DNA from: Pseudanabaena yagii GIHE-NHR1
GTDB lineage: Bacteria > Cyanobacteriota > Cyanobacteriia > Pseudanabaenales > Pseudanabaenaceae
Direction: 5' to 3'
DNA length: 64,000 nt
Assembly: GCF_012863495.1 (NCBI RefSeq)
Contig: NZ_JAAVJL010000001.1
Span: 1,550,001-1,614,000, forward strand
Shown: one piece after another, positions 1 to 64,000 of the stretch
How the letters are laid out: the number at the start of each line of letters is the position of its first letter
How positions within the stretch are numbered: position 1 is the first letter of the stretch
Made by a program: the position numbers and the translations under genes
The notes under the pieces: generated by a model
What the model was told of the DNA's origin: nothing
Databases searched by the model: none
Seen by the model: only the letters and a program-made list of their open reading frames with translations

Positions 1-283
1 GCGTTTAAAATTGCATGGTTATACAAACAAAAATCTATCTCAGTCAGATTTTTGAGCTTTTATTTGTTTAAATCTGCATATTGTTATACCGCCCACTATG
101 CGAGCGGTATAACAATATATGGGTTAGTTGATAACGATGCTGAGCTACTTAAGTCAAATAAAAGCTGCAATACTACAACAAGTCGATATTTAGATCGCCT
201 GTACCCAATTCTGTAGTATCTTGATGGAGACTTGGCGCTCTTCTATTTTAATGTCTTGCAACTTTTAGGTTTATTCCATACCA
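1..283. other. Intergenic region with one palindrome
   Basis: No gene is visible here. The main structure is a palindrome at 79-117 with 14-bp arms (TATTGTTATACCGC and its complement) around an 11-base loop. It may be the terminator of a gene lying to the left of the window. The rest is AT-rich and presumably holds the promoter of the gene starting at 284, but I cannot assign promoter boxes with confidence. Confidence 0.5.
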
Positions 284-1996
284 ATGTCGAAGTCATCTAG
301 AATCAACAAATCTGCACAAAAAAAACAATCGACGCTGATGTATATAGGCATCGGAGCTGCTGTAGTTGCCGCAGGAGCAGGGGGAGCCTATTTCTATTTT
401 GCTCAGCGATCGCAAGCAACGAAAGGGATTTTAGGAGCGGCGGCAGTGATCCCCCAAGAAGCACAGGTGGTTATGGCATTTAACACCAAATCTGAGCCTT
501 GGAATAAGTTGGCTCAGTTTGGTACACCAGCTTCCCAAAAGCTACTGGGTGAAGGAATTACCAAGTCACCGCTAAATTCTTTATTAGTGCAAAGTAAGAC
601 TGAATATAGCCGTGATGTTCAGCCTTGGCTAGAAGGCTATATTATGACTGCACTCGTTCCCAATGCTGCCCAGCCCCAAGCACCTGCGGCAACCTTGGTG
701 ATTGCCCCAACTCGCGATCGCAGTAAGTCCGAAGCCTTTTTATCAAAATATCGTGAAGCTTTGACCCAACAAGGGGCAAGATTTAGCCCCAAGCAGTACA
801 AAGATGTCACCTATTATGAGTCCCCAACCCGTGATCCCAACAACAGTGTGGTCACAGCAGATATTGGCGGGCAATATGTAGCGATCGCCACAAGTCCTAA
901 CTTAATTCAACAGGCGATCGATACTTACAAAGGTAGCAATCCTTCCCTCGCCAAGAAACCCATCTTTGCCAAAATCTACGGCTCAGCGAATCAGACTAAA
1001 ATTGCTGAACCATTGCTACAGGTTTATCTCGATGGACAAGTAGCTCTCGAATTTATTGGTTCTCAAGCAAAGCTGAATTTGAATGAATCCGCTATCACTC
1101 AGTCTCGACGAGAACTGGATGCGATGACCCTCACTGGTGGTACACAAAAGGAAGGTTTACGCTTTGAGATTAATACTTATCTCAAGAATGACAATTCCAA
1201 TCCATTAGTTAATAACGAAGCGAAAGTTCTCAATCTCTTGCCACAGGAAACTTTTCTATTAGTTTCAGGTGTAAACCTCTATCAATCTTGGCAGTCGCTA
1301 GTTGCTCAAGCGAAGGGAAATGCTAGTTCATCCCAACTGATTGATCAGATTCGTAAAGGGGTTAAAGATGCAACGAAGCTAGATCTTGATCAAGATATTC
1401 TCAAATGGATGAATGGTGAGTTTGCGATCGCGGCAATTCCCAATAATCAAGGTATCCTCGTTAGCCCCGGGTTTGGTTTTGTAGCGATCGCTCAAGCTAG
1501 CGATCAGAATGCTGCCCAAACTGCTCTCGACAAAATTGATAAAGCGGCTCAGTCTTCGAGTGGACTATTACCCAAAGGTGTTGAGTTAAAGCAAAAACAA
1601 ATTGGCGATAAATCTGTAGTCACTTGGGCGATCGCCAATACTAATGTCGCAACCCGTGGCACTTTAGATAACAATTTTGTCTTCTGGTCAATGGGTGATC
1701 TCGCCGATACCTTTGTACCAAAGCCTGCGAATAGCTTACCCGCAAGCAGTCCTTTCCAAATCCTCACAACTGGGCTTCCCAAATCCAACGGTGGTTATTT
1801 CTATTTGAATATGACCACAGCTCTAACCCTCGCTGATCGACTATTACCTCCCGAAGTCAAGTCCAATCCTAACTTTACCGAAGTTCGGGCAGTTCTTGAT
1901 GCGATTAACGGTATTGCGGTGACTTCCACTAATGTGGACTCTAAAACCACCCGTTTAGACTTCCTATTCACACTTAAACCCACCCCCGGAAATTAG
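284..1996 (+). CDS. DUF3352 domain protein, membrane-anchored
   Basis: This 570-residue protein matches the cyanobacterial DUF3352 family as I recall it. A basic N-terminus (about residues 1-16) is followed by one hydrophobic segment at about 18-40 (IGIGAAVVAAGAGGAYFYFA), so the protein is probably anchored in the membrane with the large domain outside the cytoplasm. The rest has the family's alternating pattern of 'A.IP..A..V..FNT' and 'Y.AIAT.P..I' blocks. The length is usual for the family. No catalytic residues are known, and its function is unknown. The ATG at 284 gives the membrane anchor directly. A palindrome at 2007-2037 follows the stop codon closely and probably ends transcription. 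Confidence 0.8.
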   Translation: MSKSSRINKSAQKKQSTLMYIGIGAAVVAAGAGGAYFYFAQRSQATKGILGAAAVIPQEAQVVMAFNTKSEPWNKLAQFGTPASQKLLGEGITKSPLNSLLVQSKTEYSRDVQPWLEGYIMTALVPNAAQPQAPAATLVIAPTRDRSKSEAFLSKYREALTQQGARFSPKQYKDVTYYESPTRDPNNSVVTADIGGQYVAIATSPNLIQQAIDTYKGSNPSLAKKPIFAKIYGSANQTKIAEPLLQVYLDGQVALEFIGSQAKLNLNESAITQSRRELDAMTLTGGTQKEGLRFEINTYLKNDNSNPLVNNEAKVLNLLPQETFLLVSGVNLYQSWQSLVAQAKGNASSSQLIDQIRKGVKDATKLDLDQDILKWMNGEFAIAAIPNNQGILVSPGFGFVAIAQASDQNAAQTALDKIDKAAQSSSGLLPKGVELKQKQIGDKSVVTWAIANTNVATRGTLDNNFVFWSMGDLADTFVPKPANSLPASSPFQILTTGLPKSNGGYFYLNMTTALTLADRLLPPEVKSNPNFTEVRAVLDAINGIAVTSTNVDSKTTRLDFLFTLKPTPGN

Positions 1997-2006
1997 ATAG
2001 AAGTTA

Positions 2007-2037
2007 TTCCAAAGAATGGAAAAGCCATTCTTTGGAA
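2007..2037. terminator. Palindrome after the DUF3352 gene
   Basis: Arms TTCCAAAGAATGG and CCATTCTTTGGAA flank a 5-base loop, 10 bases after the stop. A short T-rich run follows. It is a likely terminator. Confidence 0.6.
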
Positions 2038-2078
2038 ATTTATCGAAACCTAAAGAGCGATTTGTATATTACTTTCTT

Positions 2079-2145
2079 ATTCCCTCTCCTGCGGGAGAGG
2101 GTCTAGGGGTGAGGGCTTTACAGCCTTCCACGTAACACTAGTTAC
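2079..2145. repeat. Half copy of the 140-bp CCCTCTCC-GAGAGGGG repeat
   Basis: This segment matches the right half of the repeats at 27242-27380 and 60887-61030: a CCCTCTCCTGCGGGAGAGGG palindrome, then AGGGGTGAGGGCTTTACAG and CCTTCCACGTAACAC. The left half is missing, so it is a truncated copy. Confidence 0.7.
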
Positions 2146-2148
2146 TTA

Positions 2149-2260
2149 GGGACTTGCTAATAATTAAAGTACCTGTGGCTTCGACTTCGCTCAGCCAACG
2201 TTAGCTGAGCGAAGTCGAAGCTAGATCACTTTGGTGGGACATTTTTTATCCGCAAGTCCC
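2149..2260. repeat. MITE-like element A, copy 1, with 3-bp duplication TTA
   Basis: The element starts GGGACTTGC and ends GCAAGTCCC (9-bp terminal inverted repeats). It holds a central palindrome, GCTTCGACTTCGCTCAGC and its complement. It is flanked on both sides by TTA (2146-2148 and 2261-2263), a target-site duplication. No coding capacity is visible. Three other copies lie at 6825, 9574 and 38663. Confidence 0.8.
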
Positions 2261-2393
2261 TTAAGTCAAAATAAAAACTCAAAGCTTTGACTAGGATTGA
2301 TTTGTGGTTATCAAATAAGTCAATACTTATTTGATAACCGCTATATGAACTATGTGGGTAAGATATAAGAAACTTCAACACTTTTAACAAAAA

Positions 2394-3110
2394 ATGGTTA
2401 CAACAGCATCAGATACTAAATTCGATACTAAGGCTCGCGATTTATTTCAGGCAGCTTATGAAAATCGATATACATGGGATAGTAACTTCCCAGGACTGAC
2501 CGCTAATGTATCGGTAGCGATCGATGGCGTGGCTCGCACTGGTAAAGCCCGCATCAATGGCGATTTAACTGTGGAAGTGAGTATGGATGAGCCACAATTG
2601 GTTGAACGTACCAGCCGCACTCCTAGTGGCGAAGAAAAGACCGTATCCGTTGATGAAGGTCAAGAATGGCTCTACAACCAACTGCGGGATGTCGTCACCC
2701 ATCGCAAACGTAAAACCTTTGAAGAAGCTCATGGTAAGTCCAGCTTTGCCTTTGGTGAAACCGATGATTCAGGGGCTGTGGAAATTTTGGTAACTGGTGA
2801 CTCGATGGGATCGAATTACAAGGTACGTGGTAATGAGATCTCGATGGTAAGTCGCGTGATGGGTAGAATTGGCTTTGTGATTAATCACCTTGGTCATTTA
2901 GATACGGGTGAAGGCTACATTTCTTCACTCTATACTGCGGTTTTCCGTAATCCTATGAATGATGAAATCGTCCGTCAAGCTCGCTTTGAAGATATCTACG
3001 AAAAGGTGGGCAATTACTATGTGATGACCAAGCAGGTTGTTCAATCCAATGAGCAAGGCAAAACCAAGAACTATGAAATCATCTTTAGTGATATTCAGCT
3101 ATTAGGCTAG
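2394..3110 (+). CDS. DUF3386 family protein
   Basis: This 238-residue soluble protein matches the cyanobacterial/plant DUF3386 family from recall: an N-terminal 'AR.LF.AAYENRYTWD..FPG' block and a central 'VMGRIGFVINHLGHLDTGEGYISSLYTAVF' block. No signal peptide or membrane segment is visible. The C-terminus is rich in beta-strand-like alternation. Function is unknown. The ATG at 2394 follows an AT-rich leader without a clear Shine-Dalgarno sequence. The gene stands alone between repeat DNA upstream and a nested palindrome downstream. Confidence 0.8.
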   Translation: MVTTASDTKFDTKARDLFQAAYENRYTWDSNFPGLTANVSVAIDGVARTGKARINGDLTVEVSMDEPQLVERTSRTPSGEEKTVSVDEGQEWLYNQLRDVVTHRKRKTFEEAHGKSSFAFGETDDSGAVEILVTGDSMGSNYKVRGNEISMVSRVMGRIGFVINHLGHLDTGEGYISSLYTAVFRNPMNDEIVRQARFEDIYEKVGNYYVMTKQVVQSNEQGKTKNYEIIFSDIQLLG

Positions 3111-3138
3111 AGTCACACCTTGGAAATTTGCAAATTTG

Positions 3139-3239
3139 GGTAATGCAACAAAGAACATAAAGTAACCAATTTTTTGTGGTATTGCAAAAAGCCGCACCAC
3201 AAAAAATTGGATTATTTCTAAATCACTTTTTGCATTACC
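3139..3239. terminator. Nested palindromes between two genes
   Basis: The inner palindrome is CCAATTTTTTGTGGT (3166-3180) with its complement at 3196-3210. It is embedded in an outer inverted pair, GGTAATGCAA near 3139 and TTGCATTACC near 3230. The two can form one long cruciform or hairpin between the DUF3386 gene and the next gene. Confidence 0.6.
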
Positions 3240-3264
3240 ATCACAATGATAAATAGCTAAATTT

Positions 3265-4071
3265 ATGAGAGCTGATCTGGAGCGGTTATTAATTTCTGAA
3301 GCAGAACTTTTGGAATTGACTGGTTTTGATCGCCAAAAGATTTTGCAATCACATCAGTTGACTCCGCGACAGATCATGATCCATCGGGCGATCGCCTTTG
3401 GGGTTGGCGCGATCGCTTTTGCCTTATTTGCGAGTATTTTTTTGCCTGCATTACGGTTAGCAGGAACCATCTTTCTGATTAGCCTATTATTAGGAGCCTT
3501 GGGTGTAGCAATTGAATTTGCGGAAGTTACGGTTGTCTGCTTTGGGATTGCCTTAGCCTCGGCGATTTACTCCCTATATGTCCTCATGAGTGCACCCTTA
3601 GGGTTGATTTGCCTTTGTTTGATTTTAGCGATCGCTAGTGGAGTTTTGGCTTGGTTTTTAATTAAGTGGATTGATCAGAGGTGGAAAGAGTCAAAACAAT
3701 CGACATGGCAAATTCCGCGAGTTGTGATGCGTCTATTTGCAGAAGTGGATAAATGCAATAAGGCGGTGCGGGATATTGATGTGTTTGACCAATTGCAGGA
3801 GGCTGGCAATACCATTAAGCTAGAGTCGCGTGAATCCGCGATCGCAGCTTTACGCATGACGCGGAATGATATAGTCAGAGCTTTGAAAACTGAACGGATA
3901 TTACGAGAACATCCTGATTTTCATCCCGACCACTTTGATATTGATTTAACTGCGTTTGAATCAATGCAGATGGGAGCACAGGCTCAGGAATATGGGCGAA
4001 TTTTTGATACTACCTTGCAAATCGCGATCGATGTTCAGAAAACTATGGCTGAATTGCAGAATGTGATTTAG
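3265..4071 (+). CDS. Conserved membrane protein of unknown function
   Basis: A 268-residue protein that I do not recognise by family. A cytoplasm-like N-terminus (1-45, with 'LERLLISEAELLELTGFD') is followed by about four hydrophobic segments between residues 46 and 137. A soluble C-terminal half (about 140-268) is rich in charged helices ('DIDVFDQLQEAGNTIKLESR'). The shape suggests a membrane-anchored protein with a helical cytoplasmic domain. The stop is 3 bases before a 29-bp perfect hairpin. The ATG at 3265 is the first in frame. Confidence 0.65.
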   Translation: MRADLERLLISEAELLELTGFDRQKILQSHQLTPRQIMIHRAIAFGVGAIAFALFASIFLPALRLAGTIFLISLLLGALGVAIEFAEVTVVCFGIALASAIYSLYVLMSAPLGLICLCLILAIASGVLAWFLIKWIDQRWKESKQSTWQIPRVVMRLFAEVDKCNKAVRDIDVFDQLQEAGNTIKLESRESAIAALRMTRNDIVRALKTERILREHPDFHPDHFDIDLTAFESMQMGAQAQEYGRIFDTTLQIAIDVQKTMAELQNVI

Positions 4072-4074
4072 ACG

Positions 4075-4135
4075 CAACAATAACTTTTTGAGAGAAGAGT
4101 TGCTACGCAACTCTTCTCTCAAAAAGTTATTGTTG
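4075..4135. terminator. 29-bp perfect palindrome, loop TAC
   Basis: Two perfect 29-base arms surround a 3-base loop (core TTGC-TAC-GCAA), starting 3 bases after the stop codon of the upstream membrane protein. It is one of the longest members of the GC-capped palindrome family in this window and a likely terminator. Confidence 0.7.
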
Positions 4136-4173
4136 CCAGCTTAGCCTGAACTGATGCTAAGTTAATGCAAATG

Positions 4174-4218
4174 GCGCAAAATTGTAAAAAGCACTTTGTG
4201 CTTTTTACAATTTTGCGC
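4174..4218. repeat. 21-bp perfect palindrome, loop TTT
   Basis: Perfect arms GCGCAAAATTGTAAAAAGCAC and complement, loop TTT. It is flanked on both sides in direct orientation by AACTGATG(C/T)TAAGTTA (about 4149 and 4224). Similar ACTGATGTTA words occur at the ends of the 140-bp repeats. Confidence 0.65.
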
Positions 4219-4351
4219 TTTCATCGAACTGATGTTAAGTTATATTAAACTGGATAGAGATGCAGCATGTATTGATAGGTGGGGCGCTGCATGGCATTCA
4301 TCCTAATCCCAAACTTCGATTATCTTTCGTCATCTCATTAGGTAAATATTT

Positions 4352-4636
4352 ATGAATAATCAACAAAACGATCGCTTAGAAGAAAGTGAACTATTTAGAT
4401 TAGGGGGGAAAAAGTCAAACTTTGTAATTTTGCCTGCTGAAATTAAATATAAGCACATTAAGGTAGATGATTTTGATAAGCCTGTTGCCGCGATTAGCTA
4501 TAACGGTTTTACTTACAGCCTATTTCGTACCAGCTTTGACTGGAATGAAGTAGAAAAAATAACTAATCGTCTCTCGGCTGCTTATGTGATTACAAGCATC
4601 AAAAAAGGCTGGGCAATTTGGGTATTTGAATATTAA
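4352..4636 (+). CDS. Small hypothetical protein (94 aa)
   Basis: A 94-residue soluble protein that I do not recognise. It starts with a polar segment (NNQQNDRLEESELF), followed by a compact domain with several aromatic residues (ISYNGFTYSLFRTSFDW) and ends in WAIWVFEY. No motifs can be assigned. It is convergent with the AAA ATPase gene; three stacked palindromes separate their 3' ends. Its codon use resembles that of its neighbours, which supports a real gene. Confidence 0.6.
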   Translation: MNNQQNDRLEESELFRLGGKKSNFVILPAEIKYKHIKVDDFDKPVAAISYNGFTYSLFRTSFDWNEVEKITNRLSAAYVITSIKKGWAIWVFEY

Positions 4637-4667
4637 TGCTTAATCGAGTTCGGGATAATTTAAAACG

Positions 4668-4824
4668 GTCTTTGAGAGAGGGTTTGCGACGCAACCCCTC
4701 TCTCAAAGACCAAAAGTAAAAGCCTTGCATAGCAAGGCTTTTACTTTTGGTCTTATAAAATTTGCAAGTTTACCTCGAAGTGATGCTAATTCTCAAAGGG
4801 CGCAATGCGCCCTTTGAGAATTAG
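4668..4824. terminator. Three stacked palindromes between convergent genes
   Basis: Three GC-capped hairpins lie in a row: 4668-4710 (core TTTGC-GAC-GCAAC), 4710-4750 (core CCTTGC-ATA-GCAAGG) and 4786-4824 (core GGGCGC-AAT-GCGCCC). They fill the gap between two convergent genes and probably act as a bidirectional terminator. Confidence 0.7.
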
Positions 4825-4829
4825 TTCTG

Positions 4830-6722
4830 TTAATTACGTTGTTCGAGAAGTTCTGTAAAAGCTTGTTCAAAATCTACATTCGTAATCCGTAAATTTTCGA
4901 CTAGATTGGAAGCATCACACTGATGACGACGAATCGCAAAAATCGCAGCACGGTTACTTAAGAAGGCAAGATCAGCTCCATTCCAATTTTCTGTGCGTTC
5001 TGCCCAGATTCCTAAATCTAAATGAGCGTCAAGGGGGCGATCGCGATTATGCACTTCCAAAATCGACCGACGACTATCGGTGTCAGGTAAATCCACCATC
5101 ATATGCAGTTCAATGCGCCCCGATCGCAGTAATGCAGGATCAATGAAATCACGGCGATTAGTTGCCCCTATTACGAGTAGTCCCTCTGCTGATTGCAAGC
5201 CATCGAGTTCTGTGAGTAATTGACCGATGACACGATCGCTCACACCACTATCGCCTTGATAGCTACCTCGCGCAGGGGCAAGGGTATCGATCTCATCAAT
5301 AAAAATCACACAGGGAGAAGCCTGTCTTGCTTGCGCGAATAGTTGGCGGATCGATTGTTCGGATGCTCCCACCCATTTAGTGAGTAACTCAGAACCTGCA
5401 ACGGAAATGAAGTTCGCTTGGGCTTGGGTAGCGATCGCCTTTGCGAGCAGCGTCTTGCCTGTGCCGGGAGGACCATAAAGCAGCACACCGCGTGGAGCCT
5501 TGGCACGAGTATGGGCATAGAGGGCAGGATCGACCAAGGCTCCCGCCACCGCTTCTTGGAGAGTCTGTTTCACCTTGGCGAGTCCACCAATCTCTGCCCA
5601 TAGGACTTTAGGAACTTGAATCTGGAGCGATCGCAAGACGGCAGGTTGGACTTGCTTGAGTGCAACTTCAAAATCTTCGCGATTCACATCTAGATTCTCA
5701 GGAATATCCGCCACACTTGCGACCTGTCGCCGCAGTGCATTAGTCGCGGCAACTTGACATAGCCCCTTAATATCGGCTCCCACATAACCATAGGCGCGAT
5801 CGGCAATATCATCTAAATCCACATCACTAGTCACAGGCATTGATCGCGTATGGATTTCTAGAATTTCGCGACGAGCTTTGCGATCGGGGATGGGGAATAT
5901 AATCTCGCGATCAAAGCGCCCTGGACGACGTAAGGCAGGATCGATCGCATCGGGGCGATTAGTTGCGGCTAAGACGATCACTCCCTTAGTTTCCGCAAAT
6001 CCATCCATTAAGCCGAGTAACTGTGCGACCAGTCTTTTTTCAACCTCTCCTTCCACATTAGACCGATTGGGAACGAGGGCATCAATTTCATCGATAAAGA
6101 TCAAACAGGGAGCAGATTTCGATGCCTTCTCGAAAACCTGTCTCAAGCGAGTTTCGGCTTCACCATAGTATTTACTAATAATCTCAGGACCAACGATCGC
6201 AATGTAATTTACGCCCAAAACATTTGCTAGCGATCGCGCTGTGAGGGTTTTACCTGTACCGGGGGGGCCAACTAGTAGCACGCCTTTGGGTGGTTCTAGT
6301 CCTAACTTAGCGAGTACATCAGGGCGCTTGAGAGGAATTTCTACTAAATCTCGTAACTGCGCTAAGGTATCACCTAAGCCGCCCACTAATTCAGCGATCG
6401 CTTGGGGCTTATTTTTGGTAGCAATATCTTGAGGTGGTTCAGGTTTGACGACATCAGGAGATGTGACTTCGCGCTCGCCTCCTGATACAGTGGTTACACG
6501 CGATCGGGGAATATTACCGCGTCGGGGAATGCTGGATAGGGGGCGCGAGGTGACATTGACCTCAGTATGAATTTCGCCTGCTTTTTGCTTTTCATCTAAC
6601 TTTTGCGCCAGATCGATGAGTTGATCAAGATTGAGCAACTGTTTGACATCATCCACTAGAGATTCCAAGCCTTCGACTTTAAAGGCAAATTTGTCCTTAA
6701 AACTATCTTTGTCATTACTCAT
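4830..6722 (-). CDS. CDC48-like tandem AAA+ ATPase
   Basis: This 630-residue protein has two AAA+ modules. Each has a Walker A GPPGTGKT (near residues 151 and 415) and a Walker B FIDEIDAL / FIDEIDTL (near 207 and 471). The second-region-of-homology signatures 'NRPDAIDPALRRPGRFDREI' and 'NRRDFIDPALLRSGRIELHM' are also present. The layout is that of the Cdc48/p97 family of ring unfoldases, but the N-terminus (1-120) is a short charged linker rather than the classical Cdc48 N-domain, so adaptor use is probably different. It is cytosolic. The gene is monocistronic, reads leftwards and ends against a triple palindrome. Substrates cannot be read from the sequence. Confidence 0.9.
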   Translation of the reverse strand: MSNDKDSFKDKFAFKVEGLESLVDDVKQLLNLDQLIDLAQKLDEKQKAGEIHTEVNVTSRPLSSIPRRGNIPRSRVTTVSGGEREVTSPDVVKPEPPQDIATKNKPQAIAELVGGLGDTLAQLRDLVEIPLKRPDVLAKLGLEPPKGVLLVGPPGTGKTLTARSLANVLGVNYIAIVGPEIISKYYGEAETRLRQVFEKASKSAPCLIFIDEIDALVPNRSNVEGEVEKRLVAQLLGLMDGFAETKGVIVLAATNRPDAIDPALRRPGRFDREIIFPIPDRKARREILEIHTRSMPVTSDVDLDDIADRAYGYVGADIKGLCQVAATNALRRQVASVADIPENLDVNREDFEVALKQVQPAVLRSLQIQVPKVLWAEIGGLAKVKQTLQEAVAGALVDPALYAHTRAKAPRGVLLYGPPGTGKTLLAKAIATQAQANFISVAGSELLTKWVGASEQSIRQLFAQARQASPCVIFIDEIDTLAPARGSYQGDSGVSDRVIGQLLTELDGLQSAEGLLVIGATNRRDFIDPALLRSGRIELHMMVDLPDTDSRRSILEVHNRDRPLDAHLDLGIWAERTENWNGADLAFLSNRAAIFAIRRHQCDASNLVENLRITNVDFEQAFTELLEQRN

Positions 6723-6824
6723 CGAGGCTGGTTCCTATTGCTAATCTTCTGGGCGGCGATTACATTCTATGTTATAGCGCTTTTCAATCAGAGGTAGCTT
6801 TTCTCGCCTAAGTCGGAAAAGCTA

Positions 6825-6936
6825 GGGACTTGCCATTAATTAAAGTACCTGTGGCTGCGACTCCGCTCAGCCAACGTTAGCTGAGCGAAGTCGAAGCTAG
6901 ATAACTTTGGTGGGACATTTTTTATCCGCAAGTCCC
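6825..6936. repeat. MITE-like element A, copy 2, with 3-bp duplication CTA
   Basis: Same element as at 2149: ends GGGACTTGC and GCAAGTCCC, with the same central palindrome. It is flanked by CTA on both sides (6822-6824 and 6937-6939). Open frames across it are artefacts of the repeat. Confidence 0.8.
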
Positions 6937-7042
6937 CTACCCCTGATCTAGATTCTAACTTTGATGTAGAGGCGATCGCATCAGCATAAAGTAGAAACAG
7001 CTTGCAGCTTCGCTCAACCAACAAGAACTAAGGATTTATTGT

Positions 7043-7081
7043 GGTAAGTATGGGCGGCGCAAAGCGCCGCCCATACTTACC
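7043..7081. repeat. 18-bp palindrome ahead of the next gene
   Basis: Arms GGTAAGTATGGGCGGCGC and complement, loop AAA (7043-7081). It lies directly upstream of the start codon at 7099, so it would sit in the 5' leader of that gene or close an upstream transcript. Confidence 0.6.
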
Positions 7082-7098
7082 TACCTAGTGAAACATTT

Positions 7099-7533
7099 AT
7101 GACTAATAATTCAGATACGGCTCTTTGTAATGTTTTTGTCTACGGAACTCTCAAGCCCCATGAGTCTAACTATGCAGCATATTGTGCAGGTAAAGCGATC
7201 GCACAGCAACAGGCGATCGCCTATGGAGAATTATTTGCCCTGCCGATGGGATATCCTGCGATGATTAGTGGTCATTCTCCTGTTAAGGGCTATTTACTCT
7301 CATTCCCTGATACCAGTATTTTGGAATCTCTGGATGAGTTAGAAGATTATCAAAGTACGCGCCCTGATTCTGAAAATTTATATAATCGATATGAGATAGA
7401 AGTTTTTGATTTGGAGAGAAATTCTCTAGGTTTAGCATGGGCTTACTTTATGACATTAGAGAAAGTCATTACATTTGGTGGTATTGCTCAACTTGATGGA
7501 TATTGGAGTGGGATATATAGTTGCTTTAAATAA
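7099..7533 (+). CDS. Gamma-glutamylcyclotransferase (AIG2/GGCT-like) family protein
   Basis: This 144-residue protein begins with the family's substrate-loop signature 'VFVYGTLKPHESNY' (residues 11-24). It continues with 'GELFALPMGYPAM' and 'VKGYLLSFPD' and has the conserved acidic stretch 'LDELEDY'. Members bind gamma-glutamyl amines or peptides in a beta-barrel cavity and release 5-oxoproline; many bacterial members have no confirmed substrate. The length matches the family. It stands alone in its orientation; the 3' side holds a short hairpin related to element A. Confidence 0.85.
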   Translation: MTNNSDTALCNVFVYGTLKPHESNYAAYCAGKAIAQQQAIAYGELFALPMGYPAMISGHSPVKGYLLSFPDTSILESLDELEDYQSTRPDSENLYNRYEIEVFDLERNSLGLAWAYFMTLEKVITFGGIAQLDGYWSGIYSCFK

Positions 7534-7542
7534 CTTGTAGAG

Positions 7543-7597
7543 GGGCTTCGACTTCGCTCAGCCATCGGTGTAAGCTAGCTGAGCGAAGTTGAAGCTG
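7543..7597. repeat. Isolated core palindrome of element A
   Basis: GGCTTCGACTTCGCTCAGC and its slightly diverged complement occur here without the GGGACTTGC termini. This is either a decayed element or an independent copy of the palindromic core, placed just after the stop codon. Confidence 0.6.
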
Positions 7598-7688
7598 TAG
7601 TTTTTATTTGAATTATCTATATATAAATGAATGACTCAGAGCATGATGGGTTAACTGGATTGAAGAATTGCCAATCTCTGCAAAAATG

Positions 7689-7904
7689 CTAGGAATTCTG
7701 AATCAACGTAACTTTCTGTTCGGCTTTTTCTAGATATTCACGGCAATACTGCGATCGCTGCATTCCTTCTTCATAGAGCGCTAACATTTCATCGAGAGCC
7801 GCTTCCCCATCATCGAGAATTTCCACGATTTCTTCGAGGCGTTGCATTTGTTCCTCAAAGGAGAGATCTTCTAGATTTTTTTTGACATCATTCAGGTCGG
7901 TCAT
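7689..7904 (-). CDS. xseB: Exodeoxyribonuclease VII small subunit
   Basis: A 71-residue, highly acidic, all-helical protein with the XseB pattern 'LSFEEQMQRLEEIVEILDDGEAALDEMLALYEEGM'. Several copies bind the long helices of XseA to form exonuclease VII, which degrades single-stranded DNA into oligonucleotides in the cytosol. Its ATG overlaps the 3' end of xseA by 17 bases, so the two are translationally coupled in the order xseA-xseB. The length is typical. Confidence 0.93.
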   Translation of the reverse strand: MTDLNDVKKNLEDLSFEEQMQRLEEIVEILDDGEAALDEMLALYEEGMQRSQYCREYLEKAEQKVTLIQNS

Positions 7905-9123
7905 ATGCTTTCTCGATTACTTGCTCGATGCTAACTTGGGCGATTTCAGAACTTCTCACGATTTCCACTTTAGCAAATGTCCCCGCAAATTCTGAGAGAG
8001 ATTGATCATTAGTCAGTAAGCGATCGCCTACTTTTAATAGCGCAAAACCACGATGTAATGGAGATAGGGGATGTAGCGATCGCAAATGGGCAGTAATACG
8101 ATCGAGTTTGGTCGAGGATTGGCGGAGATGGCGGATTAAAGACTTTTGCATTGATTGCTCGGCTTCGTCTAACTGTTGAGCGCGATCATGGAGGCGATCA
8201 CTAAAGTTTTGGAGAGCATAGCTATTAGTGAGGGAATTTAACCTTTGACGATAATTTTGCATTTCTTGCTGCACGCTACGAGTAAGGCTATTTTCCCAAA
8301 AGTCAAGCTGTTGCAAGAGCGTATCGCGATCGCATTGAGACACAATTTCCGCCGCCGCCGTCGGTGTTGCTGCTCGTAAATCGGCGACAAAATCAGCGAT
8401 CGTGAAATCCGTTTCATGCCCCACTGCGGAAATAATGGGAATGCGCGAATGATAAATAGCTTCAGCGACAGGCAAAGTATTAAATGCCCAGAGATCTTCG
8501 ATGGAACCACCACCACGCCCCACAATCAAAACATCAGCATCGGTATTTTGCAAAGTGGCGATCGCCCCAGCAATTTCATCGGGAGCAGTTTCGCCTTGGA
8601 CAGTGGCAGGACATAGATAAATCTGACAATGGGGCGATCGCCTATTTAATGTGCTGAGAATATCTTGAATTACGGCTCCTGTCGGGGAAGTGACGACACC
8701 AATTTTGAGGGGCAAGCTGGGAATATCGCGTTTGTGTTCAGGATCAAAATAGCCACGTTCTGCTAATTCTTCCTTAAGTGCGGCAAAGGCTAGATATAAA
8801 TCACCCTCACCTGCGGCAGTCATGCGATCGCAATCGATTTGATAGCGACCCCGTGGGGCATATACCGTTAATCGCCCTTGTACGACGACCTGCATTCCAT
8901 TTTTAGGACGAAAGGATAAACTGCGGCTTGCCCACATCACACAGTCGATCTGAGCGGACTCATCCTTAAGGGTAAAATAGCGATGTCCCGAAGCAGCCGT
9001 CGTGAAGCCTGAAATTTCCCCCGTCACGCGCACAATGCCAATTTCTTCGCGCAACAAAAGCGTAATTGCCTGCGTCAAATTAGCTACTGTCATCGCATTT
9101 TTAGAACTACCCATATAACCCAC
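7888..9123 (-). CDS. xseA: Exodeoxyribonuclease VII large subunit
   Basis: This 411-residue protein has an N-terminal OB-fold (about 10-105, 'VTGEISGFTTAASGHRYFTLKDE'). The catalytic domain carries 'IGVVTSPTGAVIQDIL' (about 143-158) and the glycine-rich 'VGRGGGSIEDLWAFN' (about 202-216). A long coiled-coil region (about 265-365) docks the small subunit. It cleaves single-stranded DNA processively from both ends and works in repair and recombination. The length fits the family. The start is divergent from the SH3-like gene at 9147 with only 23 bases between them, so the two promoters must overlap or lie inside coding sequence. Confidence 0.95.
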   Translation of the reverse strand: MGYMGSSKNAMTVANLTQAITLLLREEIGIVRVTGEISGFTTAASGHRYFTLKDESAQIDCVMWASRSLSFRPKNGMQVVVQGRLTVYAPRGRYQIDCDRMTAAGEGDLYLAFAALKEELAERGYFDPEHKRDIPSLPLKIGVVTSPTGAVIQDILSTLNRRSPHCQIYLCPATVQGETAPDEIAGAIATLQNTDADVLIVGRGGGSIEDLWAFNTLPVAEAIYHSRIPIISAVGHETDFTIADFVADLRAATPTAAAEIVSQCDRDTLLQQLDFWENSLTRSVQQEMQNYRQRLNSLTNSYALQNFSDRLHDRAQQLDEAEQSMQKSLIRHLRQSSTKLDRITAHLRSLHPLSPLHRGFALLKVGDRLLTNDQSLSEFAGTFAKVEIVRSSEIAQVSIEQVIEKAYDRPE

Positions 9124-9146
9124 TGCTCATCCTGCGATCGCCTAAT

Positions 9147-9569
9147 ATGAAAACTCTTTCCAAATACTTTTTTAAATCTCTGACCTATTCTATGCTGCTC
9201 CTTGGAGTCTTGCCAGCCGCAGTCCAAGCGCAAGCCCAAGCTGACCTGCAAGGAAACTACTTTAGAAATGAAACAATGGTGCAGGCAGCTAGTAGAGATT
9301 CTAAGCTATCGGCTGGATCGCTCTGGCTAGTGAGGGTTGATGGGCTAAACTGTAGGCGATCGGCAAGTCTTAGTAGTGACGTAGTGCGTACCTATGCGTC
9401 AGGCTCATTGCTGGAGGTAGAGGTTTATCGCGGCGGCTCCGATGAAGTTTTAATTAATCCGATTGATCGCAATGGAAGACCTTGGATGCCAGTCCGTGGG
9501 ACAAGAAGCGAAGATGTCTGTTTTGTCCGCGCTAATAGTCGCTATATTCAGCCATTTACCCCTAGATAG
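9147..9569 (+). CDS. Secreted SH3-like domain protein
   Basis: A 140-residue protein with a clear signal peptide: basic start, hydrophobic core (about 12-24) and an A-Q-A type cleavage site near residues 27-31. The mature part holds one bacterial SH3-like unit ('LWLVRVDGLNCRRSASLSSDV' through 'FVRANSRYIQPF'). Two cysteines (in 'LNCRR' and 'DVCFV') could form a disulphide. Such domains often bind the cell wall; no enzyme domain is present. It is divergent from xseA. Element A copy 3 is inserted a few bases after its stop. Confidence 0.7.
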   Translation: MKTLSKYFFKSLTYSMLLLGVLPAAVQAQAQADLQGNYFRNETMVQAASRDSKLSAGSLWLVRVDGLNCRRSASLSSDVVRTYASGSLLEVEVYRGGSDEVLINPIDRNGRPWMPVRGTRSEDVCFVRANSRYIQPFTPR

Positions 9570-9573
9570 TTAG

Positions 9574-9684
9574 GCTCTTGCGGATAAAAAATGTCCCACC
9601 AAAGTGATCTAGCTTCGACTTCGCTCAGCTAACGTTGGCTGAGCGGAGTCGAAGCCACAGGTACTTTAATTAATAGCAAGTCCC
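9574..9684. repeat. MITE-like element A, copy 3 (inverted), with TAG flanks
   Basis: Inverted copy of the element at 2149: GATAAAAAATGTCCCACC on the left and GCAAGTCCC at the right end. The left terminus is altered (GCTCTTGC). TAG lies on both sides (9571-9573 and 9685-9687). It sits 4 bases after the stop codon of the SH3-like gene. Confidence 0.75.
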
Positions 9685-9690
9685 TAGAAC

Positions 9691-9791
9691 TATAGCAATG
9701 TAAGTTTTGCTTAATAAGTGAAGGCGGCACGAAGTGCCGCCTTCACTTATTTGGGTTTTGATTTGTCCTAGCTATCTCTTACATTGCTATA
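9691..9791. repeat. MITE-like element B, copy 1
   Basis: Terminal inverted repeats TATAGCAATGTAAG (9691-9704) and CTTACATTGCTATA (9778-9791) enclose a palindrome with arms ATAAGTGAAGGCGGCAC around loop GAA (9714-9750). A longer, less decayed copy lies at 17559-17676. The left half has lost the ACATAAAACCC segment present in the other copy. Confidence 0.75.
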
Positions 9792-9828
9792 TTTTGAAAC
9801 AAGGCGCGTCGTGCCTTGCTTCAAAATA
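9790..9828. repeat. Palindrome after element B
   Basis: Arms TATTTTGAA(A)CAAGGC and GCCTTGCTTCAAAATA with an interrupted tip (GCGTCGT). It abuts element B, so two palindromes stand side by side upstream of the Rrf2 regulator gene. Confidence 0.55.
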
Positions 9829-9979
9829 GCAATTAAATCCAGAATTTACAGTGTTATGCCGTAGTATCATAGAATGCAGTAGTTGAAGATCGCTTAACAT
9901 TTTTTGTTATCGATTACAACCACATAAATTTTAAATAAGCCTTAAAAAACACCTTCAAAAATAAGAGTTATAGACAGTT

Positions 9980-10420
9980 GTGGAACTTTCTTTAAAGAGT
10001 GAATATGCAATCTTGGCTATGCTGGAGCTAGCGAATCATTTTGCGATCGATCAGCCTCTCCAGATTCGTCAAATCGCTAACCAACAAAATATTCCCGATC
10101 GCTATTTAGAGCAGTTACTTGCCACACTCAAGCGTCAGGGACTTGTCAAAAGTCAGCGTGGCTCAAAAGGGGGATATATCTTAGCGCGTGAGCCTTGGGA
10201 AATTAGCTTATTGGAAATTATTCAGGGCATCGAAGGTTACGATCCGATCACGGAAAACAATAGCAAATCAGGGCAAGAGAGTGCGTCTCTGTCAGTAATT
10301 CGTGAAGCGTGGGAGGCTGCTCAAAAGGCGGCTTCTCATGTTTTAGATAGCTGTACATTGAAGGATCTCTGCGATCGCCAACGCCAACGCCAAATCGCCA
10401 CCACGATGTATTACATATAA
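9980..10420 (+). CDS. Rrf2 family transcriptional regulator
   Basis: This 146-residue protein has the Rrf2/IscR winged helix at its N-terminus: 'SLKSEYAILAMLELA', 'IRQIANQQNIPDRYLEQLLATLKRQGLV', and wing 'SQRGSKGGYILAREPWEISLLEIIQGIEG'. The ligand region has two cysteines spaced C-x6-C ('SCTLKDLC', about 128-135) rather than the three of IscR, so Fe-S binding is possible but not certain. It is close in style to cyanobacterial Slr0846-type regulators (recall). The start is GTG at 9980, which yields the conserved first residues directly; no earlier in-frame start is better. Confidence 0.88.
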   Translation: MELSLKSEYAILAMLELANHFAIDQPLQIRQIANQQNIPDRYLEQLLATLKRQGLVKSQRGSKGGYILAREPWEISLLEIIQGIEGYDPITENNSKSGQESASLSVIREAWEAAQKAASHVLDSCTLKDLCDRQRQRQIATTMYYI

Positions 10421-10426
10421 ACATAT

Positions 10427-10502
10427 AAATAGTTAGGGAAGGGCAGTGCTTCCTTAACTATTTAATAATTTTGAAGGCATGGCTAAGCCATGCCTTCAAA
10501 AT
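10427..10502. terminator. Two palindromes after the Rrf2 gene
   Basis: The first hairpin has arms AAATAGTTAGGGAAG (10427-10463, one mismatch). The second is a perfect 16-bp stem ATTTTGAAGGCATGGC with loop TAA (10468-10502). They lie 7 and 48 bases after the stop codon and probably end transcription. Confidence 0.65.
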
Positions 10503-10598
10503 TTCTATGGGTTTCTCACAAAGCAATCAATCTTTTTGCAGAGGATCTAGTATGTATAGGATAGGGTAAATTAAAGATAGGTGGGAATAGGAAAATAA

Positions 10599-10700
10599 AT
10601 GCTAGTCACGTCTTTGTTACTAGTAATACTCGTAATAGCGATCGCAATATGCAATTTATCTGTAGTTAAGTTCAACTTCAAAAACTTTGCTGCGAAATAA
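10599..10700 (+). CDS. Possible 33-residue single-span membrane peptide
   Basis: An ATG at 10599 opens a 33-codon frame ending TAA at 10698. The peptide is almost entirely hydrophobic for residues 2-22 (LVTSLLLVILVIAIAICNL) and ends in a basic tail (VKFNFKNFAAK), the layout of the small single-helix subunits of photosynthetic complexes. I do not recognise it as any specific Psa, Psb, Pet or Ndh subunit. A purine-rich stretch (GGTGGGAATAGGAAAA) lies just upstream. It could be chance, because a codon-size open frame of this length is common. Confidence 0.3.
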   Translation: MLVTSLLLVILVIAIAICNLSVVKFNFKNFAAK

Positions 10701-10837
10701 CTACTTTAGTTTGTAAATGACTACTCATTGGCAAGCTACGGTGTACTTAGAATTATTTCAATGTATTGATTTACAGATGAATTTGTATGTCAATCAATAT
10801 TAGACAATATTGGAGGATAGAACGGCTAGATTTACTA

Positions 10838-10989
10838 AGAGCGTGTTTGAGAAGTTTTAAATTAGCCCCCCTAGCCCCCCAATTCTGGGGGGAACCAGAT
10901 TTAAGTCCCCCAAAATTGGGGGATTTAGGGGGCGGAAGTATTAACTTTAGACGAAAAATTTCTATTTGTTAACTTCTCAAACACGCTCT
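10838..10989. repeat. MITE-like element C, 152 bp with 19-bp terminal repeats
   Basis: AGAGCGTGTTTGAGAAGTT at 10838-10856 is repeated as a perfect inverted copy at 10971-10989. Inside are C-rich and G-rich arms (CCCCCCTAGCCCCCC ... GGGGGATTTAGGGGG) that can pair. TA lies next to both ends. It has no transposase. A frame that runs across it is not a gene. Confidence 0.75.
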
Positions 10990-11106
10990 AAAATATGGCA
11001 AAAGCTAGGCATATATGGGGATTGAGCGCAATTCGCATAAACAAATTTAACTGAACTAATTTAACTAATTTTTTATAAATAGCTAAACATCTGGTGGTAA
11101 GCATCT

Positions 11107-14100
11107 GTGAACGTAACAACACTCACACCCTCTGAGTTGAAATTAGCAATTGTGCGGAATCCATTAGTAGTTACTCCTAATGTGATGGTCACAGATGCGA
11201 TCGCCCAAATGACTAACGAGCGATCGCAATGTAATGTCTATGCAGGCATTAATCCGATCGATGAGCAACATGCAGAATTGCGCTCAAGTTGTGTGTTGGT
11301 AGTAGAAGATGGGCAGGTAATAGGCATTCTGACCGAACGCGATATCGTCCATCTCAGTGCCACATATATTTCCCTCGATCATCTGATCATCCGCGATGTG
11401 ATGGCATCTCCAGTCTTCACCCTACAAGAGGAAAACTTTACAGACATCCTCCAGACAGTCAACTTACTTCAGCATCACCATGTCCGCCATTTGCCTGTCG
11501 TCGATGATCAAAATTGTGTTGTGGGTCTAATTACCCATGAAAGTTTGCGCCAAATCTTTAAACCCGTCAATCTCTTGCGTTTACGCATCGTTGCTGATGT
11601 GATGACCCAAGAGGTAATTTGTGCAGCCCCGACGAGTTCGATGCTAGAGATTGCCAAGCTGCTGTCAAAAAATCATGTCAGTTGTGTCATCATCGTCGAG
11701 CCAATTAGTCCCCACACTCAAAATTCATCTGAGCATCAATTACTACGCCCCGTGGGATTAGTCACAGAAAGGGATCTAGTGCAGTTTCAAGGATTGGGCT
11801 TAAACCTCTCAAATTGCACGGCAGAGGCGGTGATGAGTACGCCAGTTTTTGCGATCTCCCCCAATGATTCGCTATTGTCGGTGCAGGAGTTGATGGACAG
11901 GCAATTGATTCGTCGCTTAGCGGTCACGGGGCAACAAGGGGAGCTATTAGGAATTATTACTCAGAGCAGTTTGTTGCAGGCTCTTAATCCTCTAGAGCTA
12001 TATAACTTAGCAGAGATTTTAGAAAGTAAGGTATTGCGTCTCGAAGCGGAGAAAATGGCGCTACTAGAAAACCGCAATACTGAGTTAGAGCAAGAAGTCG
12101 AAGTTCGCACCAAGACCTTAGTCACCAAAGCTGCAAGGGAAAAACTAGTCGCCGAAATTGCCGATCACATTCGCCACTCCTTCAATCTCCAAGAGATTTT
12201 GGATATCTGTGTGGCTGAAGTGCGCGAATTTATCAAGTGCGATCGCGTATTGGTGTATCAGTTTCAGCCTGACTGGAGTGGCATCATTCTCGCGGAATCA
12301 GTGGAGGATGGTGTAAGTGCTTCGTTAGGTAATCAGATTAATGACTTTTGTTTTCATGATCGGCCGATCGCTTTATATAACCAAAATCAATCCATCTTAG
12401 TAAATAACATCTATGCCGTCGGTTATAGCGCCTGTCATATTGAACAACTAGAAAGATATCAAGTTAAAGCAAATCTTGTTGTTCCGATTAACTTATCGGG
12501 TCAATTATGGGGACTATTAATCGCCCATCAATGTAATGACTATCGGCATTGGCTGAGTGATGACGCAAAGTTGTTACAGGATATTTCTGTACATTTAGCG
12601 ATCGCTACTCAGCAATCCCTCGCCTATCAACAAGTTCAGAATCAATTAGCGGAATTAACCACATGGCGCAATCGCTACGAAGCCGCCGAACGAGCAAGTG
12701 GTCAAATGCTCTATGAATATAATTATGTGAATGATGCTATCGTTTGGGGGGCAAATGCTGAACTAATTACGGGTTATTCTCCTGCGTCAATGCCCAATAC
12801 TTTTAATAATTGGCTAGCGTTGATTCATCCCGAAGATCAAGCCCATTTTCAGCAACTAGTCGAGCCATCCTTTACTAACAAAACACCATTTTTGGGGCAA
12901 TATCGGATTAGACATCAAGCAGGTCATTACATTTGGGTGGAAGATCGTAATCAATGGTTGATGAATGGCGAAGGCGAAGGTATAGGTTTGGTGGGGATGA
13001 TCGCGGATATTAGCGATCGCAAACAAGCAGAAGAGGCACTCAAGGCAAGTGAAGCCCATCAACGCGCTTTACTTCAGGCGATACCCGATTTATTTATGCG
13101 CGCTAATCGCGAAGGTATCTATTTAGAGTTCGCCAGTATTCCTGATCGGCATCGCATTGTGGGAAATTTAGCTGATATGCGGGGGACTCATGTATCAGAA
13201 ACTCTCTCACCTGAAGCGGCACAACAACGCATGGAGTTTGTAGAGCGAGCATTGCAAACCCAGTCATTGCAGACCTATGAGCAGGATTTTTCGACAGAAG
13301 ATAATATTCACATTGAAGAGGTGCGTGTCGTTCCCTATAACGAAAATGAAGTGCTATTACTCGCCCGCGACATCAGCGATCGCAAGATCAATGAGCTAAA
13401 ACTTGCCAAGAGTGAAGCCCATTTACAAAAAATTGCCACAACTGTCCCGGGGATGCTCTATACCTTAGTGCAAAATCCTGATGGAGCTGTGGAGTTCACT
13501 TACATTAGTCCCCCCGCAGCAGAAATCTTAGAAATTGATATTGCTGAAGCCTTGGCTGATTCTAGTCTTCTCCTTAACCAAATACATCCTGATGACTTAG
13601 CTGGTTATATTGCAGCAGGCGAACAAAGTCGCGCTAATATGCAAAATTTTCAGCATGAATGGCGGATTATCACCCCATCAGGAAAAATAAAATGGTTACA
13701 AGCTAACGCCCAAATTGAAAGATTAGAGAATCAACAAGTTAGTTGGGTGGGAATCGTCTTAGATGTGACTGAACGCAAACAAGCCGAAAACGATCTCAAG
13801 CGCACTACTCAACTCTTTAGAGAAGCTCAGCGCATTGCCCATTGCGGAAATTGGGAACATAATTTAATTGAAAATACTGTGTATTGGTCGGATGAGGTTT
13901 TTCGGATCTTTGAGGTTGCTCCACAGCAAACTGTATCCTATGAAGTAGTTCTCAATGGGATACATCCTGATGATCGCGAAATAGTGGATAAGACCTATAC
14001 AAAATCCATAAGCGATCGCATTCCCTACAACCTCGTCCATCGTCTGTTGATGCCCGACGGCAGAGTTAAATATGTACAGGCTCAATGTGAAACCCTGTAT

Positions 14101-17100
14101 GCCAATGACGGTAGTCCTATCCGAGCGCAAGGAACAGTAATAGACATCACTAATCTAAAGGTGGCGGAATTAGAACTAGCAAGTATCAATGCTGAGCTAG
14201 AGGAGCGAGTCAACCGATTAGCCCAAGAACGTGAAACCCGCTATCGCATCCTCATGGATGGAGCCAGTGATGCGATTATATTAGCTGATACGCAAGGTTA
14301 TATCTTAGAGGTCAACAGCAAGGCAGAAGAGCTATTGGGCTATAGCCGTGATGAGCTTGCCACCATGCACTTTAGTCAACTGCATCCTCCAGAGGATTTA
14401 CCACATCTGATTAAGGCTTTTGAGCAATTCACCAAGCAAGAGATCGCTCAGGTATTTGATGTCAATTTCCTGAGTAAGAATGGAGAAGTCATTCCCGTTG
14501 ATATTTCTGCTTCAGTAATCGAATTTGATGGCAAGCCAATCGCTCAAGGAATTTTCCGTGATATTCGCGATCGCAAAAAGATTGAACAAGCTTTACGCGA
14601 GAGTGAAATCCGCTTCCGTCGCGTGTTTGAGTCTAACATCGTCGGCATGATGTTTACCGACTTTGACGGTATCATTACCGATGCTAATGATCGTTTTTTG
14701 GAGATGCTTGGCTATACCAGAGCGGAACTAGAAGCAAAACAAATCAACTGGGCAACCATGACTCCACCTGAATATGCCCAACAGGATCTTGAGATCATCG
14801 CAAATTTAGAGAAACACCGTGTAAACGATCCCTTTGAAAAAGCTTACTATCACAAAGATGGGCATTTAGTCTATATTCTGCTTGCGGCGGCGTTACTATC
14901 TGAAAAAGATAGTAGTTGTGTCTGTTTAGCCGTAGATATTAGCGATCGCAAGCAAATAGAAGAACAACTTCAACTGCAAGCAAAGAAAAAACAATTACTC
15001 TTTAATATCACTAATGCCATTCGTCAGTCCCTGAATACTGAGGACATTCTCCATACAGCCGTAAATGAAGTAAGACAGCTATTAGAAGTAGATCGTGTTG
15101 CCATTTATCGTTTTCAGTCCGATTGGAGTGGTGAATTTATTATCGAATCTAGAGCCAATGGTTGGATAGAACTAGTAGGGGATGATGTTAACAAGATTTG
15201 GGAAGATACCTATCTCCAAGAAACCCAAGGTGGTCGCTTCCGTCACCATGAAACTATGACGGTGAATGATATTTATCAAGCTGGCTTACAACCATGCCAT
15301 ATTGACCTGCTAAAGCAATTTCAAGCCAGAGCCTATGTAATCACTCCTATTTTTGTGGGTGATAGGCTGTGGGGACTATTTGCGATGTATGACAATAGCA
15401 AGCCCCATGAATGGACTGCATTAGAAGTTGACCTATTAGAACAAATTGCCAGTCAATTAGCGATCGCGATCTACCAAGCCAATCTCTATCAACAAGTCCA
15501 AACAGAGCTAAAGATCCGTCAGCAAGCTGAAGCCGCTATTGCTCAACAACTCAACCAACAACGTACCTTAGGAGCAATTACTCAACGCATTCGCGAATCC
15601 CTCGATATCAACGAAATCCTTGCAACCGTAACCCAACAGGTCAAAGATGTCTTGCAATGCGATCGCGTAATTGTCTTCCGCCTCTATCACGATGGTCGCA
15701 GTCAAATTGTGGAAGAAAGAGTATCCAGTGAATTTGCTAGCCTCAAAAATCAGCATTGGGAAGATGAAGTTTGGTCTCAAGAAATTCTCGATTGCTACTG
15801 GCAAGGTCAGCCCCGCATTGTCCCTGATGTGATGAATGATATCTGGACAGATTGCTTAGTGGACTATTCCCGCGAAGGTCAGATCCAGTCGAAAATCGTC
15901 GCCCCCATCCTACAGGAGCTACATGATCGCGAAAATCATCGCTGGGTTGATGCTTCCCAAGGCAATAAACTTTGGGGGGTTTTAGTTGTCCATGCTTGCC
16001 AAGAAAAAAGGGTATGGCAGGATGCAGAAGCACAAGTACTCCAACAAATCGCCAACCAATTAGCGATCGCCATCCAGCAAGCAAGCCTATTTGAGCAAGT
16101 CCAACGCGAATTAAGCGATCGGCAAAAAGCTCAACAGCAACTAACGCGCACCAATCAACAATTAGCCCTCTCCAACGAAGAACTAGCCCGTGCGACCCGA
16201 CTCAAAGACGAATTCCTCGCCAATATGAGCCATGAGTTGCGTACCCCTCTCAATGCGATTTTAGGTATCACCGAAGGTCTATGTGAGGAAGTATTTGGCA
16301 GTCTCAACGATCAACAAAAAAATGTCTTACAAACAATTGAAAAGAGCGGCAACCATTTATTAGAACTTATCAATGACATTCTCGATCTCGCTAAAATCGA
16401 ATCGGGCGAAGTGACCTTAGAAGTTACATCAACCAATATTCGTCAACTCTGTCAAGCTAGCGTAGTTTTTATCAACCAACAAGCACTCCAAAAGCAATTA
16501 CAACTGACTCTAAATATTGGTTCTCAACTGCCAGATCTAATTATCGACGAGCGTCGTATTCGCCAAGTCTTAATTAATCTCCTCAACAATGCTGTAAAAT
16601 TTACTCCATCGGGGGGACGTATCAGCTTAGATGTAAATCTAGAATCCAATCCTAGTAACAATATTGATGCCAATATCAATGATAGTAGTCATGGTAATGT
16701 CAAATATTGGGTAACATTTACAATAACTGATACGGGCATAGGCATTACACCTGAAAATCTGAAAAAATTATTTCAGCCCTTTATCCAAGTTGATAGCGCT
16801 CTTAACCGCCAATATGAAGGTACTGGCTTAGGTTTAGCTCTAGTCAAACGTATTGTCGAGCTGCATGGCGGTTATGTTAACGCATCTAGCGAATTCGGGG
16901 TGGGCAGTCGTTTTATGATTTCACTTCCCTATCTCGCTGACACTCTACCTTCCAACCTTACCCAATCATCCCCAGAACCCGTAGAACCTATGTCCATCAC
17001 TGATAATAACGACGATACCATTGCCCCGCCACTAATTTTATTAGCAGAAGATAACGAAGCAAATATCGTTACTATTTCTGCGTACCTGCAAGCAAAGGGC

Positions 17101-17382
17101 TATCGGCTGATTATTGCAAAGGATGGTAGAGAGGCGGTTGATTTGGTGCTCTCAGAGGAGCCAGATTTAGTTTTGATGGATATCCAAATGCCCAGTATGG
17201 ACGGCATCGAAGCCATCAAACTAATCCGTAGCAAGAATCTACTGGACTTACCGATTATTGCCCTGACTGCTCTAGCGATGGCAGGCGATCGCGAAAAATG
17301 TCTAGAAGCAGGTGCAACTGACTATATGAGCAAACCCATCAAACTCAAGCAACTCGCCACCACAATTCAACAGCATTTATAG
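11107..17382 (+). CDS. Giant CBS-GAF-PAS hybrid histidine kinase, probable cyanobacteriochrome
   Basis: This 2091-residue cytosolic hybrid kinase has, in order: two CBS pairs (about 15-155 and 160-300), a coiled coil (about 305-345), GAF1 (345-500), six PAS domains (525-1300), GAF2 (1305-1465), GAF3 (1480-1665), HisKA with H1709 in 'NMSHELRTPLNAIL', an HATPase with 'NLLNNAVKFTPSGG' and 'DTGIGIT', and a receiver with phospho-acceptor D2025. GAF1 has a D413-F-C415-F motif and C443-H444. GAF2 has W1365-E-D1367 and C1397-H1398. GAF3 has W1551-E-D1553 and C1583 followed by Leu. These match bilin-binding cysteines of cyanobacteriochromes. CBS pairs usually bind adenine nucleotides. The start is GTG at 11107; the truncated kinase at 61714 begins in the same way, which supports it. 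No output-domain effector is fused. Confidence 0.93.
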   Translation: MNVTTLTPSELKLAIVRNPLVVTPNVMVTDAIAQMTNERSQCNVYAGINPIDEQHAELRSSCVLVVEDGQVIGILTERDIVHLSATYISLDHLIIRDVMASPVFTLQEENFTDILQTVNLLQHHHVRHLPVVDDQNCVVGLITHESLRQIFKPVNLLRLRIVADVMTQEVICAAPTSSMLEIAKLLSKNHVSCVIIVEPISPHTQNSSEHQLLRPVGLVTERDLVQFQGLGLNLSNCTAEAVMSTPVFAISPNDSLLSVQELMDRQLIRRLAVTGQQGELLGIITQSSLLQALNPLELYNLAEILESKVLRLEAEKMALLENRNTELEQEVEVRTKTLVTKAAREKLVAEIADHIRHSFNLQEILDICVAEVREFIKCDRVLVYQFQPDWSGIILAESVEDGVSASLGNQINDFCFHDRPIALYNQNQSILVNNIYAVGYSACHIEQLERYQVKANLVVPINLSGQLWGLLIAHQCNDYRHWLSDDAKLLQDISVHLAIATQQSLAYQQVQNQLAELTTWRNRYEAAERASGQMLYEYNYVNDAIVWGANAELITGYSPASMPNTFNNWLALIHPEDQAHFQQLVEPSFTNKTPFLGQYRIRHQAGHYIWVEDRNQWLMNGEGEGIGLVGMIADISDRKQAEEALKASEAHQRALLQAIPDLFMRANREGIYLEFASIPDRHRIVGNLADMRGTHVSETLSPEAAQQRMEFVERALQTQSLQTYEQDFSTEDNIHIEEVRVVPYNENEVLLLARDISDRKINELKLAKSEAHLQKIATTVPGMLYTLVQNPDGAVEFTYISPPAAEILEIDIAEALADSSLLLNQIHPDDLAGYIAAGEQSRANMQNFQHEWRIITPSGKIKWLQANAQIERLENQQVSWVGIVLDVTERKQAENDLKRTTQLFREAQRIAHCGNWEHNLIENTVYWSDEVFRIFEVAPQQTVSYEVVLNGIHPDDREIVDKTYTKSISDRIPYNLVHRLLMPDGRVKYVQAQCETLYANDGSPIRAQGTVIDITNLKVAELELASINAELEERVNRLAQERETRYRILMDGASDAIILADTQGYILEVNSKAEELLGYSRDELATMHFSQLHPPEDLPHLIKAFEQFTKQEIAQVFDVNFLSKNGEVIPVDISASVIEFDGKPIAQGIFRDIRDRKKIEQALRESEIRFRRVFESNIVGMMFTDFDGIITDANDRFLEMLGYTRAELEAKQINWATMTPPEYAQQDLEIIANLEKHRVNDPFEKAYYHKDGHLVYILLAAALLSEKDSSCVCLAVDISDRKQIEEQLQLQAKKKQLLFNITNAIRQSLNTEDILHTAVNEVRQLLEVDRVAIYRFQSDWSGEFIIESRANGWIELVGDDVNKIWEDTYLQETQGGRFRHHETMTVNDIYQAGLQPCHIDLLKQFQARAYVITPIFVGDRLWGLFAMYDNSKPHEWTALEVDLLEQIASQLAIAIYQANLYQQVQTELKIRQQAEAAIAQQLNQQRTLGAITQRIRESLDINEILATVTQQVKDVLQCDRVIVFRLYHDGRSQIVEERVSSEFASLKNQHWEDEVWSQEILDCYWQGQPRIVPDVMNDIWTDCLVDYSREGQIQSKIVAPILQELHDRENHRWVDASQGNKLWGVLVVHACQEKRVWQDAEAQVLQQIANQLAIAIQQASLFEQVQRELSDRQKAQQQLTRTNQQLALSNEELARATRLKDEFLANMSHELRTPLNAILGITEGLCEEVFGSLNDQQKNVLQTIEKSGNHLLELINDILDLAKIESGEVTLEVTSTNIRQLCQASVVFINQQALQKQLQLTLNIGSQLPDLIIDERRIRQVLINLLNNAVKFTPSGGRISLDVNLESNPSNNIDANINDSSHGNVKYWVTFTITDTGIGITPENLKKLFQPFIQVDSALNRQYEGTGLGLALVKRIVELHGGYVNASSEFGVGSRFMISLPYLADTLPSNLTQSSPEPVEPMSITDNNDDTIAPPLILLAEDNEANIVTISAYLQAKGYRLIIAKDGREAVDLVLSEEPDLVLMDIQMPSMDGIEAIKLIRSKNLLDLPIIALTALAMAGDREKCLEAGATDYMSKPIKLKQLATTIQQHL

Positions 17383-17383
17383 T

Positions 17384-17508
17384 CAAAATATGCGTCGCTT
17401 CGTGCCGCATATTTTGATTTAGCAGTCTATTCGAGAACCGTGAATGCGATCGCACCTCACAAATGGCGCAAAACGAGAAAAATCGCAGAGCGATTTTTCT
17501 CGTTTTGC
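17384..17508. terminator. Two palindromes after the giant kinase gene
   Basis: 17384-17416 has arms CAAAATATGCG around an interrupted tip. 17468-17508 has perfect 19-base arms GCAAAACGAGAAAAATCGC with loop AGA. The first begins one base after the stop codon. Confidence 0.65.
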
Positions 17509-17558
17509 ATTTTCGTTGAACATATGTTTGAGAAGTAATTTGCGTCATCAATCTCTCA

Positions 17559-17676
17559 TATAGCAATGTAAGTTTTGCCTAGAACATAAAACCCAAATAA
17601 GTGAAGGCGGCACGAAGTGCCGCCTTCACTTATTTGGGTTTTGATTTGTCCTAGCTATCTCTTAAATATTGCTCTA
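17559..17676. repeat. MITE-like element B, copy 2
   Basis: Fuller copy of the element at 9691. The left end is TATAGCAATGTAAG and the right end is decayed (CTTAAATATTGCTCTA). The central palindrome is long: AAAACCCAAATAAGTGAAGG continues into CGGCAC, loop GAA, then the full complement. Confidence 0.7.
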
Positions 17677-17936
17677 AAACATCTACAACATAAATTTTGT
17701 GACGCAATCTCCCAAAGGAATACTTGTGTGACAATATGTTCAATATGCAAATAAGATACAGTCCACTGAGAATCTATCTGTACAGTTAGCAGTAATTCTT
17801 AAATTACTCCCATGTTGATCATGTGCATTTTGGAGTGCAAAGTGCTATATCTATGTTGAGTAAAGAGTTGAGCGAATAAACCGAAGAAATTTATTCAGCA
17901 TATGCCCTTTAAATACATCCTCTTTTCTTCATCCAC
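17677..17936. other. Leader of the second hybrid kinase
   Basis: About 260 bases of AT-rich DNA without a gene or clear repeat. It presumably holds the promoter of the kinase at 17937. I see no operator that I can name. Confidence 0.3.
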
Positions 17937-20900
17937 ATGGGATTTATGAGAGCTAACTTATCGGTCAGTAATTCATCCAAAATCAGGATTTTATATGTAG
18001 AGGATGACCGTCTTGATTGCATTGCCTTCACTAGATATGTGAAGCAATCTCAATTACCCTATGAATATACGCTGGTTGGCTCAGTTGCCGAAGCTTTAGC
18101 GATTCTCGAAAGTCAAAAATTTCAGATTGTAGTTTTAGACTATTTATTGCGAGATGGTTATTCTTCTGAAATTTTTCCCACGCTCCAATCCCAACATTGC
18201 CCCTTTATCATCTTGACAGGTAGAGGTGATGAGGAAACTGCCATAAAGCTCATGAATCAAGGGGCATCTGACTATCTAATTAAAGATTCTGAGCATAACT
18301 ATCTCAAGATTTTACCCATCTCCATAGAGAAAACTCTGAATCGCCATCAAATCGAGCGGCGGCTAAATCTGCTTAATCGAGCAATGCAGAGCATTGAAGA
18401 TGGAATCTACATTATTGATGAATCGGGTCTTTTACAATTTATCAACGATAGCCTTGCGAAACTCAGCAATATTTCTGCTCAAGAGGCGATCGGTCAACCA
18501 GTTAGCGTATTAGCACAACCGCAACTGGAGAGATGGCTGAATTCTTTTGATACCTGTCCTATATCTGGTAACACGATAGAAGGTCAAATTGAGATGTATC
18601 GCAACGATGGCACATCTTTTTTCGCCTTAATCTCGGAATCTTGTGTCCAAGAGCAGTCTTGCTTCAATAGAGTTGGGTTAATTCGTGATATTACCCCTTT
18701 GAAGCAAATTGAAATCGATTTAAGAAATTCTCAAGAGAATTTAGAGGAAACTGTTTGGAAACGGACAAGTCAACTAGAGAAAGCGATCGCTAATTTGCTG
18801 CAGGAAAATCAAGAGCGCTTAAAAATGGAGGCATCACTGCGAGAGAGTCACGATCTCCTCCAAAAACAGCAGGAATTCTTCCGTTTAGTCATTGATAGCA
18901 ATCCCAACTTTATTTTTATCAAAGACTGGGAAGGGCGTTTTGTCCTAGCTAATAAAGCCGTAGCCGAATTTAATAACACGACTGTTGAGGAAATCTTAGG
19001 CAAAACCGATGCAGAACTGCACATCAGCTCTGAAGAATCGGATCGCTATCTTCGCGAGAATCGGCTAGTGATTGAAACTCAACAGAACCTATTTCTCTCC
19101 GAAGAAAAAGCTTATCGAGAACATATTGGTGAGCAATGGCAGCAATGGCAAAAGCGTCCAATTCGTCTACCCAACTCAGATGCGATCGGGGTTTTAGGAG
19201 TTGGGATTAGCATTGATGAAATCAAAAAAATCGAAACTTCCTTACGTGAAAGTCAGCAGATTTTTGCATCCTTAGCCGAAGCAGCGCCTGTGGGAATTTT
19301 TCGCACAGATCAGATCGGGGACTGTATTTACGTTAACGATCGCTGGTGTCAAATTGCAGGACTCAATGCCGAAGAAGTTGCCGGCGGTAACTGGGCAAGA
19401 GCCTTGCATCCTGACGATCGCGAGATGGTTGCTGCCGCATGGTATGAAGCTGTGCAAGCCAATCGTCCATTTAAGCTTGAGTGTCGTTTTTTGCGCCCAG
19501 ATGGGGTGACGACTTGGGTGTTTTCGCAAGCTTTAGCGGAGCGCAATATCCACGGCGAAATCATCGGCTATGTGGGGACGATTACAGATATTAGCGATCG
19601 TAAAAGAGCGGAGTTAACTCTCCAAAAAATTATCACTGGAACTGCTGCCGTTACTGGGGAAGACTTTTTCCCTGCTCTAGTACGTCACATTGCCGAAGCC
19701 TTAGATATCAGCTATGCAATAATTACGGAACTCGTCGAAGATCATCTCCAGACCTTAGGATTTTGGGCAAATGGAAGCTTACAGCCTGCAATTTCCTATA
19801 TACCAGCACGTACTCCCTGCGAAATTTCTTTGCAAGAAGGGGAATATCATTGTGAGCAATGCGTTCAAGCCCTTTTCCCAGAGGACTTTGACCTTGTGAT
19901 GATGAATGCTGAAAGCTATTTAGGTATATCTCTCAGAGATGAACATGGTAATGGGATTGGCAACCTTTGTATTTTAGATACCAAACCCATATCAGAACAT
20001 AAGCGTGCTGAATCAATCTCCATTTTGCAGGTATTTGCGGCAAGAGCCTCTGCCGAATTGCAGCGCAAAACAGCTAATGACAGACTCCAGCGCTGGAACC
20101 AAGATTTAGAAATGCGGGTGCAACAGCGTACCAAAGAACTGCAAGAGCGAGAACAATTTCTCAAAACAGTATTAGATACTTTCCCACTATTTGTATTTTG
20201 GAAAGATCGCGAATTGGCTTATTTAGGTTGCAATCAAAAATTTGCGATATCGGCTGGAGTCGCAGATTCTACGGCAGTTATTGGCAAAACAGACTACGAG
20301 ATGCCTTGGGCAGAGACGGAAGCGGATCTTTATCGTAAGGACGATGCCTCAGTGATCGCCAGTGGTAGCACCAAACTGGGCATTATCGAAACCCAACATC
20401 GCCCAGATGGACAGACGATCTGGTTAGAGACGAACAAATTGCCCTTGAGAGATCTCCAAGGCGAAATAATTGGCGTATTGGGAACCTATCAAGACATTAG
20501 CGATCGCAAACATGCAGAGGAGAAACTACGACAAACTAATGATCAACTAATGCGTGCAACCCGACTCAAGGATGAATTTCTCGCCAACATGAGTCATGAA
20601 CTTCGCACGCCGTTAAATGCGATTTTAGGCATGACCGAAAGCTTGCAAGAAGAGATTTTTGGGGCAGTAACTCCAGAACAAATTAAAGCTCTACAACTCA
20701 TTGAAACAAGTGGAAACCATCTCCTATCGCTGATCGATGACATTCTGGATTTATCAAAAATCGAAGCGGGACAAATCACCTTAGATTTAAAGACTACTTC
20801 CATTGATAGTTTATGTAGTTCGAGCCTATCATTTGTTCAGCAACAGTCTCTCCAGAAGCACATTCATATAGAAACTAAATTCAGTCAGGATCTACCAGAA

Positions 20901-21761
20901 ATTCGCGTCGATGAGCGTCGTATCCGTCAGGTATTAATTAATTTGCTCAATAATGCCGTCAAATTCACTCCAGAAGGTGGAAAAATCACTATAGAAGTTA
21001 CTAGTTTAGAGATCGCTTCCCATGATGATGCTCAAACCCCACAGAAATTCCTACGCATTGCTGTGAGAGATACTGGCATTGGCATTGCTCCCGACAACAT
21101 CGAAAAGCTATTTCAACCCTTTGTCCAAATCGATAGCGCCCTCAATCGTAAATATAATGGCACTGGCTTAGGACTTGCCCTCACCAAACGGATCATCGAG
21201 TTACATGGCGGTTGGGTAGATTTAACTAGTGAGTTGGGTGTAGGTAGTTGCTTTGCGATCAACCTGCCCTATCCCCATACATCACTACCTTTAACCGAAG
21301 AAAAGCAACCGTCATCCCTAGACACAAGCCTTGAGTTAGTTCCCGCTGAAACAGATTCTGCAAAAACCAAGAGTAAAACTGAATCTTTACCCCTAATTCT
21401 GCTTGCAGAAGATAACGACATCAACATCATGCCTATTTCCAATTATCTCAAAGCCAAGGGCTATCGGATGATCATCGCCAAAGATGGCAAGGAAGCTGTG
21501 GATCTGGTGTTATCAGCACAACCAGACTTAGTATTGATGGATATCCAAATGCCCAAGATGAATGGCATTGAAGCGATTAAACTTCTCCGCAGTCATAATT
21601 TGAATGACCTACCAATCATCGCCGTGACAGCCCTGAATACACCAGAGGATCGCGCCAGATGTTTAGATGCTGGCGCAAATGAATATCTTGCTAAGCCTGT
21701 CAAGCTGAAGCAATTGGAGACGATGATTCAAAGCTTGTTGCTCGCAAGGACTCAAATTTAG
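17937..21761 (+). CDS. Hybrid histidine kinase with receivers at both ends
   Basis: A 1274-residue kinase: receiver (about 11-130, phospho-acceptor D68 in 'IVVLDYLLRDG'), then three PAS domains (about 145-260, 315-435 and 440-565), a GAF domain (about 570-720) and a fourth PAS (about 740-865). The kinase core has H887 in 'NMSHELRTPLNAIL', N-box 'NLLNNAVKFTPEGG' and G-box 'DTGIGIA'. A C-terminal receiver follows with D1202. The GAF domain lacks the Cys-His bilin motif. From H887 on it is strikingly similar to the 2091-residue kinase upstream, so the two cores are probably paralogues. The ATG at 17937 could be replaced by the one three codons later. Its last 62 bases overlap the 3' end of hisS on the other strand. 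Confidence 0.92.
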   Translation: MGFMRANLSVSNSSKIRILYVEDDRLDCIAFTRYVKQSQLPYEYTLVGSVAEALAILESQKFQIVVLDYLLRDGYSSEIFPTLQSQHCPFIILTGRGDEETAIKLMNQGASDYLIKDSEHNYLKILPISIEKTLNRHQIERRLNLLNRAMQSIEDGIYIIDESGLLQFINDSLAKLSNISAQEAIGQPVSVLAQPQLERWLNSFDTCPISGNTIEGQIEMYRNDGTSFFALISESCVQEQSCFNRVGLIRDITPLKQIEIDLRNSQENLEETVWKRTSQLEKAIANLLQENQERLKMEASLRESHDLLQKQQEFFRLVIDSNPNFIFIKDWEGRFVLANKAVAEFNNTTVEEILGKTDAELHISSEESDRYLRENRLVIETQQNLFLSEEKAYREHIGEQWQQWQKRPIRLPNSDAIGVLGVGISIDEIKKIETSLRESQQIFASLAEAAPVGIFRTDQIGDCIYVNDRWCQIAGLNAEEVAGGNWARALHPDDREMVAAAWYEAVQANRPFKLECRFLRPDGVTTWVFSQALAERNIHGEIIGYVGTITDISDRKRAELTLQKIITGTAAVTGEDFFPALVRHIAEALDISYAIITELVEDHLQTLGFWANGSLQPAISYIPARTPCEISLQEGEYHCEQCVQALFPEDFDLVMMNAESYLGISLRDEHGNGIGNLCILDTKPISEHKRAESISILQVFAARASAELQRKTANDRLQRWNQDLEMRVQQRTKELQEREQFLKTVLDTFPLFVFWKDRELAYLGCNQKFAISAGVADSTAVIGKTDYEMPWAETEADLYRKDDASVIASGSTKLGIIETQHRPDGQTIWLETNKLPLRDLQGEIIGVLGTYQDISDRKHAEEKLRQTNDQLMRATRLKDEFLANMSHELRTPLNAILGMTESLQEEIFGAVTPEQIKALQLIETSGNHLLSLIDDILDLSKIEAGQITLDLKTTSIDSLCSSSLSFVQQQSLQKHIHIETKFSQDLPEIRVDERRIRQVLINLLNNAVKFTPEGGKITIEVTSLEIASHDDAQTPQKFLRIAVRDTGIGIAPDNIEKLFQPFVQIDSALNRKYNGTGLGLALTKRIIELHGGWVDLTSELGVGSCFAINLPYPHTSLPLTEEKQPSSLDTSLELVPAETDSAKTKSKTESLPLILLAEDNDINIMPISNYLKAKGYRMIIAKDGKEAVDLVLSAQPDLVLMDIQMPKMNGIEAIKLLRSHNLNDLPIIAVTALNTPEDRARCLDAGANEYLAKPVKLKQLETMIQSLLLARTQI

Positions 21762-22995
21762 TACTGAGATCAGCGATCGCCACGGCTTCCTGCTCACCTG
21801 ATTCTAGCCACTTGATTTGGACTTGACCAGCTTCAATCTCGCTATCACCAATGACGACAGCAGCTTGAGCATTCGCATTACTGGCGCGTTTGAACTGTTT
21901 ATCGAACTTAGCGCCACTGAGATCGAGTTCCACGGTAAATCCTGCTTTACGGAGCGTTTGAGCAATAGATAGAGATTTTGCTTCCGCTTGTTCGCCACGC
22001 GAGACAATGTAGAAATCAACTTGCGATCGCTTTTGTTCGGCAACCTGTTGCATGAGAATGACTAAACGCTCTAAGCCGATCGCCCAGCCGACCGCAGGCA
22101 CATCCGCGCCGCCGAGTTCGGCAATTAAGCGATCGTAGCGACCACCACCACAGACTGCGGACTGTGCGCCGAGTTGGTTGGATTGAATCTCGAAGGCAGT
22201 GCGGGTGTAGTAGTCGAGACCACGCACAAGACGGGGATTAATGCGATAGGAGATCTTCAAATCCGTTAAGAGATTTTGGACTTTCTCGAAATGTTGCTGG
22301 GAGTCAGGACTTAAATAATCGAGAATGCTCGGTGCATCTTGAGAGATTTCTTGAGTGCGCTTATCTTTGCTATCGAGAATGCGGAGAGGATTACGGGTGA
22401 GGCGATCGCGAGAATCCGCATCAATTTCCTCAACAAAAGGCGTGAAATAGTCCACCAGAGCTTGACGATAGGCAACCCGATCTTCGGAACTACCGACCGA
22501 GTTAAGGTCAACCACGAGATCGGTTAAACCGACAGCTTGCAAAAAGTCACTCGCGATCGCGATCGCTTCCGCATCAGCACGCGGATCGGCACTTCCTAAT
22601 ACTTCCACCCCTAATTGATGAAATTGACGCTGACGACCAGCTTGAGGGCGCTCATAGCGAAACATTGCCCCCATATACCAAAGACGCTGAACCCCACCTT
22701 GAGCAAACAATTTGTTTTCGATATAGGATCGCGCCACCCCTGCTGTCCCTTCAGGGCGCAAAGTCAAAGAGCGATCGCCACGATCATTAAAGGTATACAT
22801 TTCTTTGCCGACAATATCAGTGGCTTCACCGATGCCCCGCGCAAATAGCTCAGTTGCTTCAAAAATGGGGGTACGAATTTCGGTATAGGCGGCTTGCTTA
22901 AGGATTTGACGCGCAGTTGTCTCTAACTGCTGCCAGGAATAAATTTCGGGGGCGAGGATATCGCGAGTGCCGCGTGTGACCTGAAGTGAAGACAT
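21700..22995 (-). CDS. hisS: Histidyl-tRNA synthetase
   Basis: A 431-residue class II synthetase that charges tRNA-His. N-terminal 'RGTRDILAPE', the motif 2 loop 'YMGAMFRYERPQAGRQRQFHQLGVE', the histidine-binding block 'RLVRGLDYYTRTAFEI' and motif 3 'AVGWAIGLERL' are all present. The C-terminal anticodon-binding domain runs to about residue 412. The last 15 or so residues (ESLRATSFESSSPIASA) extend past the usual end. They are encoded antisense to the last codons of the hybrid kinase gene, so this tail was probably gained by loss of an earlier stop. Confidence 0.97.
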   Translation of the reverse strand: MSSLQVTRGTRDILAPEIYSWQQLETTARQILKQAAYTEIRTPIFEATELFARGIGEATDIVGKEMYTFNDRGDRSLTLRPEGTAGVARSYIENKLFAQGGVQRLWYMGAMFRYERPQAGRQRQFHQLGVEVLGSADPRADAEAIAIASDFLQAVGLTDLVVDLNSVGSSEDRVAYRQALVDYFTPFVEEIDADSRDRLTRNPLRILDSKDKRTQEISQDAPSILDYLSPDSQQHFEKVQNLLTDLKISYRINPRLVRGLDYYTRTAFEIQSNQLGAQSAVCGGGRYDRLIAELGGADVPAVGWAIGLERLVILMQQVAEQKRSQVDFYIVSRGEQAEAKSLSIAQTLRKAGFTVELDLSGAKFDKQFKRASNANAQAAVVIGDSEIEAGQVQIKWLESGEQEAVAIADLSTKFESLRATSFESSSPIASA

Positions 22996-23245
22996 GGATA
23001 CTAACGTGTGATTTACAGGAAACTGTGATGTTATTCCAGAATACAGAGTTTTTGGTCATCAAAACTTCAATATTTGTTGAAAGTATTGCAAAGCAATCGT
23101 TTCTCGCAAATAGGAGGAGACACAAAGCTGCCATGCTTTAGGGTTTAGCAAGATTGTGATCGCACTGTACATTCAGACGGTAACAAATCTAGGTAAAATC
23201 TGCATAGTGCCAGTTAATCTCAGCTAGTTAATTTAAACAGTCCTT
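22996..23245. other. Divergent intergenic region
   Basis: About 250 bases between hisS (leftward) and the small gene at 23246 (rightward). It must contain both promoters. No palindrome or repeat is visible. Confidence 0.3.
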
Positions 23246-23500
23246 ATGCCAGAAGATAACGCGAACGACCAGCAAACAACCCAAGCGGCTAATGAAGCAG
23301 TATTTAATGAGGTGCTAAAAAGTGTAGAAATCGATCCTGCTTTGCTAGCGGAACTCGGTGAAGTGACCAATGATCCTGAACAGGCGATCGATACCGCAAT
23401 CCGTCAATGGCTACAACGTCGTGCCATCAAGGAAGCTGATCGCTCTCGTCCCTTGACCATGAACCCTGTTGTGCCCCCCCGTGGTGAGTGGAATGACTAA
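23246..23500 (+). CDS. Small hypothetical protein with RxWLxRR / WND module
   Basis: An 84-residue acidic-to-basic protein that I do not recognise. Its core 'IDPALLAELGEVTNDPEQAIDTAIRQWLQRRAIKEADRS' and the final 'WND' are mirrored in the C-terminus of the next gene ('ISPDLFTELLEISNNPAETVDEAIRWWLRRRTLNALETS' ... 'WND'). The shared module is two helices with a basic end, a little like ribbon-helix-helix or antitoxin-type dimer domains, but this is only a shape argument. It is upstream of the related gene and holB in the same orientation. Confidence 0.65.
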   Translation: MPEDNANDQQTTQAANEAVFNEVLKSVEIDPALLAELGEVTNDPEQAIDTAIRQWLQRRAIKEADRSRPLTMNPVVPPRGEWND

Positions 23501-23591
23501 GAGCATTAACCAATGCTCTAATTTTTGCTAATTTTCTCAATCCAAACCCAAGACTGATTCGCAATGCTGCGTAGGCTGATCCCAAAGATTT

Positions 23592-24152
23592 ATGTTTGAA
23601 TTCTTGATACAAAACAAGCTACTCGTGATGATTGGGCTATCTCAATTTGGATTAGTCCTCATGATGTTCATTATCATTAATCTTAGTCAGCGCAAGCTAG
23701 GCAAGTCGAATATGAGCAACAATAGCCTTAAATCCAACACCAATCCCACGTCATCTGCGGCGATCGCCGCCAGTCGGCTCAATGCTATTCTCAAACCCAT
23801 AGATCATCTCGAAGGTGACACATCCAGTATTCGCAATATTAATGAGCTAAATACGTCAATTTCAATTGATTTACCAGAATTAATCACAGATATGCAGAAC
23901 GAGACAGGCGATCGCCCTGACGCTAACCCTGAATCTGATATGTACAAAGTAGCGATTTCCCCAGATTTATTCACAGAATTGTTGGAAATCTCGAATAATC
24001 CTGCGGAAACAGTTGATGAGGCAATTCGCTGGTGGTTACGTCGTCGCACTTTAAATGCCCTAGAGACATCCATCGATCGCGATCGCCGCGATCGCCTTAG
24101 TTCGAGGTCATATAGCTCCAAGCGATCGCAGCAAGATTTGTGGAATGACTAG
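23592..24152 (+). CDS. Membrane-anchored paralogue of the small WND protein
   Basis: A 186-residue protein. The N-terminal hydrophobic helix (about 6-30, NKLLVMIGLSQFGLVLMMFI) is followed by a polar linker rich in Ser and Asn (35-115). The C-terminal module (about 116-186) resembles the 84-residue protein encoded just upstream, including the final Trp-Asn-Asp. So the pair is one soluble and one membrane-tethered version of the same domain. The stop codon is 2 bases before the start of holB, which suggests cotranscription and coupled translation. Function is unknown. Confidence 0.65.
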   Translation: MFEFLIQNKLLVMIGLSQFGLVLMMFIIINLSQRKLGKSNMSNNSLKSNTNPTSSAAIAASRLNAILKPIDHLEGDTSSIRNINELNTSISIDLPELITDMQNETGDRPDANPESDMYKVAISPDLFTELLEISNNPAETVDEAIRWWLRRRTLNALETSIDRDRRDRLSSRSYSSKRSQQDLWND

Positions 24153-24154
24153 CT

Positions 24155-25102
24155 GTGAGTGCGCTCAGTACAGGCTTAACCTCGCCCTTTGATATTGTCG
24201 TTGGGCAATCACAAGCTATCACTTTACTAAAAGCTGCCATCAAACGCGATCGCATTGCCCCCGCCTACTTATTTGCAGGTGCAAGTGGTGTGGGGCGCAG
24301 TAAAACCGCTTCGGCATTTGCGGAAATTTTATTAGGCGATCGCAAATCCGCAAATCGACTCAGCGATCGGAATCATCCTGATTTACTCTGGGTCGAGCCA
24401 ACCTATTTAGATAAGGGCAAAATGCTCACAGCTAAGGAAGCAGAGGCAGCAGGGTTAAAACGTCGAGCCTTGCCCCAGATCCGCATTGAGCAAATTAGGG
24501 AAATTAGCGAATTTGTCAGCCGTGCCCCCCTCGAATGTAAGCGATCAGTTGTGATTATCGAAGAAGCACAATCAATGGCAGAATCCGCCGCTAATAGCCT
24601 CCTAAAAACCCTCGAAGAACCTCTCTACGCCACAATTATCTTGATTGTTCCCGATGCAGGCTCGATTTTGCCCACGCTGGTTTCACGCTGTCAACGCATT
24701 CCTTTCACCAGACTGAATCAAGCTCAAATGCAGGAAGTTCTCACCCGTGAAGGACATACAGACATCCCCGCCGATGTGGTTGCCCTCGCTCAAGGTTCCG
24801 CAGGACAGGCGATCGATTCTTTTGAGAGATTTAAAAGTATTCCCATCGAATTATTAAACTCCGTGCGCCAAATTCCTCAAGATGCCCGTAGTGCAATGGC
24901 GATCGCCAAACAAATTACAAAAGAGTTAGAAGTCGATTTGCAGCTTTGGCTGATTGACTATTTACAAAACTATTTCTGGGAACAACAAAAATCGAAATCA
25001 ATCTTGCAACATCTCGATAAAGCAAGAGAATTAATTGCTCGCTATGTCCAGCCTCGACTAGTTTGGGAAGTAACACTGCTACAAATTGCAGGCAAGATTT
25101 AA
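24155..25102 (+). CDS. holB: DNA polymerase III delta' subunit
   Basis: A 315-residue AAA+ clamp-loader subunit. It has 'FDIVVGQSQAITLLKAAIKRDRIAPAYLFAG', a P-loop GASGVGRSKT (about 42-51), 'IEEAQSMAESAANSLLKTLEEP' (Walker B/sensor region) and the arginine-finger motif 'LVSRCQRIPF' (about 182-191). It works with DnaX and HolA to load the sliding clamp. The start is GTG at 24155, two bases after the previous stop. The family's four-cysteine zinc module is absent, as in some cyanobacterial copies (recall). Confidence 0.9.
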   Translation: MSALSTGLTSPFDIVVGQSQAITLLKAAIKRDRIAPAYLFAGASGVGRSKTASAFAEILLGDRKSANRLSDRNHPDLLWVEPTYLDKGKMLTAKEAEAAGLKRRALPQIRIEQIREISEFVSRAPLECKRSVVIIEEAQSMAESAANSLLKTLEEPLYATIILIVPDAGSILPTLVSRCQRIPFTRLNQAQMQEVLTREGHTDIPADVVALAQGSAGQAIDSFERFKSIPIELLNSVRQIPQDARSAMAIAKQITKELEVDLQLWLIDYLQNYFWEQQKSKSILQHLDKARELIARYVQPRLVWEVTLLQIAGKI

Positions 25103-25169
25103 CGATATAAGTAAACTTAAAGCACAGACCTTTGTATTGCTCACTAAGAGTTGAAACAGGGTTTGAGAG

Positions 25170-26398
25170 AGGGGTTGCACAGGGCAACCGCATAAAAAAG
25201 TGAATAAAATTAGGAGAAAATAACAAAAGTAAAACAGCAATGAATAACCCTATCGAAGTCAGTTTACTAAGACACTTTGAAGGAGTAGAAGACCCGCGAG
25301 ATAATCGAGGGAAAGAGCATAACTTGCTAGACATAATCGTAATCGCAATTTGCGCGGTGATAAGTGGGGGAGAAAACTGGGAAGATATAGCGCTATTTGG
25401 AGCATCAAAACAAGAATGGCTGGGGACATTTCTTGAACTACCGAATGGGATACCCTGTGATGACACATTTGCAAGAGTGTTTGCACGAGTGAACCCGCAA
25501 CAGATGCAAAATAGCTTCATCAGTTGGGTGAAATCAGTAAGTCAAGCGCTGCAGGGAGAGGTAGTAGCCATTGATGGCAAAACCTTGAGACAATCCTACG
25601 ACCGAGGAGCAGACAAAGGCGCAATTCACATGGTGAGTGCATGGGCAAGCGCAAATCGGTTGATATTAGGTCAATGCAAAGTCGATGAAAAATCCAACGA
25701 AATCACCGCCATACCAGAGTTATTAAAACTGCTGGAAATTAAAGGTTGTATTGTGACGATTGACGCAATGGGCTGCCAGAAAGAAATAGCTAGCCAAATC
25801 GTGCAACAAGGAGCCGATTATGTCTTAGCGCTCAAAGGTAATCAGGGAGGACTATTTGAAGATGTGCAGTGGTTATTTGAGCAAGCTATAAACACTGATT
25901 TTGTGGATGTAGACCATGACTTTTGCCAGTCCATAGATAAAGGACATGGGCGTTTAGAAATTCGACGTTGTTGGACTTTATCTAACTTGGATTACCTGAC
26001 TCAATTGCCTCTATGGGCTGGTTTACAGACTATTGCCTTAGTTCAAAGTGAACGCAGAATCAATGGGAAAGTCTCCACTGAAAATCGCTACTACATTTCT
26101 AGCTTGCCTTCTAATGCTGCTCTTATTGCCAATGCTGTTCGTACTCATTGGTCGATTGAAAATTCCTTGCATTGGGTTTTAGATGTCTCTTTTCACGAAG
26201 ATGCTTCCCGTATTCGCAAAGATAATTCTCCTGAAAATATGGCGATGCTGCGTCACTTTGCTCTTAATCTCTTAAGTCGCGATAAGTCTTCTAAGTTCAG
26301 TATGCGGGCGAAACGTAATAAGGCGGCTTGGGATCTGGCTTATCTAATTCATCTCCTTAACCTTTGACTTTTTTATGCGGTTGCCCTGAGGGGTTGCA
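25170..26398 (+). mobile_element. ISAs1-family insertion sequence with 10-bp target duplication
   Basis: The element spans 25180-26388 (1209 bp). The 22-bp terminal inverted repeats are CAGGGCAACCGCATAAAAAAGT at the left end (25180-25201) and its complement at the right end (26367-26388). The 10-bp word AGGGGTTGCA flanks it on both sides (25170-25179 and 26389-26398), a target duplication in the size range known for ISAs1. Removing the element restores a palindrome GGGTTTGAGAGAGGGGTTGC-ATA-GCAACCCCTC..., so the insertion is in the palindrome's tip. It looks complete and recent. Confidence 0.92.
25240..26367 (+). CDS. ISAs1-family DDE transposase
   Basis: A 375-residue intact transposase. The N-terminal 'LLRHFEGVEDPRDNRGKEHNLLDIIVIAICAVISGGENWEDIALFG' and the catalytic segments 'VVAIDGKTLRQSYD' (first Asp), 'IVTIDAMGCQKEIA' (second Asp) and 'HWSIENSLHWVLDVSFHEDASRIR' (Glu region) are typical of the ISAs1 family. 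The length is usual. The gene fills its element; its stop codon overlaps the right inverted repeat by one base. No frameshift or stop is visible, so it may be active. Confidence 0.95.
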   Translation: MNNPIEVSLLRHFEGVEDPRDNRGKEHNLLDIIVIAICAVISGGENWEDIALFGASKQEWLGTFLELPNGIPCDDTFARVFARVNPQQMQNSFISWVKSVSQALQGEVVAIDGKTLRQSYDRGADKGAIHMVSAWASANRLILGQCKVDEKSNEITAIPELLKLLEIKGCIVTIDAMGCQKEIASQIVQQGADYVLALKGNQGGLFEDVQWLFEQAINTDFVDVDHDFCQSIDKGHGRLEIRRCWTLSNLDYLTQLPLWAGLQTIALVQSERRINGKVSTENRYYISSLPSNAALIANAVRTHWSIENSLHWVLDVSFHEDASRIRKDNSPENMAMLRHFALNLLSRDKSSKFSMRAKRNKAAWDLAYLIHLLNL

Positions 26399-26439
26399 TA
26401 GCAACCCCTCTCTCAAACCCCAAAAGTGCTATGATGAAA

Positions 26440-26590
26440 ACCCAGATTTCGGTTTTAGTGAAGAGCAGTCACTAAAAGTAATGGGGAAAGTTTGGTGCAA
26501 GTCCAGCGCTGTCCCGCAACTGTGATTTTGATCTATCTAAGAACTCCGAGTTTTACGATAGATGTAAAAGAGTCAGAATGCCCGCCGAAT
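26440..26590 (+). ncRNA. Cobalamin riboswitch
   Basis: Conserved blocks occur in the right order: AATGGGGAAAG (26480-26490), TTGGTGCAAGTCCAGCGC (about 26492-26509), TGTCCCGCAACTGTGA (26510-26525) and AGTCAGAATGCCCGCC (26571-26586). This is the core of the adenosylcobalamin-type (B12) aptamer. Downstream, CATCTA (about 26611) can pair with TAGATG (about 26625), enclosing a GAGG Shine-Dalgarno-like motif, a plausible expression platform. Confidence 0.88.
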
Positions 26591-26627
26591 CGCATCTCCA
26601 CATAAATCTACATCTACGAGGTTATAG

Positions 26628-26720
26628 ATGATGAGTCCATATTTTTACAAATGGGAACGAAATTCCATTCTGACTTACAAATTCAACTTGCAGCAATGGA
26701 GACTTGTCCATGAAGCTTAA
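26628..26720 (+). CDS. Possible 30-residue leader peptide under the riboswitch
   Basis: The ATG-ATG at 26628 begins a 30-codon frame (MMSPYFYKWERNSILTYKFN...) that stops at 26720, 10 bases inside the next gene. The hairpin CATCTA-CGAGGTTA-TAGATG covers its ribosome site. It could be a coupling peptide for the downstream gene or chance. I know no homologue. Confidence 0.3.
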   Translation: MMSPYFYKWERNSILTYKFNLQQWRLVHEA

Positions 26721-27159
26721 AGATAGTGACTGGCAAGGGAATTTTGGGTACTGGCAAAAAAGCTTTATTCACAACAACCTCATGATGATTGGCTATGCTG
26801 CATGGAGAGGCTTTTTGCAACATGGTCGCGGAGTTGTGATTTGTGAGGTAGATCGCCAAGCGATCGCTCCCAGTAATACAGGTTTAACGGTTACACCATT
26901 TCAATCGCAATTCATTGCTGAGCAAGAATTAGTTACCTCAATCCAAGCATTTTCTCTCGATCAAGAGCTAATCTCTGTACTCGCACAAGCAATCGGCAAC
27001 TATGCACCCGATCGCGAAATTGTTCTGCTGATGAAAATGGAAGAACATATCGAAATCAATCTTTTTCAGAATCTCAAAATTTTTCCACCCGACTGCTATT
27101 CGCAAGTTAGTCGTCGTTGGGAAGAGTTTCAGCCTTGCCTAGAAACTCAAACTCGATGA
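26710..27159 (+). CDS. Uncharacterised protein behind the cobalamin riboswitch
   Basis: A 149-residue soluble protein that I do not recognise. Motifs that stand out are 'WQGNFGYWQKSFIHNNLMMIGYAAWRGFLQHGRG' near the start and 'ALIGNYAPDREIVLLMKM'-like central strands; a C-terminal tail is Trp/Gln rich. There is no signal peptide, membrane segment or cobalamin-binding DxHxxG. I chose the ATG at 26710 because GGAG lies 8 bases upstream (26698-26701); an in-frame TTG two codons earlier is less likely. Placement 120 bases downstream of a B12 aptamer implies repression when cobalamin is plentiful, so a role in cobalamin supply or in a B12-free substitute pathway is a reasonable guess. A 24-bp hairpin begins at its stop codon. 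Confidence 0.7.
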   Translation: MKLKDSDWQGNFGYWQKSFIHNNLMMIGYAAWRGFLQHGRGVVICEVDRQAIAPSNTGLTVTPFQSQFIAEQELVTSIQAFSLDQELISVLAQAIGNYAPDREIVLLMKMEEHIEINLFQNLKIFPPDCYSQVSRRWEEFQPCLETQTR

Positions 27160-27208
27160 TAGAAGTTTTCCACAATTACACAGGTAATTGTGGAAAACTT
27201 CTATCATC
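27155..27208. terminator. 24-bp palindrome at the stop of the riboswitch gene
   Basis: Perfect arms GATGATAGAAGTTTTCCACA... and complement surround a 6-base loop (CACAGG). It overlaps the stop codon, so it is a likely terminator. Confidence 0.65.
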
Positions 27209-27241
27209 ATTTGCAAGCTGAAACCGAACTGAAGTTATTTA

Positions 27242-27380
27242 CTGATGTTAAGTGGAACCCTCATCCCCCAACCCCTTCTCCCGCAGGAGAAGGGGAGCAA
27301 AACCCATATTATTTTCTTGTTCCCCTCTCCTGCGGGAGAGGGGCTAGGGGTGAGGGCTTTACAACCTTCCACGTAACACC
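27242..27380. repeat. MITE-like element D (140 bp), copy 2, with 9-bp duplication
   Basis: The left end is CTGATGTTAAGTGGAA and the right end TTCCACGTAACACC, an imperfect inverted pair. The inside holds the CTTCTCCCGCAGGAGAAGGG and CCTCTCCTGCGGGAGAGGG palindromes. AGTTATTTA flanks both sides (27233-27241 and 27381-27389), which looks like a 9-bp target duplication. It has no coding capacity. Confidence 0.75.
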
Positions 27381-27470
27381 AGTTATTTAATCAAAAATCC
27401 CCACCAAAAGGCAGGGATGAAGAATCGTTTTTACTTAGTCTTAAACACTTTGATTGGAAACAGGAAAAGT

Positions 27471-27680
27471 CTATAGATTCCCCAACCACCAAATCAACCC
27501 ATGCCCCGTAGATACTTCAAGAATAAGGAGAGAGACAAAACCAATCATGGCAAGTCTACCGTTTAGTAATTCTGCATAAGGAGTGAAACCAGCTTTGTCG
27601 GTATCTTCGACATACATCTTTGGTTCAACTGCGAAGTTATTGAGAACACCTCTTTCATCAACTCTGTAACTGTTAGCCAT
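27471..27680 (-). CDS. High-light-inducible (Hli/CAB-like) protein
   Basis: A 69-residue single-helix thylakoid protein of the Hli/Scp family, ancestors of plant light-harvesting proteins. The chlorophyll-binding signature '[12 protein letters not shown]' (about 38-49) supplies the Glu, Asn and Arg residues that coordinate chlorophyll. The helix continues through [14 protein letters not shown]. It protects photosystem II and pigment biosynthesis during high light. The start ATG is at 27680. The gene stands alone and reads away from lpxD. The length is typical. Confidence 0.92.
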
Positions 27681-27806
27681 TGCATTAACCTGTGTGTTAG
27701 TTCCTTATGTAAAGAAATATAACAAAATATTTCGAGATGTTAATCTAGCTAAAGACATGGATGACAGATTGGCTGCACCTATACAAAGAGGTATGCAAAA
27801 AGATGA

Positions 27807-27941
27807 GCCTATCTACTTAAGCACCAGCTCTGCTAGTGCTTAAGTAGATAGGCATAATTAAAAAACAGAATCAAAACCTTGCTAAGCAAGGTTTTGATTC
27901 TGTTAGTTAAGAAATAGTTTGCCACGCAAACTATCTCTTAA
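27807..27941. repeat. Three consecutive palindromes upstream of lpxD
   Basis: 27807-27853 has 18-base arms GCCTATCTACTTAAGCAC. 27864-27904 has 19-base arms AACAGAATCAAAACCTTGC with loop TAA. 27907-27941 has imperfect arms around loop CAC. They lie between the divergent hli and lpxD genes, so they are not terminators of either. Confidence 0.6.
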
Positions 27942-28028
27942 CTCATGTTTTAAATATCACTAACACTACCTGCTTGGGCACAATTAAGTATTATGGTAAT
28001 CGCGCATTCTTGATACGACATCAGATCC

Positions 28029-29090
28029 ATGACACAAACAATTTCTTTCAAACTCTCGGAACTTGCAGCCGAGTTTGTCGCTACCCTACCCGATTGTCGA
28101 TTTGAATCCGATGGCGATGATCCGATTATTACAGGTGTCGCCGCGATCGATAAGGCGCAATCTGGAGAAATTACCTTTGTGTCTTCATCGAAATTTGTCG
28201 CCCGCCTGAAGGATACTCAAGCCAGTGCCGTGATTCTCGATCTGAAAACCCCGTCACCTCTGCCCTGTATCCGTACCGCGCATCCTCGTATTCTCTTTGC
28301 CAAGGTTCTCGAAAAGTTTTATCAACCACCTACGCCGCCCGTTGGCATTCATCCCACAGCGATTTTGGGAGAAGATGTGCAACTAGGAGCAAATGTCGCG
28401 ATCGCACCCTATGTCGTCATTAGCGATCGCGTTAAAATTGGCGATAACGTCACGATTTATCCCCATGTCACCATATATAACGATGTGGAAATTGGTGCAA
28501 ATACGACGATTCATGCCAATTGTGTAATTAGCGATCGCACCCAAATCGGCGCAAATTGCTTATTCCATCCCAGCACTGTGCTTGGTGGCGATGGTTTTGG
28601 TTTTGAGATATCCCCCAATGGGACTTGGTACAAAGTTCCGCAAATTGGTCATGTCATTATTGAAGACAATGTGGAACTAGGTTGTTCCTGCGCTGTTGAT
28701 CGTCCAGCCGTTGGCGTTACTGTCATTCGTAAAGGCTCAAAACTGGATAACTTTGTGCAAATCGGTCATGGAGTGGAAGTAGGAGCACATTCTGTTCTTG
28801 CCTCACAGGTGGGCTTAGCGGGTGGTGTTACGCTTGGTCATCATGTGGTGATGGCAGGACAGGTTGGCGCAGCAAATCATATCCACATTGGCGATGGCGC
28901 AATCATCGGCGCAAAGTCAGGCATTCCGAGTGATGTTCCCGCAGGTGTGACAATGATGGGCTATCCTGTGGTTCCCGAAAAGGACTGGAAGCGAATTGTC
29001 ATTTCTGAGCGTCAACTTCCTGATTTGTTGCATACCGTTCGCAAGTTGGAAAAGAGAATTGCCGAACTAGAAGCAAAACTTGCTGATTAA
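28029..29090 (+). CDS. lpxD: UDP-3-O-acylglucosamine N-acyltransferase
   Basis: A 353-residue left-handed beta-helix enzyme of lipid A biosynthesis. It transfers a 3-hydroxyacyl chain from ACP to the 2-amino group of UDP-3-O-acylglucosamine. The N-terminal uridine-binding domain (1-105) is followed by many hexapeptide repeats (about 112-300). The catalytic His block reads 'DNFVQIGHGVEVG' (about 240-252). A C-terminal helix (325-353) completes the trimer. The length is normal. It is followed 74 bases later by a TatD-like gene in the same direction. Confidence 0.95.
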   Translation: MTQTISFKLSELAAEFVATLPDCRFESDGDDPIITGVAAIDKAQSGEITFVSSSKFVARLKDTQASAVILDLKTPSPLPCIRTAHPRILFAKVLEKFYQPPTPPVGIHPTAILGEDVQLGANVAIAPYVVISDRVKIGDNVTIYPHVTIYNDVEIGANTTIHANCVISDRTQIGANCLFHPSTVLGGDGFGFEISPNGTWYKVPQIGHVIIEDNVELGCSCAVDRPAVGVTVIRKGSKLDNFVQIGHGVEVGAHSVLASQVGLAGGVTLGHHVVMAGQVGAANHIHIGDGAIIGAKSGIPSDVPAGVTMMGYPVVPEKDWKRIVISERQLPDLLHTVRKLEKRIAELEAKLAD

Positions 29091-29164
29091 TCTATCGAGA
29101 GAGACGCTTGGCATCTCTCTCGAATTGTCTGCGTCAAAATGGAAACCGCTATCTGGGGTTTCAA

Positions 29165-29824
29165 ATGTTTATTGATTTCCATACACATTATGATCGCCAA
29201 TCGCCAGACCGCATTAATTTGCAAACGTTTCATGTGACGACTGCATTGCAGGAGGCAGATTTACCGCTTATTTGCAGTCTCGGTTTGCATCCTTGGTTTG
29301 TTGATGAATCGTGGGAAGATGCTTGGCAAAATCTCGGAGCATTGGCTAGCTTAGACAAAGTAGTAGCGATCGGGGAATGTGGCTTAGATCGTCATATTGA
29401 TTTGCCAATAGAAGTACAAACCGTGATTTTCCAGAAACATCTAGAACTTGCAGAGTCAATTCGCAAACCATTGGTAATTCATTGTGTAAGAGCCTTTGCT
29501 GAATTAATTGCGCTTAAGAAAAGCTCTAAATCTTCTGTTCCTTGGATTATTCATGGCTTTCATAAAAAGATGGAAGTCTTTCAGCAATTGCTCAAGCATG
29601 ATTTTTACTTCTCTTTTGGGACAGCAATTTTAAGCGATCGCTCTCCTGTGATTCAGGCAATCGCTAATGTTCCCGATGGTAGATTTCTCCTCGAAACTGA
29701 TGATCGACAGGATATAAGTATCGAACAAATTTACGATCGTGCTGCTACATTGCGTCAAGTGTCCCTAGAAACTTTGCAAACGCAATTACTCGAAACTTAT
29801 TACCAATTGACTAGATTGAGTTGA
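29165..29824 (+). CDS. TatD-like metal-dependent hydrolase
   Basis: A 219-residue TIM-barrel hydrolase of the TatD family. The metal-binding 'FIDFHTHYD' is at the N-terminus. 'IGECGLDRHIDLPIEVQTVIFQKHLELAE' and 'PLVIHCVRA' follow, then 'IIHGF' and 'LLETDDRQ' with the last metal-binding Asp. TatD proteins are Mg2+-dependent nucleases or hydrolases; this short version is of the COG0084 type. The ATG at 29165 puts the metal motif at residues 2-10, as usual; an in-frame TTG 19 codons upstream would add an unlikely leader. Its 3' end overlaps the convergent SbcD-like gene by 39 bases. Confidence 0.85.
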   Translation: MFIDFHTHYDRQSPDRINLQTFHVTTALQEADLPLICSLGLHPWFVDESWEDAWQNLGALASLDKVVAIGECGLDRHIDLPIEVQTVIFQKHLELAESIRKPLVIHCVRAFAELIALKKSSKSSVPWIIHGFHKKMEVFQQLLKHDFYFSFGTAILSDRSPVIQAIANVPDGRFLLETDDRQDISIEQIYDRAATLRQVSLETLQTQLLETYYQLTRLS

Positions 29825-31072
29825 TTCAGGAGCAGGATCGATGCCATCCATTCCTAATCCAATTTCACTGAGTAATTCTTGGGCAGCATTGAGCATTTCA
29901 GGTTCAAGATTTTTGAGGTCTTCGCGAGTACTGAGATAGGTTTTAAGCGCGGTCATCGGATCGAGCGCCTCGGCGGTACTGAGATCAGGTAGGCGAGTGC
30001 GCGGATTTTGGCTGACAACTTCAGGGATTAGGGAATAGTTATGAGCGCTTTCCATTGCTTCATGCAAGATGCGATCATCAATCAGGGTTAACTGCTCAGC
30101 TTTGATTTTGTAGATTAAACGGGCTATCGCATTGTCGATTTTTCCTTTCTGAATCGCTTTGAGTAATTTCCCCTGCGGATCTTCGGATTGAGTCACATCA
30201 ACTTCCATCGTCCGAAAGGCGCGAGTAGGAATAGGACAAAATTCAAACCTCACATTCCCCTTTTCTACTTCTAGCCAACAATAGCCCTTGGATTCATTCT
30301 CTTCTCCAAAATCCACACGCTCAATGCTCCCCGGATAAACCACAAGCGGTTGCGTGGCAAGAATTTGATGGCGATGCACATGCCCTAGTGCTACATAGTC
30401 AAAGGCTTCACGGGTGAGCATAGATAGAGGGATTGTGAATCCTTTGCCTGCGGCGAGAAATCTCTCTGCGCCGTAGGTTGCGGTATCGACCATTACATGG
30501 GCTAATAAAATCGTCGGCACTTGGGAATCAAGTTGACGAATTTCGCCTTCGAGAACTACTTGTAAGCGATCGATCAGAAATTGACTAACTTCACTCATGG
30601 AGAATCCTTCGGTTTCGGACTTCGTAAGCAAGGTCGATCGCGTAATCCAAGGTAACGTAATAATTTGAATATCGCCTGCATTGGTGGCAATGCGATGGGT
30701 AGCGATCGTGTCGCCGACGGTGAAGTTCGGCACAGCGAGACTGCGATAGATGGCTAAACTCGCACCGCCAATCCCTTGTGAATGTTGGTCATGATTGCCT
30801 ACCAATAGCACTGTGGGAATTCCCGCATCGGCGAGGCGGCGAAATTGTTTGGCGAAGGCTTGCTGGACTAATGGTGGCGGTGTGGCATCAGGGAAGGCAT
30901 CGCCACCAAAGAGAACAATATCGGCGGGTTCGTTAATTGCGCGATCGATACAGATGGTCAGTGCTGCTACAAAGTCCTCTAGGCGAGTGTTTAGTCCTGT
31001 TTGAGGATTGACTTTGCCGTGAGTCGTGCTGCCGAGATGGATATCAGAAAGATGTAAAACTTTTATAGCCAT
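29786..31072 (-). CDS. SbcD/Mre11-like metallophosphoesterase nuclease
   Basis: A 428-residue calcineurin-like phosphoesterase with all family metal motifs: 'LHLSDIHLGS' (5-14), 'LFGGDAFPD' (about 54-62), 'LVGNHDQHS' (about 93-101), a conserved His block 'ILLAHVMV' and 'VALGHVHRHQ' (about 226-235). The C-terminal part matches the capping domain of SbcD. SbcD works with the SMC-like ATPase SbcC to open hairpins and process ends. No sbcC lies next to it here, so the partner must be elsewhere. Its last 39 bases overlap the TatD-like gene. A nuclease with hairpin preference in a genome full of long palindromes is worth noting. Confidence 0.88.
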   Translation of the reverse strand: MAIKVLHLSDIHLGSTTHGKVNPQTGLNTRLEDFVAALTICIDRAINEPADIVLFGGDAFPDATPPPLVQQAFAKQFRRLADAGIPTVLLVGNHDQHSQGIGGASLAIYRSLAVPNFTVGDTIATHRIATNAGDIQIITLPWITRSTLLTKSETEGFSMSEVSQFLIDRLQVVLEGEIRQLDSQVPTILLAHVMVDTATYGAERFLAAGKGFTIPLSMLTREAFDYVALGHVHRHQILATQPLVVYPGSIERVDFGEENESKGYCWLEVEKGNVRFEFCPIPTRAFRTMEVDVTQSEDPQGKLLKAIQKGKIDNAIARLIYKIKAEQLTLIDDRILHEAMESAHNYSLIPEVVSQNPRTRLPDLSTAEALDPMTALKTYLSTREDLKNLEPEMLNAAQELLSEIGLGMDGIDPAPESTQSSQLVISFE

Positions 31073-31256
31073 GCGCTTAAGGGATTAATAACATAAGAAC
31101 GCTAATTTTTCTTTGGTGGTGGTGATACCTAAACTCGTTGGTTTGAGACTATTTTGGCATAGTTTGATCTGACTGAATGGCGATCGCATGGCTAACCTGC
31201 CCAGTAATTAAACGGTTGGTTTATAATGCTGTCAAAACCTCCCGCAATCTAAACCA

Positions 31257-32636
31257 ATGGCTCAAGATCTGCTGTCTCAAATTTATAACGCTTTCGACCC
31301 ATTTCAGCCTTTGAAAGCTGGCGATCCTGCTTATGTGGATTTGCGATCGGTACGAGGAGATGGCGATGTTTTGACAGATTTGGGGCGGAGGGTAGATCTT
31401 GCCAAGGATAAAAAGACTTGTCAGTTATACACAGGACATCGAGGCGTTGGTAAATCGACAGAATTATTGCGTCTGCAAGAAGATTTGCGAAGTAAGGGCT
31501 ATTTTGTGGTTTATTTTGCAGCAGATAAGGAAGATATTGAGCCAGAAGATGTTGAATATACAGATGTTTTGTTGGCTTGTACGCGGCATATTCTCGAAGA
31601 ATTAAAAGATTGTGGTAATCCTGAAACTATTTTAGAGTGGGTGCGTGGAAGGCTCGTAGCATTTAAGGATGCCATTCCTGAATTGGAAGTAGACAAATTT
31701 AGTGCTGAAGCGACTGTTCCCAGTTTTGGCTGGATTCCTCAATTTGCAAAAATTACAGCAAGTTTACGGGCTGTCCCCAAAATCCGTCAAAAGCTGCGAA
31801 ATGAATTAGATGCTCATACGCCTAGCTTGGTAGAGGCGCTAAATACATTTATCAGAGATGCAAAGAAAAAACTTCCTGAACCTTGTGATGACATTGTGGT
31901 GATTGTTGACAACTTGGATCGGATTACCTATATCAAGCGCGATGAAACCCAAGGGAGTAACTATGATGAGATATTTATAGATCGCGTTGAGCAGCTAAAA
32001 TCCCTTGATTGTCATGTCATCTATACGATTCCGATCTCGATGGTTTACTCTACTAAGGCGACGATATTGGAAGATACCTATAAAAAGCCACAAGTATTAC
32101 CAATGATTATGGTCAAGGATCAGGATGGTAATGTGTATGAAGCGGGTTTAGCAAAAATGAAGGAGATTATTGCGAAGCGGATCGCGCAGATTAAAACTGA
32201 TGGAAATATTAGCAAGGCTTTGGCAAATGCTTTGGATTCCCAACTATTTGAGAATGTACAAACTTTGGATCAATTGTGTTTGATGAGTGGCGGGCATTCG
32301 CGGAATTTGATGCAATATATTCAAAAGGCGATCGAAAGGACTGAAAGGCTACCGATTAAATCCCTCGCTGTCAAACGTGCTATATCGGAAACGCGAGATA
32401 CTTATCGTAATGCGATCGAGCCGCTTCAGTGGGAGATTTTAGCGCAAGTCGCGAAATCTAAGCGTAAGCCCAATGATGATAAGCACAGCGTGTTGTTGCT
32501 CAATCGGTCGATTTTGGAATATTGCTATGTGGATGATGAGGGTGAAATGTGCCGTTGGTATGATATTCATCCTGTGATTTATGGTATCCAAGAATTTAAG
32601 GAAGCTTGGCAACGAATAACTGCACCAACTTCTTAG
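31257..32636 (+). CDS. P-loop ATPase of the STAND/AAA type, first gene of an accessory operon
   Basis: A 459-residue soluble P-loop ATPase. Walker A is 'GHRGVGKST' (about 60-68) and Walker B 'DIVVIVDNLDRI' (about 213-224). There is a sensor-like 'YTIPISMVYS' and a helical C-terminal part with a winged-helix-like tail ('ILEYCYVDDEGEMCRWYDIHPVIY'). The first 50 residues ('IYNAFDPFQPLKAGDPAYVDL') are the usual start of a cyanobacterial family placed next to TPR proteins (recall). It is separated by 25 bases from the giant TPR gene downstream, which suggests one operon and a physical partnership. The exact class (STAND or other AAA+) is not decided by eye. Confidence 0.8.
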   Translation: MAQDLLSQIYNAFDPFQPLKAGDPAYVDLRSVRGDGDVLTDLGRRVDLAKDKKTCQLYTGHRGVGKSTELLRLQEDLRSKGYFVVYFAADKEDIEPEDVEYTDVLLACTRHILEELKDCGNPETILEWVRGRLVAFKDAIPELEVDKFSAEATVPSFGWIPQFAKITASLRAVPKIRQKLRNELDAHTPSLVEALNTFIRDAKKKLPEPCDDIVVIVDNLDRITYIKRDETQGSNYDEIFIDRVEQLKSLDCHVIYTIPISMVYSTKATILEDTYKKPQVLPMIMVKDQDGNVYEAGLAKMKEIIAKRIAQIKTDGNISKALANALDSQLFENVQTLDQLCLMSGGHSRNLMQYIQKAIERTERLPIKSLAVKRAISETRDTYRNAIEPLQWEILAQVAKSKRKPNDDKHSVLLLNRSILEYCYVDDEGEMCRWYDIHPVIYGIQEFKEAWQRITAPTS

Positions 32637-32661
32637 ATAGCATCACTTAGAGGTATTAACG

Positions 32662-35600
32662 ATGCAATATCAATGGACAGAATGGGATGAAGATGTTGAG
32701 AGTACTCCCGATGAGGAGTATCAGTCTCTCGTGCGATCACTACAACGCAAAACGGGCTTTGGTTTGTTTTTTGTACGTTGCTCGCCTGTGGGTGGGCTGG
32801 AATTAATCGAGAGAGTTCGTGCAGATGTGTCACAAAAACAAGCCGATGTTTTGGAACTGAAGGAACCTATTGCAAATCTGATCGATCTGGTTACGGCTTT
32901 CCCGAATATTGATAACATCAAAATTTTATTTATAATAGGTTTAGAGAAGTCTATAGTTGAATATATTCGCACGGGCTATGGAGGACAAGGAGATTACTAC
33001 AATCTTGATACTGTGCCACCAATCCTCAGCCATCTCAATTGGCAACGCGAAAACTTTAAAGATAAATTTCGTCATCTCTGTTTTGTGTTTTTACTGCCAC
33101 GCTTTGCCATCAAATATATTATCCGCCGAGCACCTGATTTTTTTGATTGGGGATCTGGGAAGATTGATTTTCCGACTAGCAACAAGCTTTTAGAACAAGA
33201 ATCACAACGTATTGTATTTGAAGGAGACAAAGAAACATATTTAAACTGGAGTGTTAAAAAGCGTATAGAGAGAATTATCGAAATTGAAGAGTTACTGATT
33301 GAGCCAAATCAAACCTTAAACTATCAAGCATCTCTTCTCCTAGAAAAAGGAAATATCCTTTTAGCGAATAAGCAAGATGGAGAAGCTATAATTTCTTATG
33401 ACCAAGCATTAGAAATCAAGCCTGAATTCCATAAAGCATGGAACAATCGAGGCGTTGCACTAGGTAACTTAGGTAGATCTGAAGAAGCAATAGCTGCCTA
33501 TGATCAAGCCTTGCAAATCAGACCTGATGACAATAAAGCATGGTTTAACCGAGGTATTGAATTAGGGAATTTAGATAGATACGAAGAAGCGATCATTTCC
33601 TATGATAAGGCTTTGCAATTTGATTCTGAAAATCGTCAAATTTGGTACAACTTGGGTAATTCATTTTTGAGTTTAGGCAAATATAATGAGGCAAGTAAAT
33701 ATTGGGAAATAGCAACTTGTATTGAGAAACTAAAACTAAAGTTTGATGATTATGAAACTTGGAATAAAAAAGGCAATGCACTTTGGAATCTAGGTAGAAA
33801 TGAAGAAGCTCTTGAATCTTACAAAAAGGCTTTAGAGATTAATCCCAACTACGATAGTGCATGGAATAACCAAGGCAATGCACTTCAGAATCTAGGTAGA
33901 AATGAAGAAGCTCTTGAATCTTACAAAAAGGCTTTAGAAATTAATCCCAACTACGATAGCGCATGGAATGGTCAAGGTAATGCACTTCGGGATCTAGGTA
34001 GAAATGAAGAAGCTCTTGAATCTTATAAAAAGGCTTTAGAAATTAATCCTAACTATGATTATGCATGGAATGGTCAAGGTAATGCGCTTCGGGATCTAGG
34101 TAGAAATGAAGAAGCTCTTGAATCTTATAAAAAGGCTTTAGAAATTAATCCTAACTATGATTATGCATGGAATGGTCAAGGTAATGCGCTTCGGGATCTA
34201 GGTAGAAATGAAGAAGCTCTTGAATCTTATAAAAAGGCTTTAGAAATTAATCCTAACTATGATTATGCATGGAATGGTCAAGGTAATGCGCTATTTAACT
34301 TAGGGAAATACGAGGAAGCAATCTGCTCCTATGACCAAGCCCTAGCCATCAATCCGAAATATCACGAAGCATGGTACTACCGAAGCTATTCGTTAAAAAA
34401 TTTGGAAAAATACGAAGATGCGCTAATTTCTTTGGAAGAAGCAATTAAAATCAATCTTAATTGTAGCTACTTGTTCCAGAAAGGCGAAATCTTGAAAATT
34501 CTAGAAAGATACGAAGAAGCAATTCTTGCTTATAACCAAGCTACTAATATAAATTCTAGATGCTATTGTGCTTTACAAAGCCGCGCTGCAATCTTAGGTA
34601 ATCAAAATAGAGTAGAAGAAGCTATATTACCTTACAAAGAAATAACTGATATCAATCCTGACGACCACGACGCATGGTACAGAGGGGGCAATGTTCTATT
34701 TGATTTAGAAAAACATGAAAAAGCAGTCATCTTTTACGATCATGCTCTAGCCATCAAACCTGAATACCACGAAGCGTGGTACAACCAAGGAAATGCGCTA
34801 GGTAATTTAGGAAGACACGAAGAAGCAATCGCTTCCTATGAGAAAGCAGTCGAAATCAAACCTGACAAACACGAAGCATGGTATAACCGTGGCATTGCGA
34901 TGGGTAATTTAGGCAGATACGAAGAAGCGATCACTTCCTATGGGAAAGCCGTTGAAATCAAACCCGACAAACACGAAGCATGGTATAACCGTGGCATTGC
35001 GATGGGTAATTTAGGCAGATACGAAGAAGCGATCACTTCCTATGGGAAAGCCGTCAAAATCAAACCTGACAAACATGAAGCATGGTACAACCGAGGCGTT
35101 GCGCTAGTTAACTTAGGCAGATACGAAGAAGCAATCATTTCTTATGACAGAGCTATAGAAATCAACCCTGAAAACTACTTAGTATGGGCTGATCGAGGTG
35201 TAGCACTAGCTAACTTAAGCAGATACGAAGAAGCAATTATTTCCTGTGATCGTGCTATAGAAATCAACCCTGCAAACCACTTGGTATGGACTAATCGAGG
35301 TGCAGCACTATTTAACTTAGGCAGATACGAAGAAGCAATTATTTCCTGTGATCGTGCTATAGAAATCAACCCTAAAAACCACTTGGTATGGACTAATCGA
35401 GGTGCAGCACTATTTAACTTAAGCAGATACGAAGAAGCAATCATTTCCTATGACAGAGCTATAGAAATCAACCCTGCAAACTACTTAGTATGGGCTGATC
35501 GAGGTGTAGCACTAGCTAACTTAAGCAGATACGAAGAAGCAATTATTTCCTGTGATCGTGCTATAGAAATCAACCCTGCAAACCACTTGGTATGGACTAA

Positions 35601-36273
35601 TCGAGGTGCAGCACTAGTTAACTTAGGCAGATACGAAGAAGCAATTATTTCCTGTGATCGTGCTATAGAAATCAACCCTGCAAACCACTTGGTATGGACT
35701 AATCGAGGTGCAGCACTAGTTAACTCAGGCAGATACGAAGAAGCAATTATTTCCTGTGATCGTGCTATAGAAATAAACCCTGCAAACCACTTAGTATGGG
35801 CTGATCGAGGTGTAGCACTAGCTAACTTAAGCAGATACGAAGAAGCAATTATTTCCTGTGATCGTGCTATAGAAATCAACCCTGCAAACCACTTGGTATG
35901 GGCTGATCGAGGTGTAGCACTAGCTAACTTAAGCAGATATGAAGAAGCGATCGACGCTTTTGACAAGGCTTTAGAATTCAATCCTGACTTCCAACATGCA
36001 TGGGCTGAACGAGGCATTGCGCTAAGTAATTTAGGCAGATATGAAGAAGCAATCACCGCCTATGACAGAGCTATAGAAATCAACCCTGACGATCCAAATC
36101 CTTATTACAACAAAGCTTGTGCTTATTCTCTTCAAAACCAGATTGAACTTGCCTTAGAGAACCTCCAAAAAGCAATCCAACTCAATCTCGAAGAGTATCG
36201 TAGACTGGCAAAGACCGACTCAGATTTTGACAACGTCCGCCACGATCCACGCTTTCAAGCCTTGATACAATAG
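32662..36273 (+). CDS. Giant TPR protein with degenerate NTPase-like N-terminus
   Basis: A 1203-residue protein. Residues 1-205 form an alpha/beta domain ('GFGLFFVRCSPVGGLELIERVR', 'NIDNIKILFIIGLE', 'FCFVFLLPRFAIKYIIRRAPDFFDW'-like strands). It resembles inactivated STAND-type NTPase domains because the alpha/beta order is kept but no Walker A Gly-Lys-Thr is present. Residues 218-1190 hold about 28 TPR units of 34 residues. Units 5-10 and 18-25 are nearly identical at DNA level (102-bp period), so they were amplified recently. TPR superhelices bind peptide ligands. The gene sits directly after the ATPase gene and 11 bases before an antitoxin gene. A sensor or scaffold role for the ATPase is inferred. 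Confidence 0.85.
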   Translation: MQYQWTEWDEDVESTPDEEYQSLVRSLQRKTGFGLFFVRCSPVGGLELIERVRADVSQKQADVLELKEPIANLIDLVTAFPNIDNIKILFIIGLEKSIVEYIRTGYGGQGDYYNLDTVPPILSHLNWQRENFKDKFRHLCFVFLLPRFAIKYIIRRAPDFFDWGSGKIDFPTSNKLLEQESQRIVFEGDKETYLNWSVKKRIERIIEIEELLIEPNQTLNYQASLLLEKGNILLANKQDGEAIISYDQALEIKPEFHKAWNNRGVALGNLGRSEEAIAAYDQALQIRPDDNKAWFNRGIELGNLDRYEEAIISYDKALQFDSENRQIWYNLGNSFLSLGKYNEASKYWEIATCIEKLKLKFDDYETWNKKGNALWNLGRNEEALESYKKALEINPNYDSAWNNQGNALQNLGRNEEALESYKKALEINPNYDSAWNGQGNALRDLGRNEEALESYKKALEINPNYDYAWNGQGNALRDLGRNEEALESYKKALEINPNYDYAWNGQGNALRDLGRNEEALESYKKALEINPNYDYAWNGQGNALFNLGKYEEAICSYDQALAINPKYHEAWYYRSYSLKNLEKYEDALISLEEAIKINLNCSYLFQKGEILKILERYEEAILAYNQATNINSRCYCALQSRAAILGNQNRVEEAILPYKEITDINPDDHDAWYRGGNVLFDLEKHEKAVIFYDHALAIKPEYHEAWYNQGNALGNLGRHEEAIASYEKAVEIKPDKHEAWYNRGIAMGNLGRYEEAITSYGKAVEIKPDKHEAWYNRGIAMGNLGRYEEAITSYGKAVKIKPDKHEAWYNRGVALVNLGRYEEAIISYDRAIEINPENYLVWADRGVALANLSRYEEAIISCDRAIEINPANHLVWTNRGAALFNLGRYEEAIISCDRAIEINPKNHLVWTNRGAALFNLSRYEEAIISYDRAIEINPANYLVWADRGVALANLSRYEEAIISCDRAIEINPANHLVWTNRGAALVNLGRYEEAIISCDRAIEINPANHLVWTNRGAALVNSGRYEEAIISCDRAIEINPANHLVWADRGVALANLSRYEEAIISCDRAIEINPANHLVWADRGVALANLSRYEEAIDAFDKALEFNPDFQHAWAERGIALSNLGRYEEAITAYDRAIEINPDDPNPYYNKACAYSLQNQIELALENLQKAIQLNLEEYRRLAKTDSDFDNVRHDPRFQALIQ
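33780..34290 (+). repeat. Homogenised 102-bp TPR repeat block 1
   Basis: Consecutive 102-base units inside the TPR gene, with at least three copies (about 34000-34290) almost base-for-base identical. They encode units with 'LGRNEEALESYKKALEINP'. The conservation extends to synonymous sites, which indicates recent duplication or gene conversion. Confidence 0.85.
35090..35945 (+). repeat. Homogenised 102-bp TPR repeat block 2
   Basis: Eight or so consecutive 102-base units encode 'RYEEAIISCDRAIEINPAN'-type TPRs. Two alternating subtypes appear (WADRGVALANLS and WTNRGAALVNLG). The low codon drift leaves long open frames on the opposite strand, which are artefacts. Confidence 0.85.
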
Positions 36274-36284
36274 GAGAAAACACC

Positions 36285-36545
36285 ATGACTACCCTACTCG
36301 AACAAGCCTTTACCGCCGCTACTCAACTCCCCCAAGAGAGACAAGACCAACTAGCACAACTAATCCTGCAAGAAATTTCCCGACCACAGCATCAACAAGT
36401 CAATAAAGCACCCACACAAAAAAGTCCTCTCCAAATATTTACAGAACTCGGCTTAGTTGGATGTTTTGAAGGAGAACCCGATCTCTCAGCTAACTACAAA
36501 TCCGTAGTCAAATCCTACATTCTCAAAAAACATGATCATCATTGA
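36285..36545 (+). CDS. Antitoxin-like protein of a PIN toxin pair
   Basis: An 86-residue protein. The N-terminal amphipathic helices ('LEQAFTAATQLPQERQDQLAQLILQEI') are of a type common in antitoxins paired with PIN toxins in cyanobacteria. The C-terminal part is flexible and should wrap around the toxin ('LGLVGCFEGEPDLSANYK'). It overlaps the PIN gene by 14 bases, the classical arrangement of toxin-antitoxin pairs. AGGAG lies 9 bases before the ATG. It starts 11 bases after the TPR gene, which suggests it shares that operon. The DNA-binding mode is not visible. Confidence 0.75.
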   Translation: MTTLLEQAFTAATQLPQERQDQLAQLILQEISRPQHQQVNKAPTQKSPLQIFTELGLVGCFEGEPDLSANYKSVVKSYILKKHDHH

Positions 36546-36939
36546 TACAGGAGCCTTTGTCGCACTTTTCAATCGCCGCGATTCTGCCCATTTAGCAGCC
36601 CAAAGAGCCTTTGAAACAATCCAAGAACCAATGATTACGACATTCCCTGTCATCACGGAAACCTGTTACTTCCTAGCCGCAACAGCCAGCCACACCGCTC
36701 AATCCAACTTTCTTAAAAGCTTTGTCTTAGGAGCCTTTCAAATATTCGACCTTGAACCAAATCACATCGATCGCATGATCGTTCTCATGGAAAAATACGC
36801 AGATCTCCCAATGGATATGGCAGATGCCTCCTTAGTCGTTTTAGCAGAGCAGTTCAGTGGACGCATATTGACCGTCGATCGCCGTGATTTCTCTGTCTAT
36901 CGTTGGAACAATAAACCCTTTGAGAACCTTTTGATTTAG
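36532..36939 (+). CDS. PIN-domain ribonuclease toxin (VapC-like)
   Basis: A 135-residue PIN domain. The acidic quartet is visible: D5 in 'IIIDTGAFVALF', Glu in 'VITETCYFL' (about 44), Asp pair in 'DMADASLVVLAEQ' (about 99-102) and Asp in 'ILTVDRRDF' (about 116-119). VapC-type toxins cleave tRNA or rRNA with Mg2+ and are held in check by the upstream antitoxin. Length and gene order are typical. It is the last gene in the ATPase-TPR series before a duplicated leader. Confidence 0.88.
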   Translation: MIIIDTGAFVALFNRRDSAHLAAQRAFETIQEPMITTFPVITETCYFLAATASHTAQSNFLKSFVLGAFQIFDLEPNHIDRMIVLMEKYADLPMDMADASLVVLAEQFSGRILTVDRRDFSVYRWNNKPFENLLI

Positions 36940-36952
36940 CAATTATCCCCAT

Positions 36953-36980
36953 TTTCAAGCCTTGATACAATAGGAGAAAA
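36953..36980 (+). repeat. Duplicated leader, second copy (first at 36253-36280)
   Basis: The 28 bases TTTCAAGCCTTGATACAA + TAGGAGAAAA are identical at 36253-36280 and here, exactly 700 bases apart. The first copy is the end of the TPR gene plus the antitoxin ribosome site. Here they have been copied in front of another antitoxin-like gene. Confidence 0.9.
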
Positions 36981-36985
36981 ACACC

Positions 36986-37219
36986 ATGATTACAACTACA
37001 GAAATCCTCCAAACCATTCCCAAACTATCTCAAGAAGACTGCTTCCAAATCGCAGAAATACTTTTACAAAGACTACTAACTCAAACAAAACCTACCCGCA
37101 CCCAAATCAACCAACAGCTAAAAATCGCCGCCTTACTTGCCGTTGATGACTACATCAACGATCCAGAACTAACAGCCCTAACTGCCCTTGATGGCGAGGA
37201 CTTTTACAAATATGAATAG
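36986..37219 (+). CDS. Second antitoxin-like protein, without partner
   Basis: A 77-residue protein with N-terminal helices ('TTEILQTIPKLSQEDCFQIAEILLQRLL') of antitoxin style and an acidic C-terminus ('LTALTALDGEDFYKYE'). It uses a duplicated copy of the leader of the first antitoxin. A toxin gene would be expected next, but the IS630 element begins 15 bases after its stop. It is either an orphan antitoxin or the left partner of a disrupted pair. I do not recognise the family precisely. Confidence 0.6.
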   Translation: MITTTEILQTIPKLSQEDCFQIAEILLQRLLTQTKPTRTQINQQLKIAALLAVDDYINDPELTALTALDGEDFYKYE

Positions 37220-37233
37220 AGGTGAAATCTGGC

Positions 37234-38354
37234 TATACCTTGACAGGGGGTAGACTTTATTTTTCATAAGAGTAAAGATGGAAGAAACGTTAACTTTTCT
37301 CCAAGATGCTCCGAATAACATTTACCAAGGAAGAAATAGATGCGCTGCATTACGAAAGATTCCATCATCCGCATCCACGAGTGCAGAGAAAAATGGAAGC
37401 ACTATACCTAAAAAGCCAGAAATACGCGCACAAGGAAATTACACAACTGCTAAGAATCAGTGAACCGACACTGTTGAACTATTTACGAGATTATAAAGAA
37501 GGTGGGATAAGCAAACTGAAAGAACTGACCTTTAATCGCCCCCAGAGTGAACTAAAACAGCATCAAGAAAGTTTAGAGATATATTTTCGAGAACATCCAC
37601 CTAAAACGCTGGCTCATGCAGCAGCAAAAATTACTGAGTTGACAGGGATTGTCCGTAGTCGAGAACAGGTGCGTCATTTCCTGAAATCGATGGGAATGAG
37701 TTGTCGTCGAGTGGGGCTAATACCTGCAAAGGCTGACCCAGCAGCACAAGAGGAATTTCTTAAAAAAAACTAGAACCGCGCTTAGAGGAAGCTAAATCTG
37801 GACAAAGAGCCGTTTTCTTTGTTGATGCTGCTCACTTTGTCCTTGGAGCCTATTTAGGCTTTTTGTGGTGTTTTGAACGCTTGTTTCTTAAATCTGGGTC
37901 GGGAAGGCAGCGTTTTAATGTCCTCGGTGCACTTAATGCTGTTACTCATGAGTTGATTACTGTGACTAATGATTCTTACATCAATGCTCAAAGTGTTTGT
38001 GACTTACTCCACAAACTTGCGGCTTTGGGTTTGACTATACCCATTACTCTTGTCTTGGATAATGCTCGTTATCAAAAGTGTGTTTTAGTTTTTGAGTTGG
38101 CTCAGTCATTAAATATCGAGCTTCTTTATTTGACTACTTACTCTCCAAACTTAAACTTGATTGAGCGTCTTTGGAAATTTGTGAAGAAACAGTGTCTCTA
38201 CTCCGTCTATTACCCTGATTTTGATTCTTTCAAGTTTGCTATTGCTTCTTGCCTTGAGAATTCCCGCACTACTCATAAAGCAGCTTTGGATTCTTTATTG
38301 ACTTTGCGCTTTCAGTCTTTTGATAATGTTAAGTCTATTCCCTGTTAAGGTATA
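37234..38354 (+). mobile_element. IS630-family insertion sequence
   Basis: The left end reads TATACCTTGACAGGGGGTAG and the right end reads (complement) TATACCTTAACAGGGAATAG, imperfect terminal inverted repeats of about 24 bp. TA lies on both outer sides, as IS630/Tc1 elements duplicate TA. The internal transposase has a -1 frameshift at an A8 run. The left neighbour is an antitoxin-like gene and the right neighbour a sterol-desaturase-like gene that the element truncates. Confidence 0.88.
37306..38348 (+). CDS. IS630-family transposase made by -1 frameshift
   Basis: Frame 1 (37306-37773) encodes the helix-turn-helix half ('HKEITQLLRISEPTLLNYLRDYKEGG') and stops at TAG right after a run of eight A (37762-37769). 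Shifting back one base at this run joins it, without loss, to the catalytic half: 'RAVFFVDAAHFVLG' (first Asp), 'ITLVLDNARYQK' (second Asp) and 'SPNLNLIERLWKFVKK' (Glu). The combined length of about 345 residues fits IS630. The A8 run makes programmed frameshifting more likely than random damage. The visible start is ATG at 37306. Confidence 0.88.
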
Positions 38355-38622
38355 TAAAAAAAGCTTCAGCAAATTGCAGTAATGCAGGTTGACTTCTGAC
38401 TGATATTTGTAATGTAGGGGAGATCAAGCCTTTAAAAAAGATGTATAGGAATATAACTACTAGATATGTCCCTACATTTACAAGAATGTGATTAAAGAAA
38501 AAATGAGCAACGTCTGTTAGCCAACCTTGGCGAAAGTGCTTTTGCTCTTTTCTGAGGGGAAATAACCATTCGAGAATGCCAAATAAGAGCCAAAGCACCA
38601 AAAAAGCAGTCACAAATTTCAT
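38353..38622 (-). pseudogene. 5' fragment of a sterol-desaturase-like membrane protein
   Basis: About 90 residues remain from an ATG at 38622. 'LVLWLLFGILEWLFPLR' and 'GWLTDVAHFFFNHILVNVGTYLVVIFLY' are typical of the N-terminus of the fatty-acid hydroxylase/sterol desaturase family. The catalytic histidine boxes, which normally come later, are missing. The reading frame runs into the right end of the IS630 element at 38354 and stops inside it at about 38335. The remainder is not found on the other side of the element, so a deletion accompanied or followed the insertion. Confidence 0.75.
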
Positions 38623-38662
38623 GGCAATGTTTCCAGACTCTGCAATGTTATTGTATCGCTAA

Positions 38663-38772
38663 GGGACTTGCGATTAATTAAAGTACCTACGGCTTTGACT
38701 TCGCTCAGCCAACGTTGGCTGAGCGAAGTCGAAGCCATACAAACTCGGTGGTACCTTTTTTTGTTAAGTCCC
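38663..38772. repeat. MITE-like element A, copy 4, with 3-bp duplication TAA
   Basis: Ends GGGACTTG and AAGTCCC with the usual central palindrome. TAA lies on both sides (38660-38662 and 38773-38775). The right arm differs from the other copies (GGTGGTACCTTTTTTTG), so this copy is older or from a subfamily. Confidence 0.75.
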
Positions 38773-38775
38773 TAA

Positions 38776-38818
38776 CGCAAAGTATGAGGGGTGCTTTGCA
38801 GCATTCATACTTTGCATT
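38776..38818. terminator. Palindrome at the end of the coiled-coil gene
   Basis: Imperfect arms GCAAAGTATGA ... TCATACTTTGC around a GTGC-TTT-GCAG tip. It touches the stop codon of the coiled-coil gene on the minus strand, so a terminator is likely. Confidence 0.6.
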
Positions 38819-39974
38819 AGCGAGGTCTGACTAGAAAAGATGGTAAGTCTACCTTGGATGTGGGAAAAGGCGATCTCACTGGTCTTGATTCGGTTATAGG
38901 CTCCTGTGCATAGATATGTTCGGGCTGCCCATCATTTCCTTGAGCAGAAGTAGGTGTTAAATGTTTGACGGGACGTTCGGCTAGCAGGCGATCTAATGCG
39001 CCACTGAGTTGAAGTGCATGATGTTGATGGCGTACTGATTGTTCTTTCCAATGTTGAATTGCCGCTTCATATTCAGATGCTTTAGAAGCTTGTTGGAGGA
39101 CTTGATTTTGCAATTCCTCGATTTGTTGCTCTAGTTCTTGCACCCTTGTGAGATCGCTAACATATTCATTCTCTAGACCGCGCAGGGATTGATGTAGTTG
39201 AGCTTGATTGGAGAGATGTTTAATTAGTTCTTCTTCAAATTGATCGCGTTGTGATGTGACTTCTGATAATTTGGTTTGAGCAATTTCTAGAGTTTTTGTG
39301 GATTCTTTCAATAGCAATTGCGTTGACTCCAACTCTTCTGTGAGAGTTTGTTGGGAAATATCAAGGGCAGTATTTTGGCATTGCAATTGATTAATTAACT
39401 CAGTTTTTTCGTTAAGTTCTTGCAGATATTGCTGGGTAATTTTTTGAGATTCTATTTCTAGGGCAAGTTCTAAACGATGTTTAAATTCTTCCTCGATTTG
39501 TAAAACATGAATTCCTAAGCGATCGCTTAAGATTTTGTCATCAACAGGTGGATTGGTGCTTAGTTCAGTAACTTGTTTTTGTAGTTGCTCTAATTGCTTG
39601 GTGAGTTCGGCGACTTGGCGATCACGATCATTGGTGACGCTAGTGATTTCTTGTTCTAGCTGATCGACATATTCACATTCAAATTGATGTTGCGATCGCA
39701 AATCTTCTAATTCTTTTTGCAATCGATCGCGATCGGCGACCAATTCAGCAATTTCTGTGGTTTGACTGGGATTCTTCTCAAGATTATCTGATAGCCAATC
39801 ATCAGAGAAAGATTCAAGGCTATTTAGGTTTCCCAGCATATTGGTAATTTCGGCGATCTCTTTTTCGCCTAGCATCTCACTTTCTAAGAGCATATCAAGC
39901 TCATCATCATCGTTAACGGTTTCTGCCTTAACCAAAACTTCTCGTAGTGCTGCTTCGCGTTTCAATTCACTCAC
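38817..39974 (-). CDS. Long coiled-coil protein
   Basis: A 385-residue protein that is almost entirely coiled coil: long heptad-like stretches rich in Glu, Gln and Leu from about residue 85 to 345 ('LEQEITSVTNDRDRQVAELTKQLEQLQKQVTEL'). The acidic N-terminus ('ETVNDDDELDMLLESEMLGEKEIAEI') and the unstructured C-terminus (Pro-rich, 'RPVRSPFPTSKVDLPSF') may bind partners. I chose the GTG at 39974 because it gives 'MSELKREAALREVLVKAE', which looks like a natural start; a TTG 14 codons upstream (40016) also keeps the frame. Function is unknown; a structural or polarity role is possible. Confidence 0.7.
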   Translation of the reverse strand: MSELKREAALREVLVKAETVNDDDELDMLLESEMLGEKEIAEITNMLGNLNSLESFSDDWLSDNLEKNPSQTTEIAELVADRDRLQKELEDLRSQHQFECEYVDQLEQEITSVTNDRDRQVAELTKQLEQLQKQVTELSTNPPVDDKILSDRLGIHVLQIEEEFKHRLELALEIESQKITQQYLQELNEKTELINQLQCQNTALDISQQTLTEELESTQLLLKESTKTLEIAQTKLSEVTSQRDQFEEELIKHLSNQAQLHQSLRGLENEYVSDLTRVQELEQQIEELQNQVLQQASKASEYEAAIQHWKEQSVRHQHHALQLSGALDRLLAERPVKHLTPTSAQGNDGQPEHIYAQEPITESRPVRSPFPTSKVDLPSFLVRPR

Positions 39975-40096
39975 GGACAACCTCACCCACAATACCGAGG
40001 TATTTTTACAAGACAAAGGTTAGCAGACTTTGCTCAGTTTGCAAGTTTTTTCTTCACCATTGAAATCAATATAGCCTGTTAGGTCTTAGATTGGTA

Positions 40097-40361
40097 CAGA
40101 ATAATTTTTGAAAGCACAGTTTTGCGGTGCTTTCAAAAATTATTCTGGTGGTCACGCAAAATAATTGCCAAGCCTTTAAAAGAAGAGAGATTATTAGCGA
40201 CAATATTTTCGGTTCTTAAGATAAAGTGAGTTCGACGATTTTTAGACTTCAGAATCCTTATAAAACAAAATTCTTGGGATCTAAGAATACAGCAAAACCT
40301 AGCTTTATTGAGAATGAAGTCAATAAGGTGTCTATCTAGTTTTATTGACTTCATTCTCAAT
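40097..40361. other. Intergenic stretch with two palindromes
   Basis: Perfect 21-base arms CAGAATAATTTTTGAAAGCAC flank a 9-base loop at 40097-40147. At 40307-40361, arms ATTGAGAATGAAGTCAATAA and complement flank a 15-base loop. No gene is visible between them. Confidence 0.55.
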
Positions 40362-40369
40362 TGCCGCGA

Positions 40370-40645
40370 ACACTTTTATTTAATAGAATTCCTTACAATG
40401 CTTGTCAGATAACGATTGTATCTATCAAAATTCTTCGGACTCACGTTAAGATAGAATTGTCTTTGTCTAATAAAAGTTCCCAATATAATAGTTCAATTGT
40501 CTCAATAGAGTACAGAAAAACTGGCATAGAGAATTTAAGTGATTTAAGAATTCTGTTAGCAGAAGATAATGTGGTTAATAAGAAAGTGATGATGTCCTAT
40601 TTATCGCAACTAGACTGTAAGGCAGACTTATCAGAGAAACTTTGA
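40370..40645 (+). pseudogene. Remnant of a receiver domain
   Basis: A short open frame ends with 'LSDLRILLAEDNVVNKKVMMSYLSQLDCKADLSEKL'. This is the first beta-strand and helix of a response-regulator receiver ('ILLAEDN.VN.KV...L..LG'), which then stops instead of continuing to the phospho-acceptor Asp. The preceding part ('SIVSIEYRKTGIENLSDL') looks like the linker of a hybrid kinase. It is most likely a leftover of a lost hybrid kinase gene. Confidence 0.6.
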
Positions 40646-40665
40646 CATATTGGCACAAGTCAACC

Positions 40666-40708
40666 CATGTATAGAGTGGCGGATCGAAGCGCCGCAACTC
40701 TATACATG
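40666..40708. terminator. Palindrome downstream of the GH10 gene
   Basis: CATGTATAGAGT(T)GCGGCGC-type arms (one slip) around a GATCGAA tip. It lies 5 bases beyond the stop codon of the GH10 gene on the minus strand. Confidence 0.55.
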
Positions 40709-40712
40709 ATCG

Positions 40713-42020
40713 CTATAAAGCTGAGACTTGAATAACATAAGGTGCTTGGTCACGATCATTAAAAGTAATTGTCTTTTGAATCTGGCGATCTCCACTTTTA
40801 ACAGTTACTCGATAAGTCCCAAAGAAGGCTTTTGTTGAATACATACCTACTTGATTACCCGAATAACTAGTGATGCCCCGTATATTTGTTCTCCATTGTT
40901 CTAGAACTAGTTTTCGATAGGCTTGGGCTGCGGGTAGTGGCTTAAATTGGCGATCGTATAGAGCCGTTTTTGGCTCCCATGCGGCACCTTCCCAAAATCC
41001 CCATAGGGTAATGCCTTTGACATCGGGATGAGCAAAGGCAACCCGATATAGATCGGTGAGAACTTGAGCTTTGCGAGACTCAGTATCAGCAAGCACGCTA
41101 ACTTCTGTGATTTTGATTGGTAAACCTAACTTAGCCATCTGATCAATACTTGATTGCATTTTGGCGATCGAAATATTTTCACGAATATGGGCTTGTATGC
41201 CTATACCGCCAACCTTGACACCGCGATCTAAAAGGGTGCGAACTTGTTTGCTATAGGCATCAACTAATTTGCCGTTGAGGATGTCATATTCATTGAGGTA
41301 AAGACGAGCTTGTGGATCAGCTTTGGCACATTTGGCAAACATCTCATCAACGATGCGATCACCTAGCCGACCTCGAAAAAAGTTGCCATGCAGCATTTCA
41401 TTGAGAACATCGTATTCAGTGATGCGACCTCGATAGCGAGTACAAACATCGTTTGCTCGCTTAAGTACGGCTTGATGTAAATCATCGTTACTGAGTTGCT
41501 TGAGCCATGATTGCTGCCACTGTTCGACCTCCCAAAACAGATTATGTCCACGCATTGGTAAGGGATAATGGCGATCGCTCCAGTCCAAAATGCGATCGGA
41601 CTCAGCATAGGTTACTTGTCCTCGATTTGACTCTGTGGAATACCATTTGAGGGCATCTTCATGAACACTGCTATTGGCAAGTTCTTGGGCTATTTTTAAA
41701 TATTGCCTTTGAGAAGCTGGATCTGCATCATCACGAAACATCTCTGTACGCAAAGAAACCCCAAACTGAAAAGCGTGAGCAAGCTGCTCGACTAAAACCT
41801 CGGCATTGACAATGGGATTTTGCTTGTCATCAATCACCTTGATCTGTAAGTCTCCCATGCGAATTTGGCGAATCCTTGCCTCAAGTTGACTAATTGTCGG
41901 TTCAATTAACTGAGATTGAGGTACAGCAAACATCTGCAAAACTGACGACTGAAATAGCCCAATGCAGACAGAGATCGCTAATATCCATACAAACCAACGA
42001 GACTTACTCAAGAATGTCAT
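40713..42020 (-). CDS. GH10 family endo-1,4-beta-xylanase-like glycosidase
   Basis: A 435-residue protein with an N-terminal signal or anchor helix (about 8-30, WFVWILAISVCIGLFQS). A GH10 TIM barrel spans about 60-385. The acid/base Glu lies in 'YDVLNEMLHG' (near 206) and the nucleophile Glu in 'IKITEVSVLAD' (near 305). The barrel ends with 'GITLWGFWEGAAW'. A small beta domain follows ('YRVTVKSGDRQIQKTITFNDRDQ'). GH10 enzymes cut beta-1,4 xylan and sometimes cellulose. It is co-oriented with, and just downstream of, a cellulose-synthase-like gene, so trimming a secreted glucan is plausible; the true substrate is unknown. The region before the barrel (50-85) looks like an Ig-like leader. Confidence 0.85.
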   Translation of the reverse strand: MTFLSKSRWFVWILAISVCIGLFQSSVLQMFAVPQSQLIEPTISQLEARIRQIRMGDLQIKVIDDKQNPIVNAEVLVEQLAHAFQFGVSLRTEMFRDDADPASQRQYLKIAQELANSSVHEDALKWYSTESNRGQVTYAESDRILDWSDRHYPLPMRGHNLFWEVEQWQQSWLKQLSNDDLHQAVLKRANDVCTRYRGRITEYDVLNEMLHGNFFRGRLGDRIVDEMFAKCAKADPQARLYLNEYDILNGKLVDAYSKQVRTLLDRGVKVGGIGIQAHIRENISIAKMQSSIDQMAKLGLPIKITEVSVLADTESRKAQVLTDLYRVAFAHPDVKGITLWGFWEGAAWEPKTALYDRQFKPLPAAQAYRKLVLEQWRTNIRGITSYSGNQVGMYSTKAFFGTYRVTVKSGDRQIQKTITFNDRDQAPYVIQVSAL

Positions 42021-42046
42021 GGCATATTACCAAGGGGATTTAGTGT

Positions 42047-42118
42047 GATGACTTGCTACGCATAGCGCGGCAAGTCATCTTTCAAAGCTAACAATGGCAT
42101 TGCCATTGTTAGCTTTGA
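42047..42118. terminator. Two palindromes between GH10 and cellulose synthase genes
   Basis: 42047-42079 has 10-base arms GATGACTTGC with a long, self-complementary tip. 42082-42118 has arms TCAAAGCTAACAATGGC and complement. They fill the gap between the two co-oriented genes, so they may uncouple their expression. Confidence 0.6.
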
Positions 42119-42120
42119 TA

Positions 42121-44388
42121 TTAATTAGTATGAACGTTCAATAGCGGCTTACTCTTAAAAATTGCTGCTAGAACTTCTAAGCTGGCATCTAAACCGTTGG
42201 GCTTCTTCCTCTCTTTCCACCATTCTAGTGAACAATATAGTAAAACAATCAATTTACGATGTTGCTCAAGGCTAACATCCTGAAATTTTAGGGATGCATT
42301 CGCGAATCTATCTCGACTCGCCGAACGAATTACCGTACATTTAACCGTAAAACCATGCTCCACAAACTCTAATAAACCTTCTTGAGTACCTTGAAGATTG
42401 ACAAGCTCATTATTTTTATTCAGGGTTAGACTGGCTCCACCTTCAGATAGGTCATTGGTATAGCCCCAGTACACTCGATCTTTAACAGTTAACTTACAAA
42501 AAGTACATAATGGGAACCTATCCACATCACGACGTACGGGTTGATCAATCGCCGAAAGTAAGGCTACCGCCATCACAATAAAGTTGTAGATCAACCAAAA
42601 GAGCAGAAACTCTTTACCCATATACTCATGTTGATTGATTTCCCAAATACCAAGCAAATATCCTCCATAATGCATGACGACTCCAATCAGAGTTAGGGAC
42701 ATCATGATTAACAAAGGATATGTATGACAGAAATTATAATTTTTGCGATCTGCTTTCACACCTTTACGTGTAGCCGTCGATGCTTTTGCAAAGGGATTTC
42801 TTAAAATTAAAGCTAAACGACCCATTGCAGGAAAACAAAATGCAGTTTCATACACTTCATTCCAGATCGCGGACAGGCGATCGCCTGTTGACCAGCCAAA
42901 TACAAATAAGAAGGCGATCGCAAATGGTGCTGCGTAATATATATATTCAGACACGGATGCAATTAAAGGTGATGTACCAAAAAACAAGCTCAACAGAGGC
43001 ATAGCCAGCGAAATGAAGCGAACAACAGGATTAAAGCAAAAGAAAATCAAAGAAACATGAAAGCTTTTTTGAATCCAGTTTAATTTAGTCCATATATGTA
43101 AATCTTTACGAAAATAAACCTGCATATTTCCCTGTAACCAACGCAACCGTTGATCGAGAAAATCAGCAAACATCCGCGTAGATTCACCCATACTCAATAG
43201 TTCATTCAGATAGGCGATGCACCCACCATTGGTAAGTAACTTTATGGACGTTTGATAGTCTTCCACGCAGCAACCAGTGTAATAACCGCCGATCGCCTCA
43301 AGACTACTTCGACGCACTACATAGGATGTGCCACAACAGATCACGCAGTTACCGTTATCTCGTCCAGGCTGAACATGACCAAAAAAATGTTCCATATCAT
43401 TGGGCATCTTGTCAGATAGCCCCAGATTTCGAGCATGGTAGTCAGGATTATAGAAAAATTGAGGGGTCTGGACTAGATCGTATTTAGGATTTTGGAAGAA
43501 ACCAACAGTTCGCATCAAAAAGTTAGTAAAAGGGACAAAATCCGCATCCATAATTGTAATTAGTTCACCATCAGTCTGGGGTAAGGCATTGTTGAGATTC
43601 CCAGCTTTAGCATGATTATTATTAGGACGAGTAATGTATTTACAGCCAAGTTCTTCCGCCATTTTCTGAATATGAGGGCGGCGCGTGTCATCCAGAATAT
43701 AGATAGTCTTGTTCGGATAATTCATCGCCTGACAGCCAATTGCTGTACGTCGAACGATAAAATCTGGCTCCTTATAGGTGGGAATAAATACATCGACTGA
43801 AGGTAAATATTCACCTGCGATTACTGCTGCTTCATAGTGATCGGCTTCTCTCTTGCGTCTAGATTCCGTTGTCCAAGTTGTCTGGAAAAGATACAACAAA
43901 TAAGTACCGATCCAGACCAGTTCATTCATCAGTAAAATAACGCTTATAATCACACTCAACCAGTGTGCCGTATTTAGTGTAACTGTAGCTCGCCATACTA
44001 AATAGCGAATGGCTAAGATACTGATCACTGTGTGAGCAATGAGTCGAGTGAAGTTATTTGCAGGTATATGAATTAAAGCCAAACAAAAAGCTGCGATCGC
44101 GATCGCAGGTATCAGGATATCGTCAAAGGATATTGGCAAACTCAAAAACTCAGGTAAGGGTCGAAATACTAGGGGATTAACTATTTGAAATGGTAATAAA
44201 GTTGGGCGATTTAACGCTACAAATGCACAAGCTATAAAAATCGTAATACTAACAATAAAAAAGCCCCAAACCCAAGGGGAAATAAATTGTTGAGTGATTG
44301 ACTTTTGTTTAGTTCCTAAATGCAATATTGATGAGGGAAAGCCAATCTTTTTCGACTTTAACTTTGATGGTTGTAATGCTACTTTCAT
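42121..44388 (-). CDS. Cellulose-synthase-like GT2 glycosyltransferase with PilZ domain
   Basis: A 755-residue inner-membrane processive glycosyltransferase of the BcsA type. It has about four N-terminal membrane helices (38-170). The cytosolic GT2 domain has 'VFIPTYKEP', a substrate-binding D-x-D near 281-283 ('TIMDADF'), the catalytic 'VEDYQ' near 376 and 'QRLRW' near 413. Further membrane helices follow. A C-terminal PilZ domain starts near 615, with 'RRDVDR' (RxxxR) and 'DLSEGGAS' (DxSxxG), the cyclic-di-GMP-binding motifs. It would polymerise UDP-glucose to beta-1,4-glucan and push it across the membrane when cyclic-di-GMP is bound. It is followed by a GH10 gene and preceded by a HlyD-like gene in the same orientation, resembling the secretion module proposed for Thermosynechococcus cellulose (recall). 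Confidence 0.9.
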   Translation of the reverse strand: MKVALQPSKLKSKKIGFPSSILHLGTKQKSITQQFISPWVWGFFIVSITIFIACAFVALNRPTLLPFQIVNPLVFRPLPEFLSLPISFDDILIPAIAIAAFCLALIHIPANNFTRLIAHTVISILAIRYLVWRATVTLNTAHWLSVIISVILLMNELVWIGTYLLYLFQTTWTTESRRKREADHYEAAVIAGEYLPSVDVFIPTYKEPDFIVRRTAIGCQAMNYPNKTIYILDDTRRPHIQKMAEELGCKYITRPNNNHAKAGNLNNALPQTDGELITIMDADFVPFTNFLMRTVGFFQNPKYDLVQTPQFFYNPDYHARNLGLSDKMPNDMEHFFGHVQPGRDNGNCVICCGTSYVVRRSSLEAIGGYYTGCCVEDYQTSIKLLTNGGCIAYLNELLSMGESTRMFADFLDQRLRWLQGNMQVYFRKDLHIWTKLNWIQKSFHVSLIFFCFNPVVRFISLAMPLLSLFFGTSPLIASVSEYIYYAAPFAIAFLFVFGWSTGDRLSAIWNEVYETAFCFPAMGRLALILRNPFAKASTATRKGVKADRKNYNFCHTYPLLIMMSLTLIGVVMHYGGYLLGIWEINQHEYMGKEFLLFWLIYNFIVMAVALLSAIDQPVRRDVDRFPLCTFCKLTVKDRVYWGYTNDLSEGGASLTLNKNNELVNLQGTQEGLLEFVEHGFTVKCTVIRSASRDRFANASLKFQDVSLEQHRKLIVLLYCSLEWWKERKKPNGLDASLEVLAAIFKSKPLLNVHTN

Positions 44389-44913
44389 GTATCTAAAGTG
44401 ATTATATAATAGATTGAAGTTACAATTTATCGCAGATGATCTATAGCCAGCCCCGTCTTGAATTACTTTAAAATTTATCTGAAACGCTCATTTCTGGTAC
44501 CGTCTTCAACATATAGAGGTATCAAAAACGATAAATTGTTATATTGAAATTATCTTCAAAGATTTAGGTTTAAACTTATAGATTTCTAATCCTAAGTATT
44601 TTCATTATCTTTGACATCAATTAGTCTGGCAATTGCTTAAAGTTATACAAAAGTTATAAAGATTTCTATATACAGCAACTTTAGTATTGGAAAGGTTACT
44701 CAAAAGTTATATAAGTACCTCAGCATAATATAGAATCCTAAAAATTGTAGTGATCGTGCAGCGTGCGCTATAACTTTTAGGGCTTTTTATTTAATTAAGC
44801 CTGCTTAATTCAGTCTAGTAACTTAATGCAAAACTAAAACCAGTAAAGGTTTTGAAGCACAAAATGGCTTAGCTATTATTTTGTGCTTTGACGCTACTTT
44901 TTTTGCTTTGATG
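44389..44913. other. 525-bp intergenic region
   Basis: AT-rich leader of the cellulose synthase gene (minus strand), and the terminator of the HlyD-like gene: AGCACAAAAT at 44856 with its complement at 44878. I see no gene. The length leaves space for regulation of the cellulose synthase gene apart from the HlyD gene. Confidence 0.4.
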
Positions 44914-46110
44914 TTACTTGTTTAGCGTCACTTTACCCGTATAGCCAACATAGCAAAATACGTTGGGAGCGCCTAAATCAGAATTTCTCTCAAGGTCAAC
45001 TCTTATCTGTGTTGTACGTGGCAAATTTTGGGGAATTGTAATGGCAACATCTTCCCCAGCGTTAAAGCGTCCTAAACCAGAGCGAATGAGACTGACTGTA
45101 CCTTTTAAAACAAGATTTCTCGAACCATATAACTCTATTTTGGCAGGCATTCCTATCTGAATTGCCTCAAGCGACTGTTCTTCGACATATACATCTACCC
45201 AACGTCTAGAGCAATCGAGCATCTGTCCTACAGACTGCTCTTGACGAACCAGTTGTCCCTTACGAGCATCCAGTTTCCAAATTACCCCAGATACAGGGGC
45301 TTTGACGATCACGTTGCGATGACGTTCAACATCAGCTTTAGCTTCAATAAGTTCACCTTTGGCATCAGCAATACTTTGGCGCAAGGCGGAGATCGTGCGT
45401 TGTTGATTGTCAATTTGTAACTGAACTTCTTCTAATCGAACCCGTGGATCATAGTTACTCCGAGTCCGATCAAGAGTTAATCCTATGGAAGCAGCTTCTC
45501 GATTAGTAAGTATACTTTGCCTACGAGCTTCAAGACTCTCAACTTCCGCTTTACGAGCCTGAAGCTCAGCTTTGGCTAGGTCAAGCACTGCTTGAGAATA
45601 TGCTCCTTCTTTTTGAAGGAACACTGCACGATCATAATTAACTTGGGCAAGTTGAGAACGGGCGATCGCACCTCTAAGATCTGACTCAAATTGCTCAATG
45701 CGATCACTGTACTCAGTCACCTCCAGACGCTTTTGATTTTGGTTATCGGCTTGCAATAACTCCATCAAACTCAGTAATTGATTAAGTTGTCCTTCAGCAC
45801 TGGCAAGTTGGGATTGTTGACTACTAAGACGGCTGCTAGTTTGCTTGACTTGAAGATTGCTAACTTGATCATTTTTAATAGACAACAAAACACTATCTTT
45901 TTCAATAATGCTACCTGTATCTGCATTCAAAGATGTGATAATGCCTTCTTGTGGTGTTTTGATATCAATGACTACACCATTAACCACTGCATCTAAACTT
46001 GCAACAGAAGTAAATTTTAATTGTACCAAACGAATTGCCCAAGCAATCAACCCCACGCTAACGATAACAATCACAATATTTGCAACAAGAGAGCGACTGG
46101 AGCCTTGCAT
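44914..46110 (-). CDS. HlyD-family periplasmic adaptor
   Basis: A 398-residue membrane-fusion protein. One N-terminal membrane helix ('LVANIVIVIVSVGLIAWAIRLV') is followed by a lipoyl-like half ('GVVIDIKTPQEGIITSLNADTGSIIEKDSVLL'), a long alpha-hairpin coiled coil (about 110-255, 'AKAELQARKAEVESLEARRQSI') and the second lipoyl half ('VIVKAPVSGVIWKLDARKGQLVRQEQSVGQML'). It bridges an inner-membrane transporter and an outer-membrane TolC channel. I chose ATG 46110 because the alternative ATG at 46194 lies in the frame of a decayed Fic gene and adds 28 residues without family character. It lies upstream of the cellulose-synthase-like gene in the same direction; no transporter or TolC gene is nearby. 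Confidence 0.82.
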   Translation of the reverse strand: MQGSSRSLVANIVIVIVSVGLIAWAIRLVQLKFTSVASLDAVVNGVVIDIKTPQEGIITSLNADTGSIIEKDSVLLSIKNDQVSNLQVKQTSSRLSSQQSQLASAEGQLNQLLSLMELLQADNQNQKRLEVTEYSDRIEQFESDLRGAIARSQLAQVNYDRAVFLQKEGAYSQAVLDLAKAELQARKAEVESLEARRQSILTNREAASIGLTLDRTRSNYDPRVRLEEVQLQIDNQQRTISALRQSIADAKGELIEAKADVERHRNVIVKAPVSGVIWKLDARKGQLVRQEQSVGQMLDCSRRWVDVYVEEQSLEAIQIGMPAKIELYGSRNLVLKGTVSLIRSGLGRFNAGEDVAITIPQNLPRTTQIRVDLERNSDLGAPNVFCYVGYTGKVTLNK

Positions 46111-46204
46111 CTTTGATTCTTCGTTCTTTGCCACTTTATAATCTAACCGTTGTTTAAAGTTTTTACAATCAAGTAAAGATACAAAAAATACCATGCTAAG
46201 AATA

Positions 46205-46479
46205 AAATGGTTTGTTTATGATTAACTTCTTCATGATTAACTGCTTCTAAATGCTTACGCATACTCTCGCTAATAGTCGTTATTCCGTCATTGATTGATA
46301 ACTCACTGCGTTTCTCTCAAGGTTAAAGTATTACCTTCAATGCGATTACTTTCATACAGAAATTCGACTTCTAATGCTTCTTTAATCGTGACCGTGGCAT
46401 TGTCTAAGGATTGACGTAAAGTATTTAGCTCTAATTTGAGTCGATCAATATCAACAAGAATTGATTCTATGGTTCTCAT
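46205..46479 (-). pseudogene. N-terminal remnant of a Fic protein, frameshifted
   Basis: An ATG at 46479 opens a 58-codon frame ending TGA at 46303. It carries the Fic N-terminal block 'EFLYESNRIEGNTLTLRET', including the inhibitory S-x-x-x-E-G-N motif. In a neighbouring frame the reading continues with 'LSINDGITTISESMRKHLEAVNHEE', the next conserved Fic block. A frameshift near 46305 therefore separates two parts of one gene. The catalytic HPFxxGNGR part is missing. A different, intact Fic gene lies at 57249. The remnant's frame runs into the ATG at 46194 formerly assignable to the HlyD gene. Confidence 0.7.
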
Positions 46480-46610
46480 AAGTTCAGAAAATTAAATTAA
46501 CTAACCCGCCACAAGCGTACGTAATATAGAGAATGTTTTGCTTCACACATTGTTTAGCATTGCAATTTCTATCTTTCGCCACAGAGCTTCGGGGAATTTA
46601 CCCTAAGAGA

Positions 46611-48134
46611 TTAAATTGCGCCTAAAGCCTTTAACAATGCAGCAAATTTAATCGTAGTTTCGCTTTGCTCATTTTCTACCTGTGAATTTGCCACAATCCC
46701 TGCACCTGCAAAAATTCTTGCCCGATCGCCTTGAATATATCCCGCTCTAATACCCACACCAAAAGTTCCTTCGCCATTGCCATTTAGCCAACCAATGGGC
46801 GCAGCATACCAACCGCGATCGCAGGCTTCCCATTGCTGCATAAAACAGACGGCGCGATCCCTTGGCTCACCACCGACTGCGGCAGTTGGATGTAACTGCT
46901 GCAAAATATCTAAGGCAATCAACCAATCAGGATCATCAATTTGAGCAGTAATTGGTGTATGTAAATGCTGCACATTCGACAGTTTTAACAGGCTGGTATT
47001 TACCTGTGGATCGACTGAAGCGCCCATACTTTGCAAGCGATCGCAGATCGAGCGAATTACAATTTGATGTTCGCGCATATCCTTTTCACTATTAAGTAAT
47101 AGCTCACCCAGCATTTGATCTTCCTGTACCGACTTACCACGCTCGATCGACCCCGCAAGGGCATCACTGCGTAACCAAAGGCGATCGCTTTGGGCTTTAA
47201 ATTGCAACACTACTTCAGGAGTCGCACCCAAAAAGGTTTTACCTACGCCATAGTCAAGTAAAAAGGAAATACATTCAGGATATTCGCACCGTAATACATG
47301 CAGTACCTGAAATGGATCAAAATCGCGATCGGCTAACACATCTAAAGCTCTAGCCAAGACCACCTTTTCAAAATGCCCTTGATGAATCAAAGTTAAGGCA
47401 CGCTCGACGATCTCTGTCCAGATTTGTTGTCCCTGTACCTCAATGATTTTATTTACTTCATGGACTGTGGGTGATTCATAATGGGAGCTTTCGGACAAAT
47501 GCGATCGCAAATTTAGAATGCGATCCATGACCTCATCAGCATGATCCCAAGGCTGAATATAGTCATTGAGAGTCAAGGTGCAAGCTTGTTGCGTATACCT
47601 GATCATCCAACGGGGAATGAAAAATAGTAAAGTCGGAAATTCGATCGCTGGCTGATAGTCCTGTTGATATTGAGATTGATAGTCACTAGGTACAGCTAAA
47701 TCAACCCACTCGTTAGGGTTGCTACCATTTCGATAAAAAGAAAAAGCACCGAAAATATGTATAGAAAGTTCGGAGCGCTGTAGATCAAGTTCTGGATGCT
47801 TCGCGATGATCGCATCCTCTAGATGTGTCCTAATAAACTTTTTGGCACAATCAAAGCGATCGCTCAAATCATGATTAGGGACTGAGACTTCGGCAACCGA
47901 ACCCGCCGCCGCTAATACCAAATCGGCATTCGGTTGTTCCCAATAAAATTTTGGTTGTTGGGGATCAGACTTACTTGCCAACAACAATAGAGGATTAATG
48001 CACTCCCAACTCTGGGAGTAACTAAATAAGATCGGTGATCCCGTGATCTGCGCTTTAGCGATCGCTTTAACAATCCAATCGTGCAGAGATTTAGAATCGA
48101 TGCTGCTATAGGTGACACTCTGACGAACTTGCAT
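46611..48134 (-). CDS. menF: Isochorismate synthase
   Basis: A 507-residue chorismate-utilising enzyme of the MenF/EntC/ICS group, which converts chorismate to isochorismate for phylloquinone (the photosystem I quinone). The catalytic core is in the C-terminal half: 'FLGATPEVVLQF', 'LAGSIERGKSVQEDQ', 'LLNSEKDMREHQIVI', 'QHLHTPI', 'LHPTAAVGGEPRDRAV' and 'FGVGIRAGYIQGDRARIFAGAGIV'. The N-terminal 200 residues are the less conserved extension typical for the cyanobacterial enzyme. Transcription reads left; the neighbours are unrelated housekeeping genes. Confidence 0.92.
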   Translation of the reverse strand: MQVRQSVTYSSIDSKSLHDWIVKAIAKAQITGSPILFSYSQSWECINPLLLLASKSDPQQPKFYWEQPNADLVLAAAGSVAEVSVPNHDLSDRFDCAKKFIRTHLEDAIIAKHPELDLQRSELSIHIFGAFSFYRNGSNPNEWVDLAVPSDYQSQYQQDYQPAIEFPTLLFFIPRWMIRYTQQACTLTLNDYIQPWDHADEVMDRILNLRSHLSESSHYESPTVHEVNKIIEVQGQQIWTEIVERALTLIHQGHFEKVVLARALDVLADRDFDPFQVLHVLRCEYPECISFLLDYGVGKTFLGATPEVVLQFKAQSDRLWLRSDALAGSIERGKSVQEDQMLGELLLNSEKDMREHQIVIRSICDRLQSMGASVDPQVNTSLLKLSNVQHLHTPITAQIDDPDWLIALDILQQLHPTAAVGGEPRDRAVCFMQQWEACDRGWYAAPIGWLNGNGEGTFGVGIRAGYIQGDRARIFAGAGIVANSQVENEQSETTIKFAALLKALGAI

Positions 48135-48175
48135 GGTTATATTTTATAGCAGTCGCCAGCACAGTTAATATCTAA

Positions 48176-48217
48176 AAAAGATGTAATGGTAATTCATGAA
48201 TTACCATTACATCTTTT
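48176..48217. terminator. 42-bp perfect palindrome at the 3' end of prfA
   Basis: AAAAGATGTAATGGTAATTC and its complement meet without a loop. It overlaps the stop codon of prfA by two bases. A looped hairpin would need a few bases to open at the tip. Confidence 0.65.
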
Positions 48218-49322
48218 AGGAAACTAGATCGTCGCCTGTAGCGATCGCCAATTCCTGCAAGCGCTCCTGTTGATCCTTAGAAATACAGCTTTGAATTACT
48301 TCTTCGAGATCCCCTTCTAAAATCGGCTGCAAAGTAAAGTTCTGACCTAAACGATGCTCAGTTAAACGGCTATCTTTGTAGTTATAAGTCCGAATTTTTT
48401 CGGAGCGAGAACCAGTCCCAACTTGCGATCTCCGCATTGACGTAATTTCGGCTTGCTGTTCCCGCAACTTCATTTCATAGAGCTTAGCCCGTAAGATCTG
48501 CATGGCTCGCTCTTTGTTTTGGAGCTGCGATCGCTCTTCCGTACAGAAAATTCTAATCCCCGTCGGTTTGTGAAATAGGTCGGCAGCCGTCTCCACCTTG
48601 TTAACGTTCTGACCACCAGCTCCGCCCGATCGCGCCGTAGACATTTCAATATCTTTCGGATCGATGTGAATTTCCACTTCATCGACCTCAGGCATAATCG
48701 CCACCGTCGCTGTCGATGTATGTACACGTCCCTGTGATTCTGTCGCAGGAACCCGTTGTACGCGATGCACGCCCGACTCAAACTTGAGTTTGCTATAAAC
48801 GCGATCGCCCTGCACTTCAATGATCGCTTCCTTGAATCCGCCCATTTCGGCAAGGGTCTCACTGACCATCTTCACTCGCCAACCCTGACGCTCGGCATAG
48901 CGTGTGTAGAGACGTACTAAATCTCCAGCCCAAATACCAGCTTCATCACCACCCGTACCCGCACGAATTTCCAACATGATGTTCTTGTCATCATTAGGAT
49001 CTTGGGGCAGCAGCAGGATCTGTAACTTTTGCTCTAATTCCTCTAGCTTGTTGGATAAATCTTCGACCTCTAGAGCCGCCATCTCCTTTAGTTCAGGATC
49101 ATTGGACTCTTTGAGGATTTCTTGAGCTTCCTTATAATCTTGTTCTGCCTTGCGAAAAGTATCGTATGTTAAAACGGTTTCCTCCAAGGACGCACGCACC
49201 TTCGCAATGCGCTGAAACTCGCCGTGATCGGTCGCCACGTCAGGATCACCCATCCGACGAGTCAGTTCATTGAAAGTCTGTTCAACAGATTCAAGTTTCT
49301 TAATTAGATAAGCAGCAGGCAT
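48216..49322 (-). CDS. prfA: Peptide chain release factor 1
   Basis: A 368-residue class I release factor that terminates at UAA and UAG. Domain 3 holds the hydrolysis motif '[15 protein letters not shown]' (GGQ near residue 240). Domain 2 contains the block '[23 protein letters not shown]', and domain 1 is helical ('[22 protein letters not shown]'). The length fits RF1 (about 360) and excludes RF2 by the domain 2 loop. It is transcribed after rpmE, 91 bases downstream of it, a common cyanobacterial order. Confidence 0.96.
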
Positions 49323-49412
49323 GGGTTTGGAAATACCACAAAAGAACGTGAAAAATTAGTAAGCCAACAAAATACTGAATCAATTCTAAAATCAATTCTA
49401 ATGTGGCTATAA

Positions 49413-49640
49413 CTATGCGTCTTTAGCGTTTTCATCAAACATGCCGTATTTACGCAAGAAGCGCTCTACACGACCTTCGGTGTCAATGATCTTTTGTGTG
49501 CCTGTATAGAAGGGGTGGTTGCCCGACCATACGTCAACATTAATTTCAGGATGGGTAGAACCAATAGTGGCTACCACTTCGCCGTTGCAAATTACCTTTG
49601 CTTCAGGATACCAAGTCGGGTGAATTCCAGCTTTAGGCAT
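49413..49640 (-). CDS. rpmE: 50S ribosomal protein L31
   Basis: A 75-residue bL31 with 'MPKAGIHPTWYPEAKVICNGEVVATIGST' and 'INVDVWSGNHPFYTGTQKIIDTEGRVERFLRKYG'. Only one Cys is present (in 'VICNG'), so it is the zinc-free type. I chose the ATG at 49640 giving 'MPKAGIHP'; a TTG seven codons upstream would add residues not found in the family. It precedes prfA in the same direction. Confidence 0.94.
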   Translation of the reverse strand: MPKAGIHPTWYPEAKVICNGEVVATIGSTHPEINVDVWSGNHPFYTGTQKIIDTEGRVERFLRKYGMFDENAKDA

Positions 49641-49702
49641 AGTCTTAGCTATAAAAATCAAAAATTAAGCTTTTCTAGACTAACACAGAATTATGCAATC
49701 TG

Positions 49703-49736
49703 AAACAAGATGTAGAGCTTCGCTCTACATCTTGTT

Positions 49737-49737
<1 letters not shown>
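49703..49737. terminator. 16-bp palindrome after the acetyltransferase gene
   Basis: Arms AAACAAGATGTAGAGC and complement, loop TTC. It lies at the 3' end of the GNAT gene (minus strand) with its outer arm touching the stop codon. Confidence 0.65.
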
Positions 49738-50619
<882 letters not shown>

Positions 50620-51336
50620 ATGACATTTGGTCTTAAAACCTCAACGATCGAATTACTAAAACGTTTTAATACTAGTTTTCCGCAGTTTTATGAGCAATTT
50701 GTTAGTAGTGACATTCAACTACAAAATTTGCGTTTGGCTTATCAGCTTTATCAAACTAAGGAAGCGGTAATTGAACTGAAGTCTGAGAGCAGCAAGAGTG
50801 TCTTGTATTTTGCCTACCGTAATCAGTCATTTCTGTTAAATGATATTTTTGGGGTTTTAGCTGCCTATGGCTTAACTATTCATAATCTGAGCTTGTACGG
50901 ACAGATCCATACGCCGATGCTGGTATTTATCAAGCTGGTGATCTCGCGTGGGGGAAAGGCTTTGCCTCCGAAGACGGCGGAAAATGTGCGGAAGGCGATT
51001 AAGGAGACTTTGTTGGGGCGCTTTGAAGTGGAGGAGATGCTAGCGCTGGAGTTTAACCTTGATAGTGGACTCAAAAAAGTAGAAACTAATTTTTACGTCG
51101 ATCGCGTGTTTCATTTACCTGCATTGTTGGTTGAGGCAGATAGCCAACCAGGTTTGTTTTATAAGGTGATGAATGCGATTTGGCAGGAAGATTTGTTAGT
51201 GGTAAATGCTAATTTACTGGTTTGGCGTGGACGCACAAGGTTAATTTTGTATTTACTTGGACCTAACGAAAATTTAATTCCTGAATATTTAGGTGTGAAA
51301 ATTGCCGAGAGCTTGAAACAACGTTTGTCTGATTAA
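50620..51336 (+). CDS. ACT-like domain protein
   Basis: A 238-residue protein with two ACT-like regulatory modules. The first is 'YRNQSFLLNDIFGVLAAYGLTIHNLSLYGQ' (about 68-98). The second is 'EADSQPGLFYKVMNAIWQEDLLVVNANLLVWRGRTRLILYL' (about 182-222). The pattern resembles the C-terminal ACT pair of GlnD uridylyltransferases and ACR proteins that sense amino acids or nitrogen. There is no catalytic domain. I chose the ATG at 50620 because AGGAGG lies 6 bases upstream; the TTG two codons earlier is not needed. It is monocistronic and convergent with selO. Confidence 0.7.
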   Translation: MTFGLKTSTIELLKRFNTSFPQFYEQFVSSDIQLQNLRLAYQLYQTKEAVIELKSESSKSVLYFAYRNQSFLLNDIFGVLAAYGLTIHNLSLYGQIHTPMLVFIKLVISRGGKALPPKTAENVRKAIKETLLGRFEVEEMLALEFNLDSGLKKVETNFYVDRVFHLPALLVEADSQPGLFYKVMNAIWQEDLLVVNANLLVWRGRTRLILYLLGPNENLIPEYLGVKIAESLKQRLSD

Positions 51337-51347
51337 TGATTTTTCCT

Positions 51348-51390
51348 AAAAATACAAGTGGCGGCGCTTCGCGCCGCCACTTGTATTTTT
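51348..51390. terminator. 20-bp palindrome between ACT and selO genes
   Basis: Perfect arms AAAAATACAAGTGGCGGCGC, loop TTC. The A- and T-runs at the outer ends suit termination on both strands, and it touches the stop codon of selO. It is a good bidirectional terminator candidate. Confidence 0.75.
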
Positions 51391-52817
51391 TACTCTTTTA
51401 ATTTTGCGATCGCATCATAAAGAGGTTGCCAATCGTCATCGACAGTAATTCTGTCCCAGACTTCCTCAATTTTGGGACGTAAGAAAATAATCGTAGGATT
51501 GGCTTGCTGAAGTTGCTTGGTGATATTTTCTAATTCTGCGATCGGTTGTCGAATCAGTAATTGATGATAGACTTCGCGCCATTTTGCTAATAGAGGTAAT
51601 TGTTCCTCTGTGATTTCCCAATCATGGTTGGCAAAAATATTCTGAGCATCTTCGCGCCAATTGGCTTGGAAGGCTTGACGGAGTTTGACAAAGAATTGGT
51701 TATAACCGATCGCTTGGACATTCGATAACAATTCTAAAGTTGCACCGATTAATTCCTCAGTTTCAGGCTCAGAGAGATTGGTGAATCCCAAACGCTTCAG
51801 CATCATGTCGCAATAGGCAACTCGATAGAAATCTTTGAATTTCTGTAATGAGGATTGCATATCATCTTTATCCATAATCATGCTGAGGGGATCTTGCAGC
51901 TTTTCAAGATTCCAATAGCAAGCGGCAGGTTGATTAGCATAGCTGTAACGACCTCCGTAGTCAAAATAGGCGGCTGTAAAGCGGGGATCGTAGGTGGGGA
52001 TAAAGGCAAAAGGTCCGTAATCAAAGCTTTCGCCTGTAATCGACATATTGTCAGTATTCAAAACTGCATGACAGAAGCCAGCCACCATCCATTGAGCGCA
52101 AAGGGTCGCAACTCGTTCTACTAATTCTAAATAGAAGATACTATCTTGATTTTCTTTTCCCCAGATATGTGGATAGTAAATTTGTAAAACGTGATCGAGG
52201 AGCTTACGGGCAAGGTCATCGCGCCTAATCCAGCTTAGACGCTCGAATGTGCCAAAACGAATATGCGATCGCGAAAAGCGCACCATTACCGAGGAACGGG
52301 TGGGTGAAGGTTCATCGCCACGCCATAGTTCTTCGCCAGTCTCAACTAAACTCAAGCATCGGGAAGTTTTGACACCCATACGATGTAATGCTTCTGAGGC
52401 AATGATTTCACGTACACCGCCTTTGAGGGTGAGTCGCCCATCCGCAGTGCGAGAATAGGGAGTTCTCCCTGAGCCTTTAGTGCCAAAGTCATAAAGTTCG
52501 CCGTCAACGCCACGCACTTGTCCGTAAATAAAGCCACGTCCATCACCGAGTTGGGGGTTATATTCGCCAAATTGATAACCGTGATAGCGTAGGGCTAGAA
52601 ATGGACGTACAGATTGGAAATGTCCAAAAGCTTCGATAAAGTCATCGTCACTGACCTGAGAGGGATCTAGTCCTAAGGTTGGCAAAAGATCATCATTGCG
52701 CCAACGCAGTTTGTGAAGAGGAAATTCAGCAGCAGTCACGACATCATGATAGTCTGCTAAGGATTCGATCGCAGATTCGTATTTGAGATTAAGGAAAGGG
52801 TTGCTGGGGTGACTCAT
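51390..52817 (-). CDS. selO: SelO (YdiU) pseudokinase-fold protein adenylyltransferase
   Basis: A 475-residue protein of the SelO/YdiU family, which moves AMP to Ser, Thr or Tyr hydroxyls. Family blocks are all present: 'RPFLALRYHGYQFGEYNPQLGDGRGFIYGQV', 'ELYDFGTKGSGRTPYSRTADGRLTLKGGVREII' (the Lys/Glu nucleotide site), 'AGFCHAVLNTDNMSITGESFDYGPFAF' (catalytic loop and DYG in place of DFG) and 'FDYGGRYSYANQP'. The bacterial version has no selenocysteine. It acts in redox stress response. The first nine bases overlap the divergent RluA-type gene. Confidence 0.95.
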   Translation of the reverse strand: MSHPSNPFLNLKYESAIESLADYHDVVTAAEFPLHKLRWRNDDLLPTLGLDPSQVSDDDFIEAFGHFQSVRPFLALRYHGYQFGEYNPQLGDGRGFIYGQVRGVDGELYDFGTKGSGRTPYSRTADGRLTLKGGVREIIASEALHRMGVKTSRCLSLVETGEELWRGDEPSPTRSSVMVRFSRSHIRFGTFERLSWIRRDDLARKLLDHVLQIYYPHIWGKENQDSIFYLELVERVATLCAQWMVAGFCHAVLNTDNMSITGESFDYGPFAFIPTYDPRFTAAYFDYGGRYSYANQPAACYWNLEKLQDPLSMIMDKDDMQSSLQKFKDFYRVAYCDMMLKRLGFTNLSEPETEELIGATLELLSNVQAIGYNQFFVKLRQAFQANWREDAQNIFANHDWEITEEQLPLLAKWREVYHQLLIRQPIAELENITKQLQQANPTIIFLRPKIEEVWDRITVDDDWQPLYDAIAKLKE

Positions 52818-54479
52818 ATCGAAGAAATATTAGATGCTTCTGCCATAATACTTGCTCCAGATGGCGATCAAGTTGTTAGCTATTGGTATGAGGGGATTTG
52901 TCCCTATAGTGGAGAACGATTGCGGCTGCCACGAACTTTGCAGGCGGAGGCGATCGCGAAAAATCTCATGCAATCATTAGGGCAGATCTATCCAAATGGT
53001 ATAGAAGGAAAAATGTATGGCATTTTAATTGCAGAATCCGCAACGGGCGACAAATTAACTCTTAAAGCTTTTTCTGGTCTATTCAATGGAAAAAGTCAGA
53101 TTGAGGGTTGGGTTCCCCCGATTGCAGGACGAGAGAAAGTTGCGATTGAAGAATCGATTACTTTAAATAAATTAGCGGAAATTAAAAGAGAATTAATTGG
53201 ACTGAGCGAGATTCCTGAACGTTGGGAATATGAGCAGAAATCGCAAGAATATGTATCACAGTTGCAGGTCTTGCGCGATCGCCATCAGTTATCTAAACAG
53301 GAAAGGCAAATTAAGCGATCGCAATTACTAACATCATTAACAGGTGCAGAATTAGAAACTGCTCTCAAAAATTTAGACAAAGAAAGCCAACTGGAAAAGA
53401 TGGTAAGACGCAATTTTAAACGCGATCTCGATTTGGTTCTATCCCCTTTGCAAGATGTTATTGCTAAAGCTGAGGCAAAAATGCAAGTCCTGAAACAACA
53501 ACGTCGAGAGTTATCGCGGACTTTGCAAGCTCAGATGCATAATGCCTATGTTTTAACTAATTTTGCAGGGGAAACGAGATCGCTGCGAGAAATAATTACA
53601 GAAGGAGCAATGCCAACGGGAATGGGAGATTGTTGTGCTCCAAAACTATTGCATTATGCAGCGACTCATGACTTAACGCCTTTAGCTATGGCAGAATTTT
53701 GGTGGGGTAATCCTTCACTTGATGGCTACAAAGTTCAGGGTGAGTTTTATGGTGCTTGTGCAGAGCGATGTCAACCTTTGATGGGATTCCTATTATCAGG
53801 AAGACAATCTTCTCCGTCTCTTCCTATATGTGGAGATTTTACGGCGCAAAATCTTCAAATCATTTATGAAGATGATTGCTTAATGGCGATCGCTAAACCT
53901 CCCGAACTTCTCTCTATCCCCGGACGATATTTAGACACTCAAGACAGTGTATTAAGCCGATTAAGTCAAGCTTACGGCAATGGAAGAGAATTTTATCCAG
54001 TACATCGTCTTGATCGCCAAACTTCAGGTGTTTTGTTGTTTGCTCTCGATATAGACTCTCTTCGTAATGTGAGCGAGCAATTCCAGAAGCGAGAAATCCA
54101 CAAGACTTATGAGGCGATTTTAGCAGGTAAGGTTGAGAGTGAGCAGGGAAAAATCGATTTGCCGCTATGGGGAAATCCTGAAAATCGACCATACCAACAG
54201 GTGGATTTTCAATGCGGTAAACCAAGTGTGACTGAGTTTCGTTTATTGGGATACGAAGGGAATTATTCACGTTTAGAGTTTATTCCCTTAACAGGACGTA
54301 CCCATCAATTAAGGGTTCACTCTGCTGATCCGCAAGGTTTAGGAATCCCAATTTTAGGCGATCGCCTATATGGTTGTCAGGCATCAACAAGTCGCCTACA
54401 TCTCCATGCAAGGGAGTTAACTCTTAGACATCCGCGATCGCAAAAATTAGTCCATCTCCAAATATCAGTTCCTTTTTGA
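52809..54479 (+). CDS. RluA-family pseudouridine synthase with N-terminal extension
   Basis: A 556-residue protein. The C-terminal 205 residues form an RluA-type pseudouridine synthase; catalytic Asp402 lies in 'HRLDRQTSGVLLFAL' and 'PLTGRTHQLRVHSADPQGLGIPILGDRLYG' follows. The first 345 residues are an unusual extension with a central coiled coil (about 135-240) and a Cys-rich end ('GDCCAPKLLHYAA', 'GACAERC'), found in a cyanobacterial subfamily (recall). The substrate is a tRNA or rRNA uridine that cannot be named by eye. The GTG at 52809 overlaps the 5' end of selO on the other strand by nine bases; the first residues match the family well, so I keep it. Confidence 0.87.
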   Translation: MTHIEEILDASAIILAPDGDQVVSYWYEGICPYSGERLRLPRTLQAEAIAKNLMQSLGQIYPNGIEGKMYGILIAESATGDKLTLKAFSGLFNGKSQIEGWVPPIAGREKVAIEESITLNKLAEIKRELIGLSEIPERWEYEQKSQEYVSQLQVLRDRHQLSKQERQIKRSQLLTSLTGAELETALKNLDKESQLEKMVRRNFKRDLDLVLSPLQDVIAKAEAKMQVLKQQRRELSRTLQAQMHNAYVLTNFAGETRSLREIITEGAMPTGMGDCCAPKLLHYAATHDLTPLAMAEFWWGNPSLDGYKVQGEFYGACAERCQPLMGFLLSGRQSSPSLPICGDFTAQNLQIIYEDDCLMAIAKPPELLSIPGRYLDTQDSVLSRLSQAYGNGREFYPVHRLDRQTSGVLLFALDIDSLRNVSEQFQKREIHKTYEAILAGKVESEQGKIDLPLWGNPENRPYQQVDFQCGKPSVTEFRLLGYEGNYSRLEFIPLTGRTHQLRVHSADPQGLGIPILGDRLYGCQASTSRLHLHARELTLRHPRSQKLVHLQISVPF

Positions 54480-54542
54480 GAAACTCGAAAAACTAATTTC
54501 GCCTATTAGATAGCAGATGAAGATAGTGATCAGATGTTTAGA

Positions 54543-55508
54543 TTAGACTTTTCGAGATAAAAGCATACTTAGATATTGATGTGCTTCTGCCCAAGTGGGG
54601 ACAAGGTTAATTGCTGATTGAAAGCACGCGATCGCTTCGTCAACCTTGCCAATATTATTTAAGACAATGCCGAGGTTGAAGTAGGGCTGAGCGAAATTTG
54701 GATCAATATCGATCGCTTCTTTATAAGCCAAGATGGCATCTTTTAATTGGTCGCGACGGAGGAAAGTACTACCGAGGTTGCAGTGGGCATCGGCATAGGC
54801 GGGATCGATCTGAATTGCTTTTTCAAAACAAGCGATCGCTTTACTTTCTAATTCTTCTTTGAGCGATTCTTGATCAGAACTAATGGAACTTATTTTTTGT
54901 AAATACGCTACCCCAAGTGCATTGTAATCCTTGGCTTGCAATAGTTCTGAGCTATGATTATCAGCGCGTTCATAAATGGTATTAACTGCTTCAGGATCAT
55001 TGCTTTGGAAATGTACCTGTGCGATCGCTCGATAGCCATCCACATAATCAGGATTTGTCGATATTGCTCTTTCATAGCTATCTATGGCATCGGCGAGTCT
55101 ACCTCTTTCCTTGAAACTATCACCCAATTTGCAGTGGTACTCTGCTAAGAAGCGATCAGGATGTAGTTCTAGCGCTTTCTGAAAATGGGTAATGGCTAAT
55201 TCACTCCATCCCATTTGTTGATAGGCATTTCCTAGACCTAATTGAGACTCTAGGGACTGTGGATTGAGTTGGACAGCTTTACTAAAACTAGTGATCGCTT
55301 CCATAAAGTTGCCTTGCTGGTGATATATTGACCCAATACGCTCATGGGCAGCCGCAAATTCAGGATTAATCGCTAAAGCGCGTTGATAATTTTTGAGAGC
55401 CAGAGGAAGATTATTAGCGGCGAGATAGCGATCGCCAAATTGCAGATAGGTCTCGGGAGATTCAACAGATGGGCTTACGGAATTGATAACATCACTCATA
55501 ATGGGCAC
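54543..55508 (-). CDS. TPR repeat protein
   Basis: A 321-residue soluble protein with about eight TPR units covering residues 17-320 ('YLQFGDRYLAANNLPLALKNYQRALAINPEFAAAHERIGSIYHQQGNF...'). The units are diverged from each other, unlike the homogenised array in the gene at 32662. There is no enzyme domain, signal peptide or membrane helix. The role is presumably scaffolding; partners are unknown. An ATG at 55508 opens the frame. Confidence 0.85.
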   Translation of the reverse strand: MPIMSDVINSVSPSVESPETYLQFGDRYLAANNLPLALKNYQRALAINPEFAAAHERIGSIYHQQGNFMEAITSFSKAVQLNPQSLESQLGLGNAYQQMGWSELAITHFQKALELHPDRFLAEYHCKLGDSFKERGRLADAIDSYERAISTNPDYVDGYRAIAQVHFQSNDPEAVNTIYERADNHSSELLQAKDYNALGVAYLQKISSISSDQESLKEELESKAIACFEKAIQIDPAYADAHCNLGSTFLRRDQLKDAILAYKEAIDIDPNFAQPYFNLGIVLNNIGKVDEAIACFQSAINLVPTWAEAHQYLSMLLSRKV

Positions 55509-55623
55509 AGTCAGATATTGTGGAATGGTGAGGAAAAGGCTTGGCGCTATGTCAAAAATTTAATACCATATTTCCCCAAAACATTGCAGCAATTTCAGTC
55601 CTGATCAAGATCGCAGTTTCCCT

Positions 55624-57165
55624 ATGTCAGTTAACTTCACAACTCGCTTCTTTTCGGTCACATTATTTACTCTCGCAAGTATTGTGACCCAACCCGCTTG
55701 GTCTCAAGTTGGGGAATATTGCCAATTTGATAATGAGGCGATCGCGAATAAAGATAATTTAAGGGCGGCAACTTTGCAAAATACGAGTGATCGTAATATC
55801 AAACTTGCGGCAGACAAGGAATATCTGGCAATTGTGAAACAGCATAGTCAAGATCTTAATATCTGTCGCCAAAAATCTTGGTTGAAGACGCAGGGGATTT
55901 GGCTCCGTCTCTATCCCTGTGATTTGCAGGCAGGGAAACTGGATGAAGTGATGGATCGGATTGTGAACCGTGGCTATAACCAAGTATTTGTAGAAGTTAT
56001 TTCGGAAGGGAAGATTCTCTTACCCCAATCGGAAAATATTACGGCTTGGGACTCTCTTGTGCAATCGGAAAAATATAAAAATGCAGACTTATTAAAACTA
56101 GCGATCGCAAAGGGAAGAGAACGTGGACTTAAGGTTCATGCTTGGATCTTTACGATGAATGTGAGTAAGGCTTATGGACAAGGCTTTGATCGCAGTGGCT
56201 TATCACGTCAAACTGTGGCAAGACAACAGGCGATCGCTCTGAATGGTAACGGGGACAATACCATGTCAATCGTTGAGAACTTGGGTAAAAATCCTGAAGG
56301 TGAAGTGCCAACAAGGGATCAGTTATTTATCGACCCTTATAATTATCAAGCTCAAAGTGATTTGTATTTAGCAGTAAATGAAGTGGTCAAGCGCAAACCT
56401 GATGGCGTGGTTTTTGACTATGTGCGTTACAAGCGTGGTGCGGGTGCAGCTTCGGTGGTGAGTAATGTGCGCTATCTCTGGATTTATGGTCAGGCTTCTT
56501 TACAAGCATTACGCGATCGCGCTGAGAATTTTCAAGGAAGGGAGCTAATTAATCGCTTTCTCAAGCAGGGATATGTCACACCAACTGATTTACAAACTAT
56601 CAAGAAACTCTATCCTCAAGAATCAGAACCATTATGGCAAGGTCGTCTTCCGATGCAGTCAAATGCCTTAAACAAAGATGCCGCGATCGCCTACTGGCAA
56701 AGTGAGCTTTGGCGGCTAGCAGTTGGTCATGCTTTTATTGGTGTCACCTATTATTTGGGCATTGTTTCCAAACCCGTTTTTCGTCAAGGACTTCCTGCTG
56801 GAGTTGCCTTTTTTGCTGATGGTAATCAACCAGTTGGCGAAGGTTTCGATTCGCGGATGCAGCCTTGGCATTTGTTCCCAAGTAGTTACGAGTTTCAGCC
56901 GATGGCATATGCCGCCTGTGGCAAGCCTGACTGCATTGTTGCTTTAGTGCGTCGAGTATTCCAATATGCTCCTAGTGATGCTCGCATTTCACCAATTTTA
57001 GTAGGTCAGTGGGGTGAAAACTCTAATAATCGTCCTGCTCTAGAAGTACAAATGCAAGCAATTCATGATACTTTTCCTTCCGTAAGTTCCATTAGTCACT
57101 TCACTTTCGGTTGGCATAATAGAGAATTAGCTTTTACGCGATCGCGCCAATTTTGTAAGCTGTAG
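55624..57165 (+). CDS. GHL10-like secreted glycoside hydrolase
   Basis: A 513-residue protein with a signal peptide (about 1-27, 'FFSVTLFTLASIVTQPAWSQ'). A TIM-barrel-like domain resembles the glycosyl-hydrolase-like 10 (GHL10) group: 'QGIWLRLYPCDL' and 'VMDRIVNRGYNQVFVEVISEGKILLPQS' near the start, 'GLKVHAWIFTMNV' and 'DGVVFDYVRYKRG' in the middle. Members act on cell-wall or extracellular polysaccharide; the substrate is not known. Twin short motifs ('GKPDC', 'YAACG') give possible disulphides. It is separate from the exopolysaccharide genes at 40.7-46 kb. Confidence 0.78.
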   Translation: MSVNFTTRFFSVTLFTLASIVTQPAWSQVGEYCQFDNEAIANKDNLRAATLQNTSDRNIKLAADKEYLAIVKQHSQDLNICRQKSWLKTQGIWLRLYPCDLQAGKLDEVMDRIVNRGYNQVFVEVISEGKILLPQSENITAWDSLVQSEKYKNADLLKLAIAKGRERGLKVHAWIFTMNVSKAYGQGFDRSGLSRQTVARQQAIALNGNGDNTMSIVENLGKNPEGEVPTRDQLFIDPYNYQAQSDLYLAVNEVVKRKPDGVVFDYVRYKRGAGAASVVSNVRYLWIYGQASLQALRDRAENFQGRELINRFLKQGYVTPTDLQTIKKLYPQESEPLWQGRLPMQSNALNKDAAIAYWQSELWRLAVGHAFIGVTYYLGIVSKPVFRQGLPAGVAFFADGNQPVGEGFDSRMQPWHLFPSSYEFQPMAYAACGKPDCIVALVRRVFQYAPSDARISPILVGQWGENSNNRPALEVQMQAIHDTFPSVSSISHFTFGWHNRELAFTRSRQFCKL

Positions 57166-57248
57166 CGATATTGTGCCAAGGTGCTTACTAAAGATCAAGT
57201 AAACTAAAAAAATCAAAATTGCGTTTAATTATATTAATTATATTTTCT

Positions 57249-58601
57249 ATGGCGAGAATTAGGCAACCTAAGCCATTTACACAACTCTTAAAGGAAATAA
57301 AATATGAAAACTTTATACCTCTTCTTGGGAAATATGGAGCAACGGATACCCAAGGAAGATACTTACATTGGAATGAATTTAAATGGAGAGTAGAGCAAGG
57401 TGACGATGAATCTGCTGCATGGTTAGCAACTAAAGTTTCTCGAAAAGCAATCACTAAGAATTTACAACTCTTGCAAGCTGAAGGAGATATGCAATTTAGT
57501 TACTGTGTACCCGACTCACTTTTTGCTCAATTACATACCATTGATAAGATGACAGGAGGAGGTCGCGAAATTAGTGATGAAGATTTGGTTTCTTCTAACG
57601 AGAAAAATCGTTATCTCATTAAAAGTCTGATGCTAGAGGAAGCAATTACTTCATCACAGTTAGAAGGAGCCTCAACCACTCGTGAAGTTGCAAAGGAAAT
57701 GCTAGAGAGGAGTCTTGCTCCAAAAGACAAATCACAGCAAATGATCCTCAACAATTATCGATTAATGAAAAAAGCTGTTGAGAAGAAAGATGAACAATTA
57801 TCGATTGAATTGATTCTAGAACTACATGAAATTGCTACACACGATGCTATTGATAATCAAGCGATATCGGGGCAATTAAGAACAGACAACAAAGTTTTTG
57901 TTACAGATTTTCAAGGTGACTATACTTTTTACCCCCCTGACTGGACAACTATTGAATCTAGATTACAGAGTTTATGTGACTTTGCCAATAGTGGGCATGG
58001 ACAAATTGAGCGTAACAACTTTGTTCATCCAATTATTAAGGCGATCATTCTGCATTTTATGATTGCCTATATCCATCCATTTGGTGATGGCAATGGCAGA
58101 ACAGCCAGAGCTATTTTCTATTGGAGTATTCTGAGATCAAATTATTGGCTATTTGAATATATATCCATTAGTAAATTTATCCAAGAAAAACGTAGTGACT
58201 ATGACAAGGCATTTATCTATACTGAAACTGATGATTTTGACCTTACCTATTTTCTATATAACCAAGTTGGCACGATCACCAAAGCAGTGAAATCTTTGTA
58301 TGAGTATATAGACAGGAAAAAACGTGATTTCTATGAGTTTATGACTTGGATCGATCAGAGTCCTGTGGCAAAAACATTAATGAGAGGACAGTTAGAAATA
58401 TTAAAAGAAGCTCTAAAATCCCCTGGGAAAGAATTTACCTCAAGACAAGTTGCGATGGATTTTGGGGTAACAGAGAATACAGCGAGAAGTTATCTTAAAA
58501 CTCTAGTAGACAAAGATTTATTGATTTTAGCTCAATCTAAGCAAGGTAAAACCAGAATCTATATTGCTCCAGCCAACCTAAAGTCAAGATTAAAACTTTA
58601 A
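57249..58601 (+). CDS. Fic family protein (probable AMPylator) with C-terminal HTH
   Basis: A 450-residue Fic protein. The core 'IHPFGDGNGRTARAIFYW' holds catalytic His276 and the anion-binding loop. The inhibitory helix 'SSQLEGAST' (near 135-143) lies N-terminal, a class II arrangement that keeps the enzyme off until relieved. A C-terminal winged helix (about 388-440, 'EFTSRQVAMDFGVTENTARSYLKTLVDKDLL') suggests DNA binding. Fic enzymes move AMP to target hydroxyls. I chose ATG 57249, giving 'MARIRQPKPF'; a TTG ten codons upstream adds only hydrophobic residues. A frameshifted Fic remnant lies at 46205. Confidence 0.9.
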   Translation: MARIRQPKPFTQLLKEIKYENFIPLLGKYGATDTQGRYLHWNEFKWRVEQGDDESAAWLATKVSRKAITKNLQLLQAEGDMQFSYCVPDSLFAQLHTIDKMTGGGREISDEDLVSSNEKNRYLIKSLMLEEAITSSQLEGASTTREVAKEMLERSLAPKDKSQQMILNNYRLMKKAVEKKDEQLSIELILELHEIATHDAIDNQAISGQLRTDNKVFVTDFQGDYTFYPPDWTTIESRLQSLCDFANSGHGQIERNNFVHPIIKAIILHFMIAYIHPFGDGNGRTARAIFYWSILRSNYWLFEYISISKFIQEKRSDYDKAFIYTETDDFDLTYFLYNQVGTITKAVKSLYEYIDRKKRDFYEFMTWIDQSPVAKTLMRGQLEILKEALKSPGKEFTSRQVAMDFGVTENTARSYLKTLVDKDLLILAQSKQGKTRIYIAPANLKSRLKL

Positions 58602-58612
58602 AAAGTAAGGAA

Positions 58613-59410
58613 TTACTTCTTCAAAACTAAACCAATAATTAATAAGATTGCACCTACTGCAAAGCATCCAACCATTCCATAGAAAAAGCCTTTCGCTGCA
58701 TTAGCAGTAGATTTTGCGAGTTCTTCTTCACTCTTAAGAGAAATGATAAATTTTTTGTCAGATTGAATTGGCTTACGCAGTGTTAACTTACCTCCCTCAT
58801 CGGCGGCTGTGCCAATTACTAAAACCTCGCGATCGCATGGCAAAATCGACTCTGTGTAACGATAACCAATTGTGCGCCTACCGCCCATCCCTGAACCAAG
58901 GGCTAATGTAAAGCCTCCAAAAGATATCGATGTACCAGTAGTATTCTCCCTCCGAAACTCATTTAATATCTGTACAGTGTCGATGTTGCCGCCATCGGGA
59001 TTGACTATTAGTTCACCAGAGTTATCTACTAAGCTAAAGGGAATGGATTGCGTATTACTAGAAACTGTTTCGGAACCACTCCGAGTTTCCGTGCGGGATT
59101 TGCCTTCGCTATCGCGGGTGGTGTATTGCTCCTCATATTCTCTGACAACCTTCATGCTGTAATGCACACAAGGTGATTGCTTAAGCTCGGAAATTAAAGG
59201 GCGATCGCTACGGATCATCCCGCGCACCTTCACATACTCACGTAAATTGCCGCTCCCGATTTCGCCTGCAATTTCACTGGCAATCCTTTGTAATTCTGCT
59301 ATCGTTGACGAAGTCGCAGAGCGGATGCTTTGGAGTTTTGTGCTGTAGTTCTTTTGCACAAAAAATAGAATGATGCCAATTACAATGAGAATACCACCAA
59401 AAATTGCCAT
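58613..59410 (-). CDS. GIDE-domain membrane protein
   Basis: A 265-residue protein with membrane helices at both ends (about 3-20 and 241-262) and a central beta-rich domain. 'GNLREYVKVRGMIRSDRPLISELKQSPCVHYSMKVVREYEE' and 'YRYTESILPCDREVLVIGTAADEGGKLTLRKP' match the GIDE domain family (named after a ubiquitin-ligase group in eukaryotes, from recall). Prokaryotic members have no RING finger, and their function is unknown. It is convergent with the Fic gene by a gap of 11 bases, so both 3' ends are tightly packed. Confidence 0.8.
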   Translation of the reverse strand: MAIFGGILIVIGIILFFVQKNYSTKLQSIRSATSSTIAELQRIASEIAGEIGSGNLREYVKVRGMIRSDRPLISELKQSPCVHYSMKVVREYEEQYTTRDSEGKSRTETRSGSETVSSNTQSIPFSLVDNSGELIVNPDGGNIDTVQILNEFRRENTTGTSISFGGFTLALGSGMGGRRTIGYRYTESILPCDREVLVIGTAADEGGKLTLRKPIQSDKKFIISLKSEEELAKSTANAAKGFFYGMVGCFAVGAILLIIGLVLKK

Positions 59411-59499
59411 AGGATTGTAATAGTAATACGCTTTTGCTATGGATTAAAATTAACATAGGCATCTTGAGATTTAACTCAACTTTACGGAATTTACAAATT

Positions 59500-60891
59500 A
59501 TGGTTTCAACACTTACGAGTAGTATTCATATTCAAGAAGCGATCGCTAAACAACGCGCTTTTTTTGGCACTGGTAAGACCAAAAGCTATGATTTTCGGGT
59601 AGCGCAACTCAATAAGCTCTTAGGTGTAATTCAAGAACATGAACAGTTAATTCTAGATGCTGTTTATGCCGATCTTCGTAAACCTGCGATCGAGGCATAT
59701 GGTAGCGAGGTTTTGATTACCCAAGCAGAAATCAGATATACGCTCAAACATCTCAAAACTTGGATGAAACCTCTTAAGGTAGGAACCCCTATCACTTTAT
59801 TCCCTAGTTCTAGTTATATTCATGCAGAGCCTTTAGGTGTAGTCTTAATCGTAGCACCTTGGAACTATCCTTTTTCTTTGATGATTCAGCCCCTCATTGG
59901 CGCGATCGCCGCAGGCAATTGTGCCATTCTCAAACCATCTGAGCATACTCCGCATACTTCCAAAGCGATCGCCAAAATCATTAACAATAACTTCGATCCG
60001 AGTTTTATCACTGTGATCGAAGGGGGCATAGAAACCAATCAAGCTTTACTTGCGGAAAAGTTTGACCATATATTTTTTACAGGTGGCACAGCGATTGGCA
60101 AAATTGTCATGGAAGCTGCGGCAAAACATTTAACTCCCGTAACCTTGGAACTCGGTGGCAAAAGCCCCTGTATTGTTGATTCAGACTGTGATTTAGACAT
60201 TACTGCTAAGCGCATTATCTGGGGTAAATTTTACAATGCTGGACAGACCTGTGTTGCGCCAGATTATCTCTTAATCCAGAAGAGTATTAAACCCTTACTA
60301 ATTGAGAAGTTAGTCACCTGTGTCAAAACATTCTTTGGTGATGATCCTCAAGCAAGTCCAGACTTTGCGAGGATTGTCAATGAGCGTCAATTCGATCGCT
60401 TAGTGAATTTACTTGATGAAGGTAAAATCTTGATCGGTGGACAAAGTGATAAAGGCGATCGCTTTATTGCGCCTACATTGATTGATCAAGTATCTCCCAA
60501 CTCCAAAATTATGGAAGATGAGATCTTTGGTCCCATCCTACCGATTTTGGAATATGACCAACTTGATGAGGCGATCGCTTTTATCAATGCGCGACCTAAA
60601 CCATTGGCTCTCTATCTATTTTCTAAAAATAAGCAAATTCAACAGCGGATTGTTCAAGAAGTTGCCTTTGGTGGTAGCTGCTTCAACGATACCATTATGC
60701 ATCTTGGTAATCCTGAACTTCCCTTTGGTGGTGTTGGTAATAGCGGTATCGGTAGCTATCATGGCAAAGCTAGCTTTGATACGTTCTCTCATCGCAAGAG
60801 TATTCTGAAAAACTCTTTCCGCTTCGATCTTAAATGGCGCTATCCTCCCTACACGATGACTCTAGACACCTTAAAGAAGATGATTAAGTGA
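59500..60891 (+). CDS. Aldehyde dehydrogenase, fatty-aldehyde type
   Basis: A 463-residue NAD(P)+-dependent aldehyde dehydrogenase. Catalytic Cys251 lies in 'NAGQTCVAPDYLL' and general-base Glu217 in 'TLELGGKSP'. The cofactor site has 'WNYPF' and 'FTGGTAIGKIV'. It belongs to the short class-3-like group with a hydrophobic C-terminal end, which in cyanobacteria oxidises long-chain aldehydes. I chose ATG 59500; an upstream in-frame start at 59434 adds residues without family match. The stop TGA (60889-60891) falls on the boundary of a 140-bp repeat insertion. Confidence 0.9.
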   Translation: MVSTLTSSIHIQEAIAKQRAFFGTGKTKSYDFRVAQLNKLLGVIQEHEQLILDAVYADLRKPAIEAYGSEVLITQAEIRYTLKHLKTWMKPLKVGTPITLFPSSSYIHAEPLGVVLIVAPWNYPFSLMIQPLIGAIAAGNCAILKPSEHTPHTSKAIAKIINNNFDPSFITVIEGGIETNQALLAEKFDHIFFTGGTAIGKIVMEAAAKHLTPVTLELGGKSPCIVDSDCDLDITAKRIIWGKFYNAGQTCVAPDYLLIQKSIKPLLIEKLVTCVKTFFGDDPQASPDFARIVNERQFDRLVNLLDEGKILIGGQSDKGDRFIAPTLIDQVSPNSKIMEDEIFGPILPILEYDQLDEAIAFINARPKPLALYLFSKNKQIQQRIVQEVAFGGSCFNDTIMHLGNPELPFGGVGNSGIGSYHGKASFDTFSHRKSILKNSFRFDLKWRYPPYTMTLDTLKKMIK

Positions 60892-61030
60892 TGTTATGTG
60901 GAACCCTCATCCCCCAACCCCTTCTCCCGCAGGAGAAGGGGAGCAAAACTCCTATTATTTTCTTGGTTCCCCTCTCCTGCGGGAGAGGGGCAAGGGGTGA
61001 GGGTTTTACAGCCTTCCACGTAACATCAGT
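60887..61030. repeat. MITE-like element D (140 bp), copy 3
   Basis: Same repeat as at 27242: TGATGTTATGTGGAA at the left, TTCCACGTAACATCA at the right and the two CTCC-GGAG palindromes between. TGATTAAGTGA occurs on both sides (about 60881 and 61029), so a target duplication of roughly 9 bp is likely, and it lies right at the stop codon of the aldehyde dehydrogenase gene. Confidence 0.75.
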
Positions 61031-61054
61031 GATTAAGTGAATGTGAGTTCGATA

Positions 61055-61191
61055 TAGCTATCCTAAATGAGATGCGAGTGGCTTCGACTTCGCTCAGCCA
61101 ACCATAAACCTAATAGCTATCCTAAATGAGATGCGAGTGGCTTCGACTTCGCTCAGCCATCAGTTTATGGTTGGCTGAGCGAAGTCGAAGT
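61055..61191. repeat. Tandem 46-bp repeats and long palindrome
   Basis: The 46-base unit TAGCTATCCTAAATGAGATG... ending CGCTCAGCCA occurs at 61055-61100 and again at 61114-61159. A palindrome links GCTTCGACTTCGCTCAGCC (61081) with its complement near 61174-61190. The core words are those of MITE-like element A. Confidence 0.7.
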
Positions 61192-61208
61192 CAATGATTC
61201 TTGCAACT

Positions 61209-61266
61209 GATTTTGGGCGGTCGCCCAAAATCAAACAAAAGCCTTGCTAAGCAAGGCTTTTGTTTG
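61209..61266. repeat. Two palindromes
   Basis: GATTTTGGGCG-GTC-GCCCAAAATC-type stem at 61209-61231, and a 16-bp perfect stem CAAACAAAAGCCTTGC, loop TAA, at 61232-61266. Confidence 0.65.
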
Positions 61267-61301
61267 TTGAACTGACGTTAAACTACAGCGCTTTGCGATG
61301 A

Positions 61302-61369
61302 CTTGAAATTCAGAGAAATTTTTGAAAGTACGGCTTGTCAAGCTTTCAAAAATTTCTCTGAATTTCAAG
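61302..61369. repeat. 27-bp perfect palindrome
   Basis: Arms CTTGAAATTCAGAGAAATTT... and complement, 27 bases each, around a 14-base loop. It is among the longest stems in the window and is not next to a gene end. Confidence 0.65.
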
Positions 61370-61713
61370 CCTCAATAGAATTTAAGATAGTAAACGCGAT
61401 AGATTAGCGACTTTTGTCTATAAAATTAGTGATTGTTAGACGTATTGAAATATAGACTGTTAGGATATTTGGAGAATTGATTGAGCAGTTTCTTAAATTT
61501 CTATTTCGATATTCTGTAGATGCTTCACTTGTTTTTCAAGCTGTCTTAGTATTTTTGCTAGAACAAATTATGGTAGTGCTAAATGAGTAAGGATGGGCGG
61601 CGCTTCGCGCCGCCCATCCTTACCAAAATAAATCCTTTCCTTGTTAGGACTACCCAAATTACTAGTATGAAGGTTTTTTAATTGCTTTTTCTTATATATG
61701 TCGGTAAAAATTT
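61370..61713. other. Leader of the truncated kinase gene
   Basis: About 340 bases without a gene. A 17-bp palindrome GTAAGGATGGGCGGCGC with loop TTC lies at 61587-61623. The remainder is AT-rich and probably contains the promoter of the kinase at 61714. Confidence 0.45.
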
Positions 61714-64000
61714 GTGATTACATCGACGCTCAGACTATCAGAACTAAAATTAGCGATTATTCATGAACCTTTAGAGGTTCCTGCTGATGCAACTGTTATG
61801 CAAGCGATCGCTTTAATGAGTAGTGCGCGATCGCAATGTGATGCGGCAAACTATAGTGACAATCAGCAGCAGCAATTGCAGCAAGAGGCGAGATCTAGCT
61901 GTGTTTTGGTATTAGAAAATCAACAGGTGATCGGGATTTTATCTGAGCGAGATGTGGTGCGTCTGACTGCTCAGCAGCAACCGATGGATCACCTAGTGAT
62001 ACGGGAGGTGATGCATACACCAGTTTTTATGGTTAAGCTCGACGAGTTGCTCGGCAATGTTCAAAAGCTGATATATGGTCATGCTCTCCGTGCAGTGATA
62101 GTGGTTGGAGATCGCGGAGAGCTAATTGGGATTGTCACCCAGACAAGTTTCCTACAAGCTCTGAATAGTTTAGAAAAGTCTAACTTATCAGAGAGTTTGG
62201 GATCTGGATCTATGATTGCAAGGCAAAAAGCAGATCTAGAAGCGCGTAATGCTCTATTGGCTATGACACATGAGGAATTGCAATGCACTATCGAGGAGCT
62301 GCGAGTTAGTACTGAAGAACTAATCGTGCAACATCGCCAGAATGAATATGAACATTTGCGCTATCAAAATTTATTTGACTTTGCTCCTGATGGTTATCTT
62401 GTAACAGATTCATCAGGCAAAATCTTGGAGGCAAATCAAGCAGTTTTAGAGATGCTTGCAATTAGCCATGAATATATTTTAGGAAAGCCATTCATTGTTT
62501 TTATTGACACTAACCATATAGATCTTTTCTATAATCAACTTAATTACTTTCTATCTCCAGAGCATATCAAAATATCTGAGGAGATGAATCTGATCACACA
62601 TCAGGGAAAGAATTTTCCTGCGGAAATTACTATAACCCAAAATATCAATCTCCTCGATAGATCGATTCAACTGTTGTGGATGGTTCGGGATATTAGCGAT
62701 CGCAAGCACGCTGAGCAAGAACTTCAGCTAGCTAATCAATCACTGGAATTGAAAGTTAAAGAAAGAACTCAAGACTTATGGCAAGTCAATAAACTGCAAC
62801 GGGCAATCCTCGATAGTGCAGATTATGCAATTATCTCCACTGACTTGAATGGAATTATCCAGACCTTTAATGCTGGGGCTGAAAAGATGTTTGGTTACAG
62901 CATGGGAGAAGTGATTGGTAAAATTACACCCGAAATCTTTTTCGATCATCAAGAACTCATTGATAGGTCTTCTAATATATTGCCCGAAGGAGAGCGAAAT
63001 ACTTGGGGATTTAGATCATTCTTGGCTATGGCAAGTCAGGGTATCCTTAGTAATGAATGGATAAATATTCGCAAAGATGGATCTCGCTTTCCCGTAGAGT
63101 TATCCGTGACATCTCTAAAGGATGATGATGAAAAAACGATTGGCTTTTTAAGTGTCAGGAAAGATATTAGCGATCGCAAACAAGCTGAGCAAACTATTCT
63201 CCAACAGGCAAATCAAGAAGCTTTATTGCGCGGAATTACTCAACGTATCCGTCAATCCCTCGATCTTCCCATAATTTTTGATACCGCTTGTCAAGAGATT
63301 CAGCAATTACTGCAATGCGATCGCGTTGGCATTTTCAAGTTCTATCCTGAATCTAATTTTGATGATGGTGAATTTGTTGCCGAAGCTGTTGTCGATGGAT
63401 TTAGCTCAGCTATGGAAGAGCATATTCATGACCATTGCTTTGGCGAAAACTATGCCGCTGTCTATGCCCAAGGTCGAGTTCAGGTCGTAAATGATATTGA
63501 TCATGCTGGACTGACGGACTGCCATCGTGATGTTTTGGCAAGGTTTCAAGTACGAGCAAATCTCGTGATTCCATTACTATGTGGTAACGATCTGTGGGGC
63601 TTGCTATGCATCCATCAATGCGCCCATACTCGCCAATGGCAAGAGCGTGAGATTGATCTGATTCAACAAATTGCCAACCAATTAACGATCGCTATTCAAC
63701 AAGCTGATCTCTACGAGCAGCTCCATGCAGAACTATTGATCCGTCAGCAAGCCGAAGCGAAAATATCTATACAATTGCGACGGCAACAGATTTTGGAGGA
63801 AATTACCCAACAAATTCGCGAGTCACTAGATATTCAAGAAATCCTTGCGACAGTAACTCAGAAAATCCAAGATGCACTGTATTGCGATCGCGTGATCGTT
63901 TTCCAATTATTTGCAGATGGTCGAAGCCAAATTGTCGAAGAATCTGTGCATAGTGATTTCCCTACACTCAAAGACATGAGTTGGGAAGATGAAGTTTGGT
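61714..64000 (+). CDS. CBS-PAS-GAF sensor kinase, 5' part, probable cyanobacteriochrome
   Basis: An open frame runs from GTG 61714 to the window edge (762 codons, no stop). Its start ('LRLSELKLAIIHEPLEVPAD') parallels the 2091-residue kinase. Domains: one CBS pair (about 15-150), coiled coil (150-220), PAS (225-340), PAS (365-480), GAF (500-665) and the beginning of a second GAF (685 on). The first GAF has D573-H-C575-F and C603-H604, exactly 28 residues apart, the signature of DXCF cyanobacteriochromes. The second GAF begins like GAF3 of the big kinase, ending 'SWEDEVW'. The kinase core is presumably beyond the edge. No effector or receiver can be seen yet. Confidence 0.87.
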   Translation, partial: MITSTLRLSELKLAIIHEPLEVPADATVMQAIALMSSARSQCDAANYSDNQQQQLQQEARSSCVLVLENQQVIGILSERDVVRLTAQQQPMDHLVIREVMHTPVFMVKLDELLGNVQKLIYGHALRAVIVVGDRGELIGIVTQTSFLQALNSLEKSNLSESLGSGSMIARQKADLEARNALLAMTHEELQCTIEELRVSTEELIVQHRQNEYEHLRYQNLFDFAPDGYLVTDSSGKILEANQAVLEMLAISHEYILGKPFIVFIDTNHIDLFYNQLNYFLSPEHIKISEEMNLITHQGKNFPAEITITQNINLLDRSIQLLWMVRDISDRKHAEQELQLANQSLELKVKERTQDLWQVNKLQRAILDSADYAIISTDLNGIIQTFNAGAEKMFGYSMGEVIGKITPEIFFDHQELIDRSSNILPEGERNTWGFRSFLAMASQGILSNEWINIRKDGSRFPVELSVTSLKDDDEKTIGFLSVRKDISDRKQAEQTILQQANQEALLRGITQRIRQSLDLPIIFDTACQEIQQLLQCDRVGIFKFYPESNFDDGEFVAEAVVDGFSSAMEEHIHDHCFGENYAAVYAQGRVQVVNDIDHAGLTDCHRDVLARFQVRANLVIPLLCGNDLWGLLCIHQCAHTRQWQEREIDLIQQIANQLTIAIQQADLYEQLHAELLIRQQAEAKISIQLRRQQILEEITQQIRESLDIQEILATVTQKIQDALYCDRVIVFQLFADGRSQIVEESVHSDFPTLKDMSWEDEVW

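Follow-up and report, generated by a model that had tools for sequence, protein, structure and literature searches.

An ISAs1-family insertion in a Pseudanabaena gene-end palindrome and a possible mild preference of its kin for triloop hairpin tips

When an insertion sequence is found in the tip of a palindrome, it may have been directed there by the structure of its target or may simply have landed in DNA where hairpins are common. This question is raised by the 64-kb stretch of Pseudanabaena DNA analysed here (the window), in which an insertion sequence (IS) interrupts a palindrome between the DNA polymerase III delta' gene and a cobalamin riboswitch. The features of the locus are as follows.

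24155..25102, plus strand: upstream gene, DNA polymerase III delta' (NF005638, E 2.8e-121)
25159..25179, plus strand: interrupted palindrome, left arm and first loop base
25170..25179, plus strand: left copy of the target duplication, AGGGGTTGCA, nine arm bases plus the first loop base
25180..26388, plus strand: ISAs1-family insertion sequence, 1209 bp, with perfect 22-bp inverted ends and a flanking 10-bp repeat
25180..25201, plus strand: left terminal inverted repeat, CAGGGCAACCGCATAAAAAAGT; the same end is found at other copies
25240..26367, plus strand: ISAs1 transposase, single ORF of 375 aa, apparently intact (NF033564, PF13808, PF01609)
26367..26388, minus strand: right terminal inverted repeat, 22 bp, identical to the left end CAGGGCAACCGCATAAAAAAGT
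26389..26398, plus strand: right copy of the target duplication, AGGGGTTGCA
26389..26420, plus strand: interrupted palindrome, right side
26433..26603, plus strand: cobalamin riboswitch downstream of the insertion, beginning 35 bp past the right repeat (RF00174, 48.9 bits)

The original prediction had assigned the element to the ISAs1 family, and its profile match, ends and duplication length all agree. The transposase scores 443.8 bits against NF033564, the NCBI ISAs1 transposase model (cut-off 70, E 3.1e-133), and carries the Pfam pair PF13808 and PF01609. The perfect 22-bp terminal repeats begin with CAGGG, as in the family, and the ends of the window element's group read YAGGGCAACCGCA. ISAs1 elements usually duplicate 8-10 bp of target, and the duplication is 10 bp in the window copy and in four of the five copies of its own genome overall. 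The window element thus shares with the ISAs1 family (NF033564; DDE_Tnp_1 transposase) the profile, the ~1.2-kb single-ORF layout, the CAGGGC-type ends and the 10-bp duplication; no structural difference was seen, and copies at hairpin tips are a minority. Residues D112, D175 and E307 are candidate catalytic residues, as judged from their presence in a 28%-identical cousin; a search for solved structures with sequence resemblance to the transposase returned none.

Joining the flanks after removal of the element and one AGGGGTTGCA gives GGGTTTGAGAGAGGGGTTGC-ATA-GCAACCCCTCTCTCAAACCC, 43 bases in which 20 perfect pairs enclose a three-base loop. It had been predicted that a 10-bp repeat lies on both sides of an element at 25160-26410 and that its removal restores a palindrome; we recovered both the repeat, at 25170-25179 and 26389-26398, and the palindrome, with perfect 20-bp arms. 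As single-stranded DNA the restored palindrome folds at -24.4 kcal/mol, 11.7 SD below shuffled sequences (z -11.7). The description of the site as exactly in the tip needs refining: one end of the duplication falls inside the loop between bases 1 and 2, the other lies 9 bp down the arm, and the centre of the duplication is 5.5 bp off the dyad axis. In the right flank the duplicated 10 bp still gives a shorter 9-bp triloop hairpin after insertion (26389-26409).

The interrupted palindrome is the gene-end hairpin of the delta' gene. In the window, 17 triloop hairpins have stems of 12 bp or longer, a density of 0.27/kb (~1 per 3.8 kb). These stems are near-perfect, measure 12-30 bp and differ in sequence (for example at 4105, 4196, 4689, 4730, 9732, 17615, 27884, 51369 and 61605); nearly all are capped GC-NNN-GC, and three CAC-NNN-GTG. 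Together with the dozens of occurrences of the AGGGTTTGCRTAGCAAACCCT core in the genome, these hairpins show that the local palindrome family proposed earlier is real. At the 3' ends of delta' genes in many Pseudanabaena genomes (L393-L415), a triloop hairpin is kept in position while its sequence has turned over, and in the two relatives G022 and G030 a different and degenerate hairpin stands between the same two genes. The occurrence of other hairpins after the same gene in relatives indicates that the palindrome belongs to a fast-changing class of gene-end hairpins and that the insertion struck a pre-existing one. No exact orthologous empty site was found among the relatives; the intact duplication likewise implies that the palindrome predated the insertion.

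If hairpin tips were targets in the way that REP sequences are, as had been suggested, the other copies of the element should lie in them as well, and copies at sites without palindromes would speak against the idea. All copies were mapped in the element's own genome and in close relatives. The genome (5.57 Mb, 9 contigs) carries five copies including that in the window, and their 98-100% identity suggests recent movement. The copies at C1:3245791, C1:2210422 and C6:45925 have clean 10-bp repeats (ATCTCCAATG, TGGAGGACTG and GGCGAATCAT, respectively) outside any palindrome, and that at C1:3399655 lacks matching repeats and occupies a non-palindromic site. All four other copies in the genome itself are thus outside palindromes, and the suggested preference fails as a strict rule. 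A weaker form of it persists among kin, in which three sites of 37 coincide exactly in their position within a long triloop hairpin, a number above that given by the local background. As a separate observation, the copy at C1:2210422-2212503 (L201) contains a second IS of ~880 bp with TTAGAAAGCATTTAAG-type ends.

Kin loci were defined by the same ends and fetched from the family, including non-autonomous derivatives of 124 and 220 bp, and halves of insertions at contig ends were paired through their repeats. The resolved set comprises 37 distinct sites with exact 10-bp repeats, made up of 36 (one from Chlorogloea, L053) and a derivative in G030 (L453). Three of these sites (~8%) lie at the identical position in long triloop hairpins and the remaining 34 are not at tips. 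At each of the three independent sites the repeat consists of nine arm bases plus the first loop base, with the dyad 5.5 bp from the duplication centre. They come from three species and have different stems and loops (ATA, TTC and GAA), the two hairpins outside the window being 16-20 bp. In G022 (L214) the repeat is GTGCAACCC plus the T of loop TTC, and the element is 95% identical in DNA to that of the window; in G030 (L226/L170) it is AAACAGCAC plus the G of loop GAA, and the transposase is 54% identical. Besides these three contacts at 5.5 bp, long hairpins were contacted off the tip at two sites (L278/L266 and L206), 11.5 bp from the duplication centre in one case and 19.5 bp in the other. 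No target consensus emerged from the close set, where no position exceeded ~0.4 bit (36 sites).

Several related loci lie outside these counts or beside them. A one-sided insertion in G008 (L365), whose repeat CGCTTTGCGC spans a hairpin loop, remained unpaired and was left out of the counts, and sequences in G012 with CAGGGCAACCGCAGTA were rejected as insertion ends, being internal to another repeat. Many elements of G134 (26 copies) and G413 lack matching duplications, and those with duplications are not in hairpins. The G134 copies (L285-L338) are nearly identical ISAs1 elements in one cyanobacterial genome; 18 lack matching duplications, which points to extensive IS-mediated rearrangement. 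Almost no further close kin were found in viral contigs and other cyanobacteria. The derivatives are MITEs of the window's ISAs1 group, of 124 bp (L206, L219-L221, L453) and 220 bp (L207, L216), with the same ends and 10-bp duplications.

Since the shared offset was defined by the window copy, the test for an excess of tip hits was run without it. Two hits were observed among 36 sites against 0.019-0.074 expected (P 0.0002-0.0026), the lower expectation using the window-wide hairpin density and the higher the local density. These densities were based on the 64-kb window and the flanks of insertion sites, where hairpins with any loop reach 1.03/kb. When the insertion point was moved within the same flanks, which include the observed site, three hits were obtained in 0.03% of 20,000 shuffles. 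No long hairpin at the 5.5-bp offset was found at 58 distant ISAs1 sites (~40-58% identical), a comparison of low power; at two of the 58 a weak dyad lies close to the tip position. By eye, none of the 14 copies of a control IS of another group in the same genome (the top PF01609 cluster) lies at a hairpin tip. The tip bias is suggestive: it is mild (8%), counts few cases and is possibly inflated by intergenic survival, since it is not possible to correct the count completely for selection in favour of intergenic insertions. Among the distant elements, one from an Oscillospiraceae MAG (L077) has its 10-bp duplication, GCATATATGC, at the exact centre of a perfect 20-bp palindrome.

The explanation we find probable is an ordinary duplex ISAs1 insertion of low sequence specificity with a weak preference for deformable hairpin tips. 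A 10-bp staggered strand transfer into double-stranded DNA would have taken place at the pre-existing gene-end palindrome, with one transfer within the three-base loop and a second at 9 bp along the arm, by a transposase that would have little sequence specificity but mildly favour a single position in long triloop hairpins (~8% of copies). In supercoiled DNA the dyad may bend, melt or transiently extrude with ease, and the deformable target that this would create is the likely cause of the preference; the common geometry at the three sites and the duplex-type product are themselves observed. The duplex product is read from the junctions, ...TTGCA before the IS and AGGGGTTGCATAGC after it, where the direct repeat runs continuously through the asymmetric loop base, which argues for a duplex target rather than a single-stranded hairpin. 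Had a hairpin on the lagging strand, or a cruciform arm fully extruded by supercoiling, presented its loop as the substrate, the stability of these hairpins and the strand-transfer point within the loop in three of three cases would be well accommodated. However, transfer into a single-stranded hairpin should leave ...TTGCT or ...TTGCTA at the left junction of the window, instead of the simple 10-bp direct repeat kept at both junctions, and the two cut points would fall on different arms of a fully extruded cruciform, making such a substrate very improbable.

Chance followed by survival is harder to set aside. If insertion were random and genic copies were lost, the common gene-end hairpins of the genus would host some of the survivors, and this agrees with the plain sites of most copies, the denser hairpins near insertions (1.03/kb against a window average of 0.27/kb) and the hairpins after delta' genes in many relatives. 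Other hairpin positions were hit as well (L278/L266, L206), and the contacts at 11.5 and 19.5 bp would also follow from a simple bias toward intergenic DNA rich in hairpins; the 34 of 37 sites elsewhere and the small numbers also count against a tip preference. Yet this account leaves unexplained why three of five hairpin hits share one exact offset, with P ~0.003 on the local background even without the window copy, and we regard it as a tentative alternative of some weight. Strict palindrome specificity, of the kind seen in ISPsy8, ISRm22 or IS621, would suit the window site in isolation but is refuted by the mapped copies and has practically no chance of being correct: the ATCTCCAATG, TGGAGGACTG and GGCGAATCAT duplications and the fourth copy are in non-palindromic DNA, and the kin sites, mostly elsewhere, share no target sequence.

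Palindrome targeting is known from several IS families. A survey presents it as sequence-specific REP targeting by members of IS3, IS4 and IS110 whose copies all occupy one REP position; the elements of this kind include ISPsy8 (IS3), ISRm22 (IS4), ISPpu9/ISPpu10, and IS621 (IS110) (PMC1525189). ISAs1 does not occur in that survey, and a literature text search for ISAs1 and palindromes, which covered few subscription journals, returned nothing relevant. Like the REP-targeting elements, the window element occupies the tip region of an extragenic, repeated palindrome; in contrast to their use of one REP position for all copies, only one of its five own copies and three of 37 kin sites are so placed, in hairpins of unrelated sequence. 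An analogy for the proposed mechanism is phage Mu, whose DDE transposase binds its target more than ten times better when the DNA is flexible or pre-bent (PMC5357137), although Mu, as a phage, brings a target-capture protein of its own, and no membership is claimed. As it stands, the single window insertion is ordinary and the tip effect small. The broader proposal, that some ISAs1 transposases read DNA shape, recognising tips independently of sequence with one transfer in the loop, and that triloop gene-end palindromes are a recurring landing site across Pseudanabaena, is unlikely on present evidence. If true, such a sequence-blind, structure-guided preference would allow a cleaner test of whether DDE transposases are guided in vivo by DNA deformability, and IS traffic in cyanobacteria would be tied to gene-end hairpins.

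A second ISAs1 lineage, with ends GCAGGGTGGTTTCA, is present in six copies in the same genome (L006-L011) and eleven in G009 (L476, L481, L488, L493, L497, L500-L505). Its transposase matches NF033564 (E 1.1e-68) and is 28% identical to that of the window element, and both lineages are found in palindromic repeats. Unlike the window element, it has a strict target symmetric about the duplication centre, with a 17-bp duplication always within CC-N17-GGG (16 of 16 clean copies). Of these, about half fall within GC-rich palindromic repeats, for example CCCCTCTCCC-AAAAA-GGGAGAGGGG, where the centre of the duplication is at the tip or close to it; several such repeats resemble one another and perhaps do not count as independent cases. 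Palindrome-associated targeting is seen more clearly in this second lineage than in the window element's own, although what its transposase reads may be the motif rather than the hairpin.

Follow-up and report, generated by a model that had tools for sequence, protein, structure and literature searches.

A conserved STAND-like ATPase-TPR gene pair in Cyanobacteria with an exchangeable toxin-antitoxin cassette at its 3' end

RESULTS

Two units of different age in one compact run of genes

Four closely spaced genes of Pseudanabaena yagii GIHE-NHR1 make up two units that differ in age: a conserved pair, formed by an ATPase gene and a TPR gene, and a toxin-antitoxin (TA) cassette. They lie in the window, by which we mean the whole 64,000-nucleotide stretch of DNA analyzed here (NZ_JAAVJL010000001.1, positions 1,550,001 to 1,614,000), in a 5.57-Mb cyanobacterial genome of the Pseudanabaena group. 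A sequence-only reading of the window had described four same-strand open reading frames (ORFs) spaced by 25, 11, and −14 bases, and both coordinates and spacing proved exact on re-check. The features are as follows, in window positions, with the basis of each call in parentheses; other loci and genomes are cited below by L and G numbers.

31257-32636, + strand: ATPase ORF, 459 aa (ORF list); Orc/STAND-like P-loop ATPase with a C-terminal winged-helix-like region (motifs, Pfam, AlphaFold2 model)
32662-36273, + strand: partner TPR ORF, 1,203 aa (ORF list)
32662-33276, + strand: N-domain of the partner, residues 1 to 205, predicted AAA+-like fold without Walker A; conserved G93, N126, R129, D159, F160, and W163 (AlphaFold2, Foldseek, alignment)
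33300-36102, + strand: TPR array of about 26 to 27 units (domain search, DNA repeats)
36103-36273, + strand: TPR end-of-group domain (NF047558), C terminus ...DPRFQALIQ and stop (domain search)
36285-36545, + strand: antitoxin-like gene of the PIN toxin, 86 aa, without a Pfam match (ORF list, Pfam)
36532-36939, + strand: PIN-domain (VapC-like) toxin, 135 aa (Pfam)

The ATPase and TPR genes are a conserved pair

The ATPase carries a Walker A motif (GHRGVGKST, residues 60 to 68), a Walker-B-like VVIVDNLDR (VIVDNLDR at about residues 215 to 222), and GGHxR at residues 345 to 349; R308 and R349 are conserved. Its winged helix was read from secondary structure alone. The AlphaFold2 model (pLDDT 91.6) had its best PDB fold matches in Cdc6/ORC, archaeal SSO1545/PABY2304-type ATPases, and RdrA. 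Among 33 members of the family, Pfam matches were to AAA_16 (32 members), KAP (21), ATPase_2 (20), nSTAND5 (16), and NACHT (5), which, judged on sequence matches, places the family in the STAND/Orc neighborhood between these five. The window ATPase itself fell under every Pfam cut-off, and the threshold of no curated STAND family was reached. Since it lies below all cut-offs and its family is near AAA_16, KAP, and nSTAND5, we call it STAND-like and assign it to no named STAND family.

Fifty-seven full-length ATPases, from species-level, mutually related genomes, lay on GTDB contigs that continued for 800 bp or more past the gene. For 47 of them, an N-domain gene began no more than 800 bp further downstream on the same strand, which bears out the proposal that the two genes belong together. 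For 5 of the other 10 (L132, L134, L191, L198, and L204), the N-domain gene lay 1 to 2.4 kb downstream. In a set of 81 deduplicated pairs, four ATPase clades corresponded 1:1 to four N-domain clades, with 56, 19, 3, and 3 pairs, and the two proteins were strongly correlated (Mantel r = 0.908, partly inflated by common species history; 0 of 999 permutations as high). All four clades are represented in the window genome, by a single pair each (the window locus, L059, L060, and L062). Because these four pairs are paralogues within one genome, the 1:1 match is not an effect of the species tree alone. The P-loop that the earlier reading had called good was present as Walker A in all 81 ATPases, and a Walker B of the hhhhDxLD type was present in 78. 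Gene order and clade structure mark the two genes as an ancient pair conserved in Cyanobacteria; in filamentous species, the ATPase gene nearly always has the partner gene next to it.

The pair is chromosomal, occurs in several copies per genome, and is widespread, with a patchy distribution, in larger-genome cyanobacteria. Of 244 genomes searched across the phylum, 61 encode the N-domain, and a whole-genome search recovered ATPase homologues in 37 of 58 relatives; plasmid-borne homologues exist. Unpaired genes also occur, both ATPases (L061, L065, L076, and L078) and N-domain genes (L129 and L130). We found no description of the pair in the open-access literature. ATPase homologues were also seen in three non-cyanobacterial bins (L190, L196, and L181; Chloroflexi, Acidobacteria, and Chromatiaceae); L196 has the N-domain partner as well, which suggests transfer or a broader range.

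Relatives carry candidate output domains

Several relatives of the pair are joined to domains that could act as its output. In Okeania, a fusion of N-domain, TPRs, and CHAT protease adjoins the ATPase (L162, 5293-9198; CHAT E value, 2.4e-54). One genus-mate carries the ATPase as a fusion with EAD1 and a PtuA-type ATPase, and PtuB comes next (L077, 7482-11413, − strand); this locus is a Septu-like system with a STAND-like switch added. In Iningainema, the ATPase is followed by a free-standing N-domain and then by a TPR protein with a C-terminal SpoIIE phosphatase domain, a possible phosphatase output (L131, 4408-8460). By analogy with the CHAT and EAD1-PtuA relatives, a conflict function of the pair is plausible. 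To that extent the conflict role put forward by the sequence-only reading remains plausible for the pair; the PIN protein as effector, treated below, is not supported.

Alternatively, the pair might be a general signaling or assembly module, for example an environmental or developmental one comparable to regulatory STAND proteins, and no conflict system. We regard this account as possible, though not as the one to be expected. It accords with the chromosomal location, the multiple copies per genome, and the breadth of the N-domain across the phylum, and with the SpoIIE-type phosphatase protein behind one relative. The ATPase had no match in the phage collection, and PADLOC returned only a weak PDC-S20 match, with no strong match to a standard defense model, as would also be expected of such a module. 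The fusions to CHAT and EAD1-PtuA, however, point the other way, and the patchy distribution, plasmid-borne homologues, and repeat-array expansion (below) fit a fast-evolving accessory system.

The partner N-domain has a predicted AAA+-like fold and no Walker A

Residues 1 to 205 of the partner match no Pfam family. AlphaFold2, run on a 23-sequence alignment, predicted an alpha/beta fold with a beta-alpha series (mean pLDDT 82.9). Its best Foldseek matches in the PDB were the AAA+ superfamily proteins Hda, Rif2, ORC, and FtsH (best E value, 1.6e-4; probability 1.0), at a low TM-score of 0.35 to 0.41. Sequence similarity to AAA+ families was not found, and PDB searches with the single protein and with profiles gave nothing decisive. 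Because hhalign found no sequence similarity to the ATPase either (probability about 1 percent), the kinship of N-domain and ATPase is one of predicted fold. The motif GxxxxGK[ST] occurred in 0 of 81 N-domains versus all 81 ATPases. Across the 81 N-domains, conservation was highest at G93 (100%), R129 and D159 (98% each), N126 (96%), and G32 and W163 (95% each).

From the models, then, the N-domain likely has an AAA+-like fold. The sequence-only reading had proposed a P-loop-like alpha/beta fold that lacks Walker A and had likened it to inactive STAND-like domains described in such conflict systems as have been predicted: the loss of Walker A is confirmed, the resemblance to such domains was well seen, and the fold itself is likely on the Foldseek matches, if tempered by their low TM-scores and by the hhalign result. 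We think it improbable that the N-domain is instead an unrelated alpha/beta domain, such as a receiver-like or Rossmann-like one, and the pair a chaperone or scaffold. The low TM-scores and the lack of sequence similarity to AAA+ families would suit this explanation, but the top 50 Foldseek matches are almost entirely AAA+ proteins with probability near 1, the ORC relative Rif2 among them, and two conserved elements speak against it, a G-L-E past beta-3 and R129 in the helix preceding beta-4.

The N-domain is a discrete module, since at L131 and L133 a short gene of its own, flanked by the genes for the ATPase and a TPR protein, encodes it. Three clades have TPRs after the N-domain; in the fourth, the partner is a very long WD40 protein (with an nSTAND1 domain in L064). 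Partner lengths vary widely across the 81 pairs. In the window, the array DNA consists of 102-bp repeats, one block of which (5.1 copies, 95% matched) points, on the repeat sequence, to recent expansion of the TPR array. Near-identical repeats and variable length fit a sensor under diversifying change; such variation in repeats and length is common to TPR genes generally. At one locus of G021 (L054, 9047-11425, − strand), an unrelated 200-aa protein substitutes for the N-domain and most of the TPRs, the TPR end and TA units are kept, and the ATPase is extended at its C terminus.

The toxin-antitoxin genes are an exchangeable cassette

The following features bound or follow the TA genes of the window.

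36256-36276, + strand: core repeat copy 1, CAAGCCTTGATACAATAGGAG, made up of the last TPR codons, the stop, and the antitoxin Shine-Dalgarno (repeat search)
36956-36976, + strand: core repeat copy 2, exactly 700 bp from copy 1, ending the antitoxin-PIN cassette (repeat search)
36986-37219, + strand: second antitoxin-like gene, 77 aa, recurring in genus-mates at similar junctions (ORF comparison)
37212-37253, + strand: start of a MazF-like gene (MNRGEIWL...), truncated by an insertion sequence (IS) element (comparison with genus-mate ORFs)
37306-38348, + strand: IS630-type transposase in two frames, 37306-37773 and 37863-38348 (ORF list)

Pfam confirms the PIN domain (PF01850; E value, 5e-13). 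With 25 PIN matches in the genome, however, a PIN gene beside any operon is unsurprising by itself. Direct copies of the core repeat flank the antitoxin-PIN pair, yielding the 700-bp unit. The genome has the repeat a third time, where a different STAND-TPR gene ends and a MazEF-type pair follows (L128, 2716-6894; G000:C1, about 2324.7-2328.9 kb). With up to 3 mismatches allowed, the repeat occurred in 17 of the 26 genomes searched from the genus (reversed-pattern control, 0), at the ends of TPR genes or between TA modules. The IS630-type element that interrupts the MazF-like start in the window has a second genomic copy of its transposase in L128.

Comparison among relatives showed the slot between the repeats empty, filled, or filled differently. 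At L042, L051, L057, L121, and L123, the TPR end and core repeat are followed directly by the second antitoxin. Sister strains (L041, L043, L053, and L054) carry MazF-type or different VapC pairs in the slot, and L120 (2959-8051) is an array of several TA units, including MazF, PIN, an MNT-type nucleotidyltransferase, and DUF433/DUF5615 (toxin families assigned partly by eye, DUF5615 by domain search). PIN copies stand behind STAND-TPR or other TPR genes at L126 and L120. Identity to the PIN protein of the window is 95% for the G008 copy and 96% for that of G021; the ATPases of these two genomes are only 54% and 43% identical to the window ATPase. In G013 and G004 the PIN identity is 96 to 97%, and the gene stands behind TPR genes with no such ATPase alongside. 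Because PIN is near-identical despite diverged or absent ATPases, the TA pair has its own history. On these comparisons, the antitoxin-PIN pair is an interchangeable passenger cassette. PIN as the effector of the pair was rejected on three counts, the empty sites, the cassette exchange, and the unequal divergence, and from the same sequences a dedicated effector role is very unlikely.

TA arrays split by a 21- to 65-bp repeat derived from TPR 3' ends were seen in the window and at L120, L040, L043, L053, L054, and L121 to L128. The cassette had no match in the plasmid collection, and a search of the open-access literature turned up no report of TA cassettes placed at the ends of TPR genes.

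In some other genera, too, TA genes stand behind the partner (L146/L149/L152, L154, L163, L145, and L073), at a few of these loci as recognized by Pfam. A comparison by eye of downstream genes with upstream controls, across non-independent loci, was suggestive of TA enrichment behind the pair, which may thus be loosely linked in function to toxins. By a wide margin, most other cyanobacterial loci have no TA genes behind the pair.

A single four-gene conflict operon, in which the ATPase and TPR protein detect an invader and free the PIN ribonuclease from its antitoxin, was what the sequence-only reading had proposed; it is strongly disfavored and highly improbable, because the shared strand and tight gaps, a strong Shine-Dalgarno overlapping the TPR stop, a recurrence of the four-gene order in one other genome alone (L040 of G008, with a second antitoxin added), and the few TA genes in other genera are outweighed by pair loci that mostly have no TA genes behind them, by PIN cassettes behind TPR genes that lack this ATPase (L120 and L126), by other toxins in the same slot, and by precise empty sites. 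Compact operons can mislead: in this genus, TA units landing behind TPR genes mimic four-gene operons.

DISCUSSION

A proposed split switch and a passenger cassette

On balance, we favor a reading in which the pair is a STAND-type switch split over two genes and the TA genes are a VapBC-like passenger cassette that entered by recombination at repeats. The ATPase, with its active P-loop and winged-helix end, and the dead AAA+-like N-domain of the partner would probably assemble as a mixed oligomer, in which the N-domain may lend an arginine or another contact to the ATPase. A ligand or scaffold would be bound by the TPRs, or by WD40 propellers in the sister clade, and binding would shift the state of the ATPase and uncover an output. 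In relatives this output may be a fused protease or a separate signaling protein; the window copy shows no output domain. An ordinary VapBC-like module would have arrived as the 700-bp cassette through recombination at the short repeat at the 3' end of the TPR gene. It is possibly cotranscribed with the pair and would not be a dedicated effector.

A bolder version is that such pairs form a cyanobacterial family of immune receptors of a split STAND type, where a dead AAA+ domain bearing the sensor completes the Orc-like ATPase in trans, and that TPR 3' ends are docking sites for TA outputs swapped by an undescribed repeat-directed process. To this we would give little credence. On the favored reading, the pair is a widespread, multicopy, unannotated two-gene module of Cyanobacteria with a testable mechanism and exchangeable TPR or WD40 sensors.

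Comparison with known systems

The nearest description that we found is the nSTAND2 two-gene counter-invader system, with the iSTAND ternary systems next. In the former, active and eroded STAND genes are adjacent, a mixed ring is predicted (Kaur et al. 2021, PMC8195603, Fig. 6C), and the eroded gene is fused to a variable module, with GT4 or HEPN effectors (PMC8195603). Here too, active and eroded ATPase genes are neighbors, the N-domain fold being a prediction. The nSTAND2 arginine finger is present in both proteins; in our pair, R129 of the N-domain and R308 and R349 of the ATPase are candidate residues for such a role. Unlike nSTAND2 systems, the variable part is TPR or WD40, with CHAT in one relative and no GT4 or HEPN, neither protein has a reported nSTAND2 match, and the pair is concentrated in Cyanobacteria.

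The iSTAND and iSTAND2 ternary systems, which occur in cyanobacteria, have an inactive STAND-like domain in the predicted sensing component (Kaur et al. 2020, PMC7159879; 2021), a likeness to the partner described here, and require a MoxR-vWA couple (PMC7159879). Membership was rejected: no AAA_5/MoxR match lies near the locus, the nearest being about 25 kb away. The pair is thus a member of neither group, and it differs from nSTAND2 in its variable modules. With classical STAND NTPases (NACHT, AP-ATPase, Avs, and nSTAND1) it shares a switch ATPase coupled to a TPR or WD40 repeat sensor, but here switch and sensor are separate genes, and the sensor bears its own dead ATPase-like domain. The link to Septu (PtuA/PtuB) runs through L077, where the ATPase homologue is fused to EAD1-PtuA with PtuB behind; the window locus, in contrast, has neither PtuA nor PtuB.

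The TA genes resemble VapBC modules in that the antitoxin-like gene overlaps the PIN gene by 14 bp and the toxin belongs to PF01850. They differ in lying between repeats, as a cassette, where a TPR gene ends and in an antitoxin that has no Pfam family; their TA activity is predicted. Like integron cassette arrays, the arrays consist of exchangeable TA units with a shared repeat between them, but that repeat is a 21- to 65-bp coding and Shine-Dalgarno sequence, its core is not visibly palindromic, and it has no obvious attC; nor was an integrase noticed next to the arrays. The cassette arrays of this genus offer a natural system for studying the intrachromosomal spread of TA modules without integrons.
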